Made by a program: the position numbers and the translations under genes
Notes under the pieces: model-generated
What the model saw: only the letters and a program-made list of their open reading frames with translations
Told to the model about the DNA's origin: nothing
The model's database searches: none
Source: Hydractinia symbiolongicarpus
Taxonomy: Eukaryota; Cnidaria; Hydrozoa; Anthoathecata; Hydractiniidae
Direction: 5' to 3'
NCBI RefSeq assembly: GCF_029227915.1
Contig: NC_079877.1
Location: 16,044,851 to 16,108,850, forward strand
Length of the DNA stretch: 64,000 nt
Shown here: positions 1 through 64,000 of the stretch, in pieces
Numbering within the stretch: the first letter of the stretch is position 1
Layout of the letters: each line of letters begins with the position of its first letter

Positions 1-808
1 TCTTGTCCTTTTTGATCTGCTTTACTTTAAGTGGAAATCCAGCTTAATATATAAAGTGATTGTTCAAAATATGGTAGGAATAATTTCAAGGATGTTGTTA
101 GTTAGCGTGATATCTAACTTTTCGTGTTTTATTTATTATTTTCATTTAGATATTTTCATCGATTCAACATGTCAATTTTGACTGTTTCGCTGTGCTAAAA
201 ACTAATGATGACAATTTTTTCGAGATCAAAATTAAAGGTTGTTTTCTTTGATGGTATAATCATGACATTTTATTTCTTCTGATATTTGATACCTAAACAA
301 ACACATGCGACCATTCTTTTGTTTTATCAGCAGAACTTTTCTACAAAAGATCTTCTTTGATCTTTTTTAACAGATTATTTCTTAAATGATGTTTCCTAGT
401 GTTTTTAACTCGAATAGTAGTGTGTCGGAAATTTCTCTAACTCATCAGCTGCTCAATACTTAACAGCCAGTAGGCTGCAAATCTCTCTGGTAGATGCGTC
501 AGTTAAGTAAACAACGTTTAACTTATATAATTACCATCAATGAATATACATCAGGATTCTTGAGTGTTTAAGAAAGTAATATTACTTCTATTGCTTAAGA
601 AAGTGGAAAATCGGCCGTGTTGACGTCAGCAGTAATTGGTAAAATTTTAAATCTAACTGACTAAGCTACGATTATTAGTCCTAAATCTACTGTTACCATA
701 TTAACAGGTGAGCATACTCAAATTTTAAGCGTGTTAAACAGAGTGTACATAATTACTTTCAGCGACAATCTCTAAAATTCTTTTATTATATAAAGTGTTT
801 TTATATCA
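1..808. other. Non-coding stretch, nothing recognised
   Basis: AT-rich sequence without a long reading frame, recognisable protein similarity or obvious repeat structure. It ends at the 5' terminus of a Helitron-like element. Confidence 0.5.
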
Positions 809-952
809 TCTATATTATAATACCCGTATACGTCTGTCCGTCCGTCTTTCTGTCACGCAAAATGGTAGCTTAGCTGCGCAATAGCGAGAAGCACGCAATG
901 CGGTATAAAAAGGACGGGCGAACCCGTTGATTTTCCACGGGCTAACGACTAG
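809..952 (+). mobile_element. Short non-autonomous Helitron, both ends present
   Basis: The element starts with TC (TCTATATTATAATACCCG) and ends with CTAG. A hairpin (CCCGTTGA / TTTCCACGGG) lies about 8 bases before the CTAG. It sits exactly between an A (808) and a T (953). TC start, hairpin plus CTRR end and an A^T target are the defining marks of Helitrons, and there is no target duplication, as expected. At 144 bp it cannot code for a Rep/helicase. The first ~75 bases resemble the minus-strand copy ending at 9084, including the shared stretch ACGCAAAATGGTAGCTTAGC. Confidence 0.8.
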
Positions 953-1825
953 TTGATTATATTAACTGATTCCATTCATATTTTGTTATTTAGTGGGTCA
1001 AATAAGTTAAAAAAGAGTCATAGGTCCTTACATACACTAGCTTACATAGATTACAATTACAAAATGATAAAATTGCAGACAAGCACTGATGTCTGGAAGA
1101 TTCTAAAGTTTTCATATATCTAATCAGACAAATTAGAGCTACTCGCTTTCAAACATTTTGTGACATCTTAAAGTAACTTGTTCCTAAAGATCAAAACAAG
1201 TAAACTCCTTGTGGTATTCACCTTTATCCTGAGCAGATACATGGATGTTTTATTAAGGTGCAAAATTTTAAATAATTCAGCTAGTTAAAGAAAACTGTGG
1301 AGCATTTATCAAAATATTTTTGCGAAGTTAGCAACTTCCCACCTTTCGCGAAATTAGTAGAATAGAAATCGCGAAATAAGGGAAATAAGGAAAAAATTCG
1401 TTCCCGTGACGCTTGACCGCGTTATTTTGTTGTTTATTCAAGACAAGATTAAATGCTCATTTATAACCTTAGGCGTAAATATTGATTCTTGAAAAACAAT
1501 CCATCTTGCGTGCGTAGAAAACACAAAGTTAACTAAACCATGATGGAAAATTATTATCTTTCTCATCGATGATGTGAAAAAGTGACGTCATCATATTTGT
1601 GATTTTTGGGGTGGTCGTACTGGGTGGTTTCACACCATGTACGGCGTTTGGTGTATTTCCAAAACCATTGATGAGCGGAGTGTTTTTATCCTATAACTTA
1701 GACTTTTCTAGTAGTTTGAACTTTTTTTAAACTCGCCCTAAACTTCTGTTTATACTTTCTTATAAACATGTCGACACCCTTAACTTTCGCTTAGTGAAGC
1801 TATTTTCCCGGTCCCCTGAGTCAAA
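953..1825. other. Non-coding stretch
   Basis: No gene seen. A short segment near 1320-1390 carries repeated CGCGAAAT-type words that recur at 35740-36130 and near 50680, so it may be a decayed repeat. Confidence 0.4.
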
Positions 1826-2082
1826 ATACTCGCGATAACTCGAACTCCAACGATAATACGTAGATGTTGTTTTTTTTAAATAAAACTATATTGTTTTGCA
1901 ATAAATGTATACAGGTTATATTTTGTTTCTGTTAAGCTGTCAAAGTTAAAAATAAAATAAAAACAAATTTCAATATGTCGCATTTCTTTCATTATTTTAT
2001 TTAGAATTCGAATTATCGAATTTTTTTGAGAATTCAAGAACTATTTTTCAGGTGCCTTAAAAGACTGAGTTATCGAGAGTAT
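1826..2082. mobile_element. Probable short inverted-repeat element (MITE-like)
   Basis: The left end ATACTCGCGATAACTC (1826-1841) and the inverted right end (about 2067-2082, read on the minus strand as ATACTCTCGATAACTC) differ by one base. Inside are further CGAATTATCGAA-type words, a layout typical of small pogo/Tigger-derived MITEs. I could not fix a target duplication, so the exact borders are approximate. Confidence 0.45.
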
Positions 2083-2098
2083 ATACTATTCCGTTATG

Positions 2099-2172
2099 GA
2101 CAGTATCACAACGCACAGTATCGTACATTATCTTACAATATCGCACAGTATCGTACAAAATCGTATTGTACC
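2099..2172. repeat. Small tandem repeat, CACAGTATCGTACA-like unit
   Basis: About five degenerate copies of a 10-14 base unit built on CAGTATCGTAC / CAATATCGCAC follow one another. It has no coding potential. Confidence 0.5.
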
Positions 2173-4368
2173 AATGCATAATTCCACGATAAGGGTTAAT
2201 TTGTAGCTAGACTTAGTGTGTACCTAATAATATACAAAAATATAGTTATTAATTACAATTCAGCTTCCTTCTAATTAATTAAATCAATTTAATAAATCAA
2301 TAATCATATATCCATTGGCAATTTGATTAATATAATCTGCTTAAATAATTTCTGGAAACTGATTGTTCAGAATTGAATTTCTCTATTGGACACCTATGAA
2401 AAAGAGGAACCAATAACTTTACTTTTCAATTAAAAAACTTTTGTTCTGTTAAAACATTTGATCAAGTGTACAAAGCTTAGCAGGCTATTTCTTCGAAACT
2501 TATACTCTACACCTATTAATGTAAATTCACTTTGCTAATTATGTGTTTTTTTTATTATTAGCGTAATAGATTTGTTTAGCGTGTTTTGATCTTATGATTA
2601 AAACCTCCGAATCTGCTTTCAACTGTTTCCGTTTGAATTATTTATAAAAATCATAGAATGACGATATTCCGTGATTAAAGTTACTATTTGCTTTTGCAAC
2701 ATAATTTGATATGTTTTTTCACTTAATGTAACACGTTAAGAAATGTTCCGTCTGTTCTTTGAAGCCTTCTTTCGTGTAATAAAGAGACGTTTAACCAGAA
2801 TGGTTTTAAAGAGAAGGCGCGTAGTACAACCTGAATGAACTTTTAAGAAATAATTTACATTATTTAGATCAGAGAAGATATCTTGAGATACAGGAAATAA
2901 AAAGTTATTTTTTTGACTCACAATTTTGATAGTTACATATTTTTGTGAATCTGTGGAATTGTTAGTCAGCTAATATTAGCACTGACTTTATTATTTTACC
3001 ATCATATCACATTGCTCGCTGGAAATAGATTTGTTTTTCTTACGGAACTGAACTATATCCTGTTCAGAAAAAGTGTTTGGCAAGAATTGTGAGAAAACAA
3101 CGTCGTTGCGGTTAATTTAAGTATTTTGAATATCTTGAGTCTATTTTGATAACATTGTAACCAGGCAAATATAAGACGTAGTTACGATACGTCGTATCTG
3201 GCAACGCCCATTTGTTGCGTAATTCACAACAAACGCAGATAGACAGTGTCTGGCTGACTGCGTTGATGGGAAGGTCAAATTCACTTCTAATTGTATTGAC
3301 CTTATCTTTTAGCATTCGCTGTTTCTACTAAACTCACGTTTGCCGTTAATAATGAAGTTATTCGTTGAGAAATGATCACGCATAGAGAATTTAAATCCCA
3401 TTTTGGAAACCGTGTCGTAAGACCTGACAGCACTAAACTTTGGAGAAATTCTTTAACGTTCTTAATATTTTTCAAAAGCTTTGTTAGATGAGAAACAACG
3501 AAAAACAAAATTAAACGCAGGATTAAATCTTTACCGATGACATCACGCACAAAGCCAGGGTTGTTCTCAACTTGTTTTTAATTTTTTACCACGAAAGCCT
3601 TATATTATATATATAAAAACTATGTGTAATTAGAATACTAAAAACTGACAAAAACTAGAAAGTTTTATACTTGATTGAAATGAAGTACAAGATTTTTTAA
3701 TCAATATCAAAAACGTGTAAGGTTTTAATCCATGTATGTAAAATATTCCGAATGCAAAAAAGCCACCGGAATAGCTAGCTGTGCGATACTTTGCTTGTTC
3801 TTGTTTTGTTTTGTTTATTTTGTTTACAAATATAATAAATAGACTACGCTGTCTCATACATACTTGGACTCTGAAACCATAAAAGGAAAAGTGTCTATGT
3901 GTAATGAATAAATTATGACAGCGGAATGACGTAAGTCGTCATAGTTATAAAAAACGCGGAAGAAGGCGTACATACAAACGTAAGAGGAACCGCTTTTGCT
4001 TTCGCCCACAAAGCACCGGTGTAATAAAATATGCTGTCAAAAAAAGACCACATAACAAAAAGATAGACAATATGATAAATGTGATGTGTTTTACAAACAT
4101 AACTCGATAGCACTTACACAGAATCTTTAACAACGTCAATTACGATTATTTATTTAGGCTTTAATTACACAATTTTCTGTTGTATGGAATATTGATTAAG
4201 CCGTATAAATTGTAAGGAACATTTTTAAAAGCTTATTGTTGACAACAAAAAGGCTTAGGTAACATTTAATTTTTGTATTTACAAATAAGCAATCAGGATT
4301 ACAGAAATCTCATACTTTAATTCTAATCGAAGCTGCAGTTTGACAAAGTAGCAACGGAAAGCAACGAA
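2173..4368. other. Intergenic stretch upstream of the SOCS-box gene
   Basis: Only short chance reading frames are present. The segment around 3850-4130 shares GTGTTTTACA(A/G)ACATAACTC(G/A) and neighbouring words with 7680-7885, so it belongs to a dispersed non-coding repeat. No TATA box or other promoter element near 4369 can be named with confidence. Confidence 0.4.
3880..4130. repeat. Dispersed repeat, copy 1
   Basis: It shares ordered blocks with 7680-7885: a run like ATATGATAAATGTGATGTG, then TTTTACAAACATAACTC, then AGCACTT. The resulting minus-strand frames of both copies read a common SYVCKT-type string, which is a by-product of the shared DNA and not a gene. Confidence 0.45.
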
Positions 4369-5697
4369 ATGTCTCACAGTACTTTTCAGTATTTTCTGCC
4401 TGATCATGTAAGAGAGAGAGCAAGCACAACCGGTGACAACTTATTGTTGGAAAAGGATATTAATTCAGATGTGATTATTGATGAGCATACAACAATCGGC
4501 GATCATGGTAGAAGCTTGTATTCCATCAGCTTCACTAAAGACAGAAAAAGCAAGATGCATACGACAAAAGTTTTTAAGTACACATACCAAGAAGATTCTA
4601 TACAGTGCGATGTACTGATGGAGTTACAAGAACACAATTCACAATGCATTCAGCGTGTTTTTACAAAGGACTTTAAGGCTTGTTATTTTGTTAGGAGAAC
4701 ATATGTAAAAGAAGAGGGAAGAACATTAGTAGAGATTTTTTCTTTAAACTTCGATCTCACATTGCCAAGTCAAATATATGAAGTTGCTTTCGCAGAATTG
4801 CAAGATCGTCAGGGCGATACAAGCAAGCAGGGACTTTCTCAAACATGCATTTTTCCAACGAAGATTGCTGTGCTGGAACACGCTTGTAATATAAAAGAAT
4901 GCACCGCCATATTGAGTCCAAGTAATAATAAACTAATAGTCATAGCTTCAGGCTATGATAAATTACGTCGCAAAAATACGTCACGGTTCATTGAGGTCTT
5001 ATCCTTAAAATCAATCGATAATAGTTTCGATCAAGAAGCCAGATTTGAGATTAGCGAATACATTGAAAGCTATTATTCTGTAGATGTGTGTTTTAATCAA
5101 TCAGAATCAGCATTATTATTATTTAGTAAAGGAAAGGAAATTTTACATTACTCGTTGCGTAATCATGAATTAACACAATGGTCAAACAATCTTGAAGTCG
5201 TCGTCTTCTGCGACTTTATCCGACGTAATTACCGACGTGACGAAGTCATCGTGTTAACACAGGCTGGTCATATATCAATTTTTGAAGTAAATGACTCAAC
5301 ATTTGAGTTGAAAAAATCATTGACAATTAACCCTGACCATATTACGAATTTTGAGGATGTAAAGTTGAGTACATTTTCCGATAAAGCTTTTATGATCATT
5401 CCGCACAAGACTGAGTTGCATGTCGTCGATATAGACGGTCAAGGAGCTGTTAAAACTTTCCCATTGACCGGTAGGACATCCTGGAATGTTCGTGTTATAT
5501 CTGGATGGTCAAGTGAAGAGCTTTTCGTGTGTTTTTCGCAACAACAAAAGAGATACTTGAAAGTGTTTTACAACCAAGACAAGAGGATATCCTTGAAACA
5601 TTTAGCTCGAAAAACAATTCTTCAGAAATATTCTCAGGATGCTTTAAATAAGGAAGTATTACCCGCGGCACTGAAACATTACCTGAACGCGTATTAA
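4369..5697 (+). CDS. Intronless protein with C-terminal SOCS-box-like motif, probable E3 ligase adaptor
   Basis: This is an uninterrupted 442-codon frame with the ATG in an AACGAAATG context. The last ~35 residues (408-442) read SLKHLARKTILQKY, a short acidic linker, then VLPAALKHYLNAY. This follows the SOCS-box pattern: the BC box (S/T-L-x-x-L-x-R, binding Elongin B/C) and a Cul5-box-like LPxxLKxYL. In known families such tails recruit Cullin-5 or Cullin-2 ubiquitin ligases and the N-terminal part binds substrate. Residues 40-400 are rich in short beta strands ending in hydrophobic-D/E-V patterns (IEVLSLKS, LHYSLRN, ISIFEVN, LHVVDID), which suggests a WD/beta-propeller fold. I see no canonical WD dipeptides, so that part is inference. 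No signal peptide or membrane segment is present. Substrate and pathway are unknown. The absence of introns, unlike most neighbours, may point to an old retrocopy. Confidence 0.85.
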   Translation: MSHSTFQYFLPDHVRERASTTGDNLLLEKDINSDVIIDEHTTIGDHGRSLYSISFTKDRKSKMHTTKVFKYTYQEDSIQCDVLMELQEHNSQCIQRVFTKDFKACYFVRRTYVKEEGRTLVEIFSLNFDLTLPSQIYEVAFAELQDRQGDTSKQGLSQTCIFPTKIAVLEHACNIKECTAILSPSNNKLIVIASGYDKLRRKNTSRFIEVLSLKSIDNSFDQEARFEISEYIESYYSVDVCFNQSESALLLFSKGKEILHYSLRNHELTQWSNNLEVVVFCDFIRRNYRRDEVIVLTQAGHISIFEVNDSTFELKKSLTINPDHITNFEDVKLSTFSDKAFMIIPHKTELHVVDIDGQGAVKTFPLTGRTSWNVRVISGWSSEELFVCFSQQQKRYLKVFYNQDKRISLKHLARKTILQKYSQDALNKEVLPAALKHYLNAY

Positions 5698-7679
5698 TTA
5701 ATTATTTTCTTTTCTCCAAGGTCAATGCTACCTTTCATTGTATTCGGTTTAAACGTGTGTATATATTTACTTATATAAAAGACTCCCTTATGGAGGTGCA
5801 AGCATTTTTATAAGATAGGGTAAATCAATGAATTTTCATCATCACAGAATTCACAAAGGGCTATTTTTGAATTGACGTAAGTTATATAGAGTTTATTTAT
5901 GATTGTAAATATTGTTTTGTTAAGTACAATACTCTGGTTCAACTTAATGTGTTGATTTGATTTATAGCAAAGTTGAACAAAATATTTACGTAATTTGTAT
6001 TTTTTGGTTATTTTGTGAAATGGAAATGTGGCATTATCTACCTAGCTAAAACACCGCAGTCGGCAGGCTTTGGGATAAGCGTAGACGAGGTAAATAGCGT
6101 ATCAAACACACGAATTACGCATTCCAAATAGCGCGCACTGCGAAACAACTCGTATACAGCTCGTAAATACCTTGAAATTAGTTCAAAGAGAATGCTGACA
6201 TAAACTAACATCGTGCAAAACTGCGAGTCTAACCGAAAATAAAAATAGCCTCTCTGTGCGTAAACTTTTAGTTAAGGTAATGCTCTTGAAAAGTGGCTAA
6301 ATATTAAGAATTGACTTTTATTTATTTTCAGACACGAAACTTATCTTAAAACACAGTAGCAGTAATTAGTGCTTATGATAAATCTTGTTCTATATTGTGC
6401 AATCCGATTCTTTTCGCAACCTTTCGCGTAAAAAAAACATTTTCACCGACTTGAATTAAATTTTCATTTACTTGTGTTTAATGCGTTTTAATCTTATAAA
6501 TAGCTCTTTCGCGGTTCTTACGACAAGATTCTATGCGCAGATATACTTAATGAAATGAAGTCACGAGAAGACCTCATGGAGAATTCAGACTTTGTAGGTG
6601 TTTTAAAGGTCGAAATAGTGCTGTGATACACCTTCTGTTGATCGTCAAGTGAAGAATTTCAAAAGAAGAACCTTTAAACGTATTTTTTGCCGTTCAAATT
6701 CGAAAAGCACGCGTAACAGAAAATTTCAAAATCAAAGTACCCATACTTTACAAGTAGGGATTAGCACGATCTTTGAGTTATTCTGCCGATAAATAGCACG
6801 TTTCGCTCTTTTTTAACCTCATTCTCGTCCTAGGAATTCTGCACCAGTTCCCTGGAACATGATCCAGCCCTAGGCAAAGACGATTACTTTCTCAAAATAG
6901 CCTATTCTCACGATTTCTTATTAACGTACCTTCGATTATGCTTTCAGATTAATATGTGTGTAATGTAGTTCCTTGGGAAAAAAAATTATTGTGTATTCTT
7001 GTGTATTATTTCTATTTGCGAATAATGACTCGTGCACATATTTAAATTTATTTCTCGCATTTTTATTATTATTATTTTAAATATTTTATAAGCAGTATTT
7101 ATAAGCAAAATTGCTGTTCCACTACTGAAGTTCTGAAACGAATGTTTTGGATGAAGGGTCACAAAATATCTTTTCGTGAATAAAACAAAATACGATAGCG
7201 TTGTTAGAACGCGATCTTGGCACTGTGTAACTACCTAGCACGAATAAAAAGCAGGAGATCACTGGTCACGATTTGTACCCGGTACACATTTTTCTTTTAT
7301 GATAATTCTTTTTATAAGAATCTCAAGCCCCTTAGACAATTGGTCGATTTTCTTAGAATTTTATTAAGGCAGCCTTTAAGAATTATTTAAGACTTAAAAA
7401 GTTGATTCTGTGAAAATCGTGAGATTTACACAAAGAAATATGATTCTCATAAAAAAAAATTGTGTAGCTAGATAAAAAAAGAATAAAGAATAAAGAACAA
7501 TTTCCTACATCTCATAAAAAACAGGAGTTATGAGATAAAATTAGTATAATTTTATAGTAATTCATCTTAATCATGTTTTGATTTATCGTGACAGGAATAT
7601 TTAACCAAACATAATCAAAGTTTCCTTATAAATCTGTTCTCAATTTCTTTTTCATTATTTTACTTGAAAAAACCTGGCA
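5698..7679. other. Intergenic stretch, nothing recognised
   Basis: AT-rich with no credible reading frame and no clear repeat borders. No AATAAA signal is obvious directly after the stop codon at 5697. Confidence 0.45.
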
Positions 7680-7885
7680 CAGTGTTTAAAAAAGCGTTCT
7701 TCTTGACAAATATACAAACATAAGTTGATTGCGTGTTGGAATATGTAACTTGCGTGAGTCTTCGCTCATAAGCTGGATTAGTCAACCAGCTGTCAGAAAG
7801 AAACTGCGACACACAAACAATAATATAAGTGAGACGTGTTTTACAGACATAACTCAGTACAGCACTTGTAAACCAATGCAGTCTG
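7680..7885. repeat. Dispersed repeat, copy 2
   Basis: Partner of 3880-4130: blocks AATATAAGTGAGACGTG, TTTTACAGACATAACTC and CAGCACTTGTAAA appear in the same order and orientation. Its short frames on both strands are chance. Confidence 0.45.
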
Positions 7886-8138
7886 TTCAATCATTTATGA
7901 TTTTGATCGTCGCTATGAAATCCTTATTTAAGAGGCAATAGTGCTCACAAAAAAAATTCTGGGGTGACTAAATGCTGACTGAAGATCTCGTAAGCAATGG
8001 TGAGCCAGAAATTTACGGACGGCCTGAAAACGCAAGCATTATTATGCCGCTCAGCAAGTATTACTTGTTTAAGTTTAATGCATTCCCTGTAGTCAATGCT
8101 AATCAGGCCCTATGGCACCAGAGAGGGGGGGTTATAGC

Positions 8139-8140
8139 TC

Positions 8141-8172
<32 letters not shown>
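8139..8172. repeat. Poly-C tract followed by (CA)n microsatellite
   Basis: A run of about 17 C residues is followed by about seven CA units. It is a simple-sequence repeat, prone to length change and to sequencing error. Confidence 0.9.
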
Positions 8173-8245
8173 TTTTTGCCAACCAATTTATTTTTTGGCC
8201 AGAATTTTCAAGAAAATAAATAAATACAACTAGAAATATGAAAAA

Positions 8246-8430
8246 GTGTCTGAGAATTTTCTAGGTTTCTATGAAATACCCAACATACGCAGTGCTACCA
8301 TCATTAATGTCATTAAAGATGTCTTGATCCAGATGCAGTTACCTTTATCGAGTTGTCGTGGACAAACATATGACGGAGCAAGTAACATGCTCGGCAAAAA
8401 GTCTGGAGTTGCTGCTAAGATTCTGAACGA
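8246..8430 (+). pseudogene. hAT-type transposase fragment
   Basis: The frame reads ENFLGFYEIPNI..ATIINVIKDVL and then CRGQTYDGASNMLGKKSGVAAKI. The latter is the hallmark DGASNM...GVA segment of hAT-related transposases (the DUF4371 / ZNF862-like group), which includes a catalytic Asp. Only about 60 residues match. There are no upstream zinc finger or downstream dimerisation parts, and after codon ~60 the frame loses the family pattern. It is a dead fragment with no terminal repeats that I can find. Confidence 0.7.
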
Positions 8431-8667
8431 GGTATTGTTGGTCTCTATGTGCATCACCAACATCCCTATCAAGGTCAGTTCGAGGAAGAGCATCATGATC
8501 AGAGCTATGTGAGGAGGAGCTATCATTAGAATGTATTGACCCTTGCATTATTTTGCAAGGATTTTAAAAACATAAAGGGGTGAAACGTTAAGGTGTAGCT
8601 AAGTGTTTCAAAGAAAATGGGAAAAGATTGAGGAAAGATTAAGTCTGTGAAACCAAAAAACCAAACC

Positions 8668-8720
8668 CTCCTCGTGGCCTCGTGGTTGCGATATTCTGGT
8701 GATCTCGTGGGCGCCCCGGC
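8668..8720 (+). repeat. Possible tRNA-derived SINE head (decayed)
   Basis: CGTGGCCTCGTGGTTGCGA resembles the A-box region common to tRNA-derived SINEs, and GATCTCGTGGGCGCCCCGG about 15 bases later sits where the B box would be but is degenerate. No acceptor stem or tail was identified, so this is only a suggestion. Confidence 0.3.
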
Positions 8721-9019
8721 CTAAAATAAAACGCCAGGGTGCGTAAACACGTGGAACGAAATAGGTTTCTGATTGGCTAAGAAATTCAAGGACCGGCGCA
8801 AAAGGGTTGATAGGCTTAATTATTAACGGCCCGGATAAATGGTTCGGAGTAATGGTCGGGGTAGCTAGGTCGAAAATGTCATTTTTTGCAGTGGCGAAGA
8901 TCGTGGTAAAAAGGGATGCGACTTTAAAAAGATGTATAAAAAGGTTGGTAGGACGATGAATAGGTTTTGAAAAAAATACTATGGTTTATATAGCATATTT
9001 TAGGCGTAGTTAGAAGGAA

Positions 9020-9084
9020 AGCAGCGATGCGCAGCTAAGCTACCATTTTGCGTGACAGGGCGCACACGGGTATTATAATATAGA
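9020..9084 (-). mobile_element. Helitron 5' end (tandem member B)
   Basis: On the minus strand the sequence starts TCTATATTATAATACCCG at 9084 and continues with ACGCAAAATGGTAGCTTAGC, matching the 5' part of the element at 809-952. I could not find its 3' hairpin and CTRR end at lower coordinates, so only the clearly similar part is given. Its start abuts the CTAG end of element A without a spacer. Confidence 0.65.
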
Positions 9085-9278
9085 CTAGTCGTTAACCCGT
9101 GGAAAAATCCACGGACTCGCCGTCGTGTTCGTCCCGTCCTTTAAATTTACCCGTCGCAACAAAGTGGACAAAAATATATCGCATTTGGTATTGGTGCGCA
9201 TTTTAAAAATTTCGTGTTTCCGTTACGGGACGCGGCTCTCGCGGACACACAGACAGAATACGGCTATTATTAAAGAGA
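9085..9278 (-). mobile_element. Short Helitron (tandem member A), complete
   Basis: On the minus strand it begins TCTCTTTAATAATAGCCG (9278), preceded by A. It ends with the palindrome CCGTGGATTTTTCCACGG, then GTTAACGACTAG, the last CTAG at 9088-9085. The base that follows is the T of element B's TC start. Element A therefore inserted exactly at the A^T junction in front of B, giving a head-to-tail pair. It is 194 bp and non-coding. Confidence 0.75.
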
Positions 9279-10101
9279 TTATATGATTAAAAGATTAATT
9301 TCGAACAGTGTAGTCCTAGATAATAAAGCTTAAAAATTTTATTGTCCCTTAGTGGTGTTTGCAGGTGGCGCGTAATCATTTTGAGAACTTTTTTTGCGTA
9401 CATTAACAAAACGCAACTATTAATAATAACTATGTCTGAATTTTAGCTTTCACTTTTAATTTTGTGTGTGTTGTAAGGCCTGCTAATGAAAGAGAATCAA
9501 ATGGAATTATAACTGCCATGTTTGTTTACTTGATTCTCAGTAGAGAATTTATTATCTTTTCCGGAATTTTCGGCTGTTTATTGCCAAAAAAATATAAGAA
9601 CTGATGTTGATTAAATAATCTAAGGAACGAGGCTAAATATTATTTTACAGTCCCTGGTTGCAAACGAGATAAGTTGATATTTTGAAGCAACATTAAATTT
9701 GGGCAGACAAAGTTCACGGTCGCAGCGAGGATGAAATACAGACTGCATGTGGAGAAACTATCCTGGGTAGATGACTTCGCTACTAATAAAAATAGAATGT
9801 AGCAGAAGCAATAATAGCGATTTCTCGAAATGACCAAACAGCATAACAAGCTTACTTACGCAGGTGTGTAGGCTAATTACATTCGCAAATGCATTCGTTG
9901 CACTATTTGGAATCATGGAACCATCCATGTCTGCCAAAGTCGGTGCCAATGAGGATTTTGGGTCTAACCACTTACCTAATATTTATATATCTCTAAACCT
10001 AAACTGGTTGTTGTCACGATCTTTGAAAATCGCGCCCTACTGGACAGAGCAGTTAATGTAGTAGGTTGAGAATTTGACTCAAAAAAGAGATCTCGTGACA
10101 A
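9279..10101. other. Non-coding stretch, nothing recognised
   Basis: Short frames on both strands around 9640-10060 overlap one another and show no known domain, so I regard them as chance. No terminal repeats were found. Confidence 0.4.
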
Positions 10102-10473
10102 ATGAGAAAAAAGGCTAAATGGAAAATCAGGAAGAGAACTAATAAGAACGGTGACATGAAGGATGCAGAAGATGAACCAGTAGCTACAGTGTGTATGACA
10201 TATATACCAGAGACAGGTAATATACTCTTTCGGGTATTAAAATATCATAAAATAAAGCCACCGTTTCAATCTAAAAACTTGCTACGTAGTATACAGTTGC
10301 ATCCGGAAAACAAAATGTATTTAGAGAATCCATGTAATATTATATACGAAATCCTGTGTAAGGATTGCAATTCAGTTTATGTCGAGGAAACGAGAAGGAA
10401 ATTCAAAGAACTTGTACAAAAGTATAAAAGATCCATGCGCAATGTAAATAAAGAGTCCTCGAAGAAAACGTAA
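10102..10473 (+). pseudogene. Retroelement fragment: end of reverse transcriptase plus GIY-YIG nuclease start
   Basis: The 123-codon frame has two recognisable parts. Residues ~28-72 (TYIPETGNILFRVLKYH, then PFQSKNLLRSIQLHPENK) follow the linker after the reverse transcriptase of Penelope-like elements. Residues ~78-112 (IIYEILCKDCNSVYVEET and RRKFKELVQKYKRS) follow the start of the associated GIY-YIG endonuclease (I/VY-x-I-x-C-x-x-C-x-x-x-YVGxT). The second key motif reads VYVEET, with Glu in place of the usual Gly, so the nuclease would be inactive. The catalytic palm upstream and the rest of the nuclease are missing. It is a truncated remnant. Confidence 0.65.
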
Positions 10474-11400
10474 CTAGGTTATATGTAAACACAATAAAAC
10501 CAAACAAAAATTCGTTGATCAGCAATTTACGTCAAACGTGTTTGGATTTATGTGTACATAAACTGTGTCTGTGATCCAGCACAGTGAGATTTAGTTGATC
10601 TGTTTTTGTGGTAACTAATGTTATTTAATCTATTTTGACAACGAAAATGGTTGGAAATATATGTCAAAACATATTTTTTATCTGTTTCTACAAATGTATA
10701 TATTTACTTGGAGTTGCTTACTTAGTAAAATTAGTCAAAGTTCATCAAAGTATAAACAAATCAGTTGGGCAAAATCATTTTTTTGTAACAAGCGAACACA
10801 AGTTTGACCAAAAGAATTTTTTTTTTTTTGACAAAAGTTGATAAATGAACATTCATATAACATTATATCACGGTTTTCAAGAAAATTAGAACCTATATTT
10901 ATCATGCGTAACAAGTCTTCTACTCCGTTTATGAGCACGGAGGTATACCCAAGTGTACAAGGAAACAAGATAAAAATCTCTCGTTCCATATGCAAAAAAG
11001 AAATTAAAATCGGTTTTTCATTATATCGTTTTTACTGCATGTTTATGATACTTACATGCCAAATTTTTAAAATCCATACCTCTCAGGACCTTAGAGTATT
11101 CAAAACCACTCCTTAAATTGAAATCCTCATATATATTAACTATTGTTAGGATTCTCATTAGAACTTTAAACTCACAGCACAACTTTACTTCACCAAGGGG
11201 AATCATTCTGTAGTTCTTAGCATGTAGTTAATCCGATTTCCCGATTTTTGGGTGTCACACAAAATTTTAAAAAATCGGATTTTCGGCATTTTTCAGCGTT
11301 TTTTAGTTTGCATGTAAAAACTGGAAATATGTTAATTAATTTTTATTCAACTGTCAGAAACGTTAAACAGAATGTTAAAATTCGAATTAGAACTAAAGTA
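10474..11400. other. Non-coding stretch with one small inverted repeat
   Basis: Near 11230-11285, TTAATCCGATTT...GATTTTT is followed by the inverse AAAAATCGGATT, a short stem of unknown origin. The several overlapping frames at 10635-11206 show no known domain. Confidence 0.35.
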
Positions 11401-11954
11401 CAAAGACATCCGTTAATTCGAACACGCAAGGAACTAAATTATTTGTTCGAATTAACGAATGTTCGGATTATCGGAAGTTGAGAAAAAACAAGAATTTTGA
11501 TAAACGTTTAAAGGTTTTATGCTAACATAACTTTATTAAAACTTTAGTACAATTTTTTATAAAAATCTTTTACCGTTGTTTGCTTTGCGATGAGCAAGGC
11601 CTCCAAATTCCTTGTAAACTTAATTTTATTGGAAATTCCAATTTAATTGATAAATTGAAAGAAATTTTGCCACCATTGCTGCAATAAAAATGAATAAAAA
11701 TGAAAACTTTTTTTTTTATTTAGATAGATATTTAGATTTTATTTATCGATACACAAAACTTCGAATTGACGAGCATAATGCAGCCTCGGGACGAAAAAAT
11801 TGTTCGAATTAGCGAAATGTTCGAAATAGCGGAGTTCGAATTAAGCAACTCAAAATGTAAAACTTTATTAAACCAAACTCAAGGGACTTGGCAATTTGTT
11901 CGAAATAACGGAAAGTTCGAATTAAGTGGCATTCGAATTAACGGACGTCTACTG
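11401..11954. mobile_element. pogo/Tigger-like MITE
   Basis: The left end CAAAGACATCCGTTAATTCG and the inverted right end (minus strand CAGTAGACGTCCGTTAATTC) form terminal inverted repeats. The element is flanked by TA on both sides (11399-11400 and 11955-11956), the target of Tc1/mariner-pogo elements. Subterminal copies of TTCGAATTAACG / TTCGAAATAACGG repeat inward from both ends. At 554 bp it has no transposase frame. The 67-codon frame at its right side is a by-product of these repeats. Confidence 0.75.
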
Positions 11955-12668
11955 TACTTGAATTTTTAACAGATAGTGATATTTTGGACAAATTTCAAGC
12001 TTCCGGTGACGTCACAGAAGACATCAGCAGCCATTTTGTTCTTTTTGTCATGTACTATAGGTGTGTCAAGTTTGATTTAATTTGGAAAAGCTTATCAAAA
12101 GTTATGGACAGGGGAAGTGGTTTCTCCCCAGTCATAAGATGTTCAAAAAACCCTAAATGAAATACGCTTAAGCACATGAATTCAAACGAAAACGTAATAG
12201 TTTGAAAGAATTAGTTCGTTTCATTTATAACCTATACATATTTCAATTATCACCTTTGTATGTGTTACTGCCTGTTTAGATTAGGAAATATATACGGATT
12301 CAAACCAATCCCCAAAAAAACTTTTCCGTGTGAACACAATGCGTATAAATTCTATTTTTAGTAACTATTGATTTCTTCTTTTTTGCAGGTCCCGTTTGTT
12401 GTTTTTACGCTTTTTTTATGCTGTAAAAAAAACAACAAATCTAAAGACGATATTCTTGCTTCGGGGTGTTAGGGTTTTATTGGGGAAGAGGATTCTTACC
12501 CCGATCCCCTGGTCCTTAGAACTGTTAATGAAACAAAAGTAAAGAAATAACAGAGTAGTTATTTGAAGATTATATACTAATATCATAGAAAATCAAAACA
12601 TCTGTTATTTTCTTGCTTACTTTTTTTTCTACTTCATATGTACAATCAATAAACAAATATCTTTTCTT
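11955..12668. other. Non-coding stretch 3' of the ShKT gene
   Basis: No frame of note. On the minus strand this is the 3' flank of the gene ending at 12669. A minus-strand AATAAA is not evident directly after the stop, although TTTATTGATTGT at about 12645-12660 gives CAATAAA on the minus strand and could serve as the polyadenylation signal. Confidence 0.35.
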
Positions 12669-14463
12669 TCATTGCTGTTGGTAGCAAAGATCGCAACTGT
12701 ACCTGCAATTCTTTTTCATGTAGTCCTTATAATTCTTCAAAGAGCAATATCCTCTTTGCTTCCACCAATTACACAAGCTGTCTTCATCGTTACATCTACT
12801 GTAAGACGAACACATCTTGCATATTTTCTTGCAATATTTTGACATAAACTTGCGCTGGAAGAGACAGCCATAACTTTTGGCTTTTGATTGGCAAAGATTT
12901 GTACTGTCCACGCAAAATTGGTTATATATTTGTTTTTTCCGATCTAAAAATAACCCCTGTTTGCAAGCTAAAAGACATGGTAATATTGTCTTTATCTTTC
13001 TTTGTGACAAAGCAATGGCCATAGAAAACATAACTATACAAAATATTTTTTAAAAAATCAATATTCTAAATCATTGTTAATACACCCAAGAGAAAGTAGT
13101 TTCTATTATATCATACCTTCAGGACAAAGTCCGCAGCTTTTAGGGCAATATTTTTCAGTAAATTTCTGGGCGTAGATGCATTCCCTATATTTGGCCCAAT
13201 TTTTGCATAGCGGTTCATAGTCTTTACATAACTCTCCAGGACGGGGAGTTGGATAGGGATCTAAAATATAAATGATATTTATAAATGCTAATATTTTTTG
13301 TTTGTTTTAATACATTTGCTGTATCAAAAAGTGGCATGTAACTATTTATCAAATTGCAATAGCCTTATACGGTTGATTCGATGCGTTCCATCCTCGCCAA
13401 CTTTTTGTAATATTTTCTAACACTTCTTGTAACATTATTTTTCTAACCGACGGTCTATAAAATCCGCAAATCCATTTTACCTTTGTCGCAATATCCACAT
13501 GATTTCGGACAATAATCGTACAGCACTGCTCCCACTGCGCATGTGTACCAACCACGTGACCAATAATAGTTGCATTCTTTGTGATCTTCGCATGCTATAA
13601 AGAAAAACCATTGTTTACATTGTTAAATGAGAGCACACTTATACTACGCTAGGTTTAACCCTATATATTAAACTTTTAACAATAAAATATCTTCAAAGTT
13701 TTGTATCTTTTAAAAAATAACTAATAACATGAATTTATGAATTTTTCCGCAAAAAGGTGATTTTAATGCCGAATAAGAGCTTACAAAATATGATTCAATG
13801 TAGTTGACAAATCAGTATTGATTTTTTCTCAATTATCCTACCGGAACTTAAGAATTTGAACAATGCTAAAAGTGAATGGTAGCAAATTGAGCCCACCGTC
13901 AACTTAGTTTTTTGTATTATAAATTTAAAACTTTTTATATAGAAATCTTATTTATCAGAATTTTGAGAGCGAGACTTTAGGAACAATCAAGAACATGAAC
14001 ATTTTTAGCCATAGTTCTTTCAAGAACATAATAATGTGATTCTATGATTTTTTTGTTCTTCTCTCTTTTTATTAGTACGTACATTCTTTTAATCCCAAAT
14101 ATGACATCATCCGCGATATTTCCCTTTATTTTGAAAAAATAAGGACAGCATTTGTGGCTAAGAAAATGTAAAAAAAGCCTTGAAGAATTATGAAAAAGTT
14201 TTTATAAAAAAAAGGTGTAGTTAGAAAACATGTTTTGTATTTTTATTTCTTACCAACACATTCCCTAATTACCGAATTTGAAATTATTTTCCCCCCTAAT
14301 CCCCTCTTCTGTCCTGCTCTTTCCCTCTATCGGGGAAAAAATGTCGTTTTCTTTTTCCTTGTTTTGCTCATCCACAACTCAGTAAACTTTAAAATTAGAG
14401 CGCAAAATATCAACTTTGAAGGATTCAACTTACCAGTTTTATTTTTACTGTTAGATGTCGAAT
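12669..14463 (-). CDS. Secreted multi-ShKT-domain protein, 3' exons (partial)
   Basis: Four exons are visible on the minus strand: 14434-14463 (a 30-base Ser/Asn/Lys linker), 13481-13594, 13117-13260 and 12669-12943 (stop TGA at 12669). All internal junctions are phase 1 with good signals, such as GTAAGT after the linker and TTTTAG before the others. Exons two and three each hold one six-cysteine ShKT module, recognisable by endings like CPKSCGYC and CPKSCGLC. The last exon holds two (CKKICKMC and CRYSCDLC). ShKT modules are disulfide-rich; in cnidarians and worms they occur in potassium-channel-blocking toxins and in secreted proteases and matrix proteins. A chain of four modules fits an extracellular protein more than a single-domain toxin, and no protease domain is seen. 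The 5' exons with the signal peptide were not found, so the protein is incomplete here. Confidence 0.75.
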
Positions 14464-16458
14464 CTAAAACACAAAACAAAGAATGTAAAATCAGCCAAAA
14501 TTAAAGTATATATTTTACGAGGAATGTGATAAGTTTGGGAATTATGCATATTAAGAGGTTAAAATGCACAATAACAAAACCCTAATTCTAACCCTTATAC
14601 ATTACAGAATATGCATAATTTCCAATTGATCATATTTCCTCTAACATACCAACTGGCATATTTGAAAAGTCGTGTTCAAAATTGTTTCGTTTATATATTA
14701 AAAGTTCTTTAAATGACATTTTCATGTGAACGTATGTTAATAATTAAAACACATATACACGGTCGTTCAGCATTTTTGTTTTTCTTTTAGTAATATTTCC
14801 TTTACTAATATTTCGACCTTTTGCAAGTTATTATATTACAAGTTGATTTTTCTCCTCAAGGTATTCATGACATAAAGTCGATTTACTTTGTTTTGAAAAA
14901 AATGCAGGAAGTCAAAACAAATTATTCACCTGTCAACGCTGCAGAGAAAACACGTGTGCATGAAATCGACAACAGCAACAATGAGATTGTAAAAATGATA
15001 TTCATCGTGACCGTTCCAACAGCTTTTTTTTCTTTTATTGAATCAAACAGACACGCAATATATCTCCCCAGCGATTACTTTCTCAACATATTTTGCTTAC
15101 TAGCTATATAAATGACACCCATGAAACATAAAGAGTTAATAGGGATTAGATATATTTGTCTTTATTCTTTATGTAAACATTTCCTAAGCTTGAAAGAATC
15201 GAGGTCACGTTCAAAACTTTTCCTCGCAACATGATGTGATGTCAACAAGATTTGTTAGGATGATCCTACTTTGTTAAAGTGTCATTAAAACAGACAACCT
15301 TGTTCCCATAGTTAATGTGAGCTGTATTGCTTTAGTCAGTGTGGTAAGAATGAGAACAAAGTTGATTGTGTACACATGGAACTCACTAATCAATAACACT
15401 TATCTTTCACTCAGTTTAAGAATGTAGAACATGAACCTCAGGTTTATTGTTACAGGAATACAGTGATAAATTTGAAAATTAACTCTACATCCTTATACAT
15501 AACATCCTGAGAATATGCATATTTTCCAATTAATCATATTCCCCGTAACACTTAACCTCCGAGCTGTGGGACTGCTTTAAAAAAAACGTCGCTAAATTTA
15601 AATGATTTTCAATTTTCTTGTTTATTTTGTTTATGAATTTGATTTTCTTATACCGAGATAACGAAGGTAACCTCTTGTCGAAGGTTTAGGATGCTATTCG
15701 TACTTTTGTCCAGCAGAATTATTTTCTAGAAAAAATTATTGAGGGAAAGATTGTGTTCACTTTATTGTTTATTTAGAAAATATTTTTAGTATTTTTGTTC
15801 TCGCGACCTTGTCGTACTTAAGACAGTGTATCTATTGATTGTTATAGTGTATCTATTGACAGGTGAAAGTTGACTTTGATTGACCACTGGCCATGTCTGA
15901 TTACTGGCACATGACTTATAGACTTTGTAGAGGCCATCATTTAATTAGCCAGTCACTTCTGGGTTTTTCACAAGCTTCATAAGACAGGCCCGGCTAAAAT
16001 AATAACAATAGCAATTTGGAATGCTGCAAAATAAGCTAGGTTCAACACAACACTTGGTTTGACACAGTTTGAAAAACCTCGTTCTAAGGTGGTCAAGCTT
16101 AACTGTAGAGAAATAAAATTTACTAAAAATATGCCGAAAAAATGATAAAAAAGAGGGCGATACACGATTCCTTTTCTTAAATTCGACAAATTTTGTCGTG
16201 TATCACTTTCTTTTGATTCATTTTTTTTAAATTGTATTGAAACATTCCAAATAATTTCGACAAGTTTTAATCTGAAATTATTATTCACGAATAAAGTTGT
16301 CAAACTATGGATCATGTATTCCCTCCCCTCCCATACCCCATATTACTTTTGAACACAATCTTCAATTTCGCTATAAATGTTAGACCATTCTCTAACAAAA
16401 TTATTATATTGACAAATCAAATAGCTAACAATGAACTTAGAAAAATCATGAAATCCTA
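14464..16458. other. Non-coding stretch upstream of the identified ShKT exons
   Basis: This should contain the missing first exons of the ShKT gene, but none could be recognised. Segments near 14540-14650 and 15480-15545 share AATATGCAT(A/A)TTTTCCAATT and neighbouring words, indicating a small dispersed repeat (a related word occurs near 47720). The minus-strand frame 15977-16315 has hydrophobic stretches but no family I know. Confidence 0.35.
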
Positions 16459-16882
16459 CAGTTGACGCTCACTAATTCGAATCTCTGTAATTCAAATATC
16501 TTCATAATTCGAACAAATTTAAATGGAACGTGGATATTCTTTACATTATTCTTTCTGTAATTCGAAAACATGTAGTACGAACAAAAACTTCAAATCCATA
16601 GTTGTAAAAATTATACCTTGAATGATGATGCAGTCATCAAACTCTGATTGTTTTGTTGACTATTATGTGTAACAAGACTCATCTTTATAAACAGGAGAAG
16701 TGCACAGAAGGCAAGCGTATGGTTCATTTCATTTGGATGGCTGAAGGATTGAGAAAACTCGTTGTTTCTTTCGTTTTAATCCCTTAGTTTAACCAAAATG
16801 TTTTCAAAAAATGCAACTTTCTATAACACGAATTTCTATGTAATTCAAACTGTAATTTTTCCCAATTGGAGAAAGTCAACTG
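16459..16882. mobile_element. pogo/Tigger-like MITE
   Basis: CAGTTGACGCTCACTAATTC at the left end and the inverted CAGTTGACTTTCTCCAATTG at the right end share the 8-base tip CAGTTGAC. TA dinucleotides flank both sides (16457-16458, 16883-16884). Subterminal TAATTCGAA / TAATTCAAA words repeat on both sides, as in the related element at 11401-11954. It is 424 bp with no transposase. Confidence 0.8.
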
Positions 16883-16984
16883 TATATATAAACTACCAGT
16901 TCAACAATTAGTTCTCCGAAATAGTCCAAATTTCAGTAATTCTTTCAGTGGCATCTTAAAAATACTTCTGCAACTTGTGTAGTG

Positions 16985-17102
16985 TATTACTTTGTAATTC
17001 CGTGGCACTTTGTAATCCCATCGCACTTTGTAACCCATTTTGTTGCACTTTGTAATCCTAAACCTATTTGTAACCCCTCGACTTGAGGCACTTTGCAATC
17101 CC
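16985..17102. repeat. Degenerate tandem repeat, GCACTTTGTAATCCC unit
   Basis: Six imperfect copies of a 15-20 base unit (GCACTTTGTAATCCC, GCACTTTGTAACCC and so on) lie in a row. The minus-strand frame over it reads a repeating YKV/GYKVRWDYKV string, which is a repeat artefact. Confidence 0.7.
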
Positions 17103-18345
17103 ACCCTGTCATAACATCAATTTTCAACTGTTACTGCATTTGATCTGAATATCCACAGTACAAACATTAAACGTTTGCTTGCTGGCCATAAATGCGGGAA
17201 CACGCCGAAGAAAGCTCCAGTTTTTCACACTGAATTTAACGTCTTGATGTATGTAATGCAACATGCAGTTAGCATGCAATATGCTTACCGTATTTAAGCT
17301 AGGGTTGGACACCCCTACGGACATTAAATTCTGCATGCGCCTTGATGAAATTAAATTATTTATTATTCACCTAATATTTTCCGTAACATTATGCAAATGA
17401 GTTGGAAAAAGTGAGCAAAAACAAAAACATAGAAAAACAGAATTGGTACGGAAACCATTACGTTTACAAAGACAAAGTCAAGGGCAAGAAAAGGCAAGAA
17501 TCCGGTGAATTTTTTGCAGCAACTGATGATTTCGGTTGTAAAAAGTTAATGATTTCACGATTTCGCGGTTTAATTAATGGGTATCTTTAACTATTACTGC
17601 TACTCAACGTGGTCTTTACGGCTTCTTAGTTTTTCTCTTTGGTATATTAAGACGCAATAATATAAAAACAGCAGAAAACCATTGCTTCGACTTTGTTTGA
17701 CCCCAATAACCTAAATAAAACAAAAAAGATTCTCATAGGTTTCTATTTTTTTTTTCTTGATCTGCGAAATCTTCTCCTGTAAAAATTTTAACTGGGCAAA
17801 ACAAGTTAGCGCTTGACGGCCACACACAATCTTCTACGTGCTCAACACACATTATGAGTGTTTCGAGATGCTGGCCACATACAACTGGGAAATAACTGTT
17901 TTGGGAAAAAGGAAAATAGGCCTGGGTACACCGCATTATAAAACTTTACAGAGTTTAGCAAAGTACAAAGTCGACGTGCATTAGTGTGATAGCCCTACAC
18001 CCAAAATATTAAAAATGTAGCTATGCACATTAAAAATCGATCCAAACACTAGTTCGAAAGGAAATATGGAGACGCTATACATACGCTACAGATTGTATGA
18101 AAATGTGAAAAATATGTTCGTACGTAAATTCGCTACATCTAAATGATTTTTAAACAAATTTACATGTGAGGAAATCTATATTAAAATATGTCCACACAAA
18201 ATAACAATTCCCTTAAAAATATATTGGGACAAATTTGCAAAATGGACGAAAAAGTTCCATTGTCTGAATATTTCGGTAAAGGATTAAAGAAAAAAAACAT
18301 GTGTGCAGAACATATCCTGAAATATGTAACCATCGCCCTCTAAGT
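17103..18345. other. Non-coding stretch, nothing recognised
   Basis: No frame with recognisable domains and no repeat borders were found. Confidence 0.4.
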
Positions 18346-19212
18346 GTAAAATGTCGACCATTGAATTTATAATTTCGATTAATTAATGTAAACTGTCGAT
18401 CGCTTGATGTGATATGTCGATCAATTGTTGTGAAATGTCGATTAATTATTGTGAAATGTCGATCAATTATTGTGAAATGTCGATCATTGATGTGAAATGT
18501 CGATCGTTTGATGTGAAATGTCGATCGCTTGATGTGAAATGTCGATCAATTGATGTGAAATGTCGATCAATTGTTGTGAAATGTCGATCAATTGATGTGA
18601 AATGTCGATCGCTTGATGTGAAATGTCGATCAATTGTTGCGAAATGTCGACCAATTGATGTGAAATGTCGATCGTTTGATGTGAAATGTCGATCAATTGT
18701 TGTGAAATGTCTACCAATTGATGTGAAATGTCGGTCAATTGATGCGAAATGTCGACCAATTGTTGTGAAATGTCAATCAATTGTTGTGAAATGTCAATCA
18801 ATTGTTGTGAAATGTCGATCAATTGTTGTGAAATGTCGATCAATTGTTGCGAAATGTCGACCAATTGATGTGAAATATCGATCAATTGTTGTGAAATGTC
18901 GATCAATTGTTGTACAATGTCGATCAATTGATGCGAAACGTCGACCAATTGATGCAAAATGTCGACCAATTGATGTGAAATGTCGATCGTTTGATGTGAA
19001 ATGTCGATCAATTGTTGTGAAATGTCTACCAATTGATGTGAAATGTCGGTCAATTGATGTGAAATGTCGGTCAATTGATGCGAAATGTCGACCAATTGAT
19101 GTGAAATGTCGATCAATTGATGTGATATGTCGACCAATTGATGGGAAATGTCGATCAATGGATGTGAAATGTCTTTCGCGTGATGTGATATGTCGATCAA
19201 TTGATGTGATCT
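18346..19212. repeat. 21-bp minisatellite, about 41 copies
   Basis: The consensus unit is TGTCGATCAATTGATGTGAAA with variants GATCGTTT, GATCGCTT, GACCAATT and GTTGTGAA. Because 21 is a multiple of three and the unit lacks stops, three frames stay open over hundreds of bases (plus strand CRSIDVK repeats; minus strand DISHQLI and RHFTSID repeats). None of these is a real gene. A block at 18646-18750 recurs at 18961-19065 with the same order of variants, an offset of 315 bases or exactly 15 units, which shows segmental duplication inside the array. Confidence 0.95.
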
Positions 19213-19226
19213 CGAGCAATAGACCG

Positions 19227-20023
19227 TTCTCGTAACTTATACCGTGATAATGTCGGAATAAAGCGGAGGGGGTACATGAAGATCACAAGCGAAGTGTTTT
19301 ACAAAAACAAACAACGTTTTTTTAATGTTAATTTCAGTTCCATACAAGCTAAAACAACAGCTGGTACTTCACAATGCAAAATTCCCTTCGTGTATACACA
19401 ATGTCGTAATTAGAATCAGTTTTGCAAATATCTCACGGTACAAGTTTTGTTGCTTTAAGTAGTAAAAACTGTCCGGAAGGAAACTTAAGTGCTTTAATTA
19501 TTGCCTGTGTGAAAAATGCTTTTTATACACAGCAAGAAGGAAAAAGAATAAAAACAGGAATATCTTTATTTACATTTCCAAGTAAAGGTAAAGGGAGGCG
19601 TAAGTGGATTATTGGTATTTTGCCTTATGCTCGCCATTCATTAGCTTCGACTAACTTAGACGATCTTCACGTGACGTGTGTTGTTTATAATCCCCAGACC
19701 TCATGCGGATATCGGCAGGTAAAATAAGGCAGGCACGAAGTCGTGGATCAATCCATTCCAAACTTTTTAAGTAGAGGTATCTTTTGATTGAAATTAAAAT
19801 ATAGCTTGCATATGACAGTACAAAATCTTTTAACCATACTTTGAATTCTTCACCTAAGGTCTGTATTTGTCTTGCTTGTCCGTAAAAACGTAAACTTTAA
19901 AACTTGTCTAAAGGGAATTAAAATCAGAAGGTCCTTCACTCTGACTATTTGAAATTTGCTTAAAGCTCCACGTCCTGCTTCCTTTTCATGTAAATCTAAA
20001 CATTGCGCAATAAGTTACGAGAA
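19227..20023. mobile_element. Insertion with inverted ends splitting the minisatellite
   Basis: TTCTCGTAACTTAT at 19227-19240 is the exact inverse of ATAAGTTACGAGAA at 20010-20023. The minisatellite stops just before the left end and resumes just after the right end. This 14-bp inverted repeat and the interrupted array indicate a transposon of about 800 bp. It contains a THAP-like frame. No clear target duplication could be read, so its family is open. Confidence 0.6.
19410..19727 (+). pseudogene. THAP-like zinc-finger fragment inside the insertion
   Basis: The frame contains IKTGISLFTFPSKGKGRRKW, then an aliphatic segment, matching the core of THAP domains (SxFxFPxD/Kxxx-RxxW). The expected C-x2-4-C pair before it appears reduced to a single Cys (ACVKNA) and the C-x2-H pair after it is missing (HVTCVVYNP). 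No ATG begins the frame in a sensible place. THAP domains are the DNA-binding part of P and Kolobok transposases, which would fit the surrounding inverted ends. It is most likely a decayed transposase start. Confidence 0.35.
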
Positions 20024-20035
20024 TCGTGTATTGGT

Positions 20036-20112
20036 GTGAAATGTCAACCAATTGATGTAAAATGTCGACCAATTGATGTGAAATGTCGGTTAATTGATGT
20101 AAAATGTCGAAA
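20036..20112. repeat. Second block of the 21-bp minisatellite
   Basis: About four units (TGTGAAATGTCAACCAATTGA, TGTAAAATGTCGACC and so on) continue the array of 18346-19212 after the insertion at 19227-20023. Confidence 0.85.
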
Positions 20113-21566
20113 AATTGATTGGAAATTGTAGATGTCTTCAGTCATTTACATAACATGTTCCAAACCCATCAAGCTATTTACCATTTTGAATTAACCAGAA
20201 GTTTTATATATAGTGTTCTCCTATATTTTGCAACCATTTCATTTATTTTTATTGCTTTCTCGGTAAAATAAATTTGGAAAAAAGTGATCAATTTTAGGCT
20301 CATTGACTAATAGTTTGTGTCTGCCAAAACTTTTCACAAAAATAAGAGGATAGAAACTTTTAAAATTTTTGGTGCACATTTTGATTCATTTCTTTGCATA
20401 TATTTTATACTTTAAAAAATTATTTGGTAAAATGTTTTGATTTTGCAGATCAAACTTTCGCGTTTAAGAAGATTTTTCGATATATCTTCAATGCCACAAA
20501 CATAAAAGATGGAGACTTGTTTTACATATGGTCTAATTGTTTGCCACGTTTATTACATTTTTGTCGGAAACATTAGAATTGTTTTCAGTTGTGTATTGCG
20601 AAATTCATGTTGTTAGAGTTGTATCATGTGAAGAAGTTGTCGATAATATGATAATCTACTTAAAAAAAATTTTAAACTTAAAAGAAAAGAAAATACTTAA
20701 AGGGAAAACTGCATTTACCAACTTATCCACGCAGCGTCTTATAGCATAATTGCATTACAATCTAACATTCTGATTGAATACTGGTTTTCCATGCGTGATC
20801 AAGTAGCAATTACTTAAACTATGAAATCCTGTGTGATTACAGGTTTTACACAGTAGAACTATGTGTCAATTCTTCACTAAGAATTGTCTACCGAAATCAT
20901 GACAGGCGAGTATATTCGGTGTAAATAAATCAGCACACGGATGTACCATGATAAACCTTCAGCGACATGCAACCGCTGTGCGTGATAAGCTGTCTGATAA
21001 GCCGTTAACATACTGCCGAATGTAGAGTAGTGGGTTCGTCTGCGGCTTGCAGTAAATGGAATTCCACTCACTGCCAGTCAGTATAATAGCGAAGCACAAA
21101 TTAGTATGGTTTTAATTTTATGAAATCACGTCTCACGCATATATGACATAAATATATAAAGTTTATCAAAACTGTCATTTTTGACAGAAAAATTGTGTAT
21201 TTACAGGTAACTTCTTTAAGAATACAATTTCATACATTACTGTGAAAAAAAATAATTTTCCATTATATGGATAAAAATAATTAGAGGAGTTAGATAAAAA
21301 AATTAAAAAAAGGATAAAAGAAAATATTCAAAATTCAAAAAGGAAGACGACTATAATATACAAAAAAAGACCACAATGGACAAACAAAAAGCAAAAAGCG
21401 AAAACCAAAAAAGTAATTAAACAAACAAACAAAATAAAAAATAAAAACAAAACAAACAAACTATTACGGTAGGAAAAACAAGGGCAGCCAAAAACAGCCA
21501 AATAAAATCTGTACATTGAAAATATATTTATAAAAACTTCAAAAAATAATAATATCTCGCTTTTCG
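20113..21566. other. Non-coding stretch
   Basis: Nothing recognised. The A-rich part at 21240-21470 gives minus-strand hydrophobic frames that are composition artefacts. It is the 3' flank of the receptor-like gene that ends at 21567. Confidence 0.4.
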
Positions 21567-24500
21567 TCATAGTTTATCATAGGAATCAATTATCACTTCT
21601 GGATTAGTAGAAGATCCTTTTAAAGGAGTATTTTTTGCGTTGTTTTGTTTTGATAAATAATGTTCTTCCACAGCATCCATGAGAAACTTCCATTTACAAA
21701 AATATGCAAACGCAAAGACGATCACCAAAAGAATGATAAGAAAACCACTAACAATCGCGAATACCAATATACCACTGAACTCTTCTTTTGGCAGCGGATT
21801 GTGGGTAGGCGGCAAAGCTATTTAATAGAAGAAAAATTATTAAACCAAGTGAAATAACGCTGTCATGAGTGCCTTATGGGATATATAGGATGAAATCATA
21901 TTGAACTGAATAGCACGATCCAAAGTTTTTGATCATAATAAGGTGATAACAAACACTTGTACCAAATTTTGTGTCAACCGTCACTTTTGACGGCAGTGGG
22001 GTTGTGGGAAAAGGAGGGTACCCTGGTTCGACTAAGGTTGAATCTCAAAAATCAATTCCGTAGATAAAGAAATCTGAAGTCTGACTAAGTTCTGCAAAAT
22101 GGAAATTGTTATTTCGCTGATGAAAAATATTTACTGGCTTATGGTAATAGTTGATAAGTTTGCAAATAATCTTTAACGAACAATTCCTACTTGTAAACAT
22201 TGCAATCGTAAAATTCCCGGTAACCGATCCACCTTCGATATCGTTTCGACCAAACGTTGTAACAGTGTATCGATACGTTGTAGCGGGGTTTAACTTGGTA
22301 AATTTGTACCGCGTATATCTAAAAAGAAGAAATACTTGAATAAGAATTATATAATCTTTTAATGCTTGAACTACGTGTTCCTAAAAAGAACTTTATGAAC
22401 AATTTTCTGTATCAAATCACAGTATGTTAGGCCATGGATTTAAACAAGGTAAAAATTTCTTGCTTTCATGTGATCTCTATCTTTCACCCTGGTTCTCTAA
22501 ATTAGCCCCTATTTCTATACACACGCGCGAACCGACAAAATCAACCATAGCGTGCCTAATGCGCAGAGCCTGGTAGATAGAAGTTTTATTTTATTTTTTA
22601 CCTTTTATTTTCGTGCTTCTTCGCTTTACACATAAGAAAAAGCATGTTAAGAGCATTTTTGGTTAAAATAACACAAAACATGCATAATAAACAGGGAAAT
22701 ATTTACATGTTAACTTCTTTATCTTATATTCAAACATAACAACTCTTTTAGACTTCAAAAGTAAAAACGTACCCTATATTTTATTCACAGTTTTCTCCGT
22801 TTTTCAGGAACCTGTTTATCTGATGTTAACACTGCTACGAAAGTGGTCAGGCCAGTATGTCATAGGCGTAGAATAGCCCTGGTAACGAGGTTGCATAAGT
22901 TAGGGCTAACTCGAATATTAAAAGCTGACGTTTAAAGTTAATGCTCCTACCCCAAGCATCAAGTACAAAAACTTGCGTTCGAGTCTAACGTGCACCAATT
23001 TCCGTAGTTTGCGACTTTTAAGGGGGAATTATAAACATTCCTGCAACGCAAACATTCCCACAATGCAAACATTCCCACAATGCACGTTTATAACATTGAA
23101 TTATTTAAAGTCATGAAAGTTTTCGTGCGAAGTCATCCCGCGTAAATCAGCATTATCGCTTGTAATCATTCTAAGCTGATTATTTCGATTCTAAGCATGT
23201 AGAGAATTTTAAATTAGAAAAACAAAGAATCACAGTAAGAGCGGTAACCTTTCACGTTAAAAGTTTTTCTTGTAACTTTAAAATATCGAACTTTCTTGCT
23301 TATTTTTAACAAATGTTACTGTAGAGCGCCGTTAGCTTCTTGGACACTGTAAGTCTATATATAGCCAAAAAACAAAATGGCGTAAACAGTGCTGCGCAGT
23401 CTACAAAAATAGATAAAATTCCATCATGCATACTTTGCTCTTAAAACCTGTAGTCACATTATGCTTGACGTCGTGTGGTTTATAATTACAGGGAATATCA
23501 AGTCGTTCTGTTTTAAGAAGAACAACCTTAGTTTCTCTATAAACACAACAGAACCATGAATCGGCTAAAATAAAAGGGCTACAAAACAAGCTGTTTAATT
23601 TTGACTTTAGTGCCTTACACGAAAATCGCAGCGAAAGAGTTCATGAGCAATAAGGAAAAAAACAATATCTTAAATCATGTTGTATATTATATTGTCCATA
23701 AGTAAAAACGACAGAACAGTACTTTTCAAACATTTCGACCTTTTGAGTGGTCTGGTTATTAGACAATGTTATTCCAAACAAAATGTGAAATGATGGAGAG
23801 TAACATCAATGACGGAGATCTTTCTTGAGTCGTTTCGCAGCACTTTAAAAACCTTTTTTCAACATGAAGAGGAAAAAAGATAGATTTACAAAAAAGTTTA
23901 TTTGAAAAGGTGCCATAAGAAAGCTGTATGCTCTGATAAAAAAATTCTAAAAGCGTACGAAAGTAAAAAAGTACGTCTAGCCTACTCAAACATAGACGTT
24001 TTTCTGAGAAACAAAATGGCTGCCAAGCTTTTTAAAATATAAATATAAGAAACAAATATATAGAAATGCAAAATGTAGAATGATAATTACACTACCTTCT
24101 AGAATGATGATCAAAGAAGTTGTAAAGACAAAATTATAAAAACTGTATAACAAAAACAAAATGGTAGTCATGGCTGTTGGCCAATGTTAAAGAAAACTAG
24201 ATGAAAAAGTAAATACGCTATGAGGCAAATCAGTTATTTTGCAAACAATCAGAACTCATGTTTACTTTATAATGTAAGCACAAACAGCCACGTTCTCAAA
24301 AAATATTTTCTTCTTTTGTATACTGAACAAACTGTCAATTTGAATATGTCAACAGGAATTTTTGGTGCAAAAATAAGACAGTTATTTATATAAGAAATCA
24401 AAATTTCCAGTTGTAGAATGAATTGGTAAGTTCTGAATATAGTATATTTCGAGAAAAGAGAAGAAACAGTGACGCTTAATACCAAAAGCGTTCACACATT

Positions 24501-27500
24501 TCGTGTGAAAAGTGTGTATGCAATAAAACGAGTGTGTGTTTTATACAGTCATCGTGTTCTAAGAGTATTGACACTAACACTTAGGTTAAAATAAAATAAC
24601 AAGAACTTTGACAGGATGTGAATATAGCATTTCGTTCTTTATGTACTTACACCTAATATAATCATTTTCCTTTTTTACAATTACAATAATTTGAATATTC
24701 TAGTCGTAGACCGTGGAAAAATCCACAGGAATTTTCCTATCGTCATTCGCAGCTATCATTTTACCTCACAACAAACGTACAACGAGCATCACTAAATCCA
24801 CGGTTCAGCCGTCATGAGATTTAGAATCCCAAAATATAAGCAAGAAGTTTTAAGGATACACTTGACAGCTTTGTTTAAGAATACATTACACCTACCTATA
24901 TAACAGAACTGAAACAAACTTGCTGCTTCGAAGATTCCTTCTTGTCTGTCAAAATGTCGTCGAGATGAACATAATTGACCTTTTTAATCCACACGTACAA
25001 TATGATTCACAACAATGAACACATTTTCGGATTTATCTTTTTATTTCTTAACATCAAAAGCCCAGCGAATGCCATTAGCTGGCATGGCAACGCGATTCTG
25101 TAATTGTGATTTTTGCTTATCATGACAACCGTTAATAAGCCAGCATTATGACATTTTCAAAAGCGGGAGTATTTCTGACAGAATTATCTGGTATGTTAAA
25201 AGATACCAGCATCTTTTTACTTTTTAACGAAATAATAAAAGGCCTTTGTTGTCCAAACCAAGCTCTCCTTATAAACTGACGTAAACATATTAAAAACACG
25301 TTTTGTTTATATAAAAAACCTTGCCAGAGATCTAATTCCAAACCAACTGAAGTTTTGTTGTGTACCGTTCACGTCAGCATAAAACTCAAGTTAGGATCAT
25401 AGGTGGTTGACTAGTTGAGTGACTGCTGTGCTTGCACGGCTTATGTAGCTCAAATAGAAGCTTTAAATGTCCTACGACCTCCTTCGCAGTACCCTAGTTG
25501 ATAGCCGTATCAATCGGAAATCGGAACAGAAGGGAAAAACAGTAATAACAATAATAAGTTCTTTACTTCCACCGTAATACAAGTTCCAAACGTTCAGGTT
25601 TTTAAAATACGTGGAGTTATTGTGAGAAAATATGTATGTATAAGTTATATGAAGTAAAAAATACCAATGCGTTGGTAGACTTTAAATTGCTAAAAATATA
25701 TTGAACATAAATAATAAACAAATCTTGTAACATGAAGCTCGGGGAATAGTAAAGATGGCTTTTCGTGACCATGTCGTAAAATGCTCAGATCTATGATTAA
25801 CGTAATCACAAATAAAATTCTAATACAGCCATAACAACAGTCATTAACAATAATTAAAGCAGAAGAGATATTTGATGAGGAAAGCATAACGATGAAAGAG
25901 GAAAACCATGACTTATTAACCTCAATGCAGGAAAATTTTTCACATAACAAAAAATTAACCTCACTCTAATATAATAAAATTTAAAATTTAACAGAAGAAG
26001 AAAATATGTTTGAGACGTTGATTGTGTCTGAGGCGTTTGTTAAGCTACTCCTACCGCCGGCCCACCCCTACCACCGTCCTACCAAATGACCTTACCTACT
26101 GGCTAATCTAGAATCTTTTTTTAAAATCAATCACGATAGAAAAACATTCCTTTGAAATCGATAAGCAAATTACATAAAAGCCTGGGCGGAGGCCAGTAAG
26201 TATATATGTAATATATGATAGGAAAGATAAAAGAAAACTTAATTTAAATAAAAATACATCTCATAAACGTATTGATGTTTTACAGTGACATAATGTTATC
26301 CAAAAAAATTGGTGCTGGCATAAAAAAAGCTAGATTTAGATCATGTCTTCTCATTCCCACACAATAATATTTAGTTACAGGAAAAAAATGCACGACTCCG
26401 GGGTATCCTTGCTCCTAATCCGCTATCAAAAAAAGAGATTGGTATTGCAGTTGTATACAATCAGAAATATAAGATTATTAATTGATCAAAAGGCAAAATG
26501 CCCTGGGAACAAGGTTGGATTTATAGAACACTTTTTAACAGCCAAGATACTTTTTACAAACGCCTACAATTCTAAATTTCAGATATCTTGATTCTTGTGT
26601 GGAAGATATGTTGTTGCTATTTTGAAAACAAAAGAATGAGAAATAAAACTCTAAATAATTTCAGATTAAAAAATGGCCAAGAAAAGTTTTATATATATCC
26701 CTAAAAAATTAAACTCGTCAAAATTTTATTTAATGAAAGAAGGTTGATAGCCGTCAGTGATCATTAAGTAAGACAATAACATCATATATCTAAATTGGCT
26801 ACTATAAGCCAGAAACGCTTTAAAAGCTTCACATAACTCTTTACGCTTGACGCCATGAAAAACAAACGCAACAACACAATCAATGAAAAAAAATCACGTT
26901 CCCAAGCCTATCTCATAAAACTGATTCTGTTATCTTTGTAACGGCTTAACATGTCTATGATCTTTACAAAAGAGTGTTGATAAAATCTAAATTGAAATCT
27001 CACTTTGTAAGTGATACCTTATCCAAATCTTTTCCAAGCCGCCTGCTGAATCAAAAAACAATTCATCCTTTCTTTCTTGTAAATATATTAATGCATAAAA
27101 GGTATACACAAACGCAAACAGAAAAATACAGAAACAACAATTTCCACTTTAAGTTATTTAAAATTACTTGTCATATTTTTTAAAACAGGGCGTAAATGTT
27201 TAATCTGTAAAAGTTTCACTTTAAAGATTCTTAGAGGTTGATCGTATAGAACAGACAAGCTCCGAAATCTGCTTGAAGTTATGGCGGAGAAATCTTGCCC
27301 CAATCTTCTATCTTCGGCAGAGAGTTATCGAAGAATATTGATAAAAAAGTAATGAAAGAACTGTTTGCAAGAATGTGTTATAAATTGCGAAGCAAAAAAT
27401 GAAATGTTTTCAAAGGTTTTCTCTGAAGTCGAGGGTGCAAAAAAACATGCACATCTCCGAACTAACCTTTTTACCAATTTTCTGATATCTTCTTCACCAT

Positions 27501-30500
27501 TCCCGTTAAGCTTTCAGTTTCACGAACGAAAAAGAAAAAAAATTATTGACAGACAAAATCGAATGTTTGACCAAACAACAACACCATAGGATTAAGATGA
27601 AAGCAAAACTTCAAACAAATCCCTTCTTTTGTTTGTATAACAGAATCTAAAACCTACACGACTCTCTTGGAACAACAGCAGATAGCACAGTTAGAAAAAC
27701 ACAGAAACGAAAAATCAAACTTCACTGCGCAGTGTTTTTAATTATTGAATGTAAAATCAAATATTTTAAAGAACCGCCTCAAATATCGTTTGACAGCTTG
27801 ATGTGTAGTTTATTTTAAGTCAAAATAACCAAATTCGCACCTCTTTTACGTGTTATTTTGTGCGTCGTAAATAAAACCTGTTAAAAACTCTAATATAGCC
27901 TGTCACGTTTTACAGAGAACGTAAACGTAACTCACGTGCTCCCACCCCCCAGATAAATCTCGATGTGCCTTGCCTCGGAAAAGACGTCCTAAGTTATTTT
28001 TCACAGTACCAGACTTCTACCAAGCCGATAACTGAGTGTGTAGGCTTCTGAAGACTCTAAGGCGGCCAGTTACCGTCTTATAGGGGGAGTACGCATTCTT
28101 GCAGCCTTAAGTTATCCTATACCACCTTTCTGTTGTATTCTTTTGAAGCTCCGACTGAAAAAGCTGCACACTTAGTCGAAGCGTTTATTGAAGACAATCT
28201 GGTTAACACGGGGTTTGCTATATTTAGAGCCTTGTTTTTCTTAAAAAGATTTTTAAAAGATGCGCTGCGGTGTTCAATATTGTTTTCAAAAAAGTGTTAA
28301 AAAATTTAAGAAAAAAAATAGTTGAAAGTAAAAAACCAAAGAGTTTTGCGTTTTCTAATGATATTATAAAAACGGCTCTATACTAAGACGGTACAAAGAG
28401 TTTTACCGAAGTACAACTATACAAAAAAATTATAAGCTGACGCTTGTCATGTAGTTATGCATTCTAATCTTTCTCAACCCCAGAGCACTTTAAGATAAAG
28501 CCTCGCATTTCGAGGTTTATCTCAAAGAGGTCTAGGGTCGAGAATGTATTCTGATACAAAACTGAAGTTCTTTTACTTCCTGGCAAAGTCCCTATCGTAA
28601 AGGATATTCAAACTTAAATCAACTGTTTTTTAGCCAAATTATCAAACTTTTGACAAAAAACAACTGGATCATCAATCCAAGACAGCACAAATAATTCCGG
28701 AGAAATAAAATGCTCCTCCCCAAATCTCTTTTTAGATAAACCTGGAAAGTAGTATAATTAAGTAGTGGGTTTATCTAGAAAAGCCCTGGGAACAAGAAGA
28801 AAAAAATGCGCGCGAAATCTTCAGGACATAGGAAAACAAAGTTGAAAATGAGATTTAACACATAAACAGATACTAAATTATAATTAAAATCGACATGGTT
28901 TCTTGGTTTTCTTGTTAACTTATTTATAACGAATGTTATGCCACATAACAAAGAAATAATTTTTAAGGGCGGGAAAAGCCGACTGCAGAAACGTGTAAAA
29001 TTTGCTATGGAAACTACCACCTTGTTTTTATATATCCGCCAAAAGTACGTGTGATACCAAAAACATTTCAAAAGGTTCAACCATCTGCGTTCGTTGTAGT
29101 GATGGACAGAGTGGTTTCTATTATCACTAGTAAGCTTTGAACACATGCATAATCATAGAGCTTTACGACTCACTTACTTTAATGTCCGTTACATAAAAGT
29201 TATATAGAAGTCTGGATGGGTCCTGAAACGGGATTCCACCCTATTCGACTTTACTACATTACTAAAAACTTATGTCGTTTTTATGGTAAATTTCTTTTCC
29301 TAGAATCGATTCGTCACGTGCCCGCGAGATGGAGATTACGCTTGAGCGAAAATCCTAACCTTTCAGCCGTTAACGTTTTACCCGTAAAAACCTTATTTTC
29401 AACCTAGCGCAATAAGCTGGGTTTTTTGTAATTTCGTTAGTAATTCGAAAGTTAGTATTGCGAAAGTTAGTATTTAACAAAACTATAGTCGTTTTATTAG
29501 ATAAAAAGAATGGAATAGTGAATACTCAGTTAAATACTGGTCACAATATTTTACCAAGTAAAACTACTGACCTTGAGATATTTTTGGGGGGACTAAGCCA
29601 GCTAGCGAAGCGAGCTGAGCTCAAGCAAAGCACATTTGCTTTTTAATCGTGCTTATATATACCTTACCGGAGAATATCTTCAAGTTGGTCAGACGAGCGC
29701 ATATAACGTCTCTCAGGTATTTTGTCTATGTGTATTTCATTTTTATTGTATTGTGTATCTCCTCCACATGCACTGGAATCGATTTCGTATTTTGTAGCGA
29801 CAAAATTTGAATGAAATCAACAACAACAATCATTGACAGAGGAATAGAAAAGATGTATTTAGGTTTGTAACGCTTTCATTTTACCATTTCGATAGCTAGA
29901 ACTCAAAATACTTGCAAAATAGAAATAATTGAACACAATCATCATTTAAGGCTTGATTTTTATTTGTCATATACGACAGACATCATTCTTAACAAGTTTG
30001 ATGACTTCCCAACCAACACAAGGATTTTATGGTGGTAGGGCGTCTTTGCCACTCTCTTCCTGTGACTTGACTCTGCCCTGAATAAGGTGTTTTATAAGTT
30101 CACTGATTCGGTAGTCATGCCATTGTGGTACTAGCTTAGCTGGAGTTCATAATTTGAAAATAACTTCGGTCATCATTTAAACTTGCGTTTTGGAATAAAT
30201 AGTCAGTACCGGTGCAAACATTATAATAAAGCACATTACAAAGACAAGAATAATCCTGAGGGTAGGACAGCGAACATAAAACGACCTCTTTAAATGGATA
30301 AAAGTTTTCTTTCATCGCCAATTCATGTCGCCAAAATGGCGATTATTTTGTTTTCGTTTAACACAATATCAAACGTTAAGCTCAAAGAGTCTGCTTATAA
30401 ATTAGAATAATTCGCAGAAAGCACAGAATAGTTTTCTGAACAGTATCTTACCATGATGCCACAACAACAACAACATAAAAATAATTGTTTAAAAACCCTA

Positions 30501-33500
30501 AAATATTTGACGATTTTACGTACCTTATAAGTTTCCCTACACCATTGACACTTTACATAGCTACAAACGCGTTACGACACAAAAAATGTGAAGACAGTCA
30601 CGCGTATGCCAATCCGTCATGTAACTGTCATATACAACACAATATGTCATTCTTCGTATGGCACACAAAGGAAAGTACATCTTGATTGGAATAACATAAA
30701 GCAGTTTTTCAAACAATATTGCGGTGGACACCACTAACAAATGTTTCGTTTGCAAACATGCTCACACGTACTTTATTAAAAAAATAAACAAACGTTTATG
30801 TACGCCATATCTTTAAGGTGAAGAAATATAGGGACGGATTGACCACAATAGGATCCCTGGATTTTTCTTGCTAGAAATCTATCATTCTCCTAGTTAAATC
30901 CACATATTTTATTTAATTTATTTTGAAAAGGGAACTTAATATTCACTTTTTTATAGACAGCATGGCGCAATTTTTTTATAAACAAATTGAAACAACAACT
31001 TCATGAAAGAGGGTGAAAAATAAAAGTGCAGTGAAGAAATCAGGAATTTTAAAAGTAATAATTTAATGATATATAACTTGTCCTAAAACTTATGTAAATG
31101 TCATACGATATGTGATTAAATAACATCGAATCGTGGTGCGAGGAGGTTTTGGTGCATTAGCCTAACAGAGCAAGTTCAAACGTACATTTATGTTATTAAA
31201 TAGACAGTCTACAAGCAACTGTAAGCAGCAATTGAGCCTGTAAAATCAAGAAAAGTTAAGCGTCGTACAAAATTTCGTGCTGCTTATAAAAGAAAGCGTG
31301 CATTATCTCATCTGTATTTAAATAACTTGATTTCAAGAACTGCTTGTAAACAAAAACATAACCACGCTTTGTCGAGTAGATCCATCACAATCAAAAAATT
31401 TATCTATTCTTCTTCAGAATAATCCTTGTAAAAAAACTGGCCAATGTGCCATATGAAACTTGAAACGTATACCGATTTGTTCGCAACCAGCATACGGTGC
31501 ATTTCAAAATATTATTTTATGATAAGAGCAAGTGAAATTTAAAAGATATTTCTTTCGAAATTAAGTTTTTAACAAAGAAAAACTATTCATTAATAAACCC
31601 TAACCTCTTTTCACCCCAACTTCCAAGCCCTCAACTCCCCAAATGTACCACAACCACATCGGGTGGCTCTATTCTATTTCCGACAATCCTAGACATCGAG
31701 AACAGAGCCGGGTAAAGACGGTAATTTCCATAGCCCAATCGATTTCATGTACACCATTAAGGTGATTTCCGATTTATTTATAGGTAGCTAGTTCGCACAA
31801 ATGCAAAGATAACAAAATTAAGAAGAAAGAATAGCAGAAGCGCTAATTTAAGTAAAAATCATCATCCATTTATATTTTCAAGGTAGAATCATCTTTACAG
31901 AATCCGAAAACAAGTGGAAAGAGTTGATCAGTAAAATAATGTCGCTCGTTACTTTAAACTACAAACAACAAATTACCACAGGAAAATCAATATATACAAG
32001 AGAGCAGAGCTGTACCAGTCTCCCTCTTGCGTTTTTAAGCAAAAAGTTGTGACAATCTCCATGTAGAAAAACCTTTCACAGATATTTTAACGCCATTTTT
32101 TAACAAAACTTACTCCGTTAAAAAAAATTGCTTAAAAATTCTTAAATTATAAGCTTTCAAGAATCTTCTTCAATCTCAATAGCAGTAGTAAGACATAAAA
32201 GCCAAAAGAATTAATTTTCTTACCTCAACTTCTTACTTTTCACACATTTGCGTTCTTTGTACATCAACAGTTCCCTGCGTGTTTGTACTGTCACATTCTT
32301 TTTCTCGACACCTCCAGCAGTGATATGCTGTTGCGCAGAAACTTTGATTGACGAATTGCCCTCCTGTTGAAACGTGATTGGTTGAACTGTGACAGTTACT
32401 GTTTTATTGACCAATACTATCGCATTAACAGGTTCCAGAACACATAATAATACCATGTAGTATAATTGAAAGATCTGAGAATTTTTTCGATAAGTTGGGT
32501 GATGCCATGTAATGGAGACATCAAACCCACTAACAACAGCCGCAATCTTCGTCGGTGCACCAGGTTTACCTAAGGTACACGAAAAATTTTTATTTTGGCG
32601 CAAGGAATAGAGGAAGAAAATTTAAGAGCACTGTGGTATAATTTCACGTAACATTCGTTGGCAAGTGACCAATATATAGAACAGAACGTCAATGAAGCAT
32701 TTTTGACAAATACGTACCAATGGGAAGTGTTCGTGCCACTATCGCTTCGCTAAAGTTGCCTGTACCAAAAGTCGACCTTGCTCGAACTTTGAAGCGATAC
32801 AACGTGTTGTTTGTTAGTCCTTTAACAGTGATTTGAGGTAACCTTCGAAATGCTATGAAATACTCAGTTGCGTTCCTGTCAGGAGTAAACATTTCAAGGT
32901 CATAACTTGAAGCATCTTTTACATTGTTCCAAGTTATAGTAATGAAATCAACATCTTTTTGAGTGTAACGCAATCCATGTGGTATTTTTGGAAGACCTAA
33001 AAAAGAAAAAAGAGAATAAAACATATTGTTTTTGCACTTTCACGAATACTAAATAAAATAAGAAAAACAAAGTTTCTAAAATTGGAGATACCATGCGTTC
33101 TTGTGGAGACATATACGATCTTTGAATACTCGCTATAACCAGCATGCGATTTTGAGCGAACTGCGAAACCATATGTTGTACTCGCAGCTAAACCATGAAT
33201 TGATACAAGAGGATGACTTGGCGCTACAAAGAATGTTTTATTGAGGTTGTTTGGATATATGACTAATAGTTCGTAGCCAGTGATTTTTCCCGCCACAGTC
33301 TCCCACACAATGGTGATTTGTTTCCAATTTTTTGAATGCTTGCGCAGTCCAAATGGTGTTAATGGAGGGGCTAAAGAAAAACAGTGTGTTAAATTTCTGA
33401 TGGTGTTTTTCAACAGAAAATGATGATAATTTTTAGAGTGATCTCAAAAGAAGGATAACGTCGATGAAAATGGACGTGTAAGTGGCGCAAAAGTGTTTTT

Positions 33501-36500
33501 TGGGGGTACTTAAAGATATTAGGCCAGCCTTTGCTACCGTACAAAAGACAACAGACCCGTATTTTAACAATTCACCTTGATCTGACATTTTCTGACATTC
33601 TAGAGAAAGGGAGTTTACCATCATTCCAGAGAGACGGGTGTCACCATCCTAATAACTCAAATTTGGCACAACAAAATTAAATGACATGTTTTTTTTTTAG
33701 CTATCGAAGCCAATTCATGAAGACTTAAGTAAATATACATACAGCATTGATCACGCTCGTCCGAACTGTCGCTACAATGTACTACACCGTCACATAACGC
33801 CGACGCCAGTATACATTTCTTATCTGCTCTGCATTTGAATGTACCAGGTTTGCAAGAATCTATAAAAAAGAATCTCTATAGTTAAAATAGATATATTAGA
33901 TTTTATTTACAAAAGAACTGGTTATTGAAGATATTATTTCGGTTTGTCTGTTCAGTATTCATATTACTCGGCAAAGTTTATCATTTCTTGAACATGATAG
34001 TTTAGTAAGCGACGTTTCGGGAGATCCTCGGGTGGAAGTAGGATTTCCCGAAACGTCGCCTACCAAACTATCATGTTCAAGAAGAACTGGTAATTAGAAT
34101 TTCTATTAATAATGCAATTATTTGACAAGTCGTATACACAGCAGTTTCATGTGCATTGACGTAAAGAACTGACATAATAAGTGTCTAAATGTAATTGTGA
34201 ATCAATATAAACTCAAGGGTGATATTATTTGTTTAATAAATACATTGAAAAACGTATGAAATGCTACAGTTTGAAGGTCACATTGTTTTGAAAAATATAT
34301 GTAGATCCGTTGACGCAATAACCAAAATGTAGTGGCCAGATGTTAGCGATGCAGGAGGAATTAAATCATTTCGAGTATGACAGAGATAGCTGATTCACCC
34401 ACTTCACCCACCCTCGCCTCCACCTACGCCACACGACCACCTCAGCTCAGTGTCGACTTCCCTATAAACTTTCTGCCCACACTACCTGTAATTTTCACAG
34501 AAAAGCTTGCAGATTCTTCTCCATTTGTGCTGTTAAAAACGCAATGATATATTCCCTGATCTGTTTCACCAACTGGATTTATTGACAACAGGAAAACTCT
34601 GCTTCCGTTTTTAACATGAACTTTAGTATCAAACGATTTCAATTCTTCACTAGCAAGCATCAATACGCGCTTTCCATTGGTTAATGTCTGGTTCCCCTTC
34701 TTCCACCTTACTTCTGGTCTTGGGATTATATCTGGAGGTATGCATAACTGTTGCATGTATCGTGATGTACCAAAGTAAAACGTGACATTGTGTGGAGCCA
34801 ACTGGAACTTGTTATCTCGTCCTGGAAAGGAAATGGTAAAGTTAAGGTTGTTAATGTTGTTGTCTTTTCTTTTATAGTAGGCATAAAATAATTACTGGTG
34901 AAGCCTTCAACATAGCTACATCATAAATTAATGTTTTACTTGACAGAGGTTTTTACACTCCGTACAAATACGGATTAAGCACTGGTGAAACGAATGCTAT
35001 ATTTGATGCAACATTCGATGCAACATTTAAAAAAAATTATTCATTAGAATAAAAAAGTTTTTATTCTCTATCGTGAAAAAAATAACGCGATAGACCATGC
35101 AATTTTCGCATAATTTTGTAGCCACTTGTAGTCATCAGGTAAGTTATTGCAATGTAATTTTAACGTAGGTGGACACCACGCTTAAACTTCTACATGTACC
35201 AAACAATATAGATTCAGTCTTTTCTTTCTTAAGGTTGAGTGTACAGCTTAATTATCTTCAAATCACAATGTTTAGACCAGGTGCTAGATGAGTTTCACTT
35301 TGATACTCCTACCAACAGTATAGGAATACGTATAGGAAAGCAATTTGATCTCATTCGACGTAGTCTTAAACCTTTACGCGACATTACTAACAAATTCATT
35401 GTGTAAACAAAAACAACGAGAGAAGACGTCAACAGCCAAACTTTGGGCTAATTTTGACTGTAGTTTCCACTAAAATCATTCACTATAATCTTTTTTACAC
35501 TCCTGTTGTCATCACTACGCTCAGCCCTCACAATATTAGTTTTTATCAAAAGCGCTTTTTTATCACAAGATGAATTTCAAGTCTTTTTCAGCGCAAGAAA
35601 AAGGAGATACGATTGTCTAATGTTTTGATTTTTCTCCCGTTAGCGCCCCTGCACGTCGGCTTTCGTTGCACATAACTGCAAATATCAAAGACTTAGACAA
35701 GCTACCAAGTGTTCAGAAATCTTCGTTGACGGAAACTTCCCGAATTTCGGCTAAATTCAAATTTTTTTAAGAGCATAAATTCGCGAAAGTTCAGGCACGC
35801 TGAAAAAAAATTTATTTATTTGCGAAAGGTTAAACGGTCACTTAAAGAACCTTTTAGCCAATAACGGTCTTTTCAGTTCTAATATTATGCGTTGATAGGA
35901 AAAAAAAAGATTTAAGGTTCAATTCTTAACATTTTAAAGGTTAACTTTTGGTGATTCGTGAAAGTTTATGCTCCCGAAATATCTCAAGAAGATTAATTCA
36001 CGAAATTTTATGTTTGCAAAATATATTATGACCTATTCGCAAACGTTTATAATCGCTAAATGCAAATATTTGCCCAAGTTTCTATTCGCGAAAGTTTCTG
36101 TGTTTGAATGTTTCTCCACTTAAAGTATCTAACACGTGCAAAGTTTTTCATGAAGTTATTTGCAAAGAAAACTAAAACCAGTGTGTTGATATTTTACATG
36201 GGAGTAACTCTTTAGCATTAGTTAGAAATTTTCAGTTCCGCCGCTTCGTTGATTTTTGTGTCTGCCACTAAAATCTAATACCACGAGCACATTTCGTAGC
36301 CCCTTTAACTTAAGTTCATACATACAGATATTATTGTTCATAAGACTGTTAAACACTATGATGACGTTTGTTTTAATCTGGGACTTTTAATCTGGGAAAC
36401 AACTGCTTATTTACCTTGCACTCTCAGAGTACGTAAAACTATTGAAAATTATATCGCGATGAAGGTGATTGAAATGGCTGCAACTTAAATTCGATGCTAG

Positions 36501-37403
36501 TATATGTAAAAAAATCGCAATTGTCAAAAAGTTTATTTTTCCCCTCAATCTGATCGGAAGTTCTTAAATATAAAAAAGTTCCATACTTATTTCGCTTTTT
36601 CACAGTGATAACAAAGGATCAGTTAAATATTGTCTCGTGACTTTGCAAATTGTGTAAGAACGCCGCAAGCCTTCGCCTGCGCAACGCTCTCCATATTTGC
36701 GAAAAATATTCTACACACAACAAGACTAAATAATTCAAACTAAAAAGAATGTACATGCACGTACTCATGCAACCCAACCTTCTCCCATGTACGCACCATT
36801 TCTTTTCAATACCACTTTCTCCCTGTTCCAACATAATTACGTATTTTACAAAGTAATTCTTACGAAAAGCGCTGTTGTTTCGCCAAAACATTCACAAACT
36901 AACGCCGTAAATAAGGGCACAGAATTAAGCATAGAGCTTTAAAAAAGGTCTTTTTTATTTTTTAAGCACAGCATTTATTGGAGCGCATCATTCTCGCCCT
37001 CAAAGCTTTTTGAAATTCAATCCTCGAAAATTTCGAGGTTTTTTTTTAAGGAGCAGTGGGGTCGAGAATGGAAGAGTGGCGATAAAAGAAGAACCACGTG
37101 CGTTGGTGGTACTTACTTTCTGAACACTCTCCAAACAAATCATTTTCACAAATACCTATTTGTGAAAATGATATGTTTGGAGAGTGGTTTGTTTGCATAT
37201 AATAATAAACGAGAATTTAGGTAAACAATGAAACATAAGAACATGATTAACGGATATGCTGAACGATCTGTTTGTCAATAAAAACAATTCACTTCAAAAA
37301 TAATTTCTTTAAAAGATGAAAACAAAAATAATACATAAACAATTTCACCTTGAGTTAAAACAAGCAGGGTTATTAGAACCATGATAATACTTGCAGAGCT
37401 CAT
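21567..37403 (-). CDS. Single-pass receptor-like protein: Ig, LDLa, fibronectin III repeats, membrane helix
   Basis: Eight minus-strand exons join in frame to 596 residues: 37349-37403 (signal peptide [18 protein letters not shown]), 34486-34821 (Ig domain, Cys...W..K...DQGIYHC), 33743-33859 (LDLa, ending [11 protein letters not shown]), 33092-33370 and 32718-32996 (one fibronectin III domain each), 32224-32569 with 22191-22318 (one or two further FN3-like domains, joined in phase 2), and 21567-21817 (membrane helix [20 protein letters not shown] plus tail). All other junctions are phase 1, typical of shuffled modules. The ~45-residue tail ends in SYDKL, a YxxL-type sorting or docking motif. 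This is probably a cell-surface adhesion or recognition receptor. I know no named family with this order. Extra exons in the 9.9-kb intron (22319-32223) or before the Ig exon cannot be excluded. Confidence 0.75.
24700..24775 (-). mobile_element. Helitron 3' end (decayed)
   Basis: On the minus strand a hairpin CTGTGGATTTTTCCACGG is followed by TCTACGACTAG, the CTAG at 24703-24700. This is the same terminus as in the elements at 809-952 and 9085-9278. The following base is A and not T, and the 5' end was not located, so this is a decayed or truncated copy. Confidence 0.55.
28460..28546. mobile_element. Short hairpin element, copy 1
   Basis: CATTCTAATCTTTCTCAACCC at the left is the imperfect inverse of the right end GGGTCGAGAATG. 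The centre is another inverted repeat, GATAAAGCCTCGCATTTCGAGGTTTATC. A copy with the same ends and a CCTCGAAAATTTCGAGG centre lies at 36989-37070. Confidence 0.55.
33985..34083. repeat. Large imperfect palindrome in an intron
   Basis: The left arm (33985-34025: TTCTTGAACATGATAGTTTA...CGACGTTTCGGGA) and the right arm (34045-34083) are inverse copies with few mismatches, separated by about 20 bases. It would form a ~40-bp stem in RNA or single-stranded DNA. It lies between the Ig and LDLa exons of the receptor-like gene and looks like a foldback MITE. Confidence 0.8.
35740..36130. repeat. Cluster of TTCGCGAAAGTTTATG-type words
   Basis: Words such as TTCGCGAAAGTT, TTCGTGAAAGTTTATGCTC, TTCACGAAATTTTATG and TTCGCAAACGTTTAT recur every 30-80 bases. 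This is probably the core of a decayed repeat family. Similar words occur near 1340-1390 and 50680. It lies in the first intron of the receptor-like gene. Confidence 0.5.
36989..37070. mobile_element. Short hairpin element, copy 2
   Basis: CATTCTCGCCC at 36989 and GGGGTCGAGAATG ending at 37070 are inverted. The centre CCTCGAAAATTTCGAGG is a near-perfect palindrome. It is related to 28460-28546. Confidence 0.6.
37126..37185. repeat. Near-perfect 28-bp-arm palindrome in first intron
   Basis: ACTCTCCAAACAAATCATTT followed by TCACAAAT is the inverse of 37158-37185 with about one mismatch and a loop of only a few bases. It lies about 160 bases downstream (in transcript direction) of the signal-peptide exon of the receptor-like gene. 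Confidence 0.85.
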
Positions 37404-37627
37404 CTTAAAGCCGTTCACCTCATCCAAAGTCACAATGGTGGATCTACAAAAACATGATTTCAACTTATCTAAGTACTTCTTAAAGACGTAACTGTTAATA
37501 CCTCTTCAGATGTCGAGAAAGATATACAATGTAAGCTGTTGTTATTTCTGTGACCTGCAATAAAAAAAGGATAACATTTTTGTGACACACAATAAACTTG
37601 ACACGATTAAGAAAGTATAACAAACTC

Positions 37628-37700
37628 GTCGTTAGCCCATGGTAAATCCACAGGAATGCTACTGTCGCTACTCGCATCTACCTTTTTAGCTCACAGACGG
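37628..37700 (-). mobile_element. Helitron-like 3' end (decayed)
   Basis: The minus strand has CTGTGGATTTACCATGGGCT followed by AACGACGAG, matching the hairpin and end of the Helitrons above except that CTAG has become CGAG. The preceding 40 bases share GTCTGTGAGCTAAAAAGGTA-type sequence with the 24700 copy. It lies upstream of the receptor-like gene's start codon. Confidence 0.5.
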
Positions 37701-40076
37701 AAATTTGAGTATTGTAGATAATATAAGAAAATTACATTATACAAAAAATAGGTGAAAGTAATGTCTGGTCTTTGTGCGTATACTTAGCTTTTATTAAGGC
37801 TGGTTTTCACTAACCGTTGTAAAACTTACGATCGTGGAGGCATAAGCCGAGTGAGAGCCAGCAAATAAACAAAAGCATATAGAGGATAAAGAGGAAAGGC
37901 TCTGTGTTAGCCTCAATTTTTTTCATATCATATTTAAACAATAAAGTTTACCTGGAAAAACACTTATGTTTTTTTCACTTAGCTATTCGAGGTAACCCTT
38001 TTGTTGTGAGAATCATAGAGTAAGAAAAAGAAAACAAAAAACTTTTGGATTGAACATTTTTTTTAATGTAGATTAACAACAAAGAAATTCCCGGCATTCG
38101 AGACACACTGCTTCGAAAAAATTTTTTTACAAAACGCCAATATAATTGACACTAATATCTGTTATAAGAATATCGAACAATAAAGACACAAGAATAATGA
38201 CCACCATGGTTAGAATTTTAATATTTTCATAAAGTTCCGATCGAAACAAGAATCTAGTTTATCAGGACGCTGTCCGAGATGATGCGTGATTAGGTTAAAT
38301 TCTTTCATTAACAACAAAGCAACGTGAGTCACTAAGAAACAATTATTTCTAAAAGTTCTGTTTTTACTATTACATTATGTTTTTATTTACAATAAGATAA
38401 CTTTCTTTCACTCCAATAAAAGTTTCTGGAATTTTTCTGGAAGAACATTTGAGGTTGATAAATTGTAGAAAAATAGGTACACCCTGTCTCAAATTTACAC
38501 ACTGGCATAAAAAACAACGTGTATAGCTATATTTGAACAGTGTCCACAAATGCCCTAATTGAAAATTTGTATGTACTTTAAAATGTTATTTCTGTATGCA
38601 CTCCATCGTAGAGCGAAAATGCTATCATAACAAAAGGCAATGGTAAACTTTAGTTAAGAAAATAATTTGTTTGCATATTCAAACGTTTAGCCCTCAAGTT
38701 AATATATCTCTATGTTTTATAGCTATTAAGTTAGCCATCGCCACAGAGTTGTCAAAGGAGGAACACGAGCAGGACTTACTTGAGATGATACACTCTATTA
38801 GTTATCTATCACCATAGAAGCTTGTTTTTTGTATGAACCAAGTTTACAAGAACATAAGGCTTCAAAATCGTAAAAGTTGGGAACATGTTATGAAAATTAA
38901 AGGCTTTGTGAAGCTTGAACTACAAATTCTTTTCTATGAAAATATAAAGAAAATATAACAAATCTAAAGAAACGAAAGATGACAACTAGCTACAAGTAAG
39001 ATACTGGTTTTAGAAGGTAGAAAATTAAGAACAATTTAAGAAGTTTTTAAGTCTTCGAATTGGAAATGTTAAGAACATTTGATGGCTTTCTTGTAGATGA
39101 GCGTTCTTATAAAAATCGTGTAGTACAAAATAAAAAAAAAACTCCAACAGTGCCACAGGGTCGGAGGTCATATTTATAGACCGCCACTGCAGAAAAAAGA
39201 ACAATTTTAAGATAGGCGAGTATTAAATTACTCCATATCAGGTGTACACCAATTTACATTTTCTTAAATATCGCGAAAATATATGCTGCGTTAATCAGCT
39301 AAAAACAAAAATTCATGAAAGATGGCTGTCATTAAAATACCAAAACGAATGTGAAGTATTTAAGAATTAAAATACTTAAAAAATTGTAAAAAAAAAGGTC
39401 ACAAGAAATTTAAAGAAGCCAATCTAACCTTTAAGGGAAGAAATCTTTTCTTCTTGTTCTAACAGTTTTCATGTTTATAATGGTCTGAAGTAAGCAAGAC
39501 GCAATAGACTCATTTGTCTTGTTTATGTAAAACATATTATGAGACTTTCACGTGTTAGATTTAATACCTTAACATACTTTCTCTGAATGAAAGTGTAAAT
39601 AGCCATTTAGAAATCTCAATAAAAAAGATTAAGAGTGAGTACACATTGTGTTGAAAAAAAAGTGGATTGAGTTGCAAATTTTAAAAAGAGGAGAGAAAAT
39701 AGAAAAATAAAAATTCTTTACACAACCATTCTTCAACTTTATTTAAACAATTATTTAGGTAACTAACTTACAGATCGTTCCGGCGAGCGAAAACATTTAA
39801 GATACAGACATAATATAAACTAAAAAACACCACATAAATCCAAAAAATACAAGACGTCAAAGAAAAGAAAAAAACCCATCAGTTTTTACGTCATACATTA
39901 TGTATTGGACGATGTTCGTGTTTTAAGCGTTCTCAAAATAAAAGAAAGAGGAGAAAGATTGTGCTTTTAGTGTAAATATAGCATTAAACCTTCCATTAAG
40001 GTACCTATATTATGAACCATTGTTAGCCTTGCGAATACAACACAGAAACAGCAAGAGTTTGTAAAAGCTACGCGAA

Positions 40077-40156
40077 AAAAAAAACAATAACAACAACAAC
40101 AACAATAACAACAAAAACAATAACAACAACAACAACAACAATAACAACAACAACAA
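40077..40156. repeat. (AAC)n / (AATAAC)n microsatellite
   Basis: Uninterrupted AACAACAATAAC-type repeats run for about 80 bases. The poly-Leu and poly-Cys minus-strand frames over it are artefacts. Confidence 0.95.
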
Positions 40157-43033
40157 ATTACCAAAAACAGCAAAAGCAGCTTTGATTACATGCACAAAAA
40201 AAAACATATTTTAAAAATACTTCATCTCACGCACTTCAAACTTAATAAATGCACTACCACTCCTAAAAAAACAAAAGCCATACTAATTTCTGTAGCAAGT
40301 TGTGACCAAACCTCATGGCAATGTAGATCAAAAACATAGACAAAATATATTTAACCTCGCATTCATTAATGTATTATCTAAGAAAATAGGAATTTCTTTT
40401 TGATATTGATAAGTAAAATAATAATTTAATTAAGCGTTTTCTACTTTTGAATTAATGTCAAACTATTAATATGACAAAAACTTTTGATTGATACTGCCCG
40501 TGAGAAAAAACAAATTACATTTTTAAGTTCAAACACACAGCCTTCGAATTGAGCGTTGTTTCAAGGCAAGAGGTGTAAAAATATACCCTTCAATAATATA
40601 CACTTCAATATAATACAATATATATATATTAATACCCTATGAACATTAAAACACAATGAAGAAATTCGAGTGGAAATTTTAATAAAGCAAAATAAAAACT
40701 AAAAATAGTTGGCACAATTTTTATGATTTTTGAGAAACAAATAAACATTTATTTTTCAAGCATAACAGGCAATTGCTTGCGACTTCTTCCTATTTATCAC
40801 TGAACAATCCCTTTCCTATCCTCCTCCTTAAGATAAGAAATTCTTTCTGTAACAAAAAAATCAAATACTTGTGAAAGTCCACATACATAATTGGACTTTC
40901 GATCAACGTTTTCACTCCATAAAATAACCCAAAAATAACTGTGTAAACGCAATTCCAAAAAAAATAAGATACAAAAATATCGTGTGATATAAAAATACTG
41001 TTAATAAATACATTTACTATATTACAATATAATCTACAAACACTCTATTTGCTTCAGCAAAACATTTCGTGCGAGGGAAGAATCAAAGATTCTAATTAAT
41101 TGGCAGAATATCCTGCGTTACGCCAACAGACAATCTCCGCTGACCTTTTAAAACGCTTTAGATCCTTTCAGTTGCAAAAATTCTTGTAGTGTAAAGCCAG
41201 CTTTATAATAAACCCAACACGTACTATAAAAAACTAACACATATGTTTCCGTGTCAAACTTCGGTTCCTCCAACATATTGTCTAAAGGTAGAAAAATAAG
41301 ACTATTTAATTCAGCTGACCTTTAAGCAGAAATTTAAAAAGAATTGTGAGTGATTTCAGTCTTTCACACCCTCTACCCCATTTATGTTAGAATGTAGCTA
41401 ACTTGAATTACAATCCATAGCTTCAATCGATTTTGCAACACATAAATTTCCTGAAACATTAAGCGACACAAAGTTCATAGTAGCAAAAAAGTTCAATTTG
41501 TTGAATTTCGGGATTAATTTCCACTGAATTTGCGAAGCGATTATTAATTCCAAGATATTTACAAGTATTCCCTGACCGGACTGTTTTATAGAATTTTAAT
41601 TTTTCCTGTAAATCAATTTTGCTTACAATTACATGATTTCCCTATACTTTCATACAGAAATATACATACATGGTATAAGTGGAAAGAGTACTTGATGGGC
41701 ACTTTGTTGGGATCAGGAAATGACATCTTTTGTGAGTGACTGCTTTACAATCTACGTAAACAAGATATATTTAAATAACTTTATCCATAAACAAAAACAG
41801 CTTCAAAAATAGTGATTATAACTAAAATTTAATTTTTACGAAATAGGCAATCCACGAAAAGGATAATTATAAACAAATAATGCTCAAAATTAAAAAAAAA
41901 ATATAACTCTTACCTCTGCAAGAATAACCTTGTTTACCCAGTCTTCGTAGAGGTAGATTACAGACGCAACATATTGGGGGACTAAGAGAAAAGATTTTTT
42001 GATAATAATTTTGCACTGTAGACACCATAGGGTTAAATTTTCGGCATCAAAAAGTCTAATCTTCGAGCAACTTCTGCAGACAATAATGGTCCAACATACA
42101 CATACGAACTCTATATCATGAAGAATGTAAAAAATCTAAAGAATCTAGAAAAAAATATAGCTAAACATTCAAACTATGGCAATGACAGTAAAGGCTTACA
42201 TCACGAGACCTTTTCCAACGATGGGCATTACTAGTTTTTAAGGTCACATGGTCCGATCAAGGTTCATAAGGCCCAGCAGACACGTAAACTATGCTCTCAG
42301 ATAGTTATTTAACCTAGACACATTTCTCTTCGTATAACTGCGAACTTGTTCAAACCTGTGCAGGTCAGATCATGAAACAAACTTGTTGTAAATAAATAAT
42401 CAACATACTGTCCAGTGAAATGAGTAGCAGCAAATATATGATCGTTATAAACATGTAACTTTTGACCTTTCTGTGTGTAGGTTCCCTTCTTTGCCAACGA
42501 TGGTGGTATATGATAATACCTATAAATAAGTTTAACATTACCGCCATTGGAGAATCGGGAAAACAGGAAAAATCGGGAAAATGCGCGATGCATGTGAAAA
42601 AAGTTGAAAAGCATTCACCGCAAGTAACTGATTAAATCCTCACTTATGAATAATTGCCCCTTTTTGAAATAATGGCCCAAAATGACCCAAAATAAACACT
42701 ACTTTTTGTACGTCAATTTAATGAATTCTAAGAAAATTTAAAAGATAATGAATTCATATGATTTATTTTAAAATTGAAAAACAATAATCAGAACAACTTC
42801 TAACAAACACCTTTTAAAATAAACGCCCCTTTCAAATAATCGCCCCTGTCTGAAAAAACGCCCAAGGTACAATAATTATTTTTAGGGCGTTGAATCAATC
42901 ATTTATGGAACTCTTTTTTCTCATTCAGAAAAAATACCTTACACTATATTTCTAATGTTCCATTATTTGTCTAATACACGAACAAACGCAAAGGGAATGC
43001 TATTTTAATTAACTGTATATCTTATACATGCAC

Positions 43034-46000
43034 CTACTTTTTTAAACCATCTTCTTCATTTTCAATAATTAAAGCAGAATATTTATACTGGACAGAACCA
43101 ACTCCAGAATTCAATGACGTCTGACTAATGGAGCCTCCTTCAAAACAAAAAGCAAGAACGATTAGTTGCAGTAGGAATCAGTTATCATCTTGCTCTAGTT
43201 ATTATATCTTTTTTACATCAGCTGAATCTAACGAAATTTTACTTACTAAGGGGAGGTACAGATTCCGTTGTTAAATTACCTAAAAACGGTAACTAAGTCA
43301 GATAAGCTAATAAAATGTATAGGACCGTAATACAGTCAAAGCACACTATCTCAATTGTGCGTTCCAACTTGTCTTAAATGAAATCTTAAATGAAATATAG
43401 ACAATATTGGGTCACTTATTGATTTCAAACCAATAAATATTGAAAGGGTGCAGAAAAAAACTGAATGTGTAACTTTTTTACACAATAAAATACAAACAAA
43501 CAACAGATCATTTTTTTTCTTACCTACAGATGTAGTGTTGACAAGTATTTTTGGCCGTGGACCATGATGAAATGAATGTCTCGATTCAGGATTTTTTGTT
43601 GCACTTTTATTCTTCAAGCTTCGTAGTTGAACAGTATCTTTATCATCCTGTTGCACAGCATTTTCAACATTATTAAGACAGTAGTCTGTAGTGCCATCTT
43701 TATCAACATTATCCACAATGATAACAGGTTTAACAGACACTTCAATATCTGACTCTACATTGTTGTTTTCTTCACAGAAGGTTTTTTCAAGACTTCCTTG
43801 AATTGCTTCGTAATCTCCTATTGGCTTTAAACTGAACAATTCCAGGCTAACGTCTTCAGAGGGAAGACTTTCATGGTCATCGCCAGCACTGGCTATGCTA
43901 TCAGAACGCAGAGATTGAGAATTTGGTAAAGGTTGTGTCGTATTAATGGATGGTAGACCACATTCAGTTGGATCTGTGGGTTCTGCAGAAGGCTTCTGTA
44001 CTTCATCAGCACTGTTATTAGACAACGAATTAGTTGTTACTTCCCTAAATCCCCTAATTTTTATTTCAGTTGGTGTACTGAAGGATACATCTTCTAGAAA
44101 TGCTCCCTTCAAACCCTTATCCTCTTTGTTAATTTCCGTAAAATCATTAATTTCTCTGAGAACTTTGTCATTTTTTGGTTGCATTGGGGTACTCTCAGAT
44201 ACGTTTTCTTTCACCTTTAAATTTTTATCTTTTTGGGGAATTTCATTAATCTTTGACTGAATTATTTTACTGTTAGATATATCTTTTAAACTCGCTCCCT
44301 TTAAATCCGTATCCTCTTTGGTGTTTTTCGTAAAATCGTTAACTTCATTGGGAACGTTCTCAATCTTTGATTGCATTGGTTTACTACCAGATCCATCTTT
44401 TGGAGACAATCGTTTTACATCCTTTTCTTCATATATTAAAGGTACATCTCCTCCAACATTTAGATTGTCTACATCAGAATTTGCATGAATGTCTGATTTA
44501 ATGGGTGAAATAGTATTAAACAGATTCTCAAATGATTTTGCAGCTTCATCAAGGTTGGTTTCTTTGCAGGGGCTGATAGGTTTTCTTACCTTGTCCAATG
44601 TAACTAAAAAAAGCAAAGTAAATCACGAATATAATATAAACAGATATTAAAACGTTAGAGCAGTAGGCCTTCCAGTTACGTAAATGTTTCCCAAAAATAT
44701 GGAAAAATGTTTTTGCAGCCTAAAAATTTTAAAAAGTATGTTTTAGCCATATTTTGAACATGACTACACAATCCGATTTATTATTGAATCCAATTTGTTG
44801 AATTTTGACAAATTTGATTGCGTATCATCCTTTTTGATCCAACTTGTCGAAGCTATTTATATATGGAATTTTAACCTTTTTAGATTTGTTGAAAGATAAG
44901 ATAAGATAATTAGTTTCTTTGATATTGTATCAAAAAAATGATTAACCCATGTTTGTGTTTTCTTGTTTTATATCATTCTTTACAAGAAATAATAAAACCT
45001 GAAAGTTATTGAAGTAATCTCATTATTCCTCTAAGTGAAATTCTCTCAACAAATTATCACAAACTGTCAAGTGTTTTCTTTTAAGAGTCAAGGTTTTGTC
45101 CATTTTTTTTTTTTTTTTTTTTTTTTTGAGAATCGTCCGAGCTACAGGCTACTAAAAGCAACTATGTTGCAAATAAATCTAAATCACTGTGTGTAACTCC
45201 CGTCTGAGAGACAGAAAGAGTTCAGATGAGCTAAGAAGCAGGCTAAGTATCCTTAGAATTAAAGATGTTATCCAGATAAGAAGATTGAATTGCCTGGGGC
45301 ACTTGGAAAGAATGAAGGAGTGTAGAGACTTGATAGTTCCTTGGGCAAAGCCCAGAGGCAGACCGAGAAAGACTTGGCAGGAGGTTATAAGGACAGACTT
45401 GGTACAGAGGAAGTTGAGTTTAGATCTAACACAGTCTAGATCAGATTGGAAGAGGGTCATCAATATACCCCTGTCCAATCCATGCTAGCATGGAAAACGG
45501 ACGTTAAGCCAAGAATGATGATGATGATGACCGTTATCAATACCACCCAATTTGTTTATTTTTGTTTTAATTTAAATTTAATTTGAAAAATTGGATTGTG
45601 TTTCACCTACAAATTTGACACACAACATTTAAATTTGTCAAATTGAATCGTGCATTGCCCCCTTATTAAGATTTCCAAAGAGTAGAGGAACGGACGCAAC
45701 TAACTTTCTGGGGGTACAAAAACAAACAAAAAAGTAACTAAAAATTTATCTTACAGTTATTAACTGTTGGTGATCTTGGTGACTTTGGGAGATCTATTTC
45801 TGTTTTCTAAAATTTAATGATAAAATTAAAACTAACGCCTATAAATAAAGAAATCAATAAACAAATTTATCAAAAAAATTAAAAAATAAAAAGCTGGGAG
45901 GTTGAAAATTACAAGGATAATTACAAAGACATAAAGCAGGTTTTCATAGGAAAACACATTATTGATTAATATATTATAATAACCAACTTTTTGTGTGTGA

Positions 46001-49000
46001 GACAAAGATGGTAGCTGCAAGTAGTTGCAGGCAAATTCCTGAGGATTTATCTGATGGGTGAGTTGCTTAAGACTATAGTTTTAAAATAGCTTACATAAAA
46101 ATAATTTATAATCACATTGTTCAGGCCTATCAATAAGTGGAGAGCAACTGCTGAGAGATGAGAAACTAGCTGAGCCATTAATTGCTGTCCCAATTCCACA
46201 AAAAAGTTTGTCTGACATCATATGATATCAATTCATCTCACATGGAAATCAATGTTAGCTTTCTTATTATTGACAGTAAAAAAGAACCAAAATATATAAA
46301 AAAGATAAAATAAAATAGATAAAAAAGACTTTGTGATAAAATATGCATTTATAAACTTCTAATTCTATTCAGATTGCTTGCCCAGTTTAAATTACTGTAA
46401 CCTTGGAGGACCGATTGTCAGGTGTTTTTATCTTATTGATAGGCTTGTTTCTTCTTTAACTGTTGTTACAATTTTCGTGATTAAAAAGAAGGAAGATTTG
46501 TTTCGCACAACAGGGATATTTTTTGTTTACTTAAAGAGAAATTGATTGTCACTGTGTACAATTATTTTTTTTTGTTTGTTTTTGAATCAAACTTTTAAAT
46601 TCATCTAATCTAGTTATTTAAGTATAAGAGTGAATGTTGTTTTGGCTTACGTCTAAATGCAGTTTTTTAAAAAAGAGTGTTTTTTTAAGTAAGCACATAA
46701 TTTAACTTTGTTTATTAGTTTCTATATTGATTATAAATCTACAATATGCAGCCAAGTCAATTGAACATAGATTTAAAAGAATTTAACAAGCTTAATCTAA
46801 TATGGATCATGAAGGCAGGTAAAAGCTAATAAACCCATTCTTAATTTATAAATAAAAGAACATAGATAATAATTAACAACATGAAAGATTTTAATAAATT
46901 CTGATATACACATCAATGCTTTCTTAAAAAAAATTATTATAATAAGAATGTCGGTAAAACATGATATATAAGTGGTTTTCAATGGATGTAAATTTATTTG
47001 TAAAAAGGATGACTCAAATGTCTATGGTAAATGTTATTAAAAAATCTCTACAACAACAAGGAAATTAATCAATAAACCATGAGAAGCCTAAACTTTTAAT
47101 AGAATAAAAGCCAAAAAATAACAAAAAAAACAGCAAACTTTTTAACCAACCTCCTCCGAAATTTTTAATGTTGTAGTTTTGGATAAAACAGCTTTTAAGG
47201 ACCTAGTCAAAACTTCTACTTTAGCCTAAAACAAAATAAAAATTTCATAAAACGCAATACAAATGACAAAATTGTATATATAAAAAACAACAAATTTTTG
47301 TGATGTTTCGGGTGGTTTAAATTGTATTTATACCTTGTCAAATTCGGATTTTTTTGACTGAACTAACAATGCATCAAGATGATCTTTTCCATTTAATTTA
47401 AACGTTATTGCCATCTGACTTCCAACAGTTCGAAAAAATGTGTCTGCCTACAATTGAGACATGTGTTACTAATTTTTTCTTGTGTATATATATATCAATT
47501 CATGAACAAGATATGTGCAATACATACCTCCAATATAATTTTGGGGACTTCATAAAATGCTTCATTGTTATTTGATGAAATTTTAACATTCAACACATTT
47601 ACATGTAATAGCAGTTTTAAAACCTAAATCAGAAAATATAAAGTGTTAATTTATTGTTTAATCATATATTTTACGGTGAATCAGTCCATAAAACTCATTC
47701 TCGCCAGATTAGGAAAACTAATTATGCATATTAAGGCCTCACAAACATTTTTTAAATTCAAAATATACATACTAATTCATGTTCGTTCTTCGAACAATAT
47801 TCTATGTTGTTAATATTAACTGGAAATTCTGTATTCACAAAATAAATGGTAACGTCTGACACCTAAAATGGAATTAAAAAATGATTAAGAAATGAACATC
47901 AACGAAATATGAAAATTCTTTGAAGCTGAAAGCCTCTCTCGCTAAATGGAAATCACAACATAAATGGACTTTTTACTGTAATATATATATACTGTAATAT
48001 AAGCCTTCCTCAGTCTCACTTGTTCTTATTACATTCTTAATGGTAAAAACACTACTTTAGAATTTAGCCTTGTTTTATTTTTATTTATGGAAACTTTCTT
48101 CGTTTCTTATCAAGATCAAGCTGGTATTGTAGGTGAGCAAAAAAAGGTTGCAGGCAGAAGTAAAGAATACATCCTGGATTGCTCTGGCAAAATTTAGACT
48201 CTTAGAATTGAAGCCTACAGCTGCTCTCATAAACCTGGCCTATATTATATTCCTATAAAATTGTTCTTACAAAAAACTGCCTGGTGTATTTCTGTACAAC
48301 TTGTATGTTTTGTTTTTCTAAATTGAGCCTGGTATTTATATGATAACACATACAGTCAGGGTAAACATCTAATTTGACGGCATCACCTAATTAGGCGAGT
48401 CGTTTAGTTAGGCTACGTGATGTAGTTTAATTGGGCTACCCGTAGTCTAACTAGGCGAACGGAAACTTTTTTCTGTTGTAAATACGTCGAAATCATTGCG
48501 TTTTGCACTACAATTTTTATGTGAATCAAATCTGTCCACTTTGCAGATAATTTTGACCAATTATATATCGTCTTATTTGCATCGCGCATTGGTAACTTAA
48601 GGCCCAAAACTCGTGTGGCACTATTTGTTGTTTTAAATAATGGATTTCAGCCATTCACGCCACAGGCAAAAAATAAATATGGTGAACGAAAACGTCACCT
48701 AAATAGGAGACACTTAACCTAATTAGGTTATATATTTCATTTTAACATAATTCTTAGTTGCGCAAACATTTCGAGGCACCAGTGACTATTTTGGAATCAT
48801 GGTCGCGTAGACTTACCTTTCTGAACAAAGATTTTTTGCGATTTTTTCTTTGCCTAACTAGGCTGCAATGAGTCGCCTAAATAGGTGGTACGTCCTAATT
48901 AGCCTACGGTCGCCTAATTAAGTGTTTACCCTGACTGACATAAATGTTGAAATTTTATTAAAGCTCTTCAAGTGTTAATTTATACAAATAAGATACTGCT

Positions 49001-49853
49001 GATTAAGCTTGTTTTATATTCCACTACATCCAAACATGTCACACGTTTATTTTAACATAGTATTGGTCTATTTAAAATGGTGACTATTACAAATTTATGG
49101 CATATATAGCACATTCGAGAAAGGTGTTTAAAAGAAGGGGAATTTATTTTTAAATTTTGCATGATGACCTTGAATAATGAGACAATTAATCCATTGTCTT
49201 TTTGTAGGGTTTAAGCCACTAAGCTAAGAAAATTGAGAATTCGAGACATTGAAACAAAATAAGTACATAAATTTGACATTATAGCTAGCTAGCTAGGCTT
49301 ATTAAAAACATCCACATTAAAATAAAAACAATGTGAAGCGATTTTGAAAGTCAAAACACTACATGGTATACCATGCATATGTTCTGCCCAATATTTTTTT
49401 TGTTTATTTGATCAAAATGAAAAAAGCGTTTGAGAAAATTGTTAATTCTTTTAATAATAAAAATATATTTCTTATTTGACTTACACTTTCATCATGGCTT
49501 AACCAATTTTTTGTAAACTCCTTCTTTAACTCTCTCTCAGTGTTATTGACCCAGCATTCAAATAGTAATTTTACGGAACTTTCTGGCTGAAGATAACACC
49601 ATTCTACAACCGTATTTATGTAGTTATCGTATAGATGGCTGACTTTTTGATCGCACGTGTTTCTTTCGTATTTAATGCCTTTAGTAGCTAAGGCATCAAA
49701 ATTTATTGTATCGTATTTGAATTCTGAATCTTTCTTTTTCTCTTCGATTTCCTTTACTTTTTTCCTTATGATGTACGCACCAAGAAAGAAAAGGGAAGCA
49801 TGGACAATAACAAAGTAAACTTTTCCTCCGACGTCTGCAATAAAATCAGCCAT
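43034..49853 (-). CDS. Membrane-anchored putative lipid-transfer protein (C2CD2/TMEM24-like)
   Basis: Minus-strand exons: 49485-49853 (ATG at 49853), 47773-47862, 47528-47623, 47334-47447, 47151-47225, 43524-44603 and 43034-43137 (stop TAG). The first five join in phase 0. The last two join in phase 1, and reaching them needs the exon-5 donor four bases further on (at GTTAAA) or a small missed exon; with +4 the total is a whole 643 codons. Residues ~6-28 form a membrane helix (VYFVIVHASLFFLGAYII), followed by a basic coil. Residues ~75-260 have alternating strands and the layout N-anchor, W-rich helix, SMP/TULIP-like strands seen in C2CD2/TMEM24, which move lipids at ER-plasma-membrane contacts. 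The assignment is by layout, not by strong motif. The ~360-residue exon 6 is polar, Ser/Lys/Asp-rich and probably disordered. No C2 domain was found. Confidence 0.6.
45098..45540 (+). mobile_element. 5'-truncated LINE 3' end in an intron
   Basis: A poly-T run (45098-45127) precedes a frame at 45190-45488 reading LRSRLSILRIKDVIQIRRL, then CLGHLERM, then PRGRPRKTWQEVIRTDL and WKRVI. This is the conserved C-terminal tail after the reverse transcriptase of many animal non-LTR retrotransposons (GHVxRM...RGRPRxxWxxxVxxDL). It is followed by a 3' region ending in (GAT)n at 45518-45531, the usual microsatellite tail. The enzyme domains are missing. It lies on the strand opposite to the host gene. Confidence 0.85.
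45541..47150. other. Intron sequence, nothing recognised
   Basis: This part lies between exons 5 and 6 of the putative lipid-transfer gene. A missed C2-domain exon would be expected here if the gene is a full TMEM24 homologue, but I could not find one. Short frames near 46000-46230 lack a recognisable pattern. Confidence 0.4.
48353..48937. mobile_element. MITE with CCTAATTAGG subterminal repeats
   Basis: CAGTCAGGGTAAACA at 48353 is the exact inverse of TGTTTACCCTGACTG ending at 48937. The flanks read ACATA on both sides, giving a 5-bp target duplication. At least ten CCTAATTAGG / CCTAAATAGG / GTTAGGC-type palindromic words cluster in the outer parts. It is 585 bp and non-coding. It lies in intron 1 of the putative lipid-transfer gene. 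Confidence 0.8.
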
Positions 49854-50305
49854 TTTGCGTGCAATAAAAACCAAAATAAACGGCCGTAGCATAAAACTTG
49901 TGGTCGGGTTAAATTTGACACATATTGCTGACTGAATATTATGGGATATAAAACTGTTGTAGTTGTTCCGTATTAATTTTAAGGCGTATATTTCCGGAAT
50001 TTTGTCATAAAGGGTAAATAAAAATATTTGTTAATAGTAACAAACAGTTTATTTATGTTTTCACTTCCATAACTCTAGTGCATTTGACTCGCAAAAGTGG
50101 TCTGTCAATAAGATTACGTACTTTTATACCATAATGGCGGCTCGACAAAAACAAACTGCACCGCACAAAATCAAACCAAGAATGTACTTATCTTACCTTT
50201 CGTCGGTTCCTTTTCTTTTCCTCCCTTTGTTGTATTATTATTGTTACTATTTTTTATATAGTAAAAAATTGGAAAGTTGAGTAACAAAATTCTTTTGCCC
50301 TTCTA
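49854..50305. other. 5' flank of the putative lipid-transfer gene
   Basis: No further gene. It holds the presumed promoter of the minus-strand gene starting at 49853, but I see no named element. The stretch ends at the target duplication of the next transposon. Confidence 0.4.
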
Positions 50306-50768
50306 TACGATGGCCCCTATGGCTCACTTCTCTTCTCAATAAAAATACTTCTCTTCTTAGTCAAAACACTTCTCTTCTGTATAACAACACTTCTCTTCTG
50401 TATAAAAACATTTCTCTTCTGTATAAAAAACTTCTCTACTTTGATACCTAAAGTTCTCTTCCGTTCGAAACACTTCTCTTCCAAGTGCAAAACACTTCTC
50501 TTCCATAAGCTCGAAAATTTCCCAGACTGAATCTGGTCCTTAATATATGAATTTATTCAAATATTGTTTATGAATAAATGGCACACCCCAGGCCCTGCGC
50601 ATAGGAAATTTTGGACCCAGTAAAGTTTGCATAAATTCTTACGGGGGCATATGAACGTTTCTACAAAATTAGATTTTTCGCGGGAAAAACTTTGCGAAAT
50701 TTTAAGCTATATTCTTATACGGTTCCAGAAGCGTAATACGAGATAGCTTTTTTTATCTAGTGCCCAGG

Positions 50769-50900
50769 AATAAACATTGATTGTGATGTCTGTTAGGAAC
50801 AGAACTCGTGGTTTTCAAAAAACAAGATATTTTTTTTGCAGCAATAAACATTGTGATGTTTGTTGGGAAAAGAACTCGTGGTTTTCAAAAAACAAGATAT
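50769..50900. repeat. Tandem duplication of a ~66-bp segment inside the transposon
   Basis: AATAAACATTGATTGTGATG...AGAACTCGTGGTTTTCAAAA (50769-50831) is repeated at 50843-50900 with a few changes (a four-base deletion and some substitutions). It lies just downstream of the transposase stop codon. Confidence 0.8.
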
Positions 50901-50946
50901 ATATATTTCTAAAATCCAAGCATTTTACATTGTTACAGGTGTTGTA

Positions 50947-51826
50947 TTACATATATCTTTCTACTGCACAAATCAATGCGATATAATAATCAATAGCTTC
51001 ATGAGCTGTCTCTGGCTTAAGTTTGGAGAAACCCTCCATTGGAAGAACTGTTTCCGCAAATTCAATAAATTCAGGCTCATTATCGTGATCTGGTACAGAT
51101 AGTTCGATAAACTCTTCTAGCTCATTAAGATCTAAAGTTTTTTTAAAAGACTCGCAACCATATAATTCTGGAACAAAGTACAATGTATCAGGCCTTCCAC
51201 GGGGAGCAGTAGCACCTTTGCTTGTTGCTAACAGATGTTGATTCCAATGAATCGCAAATTCATTAAGGTCCTTTCTGATCAAATCCATAAAGCAGTAGCG
51301 TACACATTCAGCAATGAGTGCATCACCGGCATCTAAAAATCCTAAGTCTGCAAGTTCTCTAAAAAATAACCTCCACCAACTTGGTCTGTCTTTTGAAAGT
51401 TGTGACCAAAAAGATTCGATTCTTTGATTTGCTGTTGATGTACCAACAATAAAACTGCCAGTGCCAACATATTCGTCATTATGCTGAGATCTTAATGCAA
51501 TCTGAACAGCTTCCAAATTACAGTTTTCAGTACCATCATCAGACCTTATTCTTGCTGGAAGATGATTTAACTGCTTATTAGATTTTATAAAAAAGTTTGT
51601 AATAACTTTAGGCTTTTTGTTCGTTCTACTAACTTCTAACCAAATAAGCCGACGGGAGAAACCGTCTATACAACCATGGATGCTAAAACCAAACGGCTTA
51701 AGTTTGTCATGCCCGTCAAAGATGCCACAAAAAATCTGGCCCAGGAACGCAATAATTTCTTCTTCTTAATCTTTTCTTTTTTATTGAAGAAACACCTTCA
51801 GGGTCTAATTCTCTCAGAATTTCCAT
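50947..51826 (-). pseudogene. Integrase-core transposase with one frameshift
   Basis: Read on the minus strand from an ATG at 51826: MEILRELDPEGVSS, a basic stretch, then YCVPGPDFLWH, a frameshift near 51720, then DGHDKLKPFGFSIHGCIDGF, SRRLIWLEV, RIRSDDGTEN, ANQRIESFWSQLSKD and about 150 more residues to TAA at 50947. The three acidic residues of an rve-type DDE core are present (HGCIDG, SDDGTE and RIESFW). The WH.DG(Y/H)DKLKPFG signature places it with the integrase-core proteins common in fish and cnidarian genomes. One extra T in the CTTTGA stretch shifts the frame, so this copy is not functional as it stands. The N-terminal DNA-binding part is not visible; family similarity stops at 51826, where an AAATTAGG-type repeat region begins. 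Confidence 0.85.
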
Positions 51827-52230
51827 CACAGTCAGTTAGGGACAACTGCAAATTAGACTATTTCTCCTAAATAAGCTAGTAGCTAAATTAGGAGATTTTT
51901 AATAGCTTAACTTGGAGAGAGTAGTCTATTTAGGAGATGGAATATTTTAATCGACGATATCTTCGCAATCTTTGTTGGTCGCGCCACTATTTTGCCTGTA
52001 CTACTTGCTGACTTAGTCATCTTTGCTTAGGTGAAATTTCATAGAATTTGCATAGCGGATATAAAAGTTATACATAAAAACATGCCCACCAACTAAACTC
52101 GTTTCCAATCGACTAGAAATTATATCTCTGTGACTAGAACAAGGTCCGGGGCGAGATTGTCCAAATATCTTATTTAGTCTATGATAGCGTAATTAGGACA
52201 TCTTGCCTAACTAGTATATTATTTTCCCGC
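51827..52230. repeat. TAGGAGA / CTAAATTAG repeat region within the transposon
   Basis: CAGTCAGTTAGGGAC at 51829 and clustered words CTCCTAAATAAGC, CTAAATTAGGAGA, CTATTTAGGAGA and GTAATTAGGACA resemble the subterminal repeats of the MITE at 48353-48937. This may be a nested MITE insertion that replaced the transposase 5' end. A matching right terminus was not found. Confidence 0.45.
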
Positions 52231-52539
52231 AAAAAAACTGAAGGTTTCGCGCCACAAGTTTCCTTTTTCATTATTATTGAACTTATTAGAAAGTAACATA
52301 CACGTCTTAAAAAATGGCTAGTTTAGACAATGGTTAAAACTACGGACCAGTGATGTAAAATTGCGGACCAGATTTTAGAATTCGAGTTGTAAAGAGCCAC
52401 ATGCAGGGAAGTGTTAAGTGCAGAAGAGAAGTGTCAAAATACTGAGGGGAAGTGTCAAAATACAGAAGAGAAGTGTTTCGTTATATAGAAGAGAAGTGTT
52501 TTTGATTTAGAAGAGAAGTGAGCCATAGGGGCCATCGTA

Positions 52540-52782
52540 CTTCTACACCACACAGGGGATGCTGTTTTAGCATTTTGAGGAACAAGGCCAGCCTTTCTAA
52601 TCTAATAATTCACCCTGGCACACAGAAAATGCCAGGTTGAATTCTAAGGTGGTTTAAGAAACAAGTTCATGTCCACAAAATTTCTTCGAATATAACTTTT
52701 TTTAAAAAAATTACAGAATTATACTTTTTTATTATATGAGCCTAGCTATTCCTTATCCTTTTTTAATTCGCTTTGTCTGCAT
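52540..52782. other. Short non-coding stretch
   Basis: Nothing recognised between the transposon and the tandem repeat. Confidence 0.4.
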
Positions 52783-53015
52783 GGCTGGCAGCCGGCTGAT
52801 GATATTCGAAATACTTAATAGCTGGCAGTTAAAAATTTGTATTAATGCAGGCCATCAATTCTTCATTATGCTGAATGGCCGGCAGTTGAAAATATACGTT
52901 ACTTATTATGTTACAGTCATTGTTATCCTATATACTAAATAGCCGGCAGTTTAAGATGTATATATGTGTTTATGTGCCAATCATTAATGTTATACATACT
53001 AAGTAGCCGGCAGTT
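52783..53015. repeat. Degenerate ~60-bp tandem repeat, AGCCGGCAGTTGAAAAT motif
   Basis: AGCTGGCAGTTAAAAAT, GGCCGGCAGTTGAAAAT, AGCCGGCAGTTTAAGAT and AGCCGGCAGTTGAAAAT follow at spacings of about 55-64 bases, with TTATGTTACAGTCATTGTTA-like sequence between them. The motif contains the palindrome GCCGGC. It is non-coding and of unknown origin. Confidence 0.65.
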
Positions 53016-53599
53016 GAAAATGCTGTGTGTCATTATATCTTGCTACATATGTACTCCCGGCGTTGCTTTGGTAATTTTTTCAAAGTTGTGTGTTTAAAAC
53101 TCACATTGTTTTTTTTTTTCTTTGCTGTTTTGGTAATTTATTTTTCTTATCAAAGAAGGTTCTTCTCCCATTTCTATTTATTTTAAAAGTTGCGCTAATT
53201 ATGCAAAATTATGACGCCATGAGTTAGCATTGAGCATAATTATGGTAACTAAATTTTGAAATTTATGTAAAATGTTCAAAACGCGTCAAAATGAACGGCA
53301 ACAAAGCATTTTTAACTTTATATGGCTTGTCAAAAATGTTAAATATAAGACCCTCGCAGAGCATACTCATGACATCATGCATAATTAGTGAACCTTCTTA
53401 GTCCAAATTCTAAAGAACCAATAAAGAATTTTTTAAAAAATATTTAAGTTCCTAATCTTTCAAGCTCTTTCATATGCAATTAACGGTATATAGCTTAATT
53501 TGGAGACCTCCTAAATAAGCTGTGCAGCTTAATTAGGGACCGTCTCCACAATCGTTTCACATTTTATACGAATTGAAACGATTATGATCGTTTCGACAT

Positions 53600-53800
53600 T
53601 TTATCATCATTTTTTTAAATCGTTTACAGATCGTTTCATGAAATGAAGGTGAAACGAATTGAAATTTATTTTAAACTCTAAGCTTAAAATTAATATGAAT
53701 TGGAAGCGAATGGGATACGAATGGAAAATGATTCCGAAACTACTTTGAAACGAAACAAATTCTGAAACGAATTCTAAAGCAAATTGTTCTCCCAAAACAT
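53600..53800. repeat. GAAACGAAT-rich degenerate repeat
   Basis: GATCGTTTC, GAAACGAATTGAAA, CGAAACTACTTTGAAACG and TCTGAAACGAATTC recur every 15-25 bases. The minus-strand 82-codon frame over it is a by-product. Confidence 0.5.
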
Positions 53801-53885
53801 TTAAAAAACAATAAAAAATGTGATAAATTAATCGCTTGAAACTATTTTTAGACATTCCTTTCTCACTTTCATTGAATAGGGTAAT

Positions 53886-54223
53886 CAGGCTTTTTCAAAA
53901 GAGGTGTGCGATCGCACGAGCACGCCTTGGCACACGCCTTAATCGTTTTAGGCGTGTGATTAATCGCCACCTGAAAAATAAATATTAAGTTTTGAAAATC
54001 AACCTATAATACCCATTTTGTAGCATGCAATGGCAGCCCTCGATCGTCGTGTTCAAAATATCACCCACTTTTTTACTGCAAAATGAATGCGCAACAAAGA
54101 TTGACTTTGGAGCCTGTATCGCACATTTAACATCCTTTGCACATGCGTTTTACATCGCATGCGTTACTTGATTTACACCTGCGAATCATCGCACACCAAC
54201 TCAAATATTCCTGAAAAAGCCTG
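53886..54223. mobile_element. MITE with CAGGCTTTTTC ends and 6-bp target duplication
   Basis: CAGGCTTTTTC at 53886 is inverted at the right end (GAAAAAGCCTG ending 54223). GGTAAT flanks both sides (53880-53885, 54224-54229). Subterminal GGTGTGCGAT and ATCGCACACC words mirror each other, with further GCACACGCC / GCATGCG words inside. It is 338 bp and non-coding. Confidence 0.8.
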
Positions 54224-54728
54224 GGTAATAAAACTACGTAGTTTCAAAACCAACTATGGGTATATTTGATCCCGTTTTGATAATTTTTAAGCGATCTACG
54301 GCGATGTTTTCGCTTCCTACGATCCCGATTTTATAATTTTCAAACAATCTTTAGCGATAGTCTATTTAAGCTGTGCTGCATCCTAGTTAGGATGTCACGT
54401 CACGTGACAAAGCTTGTTTAAGCAGCAATTTTTAAAACTTTAAATTTAGCAGATCTCCGGAGTGCTACGAAAAAACTTAGGTATTGGGGTTGTTTATATG
54501 CACATAAATATTGGATTTATTCAGTTAGATACATAGATGCTAAAATTCAGTTAAATGTGTTTTTTTCGACGATCAAAGTTTTGTATGTCTTAACTCAGCT
54601 GTAAAATGCCTAATTAGACTGTATCATACATCCTAAATTAAGCTGACATCCAAATTAAGTTGTACAGCTTAAATAAAAGGATTTCCCTGACTAGTAAATG
54701 CTTGGGCAAATTAGTATGATGAATGTTT

Positions 54729-54760
54729 ACGTTGAATATATAATATATATTCAACGCAAA
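54729..54760. repeat. Short perfect palindrome
   Basis: CGTTGAATATATAATATATATTCAACG forms a small AT-rich hairpin. No function is evident. Confidence 0.7.
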
Positions 54761-56048
54761 AAAAAGTTGAATTAGAAAGGCTGAACATAGTGTATATAAG
54801 TTCCAGCTATGTTAATTTCTACCCAATTTAGTCCCAGGTTGTCCCTAGTTACCCATGCAGCAAAAAATGACTGACGTCACCACCCTATTTCTATTTTTTT
54901 TGGCCTCAAAGTTTTATGATATTGATGTGACATTAATTTAATTAACGTTGTGTCGTAACGTCAGAAAATTTACCATTTGAGACATAACTTTTTCAACGAC
55001 ATCAAAGGAAAATGATCGCATCCACTTTGCCTGTTACAGATAGACATACACATATGCAATCTTCGTATTCTTACATAGATACGCTACAGCTACAATACGT
55101 GATGTGTCAGTTTGGACTCCCATTCATCTTAGAAAATTGCTCCAAACTAATCTTTCGAAAGCCAGGTTTAACCTCTTTAGGTCTAAATCAAGTTACCAAA
55201 CTGATTATCAATATAGCTATTAGCTAGATATTATTAGTCTGGAAAAATCTGAGTTCTAGGTCAGTCCCAGAAAGGTGTTACTCTAAATGATCTGTGGCGT
55301 ACATTATTTGCTCATAAGGGTTCGCATCCATTTTATGTTCCCATGAAAAAAGGTCAAATCTGTGGCAATCTGATTATAACCTCCTAAAGGTTGGTCTGTA
55401 TATTAAAAACCTGTATGCAGAACTAGAAAATGCAATATCCGTTCATCTGTGATTATAGTCCATTAGCAACCATTTTTGCTTGTTTGACCGAAACGCCACT
55501 TATCACAGAGGAATCAAACTCCCACCCAGGCTGCTGTTTTTGGATCATGCTAAACCAAAATAATTTTGACCCAACGTGAAATTGGTGAGCATAGAATTAA
55601 AAATTTTTTGTCTAAGATACTTAAAACTTCTCTTGTTTCTTAATCCAACCCTATGCAATGATGAGGAAACCATTGATTATAATTATCGCGCAATTGGGCG
55701 CTGAAAATGGCTTATCAATTATCTCCCTTCTTGTCACAAAATATCTGAAACAAACATTCTCCATGTTTTACCTTATCCTTAGGGCTCTTAAACACCCATG
55801 ATCTTCTTACAGGACAGCTTCATAAAAGCCATCCTGTTAGATTATTATAGGTGTAGAAGAGCTCAGGGGAGAAGGTTGGTTATGAAGTTAACATATCTGA
55901 AAAAAAGCTGGATATTAATTGCTTTGGTTCCAGAATAATAACACAAATTGATAGAAACAATGTATTTCTGTTGGAATGAGTAGATACAACACATTCAGTA
56001 TGCGTAGACTATTTATAAAATTTTTGGGGAATGGGTAGGAATGAAGGT
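54761..56048. other. Non-coding stretch, nothing recognised
   Basis: No frame with a known domain and no repeat borders were seen before the hairpin array. Confidence 0.4.
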
Positions 56049-56813
56049 GCCTCCTTCGTGCTCCGTCATATGCACAAATATATAATGCATAACCTGAGCG
56101 TCAGGTTATGCGTTATAGGCGTTTTCATGCTCTGAGCGTCAGGTGCATGAGACAGATGAGATGCACTGAGCGTCAGATGCATCGACATGTCCTGAGCGTC
56201 AGGCACATGCTAATTATGGTGTTCTCTTCCATACCCTGAGCGTCAGGTGTATGAGAGATGCCCTGAGCGTCAGGGGCTTCATCATGCCCTGAGCGTCAGG
56301 CGCATGTTTCTTATTCACATAATGACTACACTAGAGATGCCCTGAGCGTCAGGTGCATCGACATGTCCTGAGCGTCAGGTACATGCTAATTACTGGTGTT
56401 TTTATTCATACCCTGAGCGTCAGGTGTATGAGAGATGCCCTGAGCATCAGGGACTTCATCATGCCCTGAGCGTCAGGCGCATGTTTCTTATTCACATGAT
56501 GACTACACTAGAGATGCCCTGAGCGTCAGGTGCATCGACATGTCCTGAGCGTCAGGCACATGCTAATTACTGGTGTTTTTATTCATACCCTGAGCGTCAG
56601 GTGTATGAGAGATGCCCTGAGCGTCAGGGGCTTCATCATGCCCTGAGCGTCAGGCGCATGTTTCTTATTCACATGATGACTACACTAGAGATGCCCTGAG
56701 CGTCAGGCGCATCGACATGTCCTGAGCGTCAGGCACATGCTAATTACTTGTGTTCTTATTCTACAATGACTTTTATCATAACATTACTTGCCTAAACGGC
56801 TGACGAAGGAGGC
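56049..56813. repeat. Array of 19 palindromic hairpin modules (CTGAGCGTCAG) in a 177-bp higher-order unit
   Basis: Cores CTGAGCGTCAG start at about 56094, 56132, 56166, 56192, 56236, 56263, 56289, 56342, 56368, 56413, 56440 (one-base variant GAGCATCAG), 56466, 56519, 56545, 56590, 56617, 56643, 56696 and 56722. From the third on, five hairpins repeat every 176-177 bases. Each core lies in longer arms that are themselves complementary but differ between positions: CATAA/TTATG, CATGT/ACATG, CATAC/GTATG, GATGC/GCATC and CATGC/GCATG. GCCTCCTTCGT at 56049-56059 is the exact inverse of ACGAAGGAGGC at 56803-56813, so the whole array is enclosed by a potential closing stem. It has no coding potential. 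Confidence 0.95.
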
Positions 56814-57824
56814 CCAACACACCCACCAATTAAATTAGAGGCTCCCTACAGACTTGTTGTTTCTACCTCTGGACTAAAACCCTGACATAACATGAGCCAA
56901 AAGAAATGTCAGGGAAACCTTGAGGCAGAAGCAATTTGTCTGGTTATGTTGTGCTGCGTGCTCACATAACAGTTGTGATGTGGTTGTCTTTAGTTGCATT
57001 GGAGAGGTTCATGATATTTCCATTTCGACTCGAGTCCATTGCACCACGATGATTGAATTGGTATCTCATCCACCATTAGTAGGCGTGTTGATGACATAAA
57101 ATAAAAAAAAAGAAATAGGTGAAAAAAATCAATCTATAAAAGGGTGGGAGGGTGGGTAACTGTAAGCTGTAAGGTACATCTGAAGAACTTGTGCAGTGTG
57201 GGATGTTGGGTTCTTATATGCAACCATTAATAATCAAGACCTGGGTAGGGTCCAGTTCCTTTACAGGCAAGTGAGACTAATAACCCTGGCAATCTTTAAG
57301 ATTAGGTCTATAGGTAGAAACCACCCCCACTGTGTCAGGCTCTACATGACATGTTTAATGACTAAGGTAAACCTAATGTATATTAAAGAACTAATGTATA
57401 CTAAAGAACTGTAATTCTGTCACCACAATTAACATGAGCAAAACTTGCAGTTTAGCTCCATTTTAGGTAAAAATATGCCTAGATGTGACAACAACAACTC
57501 CTCCCAGATCTGGGACATGGAAAATTAGTGTGGTATACAAGGGTGCCAACTCGCCGAAAATGCATTATGCTATATACTAATTTTTTAACTTGTCTAGATA
57601 AACATTTTAGAACAAACTTTTGTGCATTTTCACTTTGTTAAAAATAATTTTTTCAAGAATGTGTTATATAAATATATATGTTGCAACTTTGTTTTAGAAA
57701 TTGTAGAAACTGATTTATCTTATATAATTTCTTGCTTTCTTTAGAATGAAATACATCACATTATACGCAAACATTTAACAACTATAATAGTTGTAAATAG
57801 ACATGACTTCATCAGCTGTTTAAA
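56814..57824. other. Intergenic stretch upstream of the GRXCR-like gene
   Basis: No recognisable gene; the 72-codon frame at 57196-57414 shows no domain. The sequence just before 57825 is AT-rich with no named promoter element. Confidence 0.4.
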
Positions 57825-58637
57825 ATGAAAACAGCAAAATATAAGATCAATGGAAAGAATGGATTAGTTTTAGAAAGCACTAAAGAGCAAGCTATAGTAA
57901 ATTGTATTAAAATTATTGTGACAAATGCAGACAATAAGGAGGAAGATGCTGTTATTTCTGACCAAATAATCAAACTGAAACAAGAGACTGGTGTTACAAA
58001 CGATCAAATAACCAGCCTAGTGGGTACAGTCAGAGGTGTTAGGAATCGAGTTAAGAAAAGAATTAATTTGTTTCTTTCTGGAGGTTTTAGTAATTCAGAT
58101 GAGACTACCACAAAAACAAAGTCTGATTTTAACTTAGATGTTCCAGATGACTTTGTTCCAAAGGAGTCCAAGACTGAAAAGGTGATTATATATATATCTA
58201 GTTTAGGTATAATTCGGAAAACAAAGTCAGACTGTCTGTTTGTTAAAAAGGCATTTCGCAATTTGATGTTGAAAACAGAGGAAAAGGATATTGTTGTTCA
58301 ACAGTACAAGAAGGAATACAATGAAAAGTTTCAAGGGTTGGTCCCACCTCAAGTTGTTATTAATGGTGAGTTAATTGGGGGAGCTGCTGAAATAGACAAA
58401 TTGATCGAAACAGGTGATATACATAAATTAACTGGTAACATTGAAAAAATTTCATATAATGAGAATCCTTGTGCAAATTGTGCTGGCCATAGTTACTTTA
58501 ACTGTCCCAAATGTTTGGGTACTGGACGTTCAAGAGTAACAAGACTGGGTTTGAGTCGAGAGTTAAATTACTTAAGTTGTACTATGTGTGATCAAGGGTT
58601 AATTCGGTGTATGGATTGTTTAGACTTAATTAATTAG
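57825..58637 (+). CDS. Glutaredoxin domain-containing cysteine-rich protein (GRXCR-like)
   Basis: This is a single 270-codon exon. Residues ~118-205 form a glutaredoxin-like domain: strand VIIYISSLGII, a degenerate active site (KSDCLFVKKAF, in which CxxC is reduced to one Cys), PPQVVINGELIGG (cis-Pro strand and GG motif) and an IDKLIETGDIHKL helix. The C-terminal tail has four CxxC pairs: 216/219, 227/230, 252/255 and 262/265. This order and the tail (C..C.G.......C..C.G) are the mark of GRXCR1/GRXCR2. Vertebrate members act in hair-cell stereocilia on actin-bundle architecture. The N-terminal ~115 residues are charged and not conserved as far as I can judge. The lone active-site Cys argues against dithiol redox chemistry, and the cysteine tail may bind zinc or take glutathione. 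The lack of introns is notable because the vertebrate genes are split. Confidence 0.85.
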   Translation: MKTAKYKINGKNGLVLESTKEQAIVNCIKIIVTNADNKEEDAVISDQIIKLKQETGVTNDQITSLVGTVRGVRNRVKKRINLFLSGGFSNSDETTTKTKSDFNLDVPDDFVPKESKTEKVIIYISSLGIIRKTKSDCLFVKKAFRNLMLKTEEKDIVVQQYKKEYNEKFQGLVPPQVVINGELIGGAAEIDKLIETGDIHKLTGNIEKISYNENPCANCAGHSYFNCPKCLGTGRSRVTRLGLSRELNYLSCTMCDQGLIRCMDCLDLIN

Positions 58638-61600
58638 CTGTAGTGTTTTTTTAATATTATTACATTATATGCTGAATTTCATGCAGATCATTTCCTGCAT
58701 TTTCTTTAAATTAAAACCTGCATGTGAAATCGGCTAATGGTAAAATAACTGAAAAAAAGAAATTAAACAACTTTCATAAAGATTCTACCTTTACTTTCTT
58801 TTTAACAAAAAAAAAATACGCTTTAGACAGATCTTTTCCAAACTATATAATAAGTGATAATAGTCTGTTTTGCCTCTAAGTTAATTAAGGTGTTATCCAA
58901 AAAATTAATGCCGTGGCTTAAATTTGGAATTTTATTAAGGTCATCTGGACATGCCATAGAGCGACCCTAGGAGATTGTTAATATTGATTGAAGAGAGTAG
59001 GTCATTATTGTGTCAAACCCAATGTAATGTTTCGCAAGTTCTATTTTGAGGACATTATGGATTCCTTACATAACATACCAGTTTGATAACAAGTATCCCA
59101 ACAGCATGTACTACCATGGTTTTACATTTATGTTTAACGGGTACTAAGAACATTGGATTATACGCTTTTAACCCTGAATTTTGTGTGTATTCAATTTCAT
59201 GGAGCAACGCTCTGCGTGAATTTCAGCAAAAGTGAAATATGTAAAGTACTATCATTTCGAAATTTGTTATCTTTTAAATTATTTCCAAGTTTTATCTTTT
59301 ACTTTGAAAACTGTAATATCAATTTTTTACAGATATTTTATATTATTTATTATTCACGACTATGTAAATGTAGGTTTTGTAAAACGAGATGAGGATTTAA
59401 TAATTACTCGTTATTATTATTATTATTATTATTATAATTATTGATTATAACTGTTTTATTTATAGATAATGCCCTATGCACAACATTTTTATTATATATA
59501 TATATAATGAAATAAACAAATAAAGTTAGTAATATATAACACTATATTGGTATATAAATATATATAACAAAAGCTTTTTGTGAATATAGAATTAATGTAA
59601 AAGTTCAATTTCTCAGCCGTCAGCGAAAAATTGCTGAAGTAGAATGTTATTTGGCTGCTGCAGTTATTATTTTATCTTTTAAATGCACTTTTCTTATACA
59701 CGAACAACAGGTAAATGTAGAGAATTTAGAATTTTTGTTAACATGGCCTTTGCTAAGTTCTGACCTGAATTAAAAAGGCTGAATGATACTTATCAGAAAT
59801 TGCTAGTACAAAAAAAATTGTTGTACCACAATTAACGAAATTATTGCTTACTGTCTTAATAGTTTACTAGCAAAAAAAATAATATTCTAAGAATTGCAAT
59901 TTATTCAGAAAGATATTACTTATTATAGTGATTTTAATACAATTTATTTCAAAGAATTTTTGTTGTGTATATATTATGATATAATGATAAGTAAAATATT
60001 TATAGATTTTGATCAATATTTAAAAAAAGAAATTGTAAATACGTTTAAAACCATTTTAAAATGCACTTTTTGAATGTTGAATGTAATAATGTGTTATATT
60101 ACATGTGTTAATGTATAGCTACTGATAATAACATCCATTTTTAAGTATATAGAATTTTGTCCTCATTTCGAACCAATTGCAAACAACGTATGCATTTGCA
60201 TGCCTTTGTGTGTCTCTAAACTTATATAGGCCCTATATGTTTACTCACAAATTTGATTAAAAACTGACATGCAGATCCCAAGTTATGGAGTCGTCAGCAA
60301 AAAATAAGGCTTGGGACGAGCAAGCAAATGTCATTTTAGCAAAAAAATTTGTTTTAATCAATTTATCTTTATAGTATATGCATTGATGAAGTTTGAATGC
60401 ACATTCCTTACCAGGTCAAAAATTACTAATGACAGAAAATGTCATAATTTACTATTACTTCAATATGATATCTTAATTTATGCAGCATAGTTAAATCTGA
60501 AATTCTTTAAATGTGAATATCTTTAGAACGAAAAAAGCTTTTTAAAAAATTTAAAAAGACTTGCTGGCCAACTTTTCAAAATCTATAATATAAGTTCAAC
60601 ATCATTTTATACCTCGGATTCCCTTTAATGCAAATTTGATAGATTGATGAATTTCATAAGGCAAAAACAATAACACAAAATACAGCTTCTTAACGAAATA
60701 TTAGTTTTTGAGCAATACGCATTTTTTATAAGAAACATATAATTGAGTTTAGCCTGGATGTTTTCTAAGGTTTATAAAAGATTTTTATGAAAATTTATAG
60801 AGTCATAACCCTGTTTTGTACCCTTAATAGTATTTTCAGCGAAAGCTCTGTCAATTATCAATCTTCTAAATTATCTCAATTTTCTCAATATTTTGCAAGT
60901 TGGAAGTTGCAAGCACCTAACATCTCAATCTGATGCTAAAATATTGTTTTCTTATCAAAACAAACCATGAAGTTTAGTACTTTAGCAATAAAATTATATA
61001 AAAAATAAAACATGATTAGTTAACAATGAAATGCACAGCTACAGAAATTAGTACGACGAAAACAGATCAAGCAAGGATATATCTAACATTCATATCAATT
61101 TTTTATTTGAAAACATTAAAAAGGGAAAATTTTATGTGTGAGATTAACATCTTATATATTTTAATTTGCCCAGACAAAATTAACATTTAATAAAAAAAGT
61201 TATAAATTGAGGTAGGTTCATAAAATGTGCGTTAGAATAAGACATATTTCTATATGATTATGTGTTAAATTATTATTTACAACAACATACTTCTTGAGAT
61301 GACTATTCACTTGGAAGTATAGTTTGTAAATTTTGTGTGTCAAATTCTACATTTTATGCATAAATTTACCTAAGCATTTTTATCTCATAAAGCTACTGTT
61401 AGAAATAGAGCAGAATGAGTATTTGTTATTTTGATCTCAGTACCACTTAAAAACAATTTAAAAATTTCTTTAAATTCTTAAATGAATTTAAATTTGATCC
61501 TGTCCTGAAAACAACCAAGGAGACTTCTCTGTCTTTTCGATGCCTCCTCGATTTTATTTTATTAGTCAGTTTTTAGATTATGTTTGCTTATTGTTATTTT

Positions 61601-62137
61601 ATTTATTATAACTTTTGATATTGTGTCTTCCTACGTCAAGAAAAAAAAAGTTTGTGGCAAATAAATATTTTCTGAAAAAGTTTTGTGATGTTGGCACTAC
61701 CTGTTAATGTTTTAGAGGATGATAGGGAAGTGATGTAATAATGCAATTTTAAATTAATTTTTTGTCCAAATATTTGTAATGGTGAGACATTTCTATTTAG
61801 TTGACAATTGGAGCTTTTATTTATTAAAAACACTGGCTATTTTGAAATTTACTGAACCTAGAAATCTTTGGAATTTAAAGTCATAATTTTTCCTCCTCCA
61901 ATGGTAATATGGTATTCCACTTGTCTGTTGTGTTTTTACCTTCAAACATGTTATCTGGTGTTTTTTAAGGAAGCTGTTCCACTGGCTATCTAATGCAGTG
62001 TAATTAAGAAATTTGAACAGTTCAATTAGAGTTAGACTTTCACTTTACAAGGATCTTCAGTGCATCATTTTTTTCCTGGCTTTTTATTTGTGCAATATTT
62101 TTTTATCATAGATAATATATAAACAAAATTATTTAAA
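58638..62137. other. Intergenic stretch between GRXCR-like gene and DPAGT1
   Basis: Very AT-rich (for example TA repeats near 59490-59560 and an ATT microsatellite at 59412-59438). No frame has a recognisable domain. No CpG-rich promoter is visible ahead of 62138. Confidence 0.45.
59412..59440. repeat. (ATT)n microsatellite
   Basis: About nine TTA units in a row, reading poly-Tyr in one frame. It is a simple repeat. Confidence 0.9.
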
Positions 62138-63767
62138 ATGGCAATTATTTACCCGATCGTGATCAATGCCACATATTCAGTAGTGTCATTCTTTGTGGCG
62201 CTACGTTTAATCGGAGGTGCAAAAACGTTATTCATGAAGGCGGGGCTGAAAGGTCGTGATATGAGCAAAAAAGACAAATTAGAAATGTATGTAGGTGATT
62301 CCTACACAAATGAAACTCTCCCTTCTTTACTAGAAAGGGAAAGCACGGTCATTTTTTGTCATTTATGTAGTCTTCAATAAGTTAAACCCTCAAACCTAAT
62401 CTTTTTACAGGTCCTTGTATAGCAACTTCTTATTTTTTTAGACCCGAGTCAATGGGTGTGGTATGTGGCACAGTATTCTTGATATGTATGTTTCTGTTCA
62501 TACCAATTCCTTTTGTGACAAAATGGATGCAACAACAGGACATTGAGAGCTCTGTTTTTCCACATAACGAGGTATATAATGTGTTAATGATTTCCCTAGG
62601 TCTTTTTTTGTTGTTGTTGTAAGACAAAAAAAAGGAACTGTTTGTGTATTTGTACCAAAGTCGAGAGGGGGTGTAGAAGATCATAATTTTTACTTCTGCC
62701 GTAGCTTTTTTGTGTTGTTAATGTTACTGTTTCTTCCCACTATCAGGAAATCCACTCTATGAGAAAGAATGAATTGCCAGGCACTTGTGTTAAAATATTG
62801 TTAGAATGCTCGAAAAAATCAGGATGAATTTTTTTCTATCAGGTGATGTCATAAATTTTGGATTCAAATGATTAATTAGAACTATTCTCATTTTTTGAAG
62901 TATCCACAAGAATTGAGAGTTTCATATTTTGTTTCTTAATGAATAAGCGTTAGTTGCTTTACAGTCTGCTACTATGAAAATGCTTGTGTTAAATTCACAA
63001 TTGTTAAGTATTTGGCAACGTCATTAGGGTATTCGTATCGACCTAAAAACTGCTGGAAAATTAAGGGAAATGTTAGCAATATCACTATAAAAATATCACT
63101 ATAAGAAGTTATATTGAGTATTATTGTTATATTTCCCTATTTTTTTATTATTTTTTTATTTAAGTTTGTCGAATTTATTGCTGCTTTACTTTCGATATGT
63201 TGCATGATCTTATTGGGTTACGCCGATGACACATTGGACCTTCGATGGCGATACAAACTCATCCTGCCGACGATTGCGTCACTCCCTCTACTTATGGTCT
63301 ACTTCGTAAACATTGGCTCCACAACTATTGTTGTTCCCAAGCCTCTTCGCTTTTGGATAGGGTTGAATTTGAATTTAGGTAAAATATTTTTTCCGTGAAG
63401 CTTTAAGATATGTATTCGTGTTGTAAATTTTTAGATAAGATAATTTTATCATTTTTAAAAGATTTTTATGAATTTGTAAAGAATGTATTGATATTTTGGT
63501 GATATTGTGGCTGAGTTTTTATCTTTTCTTTCAAGGTATCTTATATTATGTATACATGGGTATGCTGGCTGTGTTTTGTACAAACGCAATCAATATTCTG
63601 GCAGGTGTCAACGGTTTGGAGACCGGTCAGTCTTTGGTAATTGGCATTTCCATTCTCGTCTTCAACACGATAGAACTACACAATGAATGCTGGAAAACCC
63701 ATCTGTTTTCAATTTATTTTATTCTTCCTTATGTTTTCGTTACTGCAGCTTTGCTATATCATAATTG
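62138..63767 (+). CDS. DPAGT1: UDP-GlcNAc:dolichyl-phosphate GlcNAc-1-phosphotransferase, 5' exons (partial)
   Basis: Four exons are visible: 62138-62286, 62442-62571, 63165-63378 and 63536-63767. They join in phases 2, 0 and 1 to 241 codons plus two bases, the last exon ending in a perfect GTAAGT donor. The enzyme (ALG7 in yeast) sits in the ER membrane and transfers GlcNAc-1-phosphate from UDP-GlcNAc to dolichyl phosphate, the first step of N-glycan precursor assembly and the target of tunicamycin. The match to animal DPAGT1 is strong and collinear: [35 protein letters not shown] (with the metal-binding ADD), [43 protein letters not shown] and LLYHNW. About five membrane helices lie in this half. 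The C-terminal ~40% lies beyond the window. Confidence 0.97.
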
Positions 63768-64000
63768 GTAAGTGCTTTTTATTACTTCTTTTGATTCATA
63801 TAAGGTGGGTAGAAGTTAGAAAACTTTGGAATAACCAAGGGATTCTTGTTTGTGTGAGGACCCTTTTTTATTTATGAGAATTTTGTAAAGCTCTTTGTCT
63901 AGAAAATGGATGTCTTCTTATGCTGGTAAAACATACTGAGTTTATGTTAGCAAGAGAAGTAATTTGATATCTTATTATATCAAATTTCTATTCTGGAATC
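63768..64000 (+). other. Start of DPAGT1 intron 4
   Basis: Intron sequence after the GTAAGT donor. The next exon, expected to begin with the G completing Trp and then Tyr-Pro-Ser or similar, is not reached. Confidence 0.8.

Follow-up and report, generated by a model that had tools for sequence, protein, structure and literature searches.

A compensated hairpin array at the centre of a mobile element resembling non-autonomous Helentrons

Introduction

HINE and DINE-1 elements, as described in the sections of the source consulted, are non-autonomous Helentrons: they are non-coding, insert at TT without target duplication, and carry inverted repeats near their ends, a 3′ palindrome and, in some copies, tandem central repeats (PMC4067079). 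A related arrangement is found in FoHeli, a Helitron2-type element of Fusarium oxysporum, for which the extracts of the source give an asymmetric terminal inverted repeat about 20–40 bp from the 3′ end (PMC5148889). In the excerpted literature the inverted repeat of Helitron2 and Helentron elements has a published range of 11–15 bp, and satellite-like arrays in non-autonomous Helentrons are described without a role being given to them. No report of hairpin arrays in Helentrons was found in titles and opening lines of abstracts, a search that does not prove their absence. Hairpins with a bulge that are recognised as single strands by HUH or tyrosine enzymes are familiar from IS200/IS605, REP/RAYT and integron attC.

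A preliminary description of the window (the whole stretch of 64,000 nucleotides of Hydractinia symbiolongicarpus DNA that was analysed, to which positions refer unless a copy is named) reported an array of hairpins at 56049–56813. Here we show that this array forms the middle of a mobile element 1546 bp long, and we weigh what its hairpins may do.

Results

The core CTGAGCGTCAG occurs 18 times exactly and once with a single change (CTGAGCATCAG at 56440), all on the + strand between 56094 and 56732, and is absent from 100 dinucleotide shuffles; the 19 hairpins with a conserved core that had been reported are thus borne out. So is the unit repeating every 176–177 bp: core starts lie at 56166, 56342, 56519 and 56696, and Tandem Repeats Finder gives a period of 177 bp with 3.4 copies that are 96% alike (56158–56761, + strand). 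No stop-to-stop frame of at least 120 aa overlaps 56049–56813.

In the usual hairpin, lower and upper stems of 5 bp each are separated by a single unpaired base on the 3′ side, and the loop is GCG. The 19 are not all of one type, since hairpin 1 (56081–56117) is a bulge-free 17-bp stem with one mismatch, hairpin 3 (class H3, 56160–56183) has its bulge shifted one base toward the loop, and the GATGCC...GGGCTTC hairpins hold a T.T mismatch in the stem. The last form class H6 (hairpin 6, 56257–56280; hairpin 11, 56434–56457, with a GCA loop; hairpin 16, 56611–56634). Hairpin 2 (56126–56149) makes up class H2. The remainder fall into class H4, with CATGT/ACATG arms (hairpins 4, 56186–56209; 9, 56362–56385; 14, 56539–56562; 19, 56716–56739), class H5, with CATAC/GTATG (hairpins 5, 56230–56253; 10, 56407–56430; 15, 56584–56607), class H7, with CATGC/GCATG (hairpins 7, 56283–56306; 12, 56460–56483; 17, 56637–56660), and class H8, with GATGC/GCATC (hairpins 8, 56336–56359; 13, 56513–56536; 18, 56690–56713); all lie on the + strand.

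The array is surrounded by an inverted repeat of 18 bp, 83% matched (56049–56066, beginning GCCTCCTTCGT, and 56796–56813, ending ACGAAGGAGGC), with a core of 11 bp that is exact. The exact left 11-mer is also present in copies L032, L034 and L036, and the right one in L036, L038, L049 and L050. The 11-bp repeat that had been said to close the array is therefore real, as the core of this longer pair, but it does not close the feature, which continues past 56813. A simple inverted-repeat element ending at 56049–56813 was considered and rejected because other copies share sequence outside this interval, up to 55915 and 57460.

These wider limits come from a comparison of the window with 20 loci around the first listed core clusters, in which the sequence in common extends well past the array. 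The element (55915–57460, + strand, inserted at T|T) starts TTAATTGCTTTGG and ends GAGCAAAACTTGCAGTTTAGCTCCA, its limits being the points at which the flanks of other copies diverge. Besides the window, the 5′ end was read in seven loci with five different flanks and the 3′ end in four with three different flanks; in L031, L038 and L049 the alignment stops short of the 3′ end. Read from the sequence, the first seven bases, TTAATTG (55915–55921), are complementary to CAATTAA (57426–57432), 28 nt from the 3′ end, and the two make an asymmetric terminal inverted repeat of 7 bp only. The 3′ terminal hairpin, GAGC-A-AAACT-TGC-AGTTT-A-GCTC (57436–57458), folds as predicted into a 3-nt loop, a 5-bp stem, an A/A mismatch and a 4-bp stem, and lies 3 nt from the end of the element; its energy is unremarkable against shuffles (z −1.24). 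Between the array and the 3′ features lies a right module (56826–57396, + strand), which is missing in the 459-bp copy L078 and, in the long copy L061, has about 4 kb in place of part of it.

Elsewhere in the window, an ORF at 50947–51765 (− strand) encodes an integrase core domain (PF24764, E 6e-30) and is flanked by two inverted arrays of 21-bp GAAGAGAAGTG-type repeats (50325–50503 and 52421–52520; inverted match 81%), so that 50306–52539 resembles a DNA transposon carrying subterminal arrays of repeats. At 18345–19209 there are 41 copies of a 21-bp repeat with the palindrome TCAATTGA, open in several frames, with a second short stretch at 20030–20126. Self-complementary stretches occur at 33985–34083 (99 bp, 83%) and 37125–37186 (62 bp, 94%), and the gene content of the window includes ShK, Ig and fn3.

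The preliminary description had suggested a search of the genome for further copies, which was run and found copies with double-sided changes. Across the genome (481 Mb), the core CTGAGCGTCAG has 997 matches and the reversed control 24; the 997 are not a count of hairpins because part of them belong to an unrelated one-core repeat. This dispersed repeat, found at 8 of the 20 loci compared (L039, L040, L041, L043, L044, L046, L047 and L048), has a single core in a conserved context with unpaired arms. The ends are better markers of the element. At up to three mismatches, a 33-base pattern for the 5′ end has 97 genome copies, 37 of them exact (the window's own 5′ end is one G short of the pattern and so falls outside the 97), and a 25-base pattern for the 3′ end has 109 copies, 58 of them exact among the 100 listed; the reversed controls gave none. 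Among the 3′ ends listed (100 of 109), 63 of the 97 5′ ends are followed on the same strand by a 3′ end at no more than 12 kb and 34 are not, against a single case with an opposite-strand partner. The end-to-end lengths range from 129 to 6279 bp and cluster at 1533–1586 bp.

Approached from the array, the first look gave 171 candidates, of which 40 were scored. Same-strand 3′ ends (opposite-strand ends being uncounted) lie within 8 kb downstream of 31 of the 40, 15 of them at 603–681 bp. The number of units varies: among the 40 scored matches, 12 cover positions 1–536 and five cover 1–359 of the 765-base query, limits that are 177 apart. Three pairs of loci, L057/L060, L058/L059 and L062/L063 (the dimers), consist of near-duplicates and do not count as independent. 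L057/L060 (near 24.80/32.43 Mb) and L058/L059 (near 27.37/29.18 Mb) are segments of 6–10 kb on contig C1 that are 97% identical, opposite in orientation and hold an array each; they have the appearance of recent inverted duplicates. In a long form of the element (L061, 5358–9559; C8:2027697–2032671), the array and the 3′ end are separated by a second short array and by about 4 kb that is apparently non-coding; no stop-to-stop frame above 103 aa overlaps L061 5300–9860. The preliminary description had raised the possibility of a hairpin-propagating repeat. The unit that propagates is neither the hairpin nor the 177-bp repeat; it is the array-carrying transposon, which has defined ends.

Is the array needed by this transposon? 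Of the 12 shortest end-to-end copies, a ranking based on the ends irrespective of hairpins, 11 were inspected (the second of two 978-bp copies was omitted). Nine retain 2 to 13 cores at up to three mismatches, and in the 459-bp copy L078 seven hairpins are present with nearly all of the right module gone. The other two, L079 (129 bp) and L082 (654 bp), have no hairpin core. The array is thus usually kept; the two core-less copies mean that it is either not obligatory, such copies having transposed without it, or was lost after insertion.

We then come to the arms. When right arms were swapped among the 12 distinct hairpins, the true combination gave 62 contiguous pairs, where 20,000 shuffles averaged 28.0 and went no higher than 57, so the reported complementarity within each hairpin stands, for hairpins of more than one type. 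The array is a tandem repeat, as would be an ordinary satellite with chance palindromes, the fallback of the preliminary description; that explanation is contradicted both by arm complementarity above all 20,000 swaps and by the same-strand element 3′ ends downstream of 31 of 40 scored arrays, and we regard it as extremely improbable.

Comparison between copies gives a more detailed picture of the pairing. The 24 loci used yielded 394 core hits (up to two mismatches), of which 371 fall in nine positional classes and 23, fitting no class, were dropped. Between classes there are double changes that keep the pair (C:G/T:A and G:C/A:T in the inner arm, C:G/G:C at the outer pair), and copies of the long hairpin 1 differ by T:A/A:T and A:T/G:C. 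Double changes are therefore found between positions and, for hairpin 1, between copies. The within-position differences GGTGCATC/GGCGCATC and GGCACATG/GGTACATG, previously placed among changes that mostly keep a pair or fall on the bulge, sit on the bulged base and are not compensatory. Covariation was scored on alignment A1, 24 bulged variants picked by hand, each seen at least twice, without H1 and H3 and with at least one further class H6 variant seen twice left out. In these variants, paired cells (92.5% versus 85.2% shuffled), cells changed on both sides (17 versus 5.5) and the covariation score (0.233 versus 0.110) were each matched by none of 500 shuffles. The other two of the five measures do not stand out from the shuffles: four pairs showed double changes, a number attained by 37 of 500 shuffles, and the observed count of further pair types was attained by 426 of 500.

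In 269 hairpins from five classes, the arms diverge from their class consensus by 3.2% and 3.4% and the bulge by 13.8%; the values are 1.9% for the core stem, 4.2% for the loop and 12.6% and 7.4% for the two flanks. Of these, the core figure is lowered by hit selection, and the flank and bulge figures are partly raised by mixed contexts. Within classes the changes are mostly one-sided and break the pair (64 A.C, 55 G.T and 71 other mismatches), as expected from decay of copies after insertion. Six standard pairs are changed on both sides, and 13 one-sided changes give a standard pair, at places where the long-hairpin consensus is itself unpaired. Taking the arm swaps, the low divergence of arms relative to bulge and the covariation against shuffles together, the earlier proposal that hairpin structure is maintained is upheld, and it seems that the shape of the hairpin, and not its sequence alone, was kept during the evolution of the element.

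Maintenance of this kind could also arise without function, if arms were corrected against each other in hairpins formed at replication (by template switching or intra-strand repair) and spread by duplication of the unit. Such self-correction suits the transversion pairs among the double changes (C:G/G:C at the outer pair and T:A/A:T in hairpin 1), which cannot be passed through by a G.T step, as well as the variable number of 177-bp units between copies and the existence of copies without any hairpin core. It should, however, erase the unpaired bulge, which persists in the bulged classes with a variable base. Also against it, at least 2 of 27 copies have hairpin 1 in a one-sided form (TGCATAAC/GATATGCG), as stepwise change would give, although later decay may account for this too. 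We consider functionless self-correction possible, if rather unlikely.

Turning to the mode of movement, L062 and L063 each hold two elements head to tail, with the joint ...AGCTCCA-T-TTAATTG..., and the genome has eight such joints at up to three mismatches (six with none, one with one and one with three; control 0). All 10 copies whose 3′ flank was read continue with a T; at the 5′ end, TT is present in 10 of 10, in copies that had been chosen by a pattern beginning with T. No target duplication is visible in the flanks of the copies read, and a local check of copy flanks found no empty sites. Where a canonical Helitron1 has 5′ TC, 3′ CTRR and insertion between A and T, the element has the ends TTAATTG... 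and ...GCTCCA and is inserted at T|T. It shares with Helentrons and HINEs the T|T insertion without visible duplication, the 3′ hairpin and the head-to-tail joints, and fits a non-autonomous Helitron2/Helentron-like rolling-circle element (HINE). Against this assignment, no RepHel partner with these ends was found among the candidates scored, and the end repeat, although fittingly placed, is at 7 bp shorter than the published ones.

In the search for a partner, no Helitron_like_N match was found within 36 kb of the 3′ ends (150 matches listed, from 150 of 435 candidates scored, against 100 3′ ends listed), and no autonomous partner was seen among the open frames of seven loci (L051, L054–L058 and L061), judged by eye without a family scan. 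Neither the phage collection nor a search of viral contigs for the hairpin pattern gave a match. In the genome as a whole, Helitron_like_N matches number at least 151; several have open frames of 1500–2100 codons, and many Helitron genes are apparently intact. The head-to-tail joints and the absence of visible duplication would also be explained by integration of a circle through some other mechanism, for example a Crypton-like tyrosine recombinase, with the hairpins as recombination sites. We regard this as improbable in view of the 3′ hairpin, the asymmetric repeat 28 nt from the 3′ end and the T|T site, which are given as signs of Helitron2 and Helentrons in the excerpted sources (PMC5148889, PMC4067079), and of the abundance of Helitron_like_N genes in this genome.

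The preliminary description had also proposed a structured non-coding RNA or a piRNA or siRNA source. Such an RNA would be transcribed from the array and serve in protein binding, nuclear retention or as a source of small RNAs. Both strands of the array fold better than 20 shuffles each (z −8.15 for +, z −10.93 for −), which is the one result in its favour. Rfam gave no match at gathering scores over the whole window. Stems of 10–11 bp are short for Dicer-type substrates. One-sided G.T changes (55) are not favoured over A.C changes (64; p = 0.46), and therefore selection on RNA is not indicated, a comparison that mostly sees decay after insertion and that RNA selection on active copies could escape. 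An RNA role is in our judgement quite unlikely. Since there is no bias to G.U-type changes and no Rfam match, and both strands fold, any role of the hairpins would be placed at the single-stranded DNA stage.

Discussion

On balance, and with moderate confidence, we read the array as the central tandem-repeat module of a non-autonomous transposon that moves by a rolling circle or circular intermediate, most like Helentron/Helitron2 elements (HINE), with hairpins that would act at the single-stranded DNA stage. The hairpins may fold on the strand displaced during transposition, and, once folded, could serve as repeated binding or pausing sites for putative transposition proteins, either an HUH-type Rep or a single-strand-binding partner. 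The array hairpins and the 3′ terminal hairpin are alike in having a 3-nt loop, a 5-bp upper stem, a discontinuity and a lower stem of 4–5 bp; from this likeness we conjecture that the same protein may read both.

A more specific model, which we put forward tentatively and hold to be unlikely as it stands, is that of a multi-hairpin platform. In such a platform, tandem structures resembling the terminal hairpin, most with a conserved unpaired base, would fold on the transposing strand and recruit or pace the HUH transposase, and the arms would diversify by compensated changes, perhaps to stop neighbours from pairing with each other. If true, the element would be a rolling-circle transposon of eukaryotes in which the central satellite serves as a recognition array for single-stranded DNA. 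An array of maintained hairpins turns into a testable idea the suggestion that such repeats may be single-stranded DNA signals and not passengers; such a test is within reach given the large number of copies, the head-to-tail joints and a natural series of sizes from 129 bp to 6.3 kb.

The array hairpins resemble those of IS200/IS605, REP/RAYT and attC, short imperfect hairpins with an extrahelical base that act there as single strands; the analogy would be one of form only, as those systems are bacterial. With FoHeli the element shares an asymmetric repeat near the 3′ end, a terminal hairpin (in some FoHeli groups) and joined-end forms suggestive of circles; autonomous FoHeli members encode RepHel, and the extracts of the source mention no hairpin array (PMC5148889). 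Cg_HINE of the Pacific oyster likewise has dispersed satellite-like arrays, placed between the two modules of an element of Helentron type; palindromes are not mentioned for its monomers in the excerpted account, and its microsatellite module has no counterpart listed by the repeat search within the element here (PMC7492417). The closest likeness is to HINE and DINE-1, which, in the sections consulted, are also non-coding, inserted at TT with no visible duplication, and furnished with inverted repeats near the ends, a 3′ palindrome and, in some copies, central tandem repeats (PMC4067079). The dimensions differ, with end repeats of 7 bp here against 12–15 bp in mite HINEs, and a 3′ hairpin 3 nt from the end against 8–35 bp in HINEs (same source and sections). 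The central repeats of our element are hairpins with compensated arms, which those sections do not describe for HINE or DINE-1 (PMC4067079), and these compensated hairpins are the unusual part of the element.
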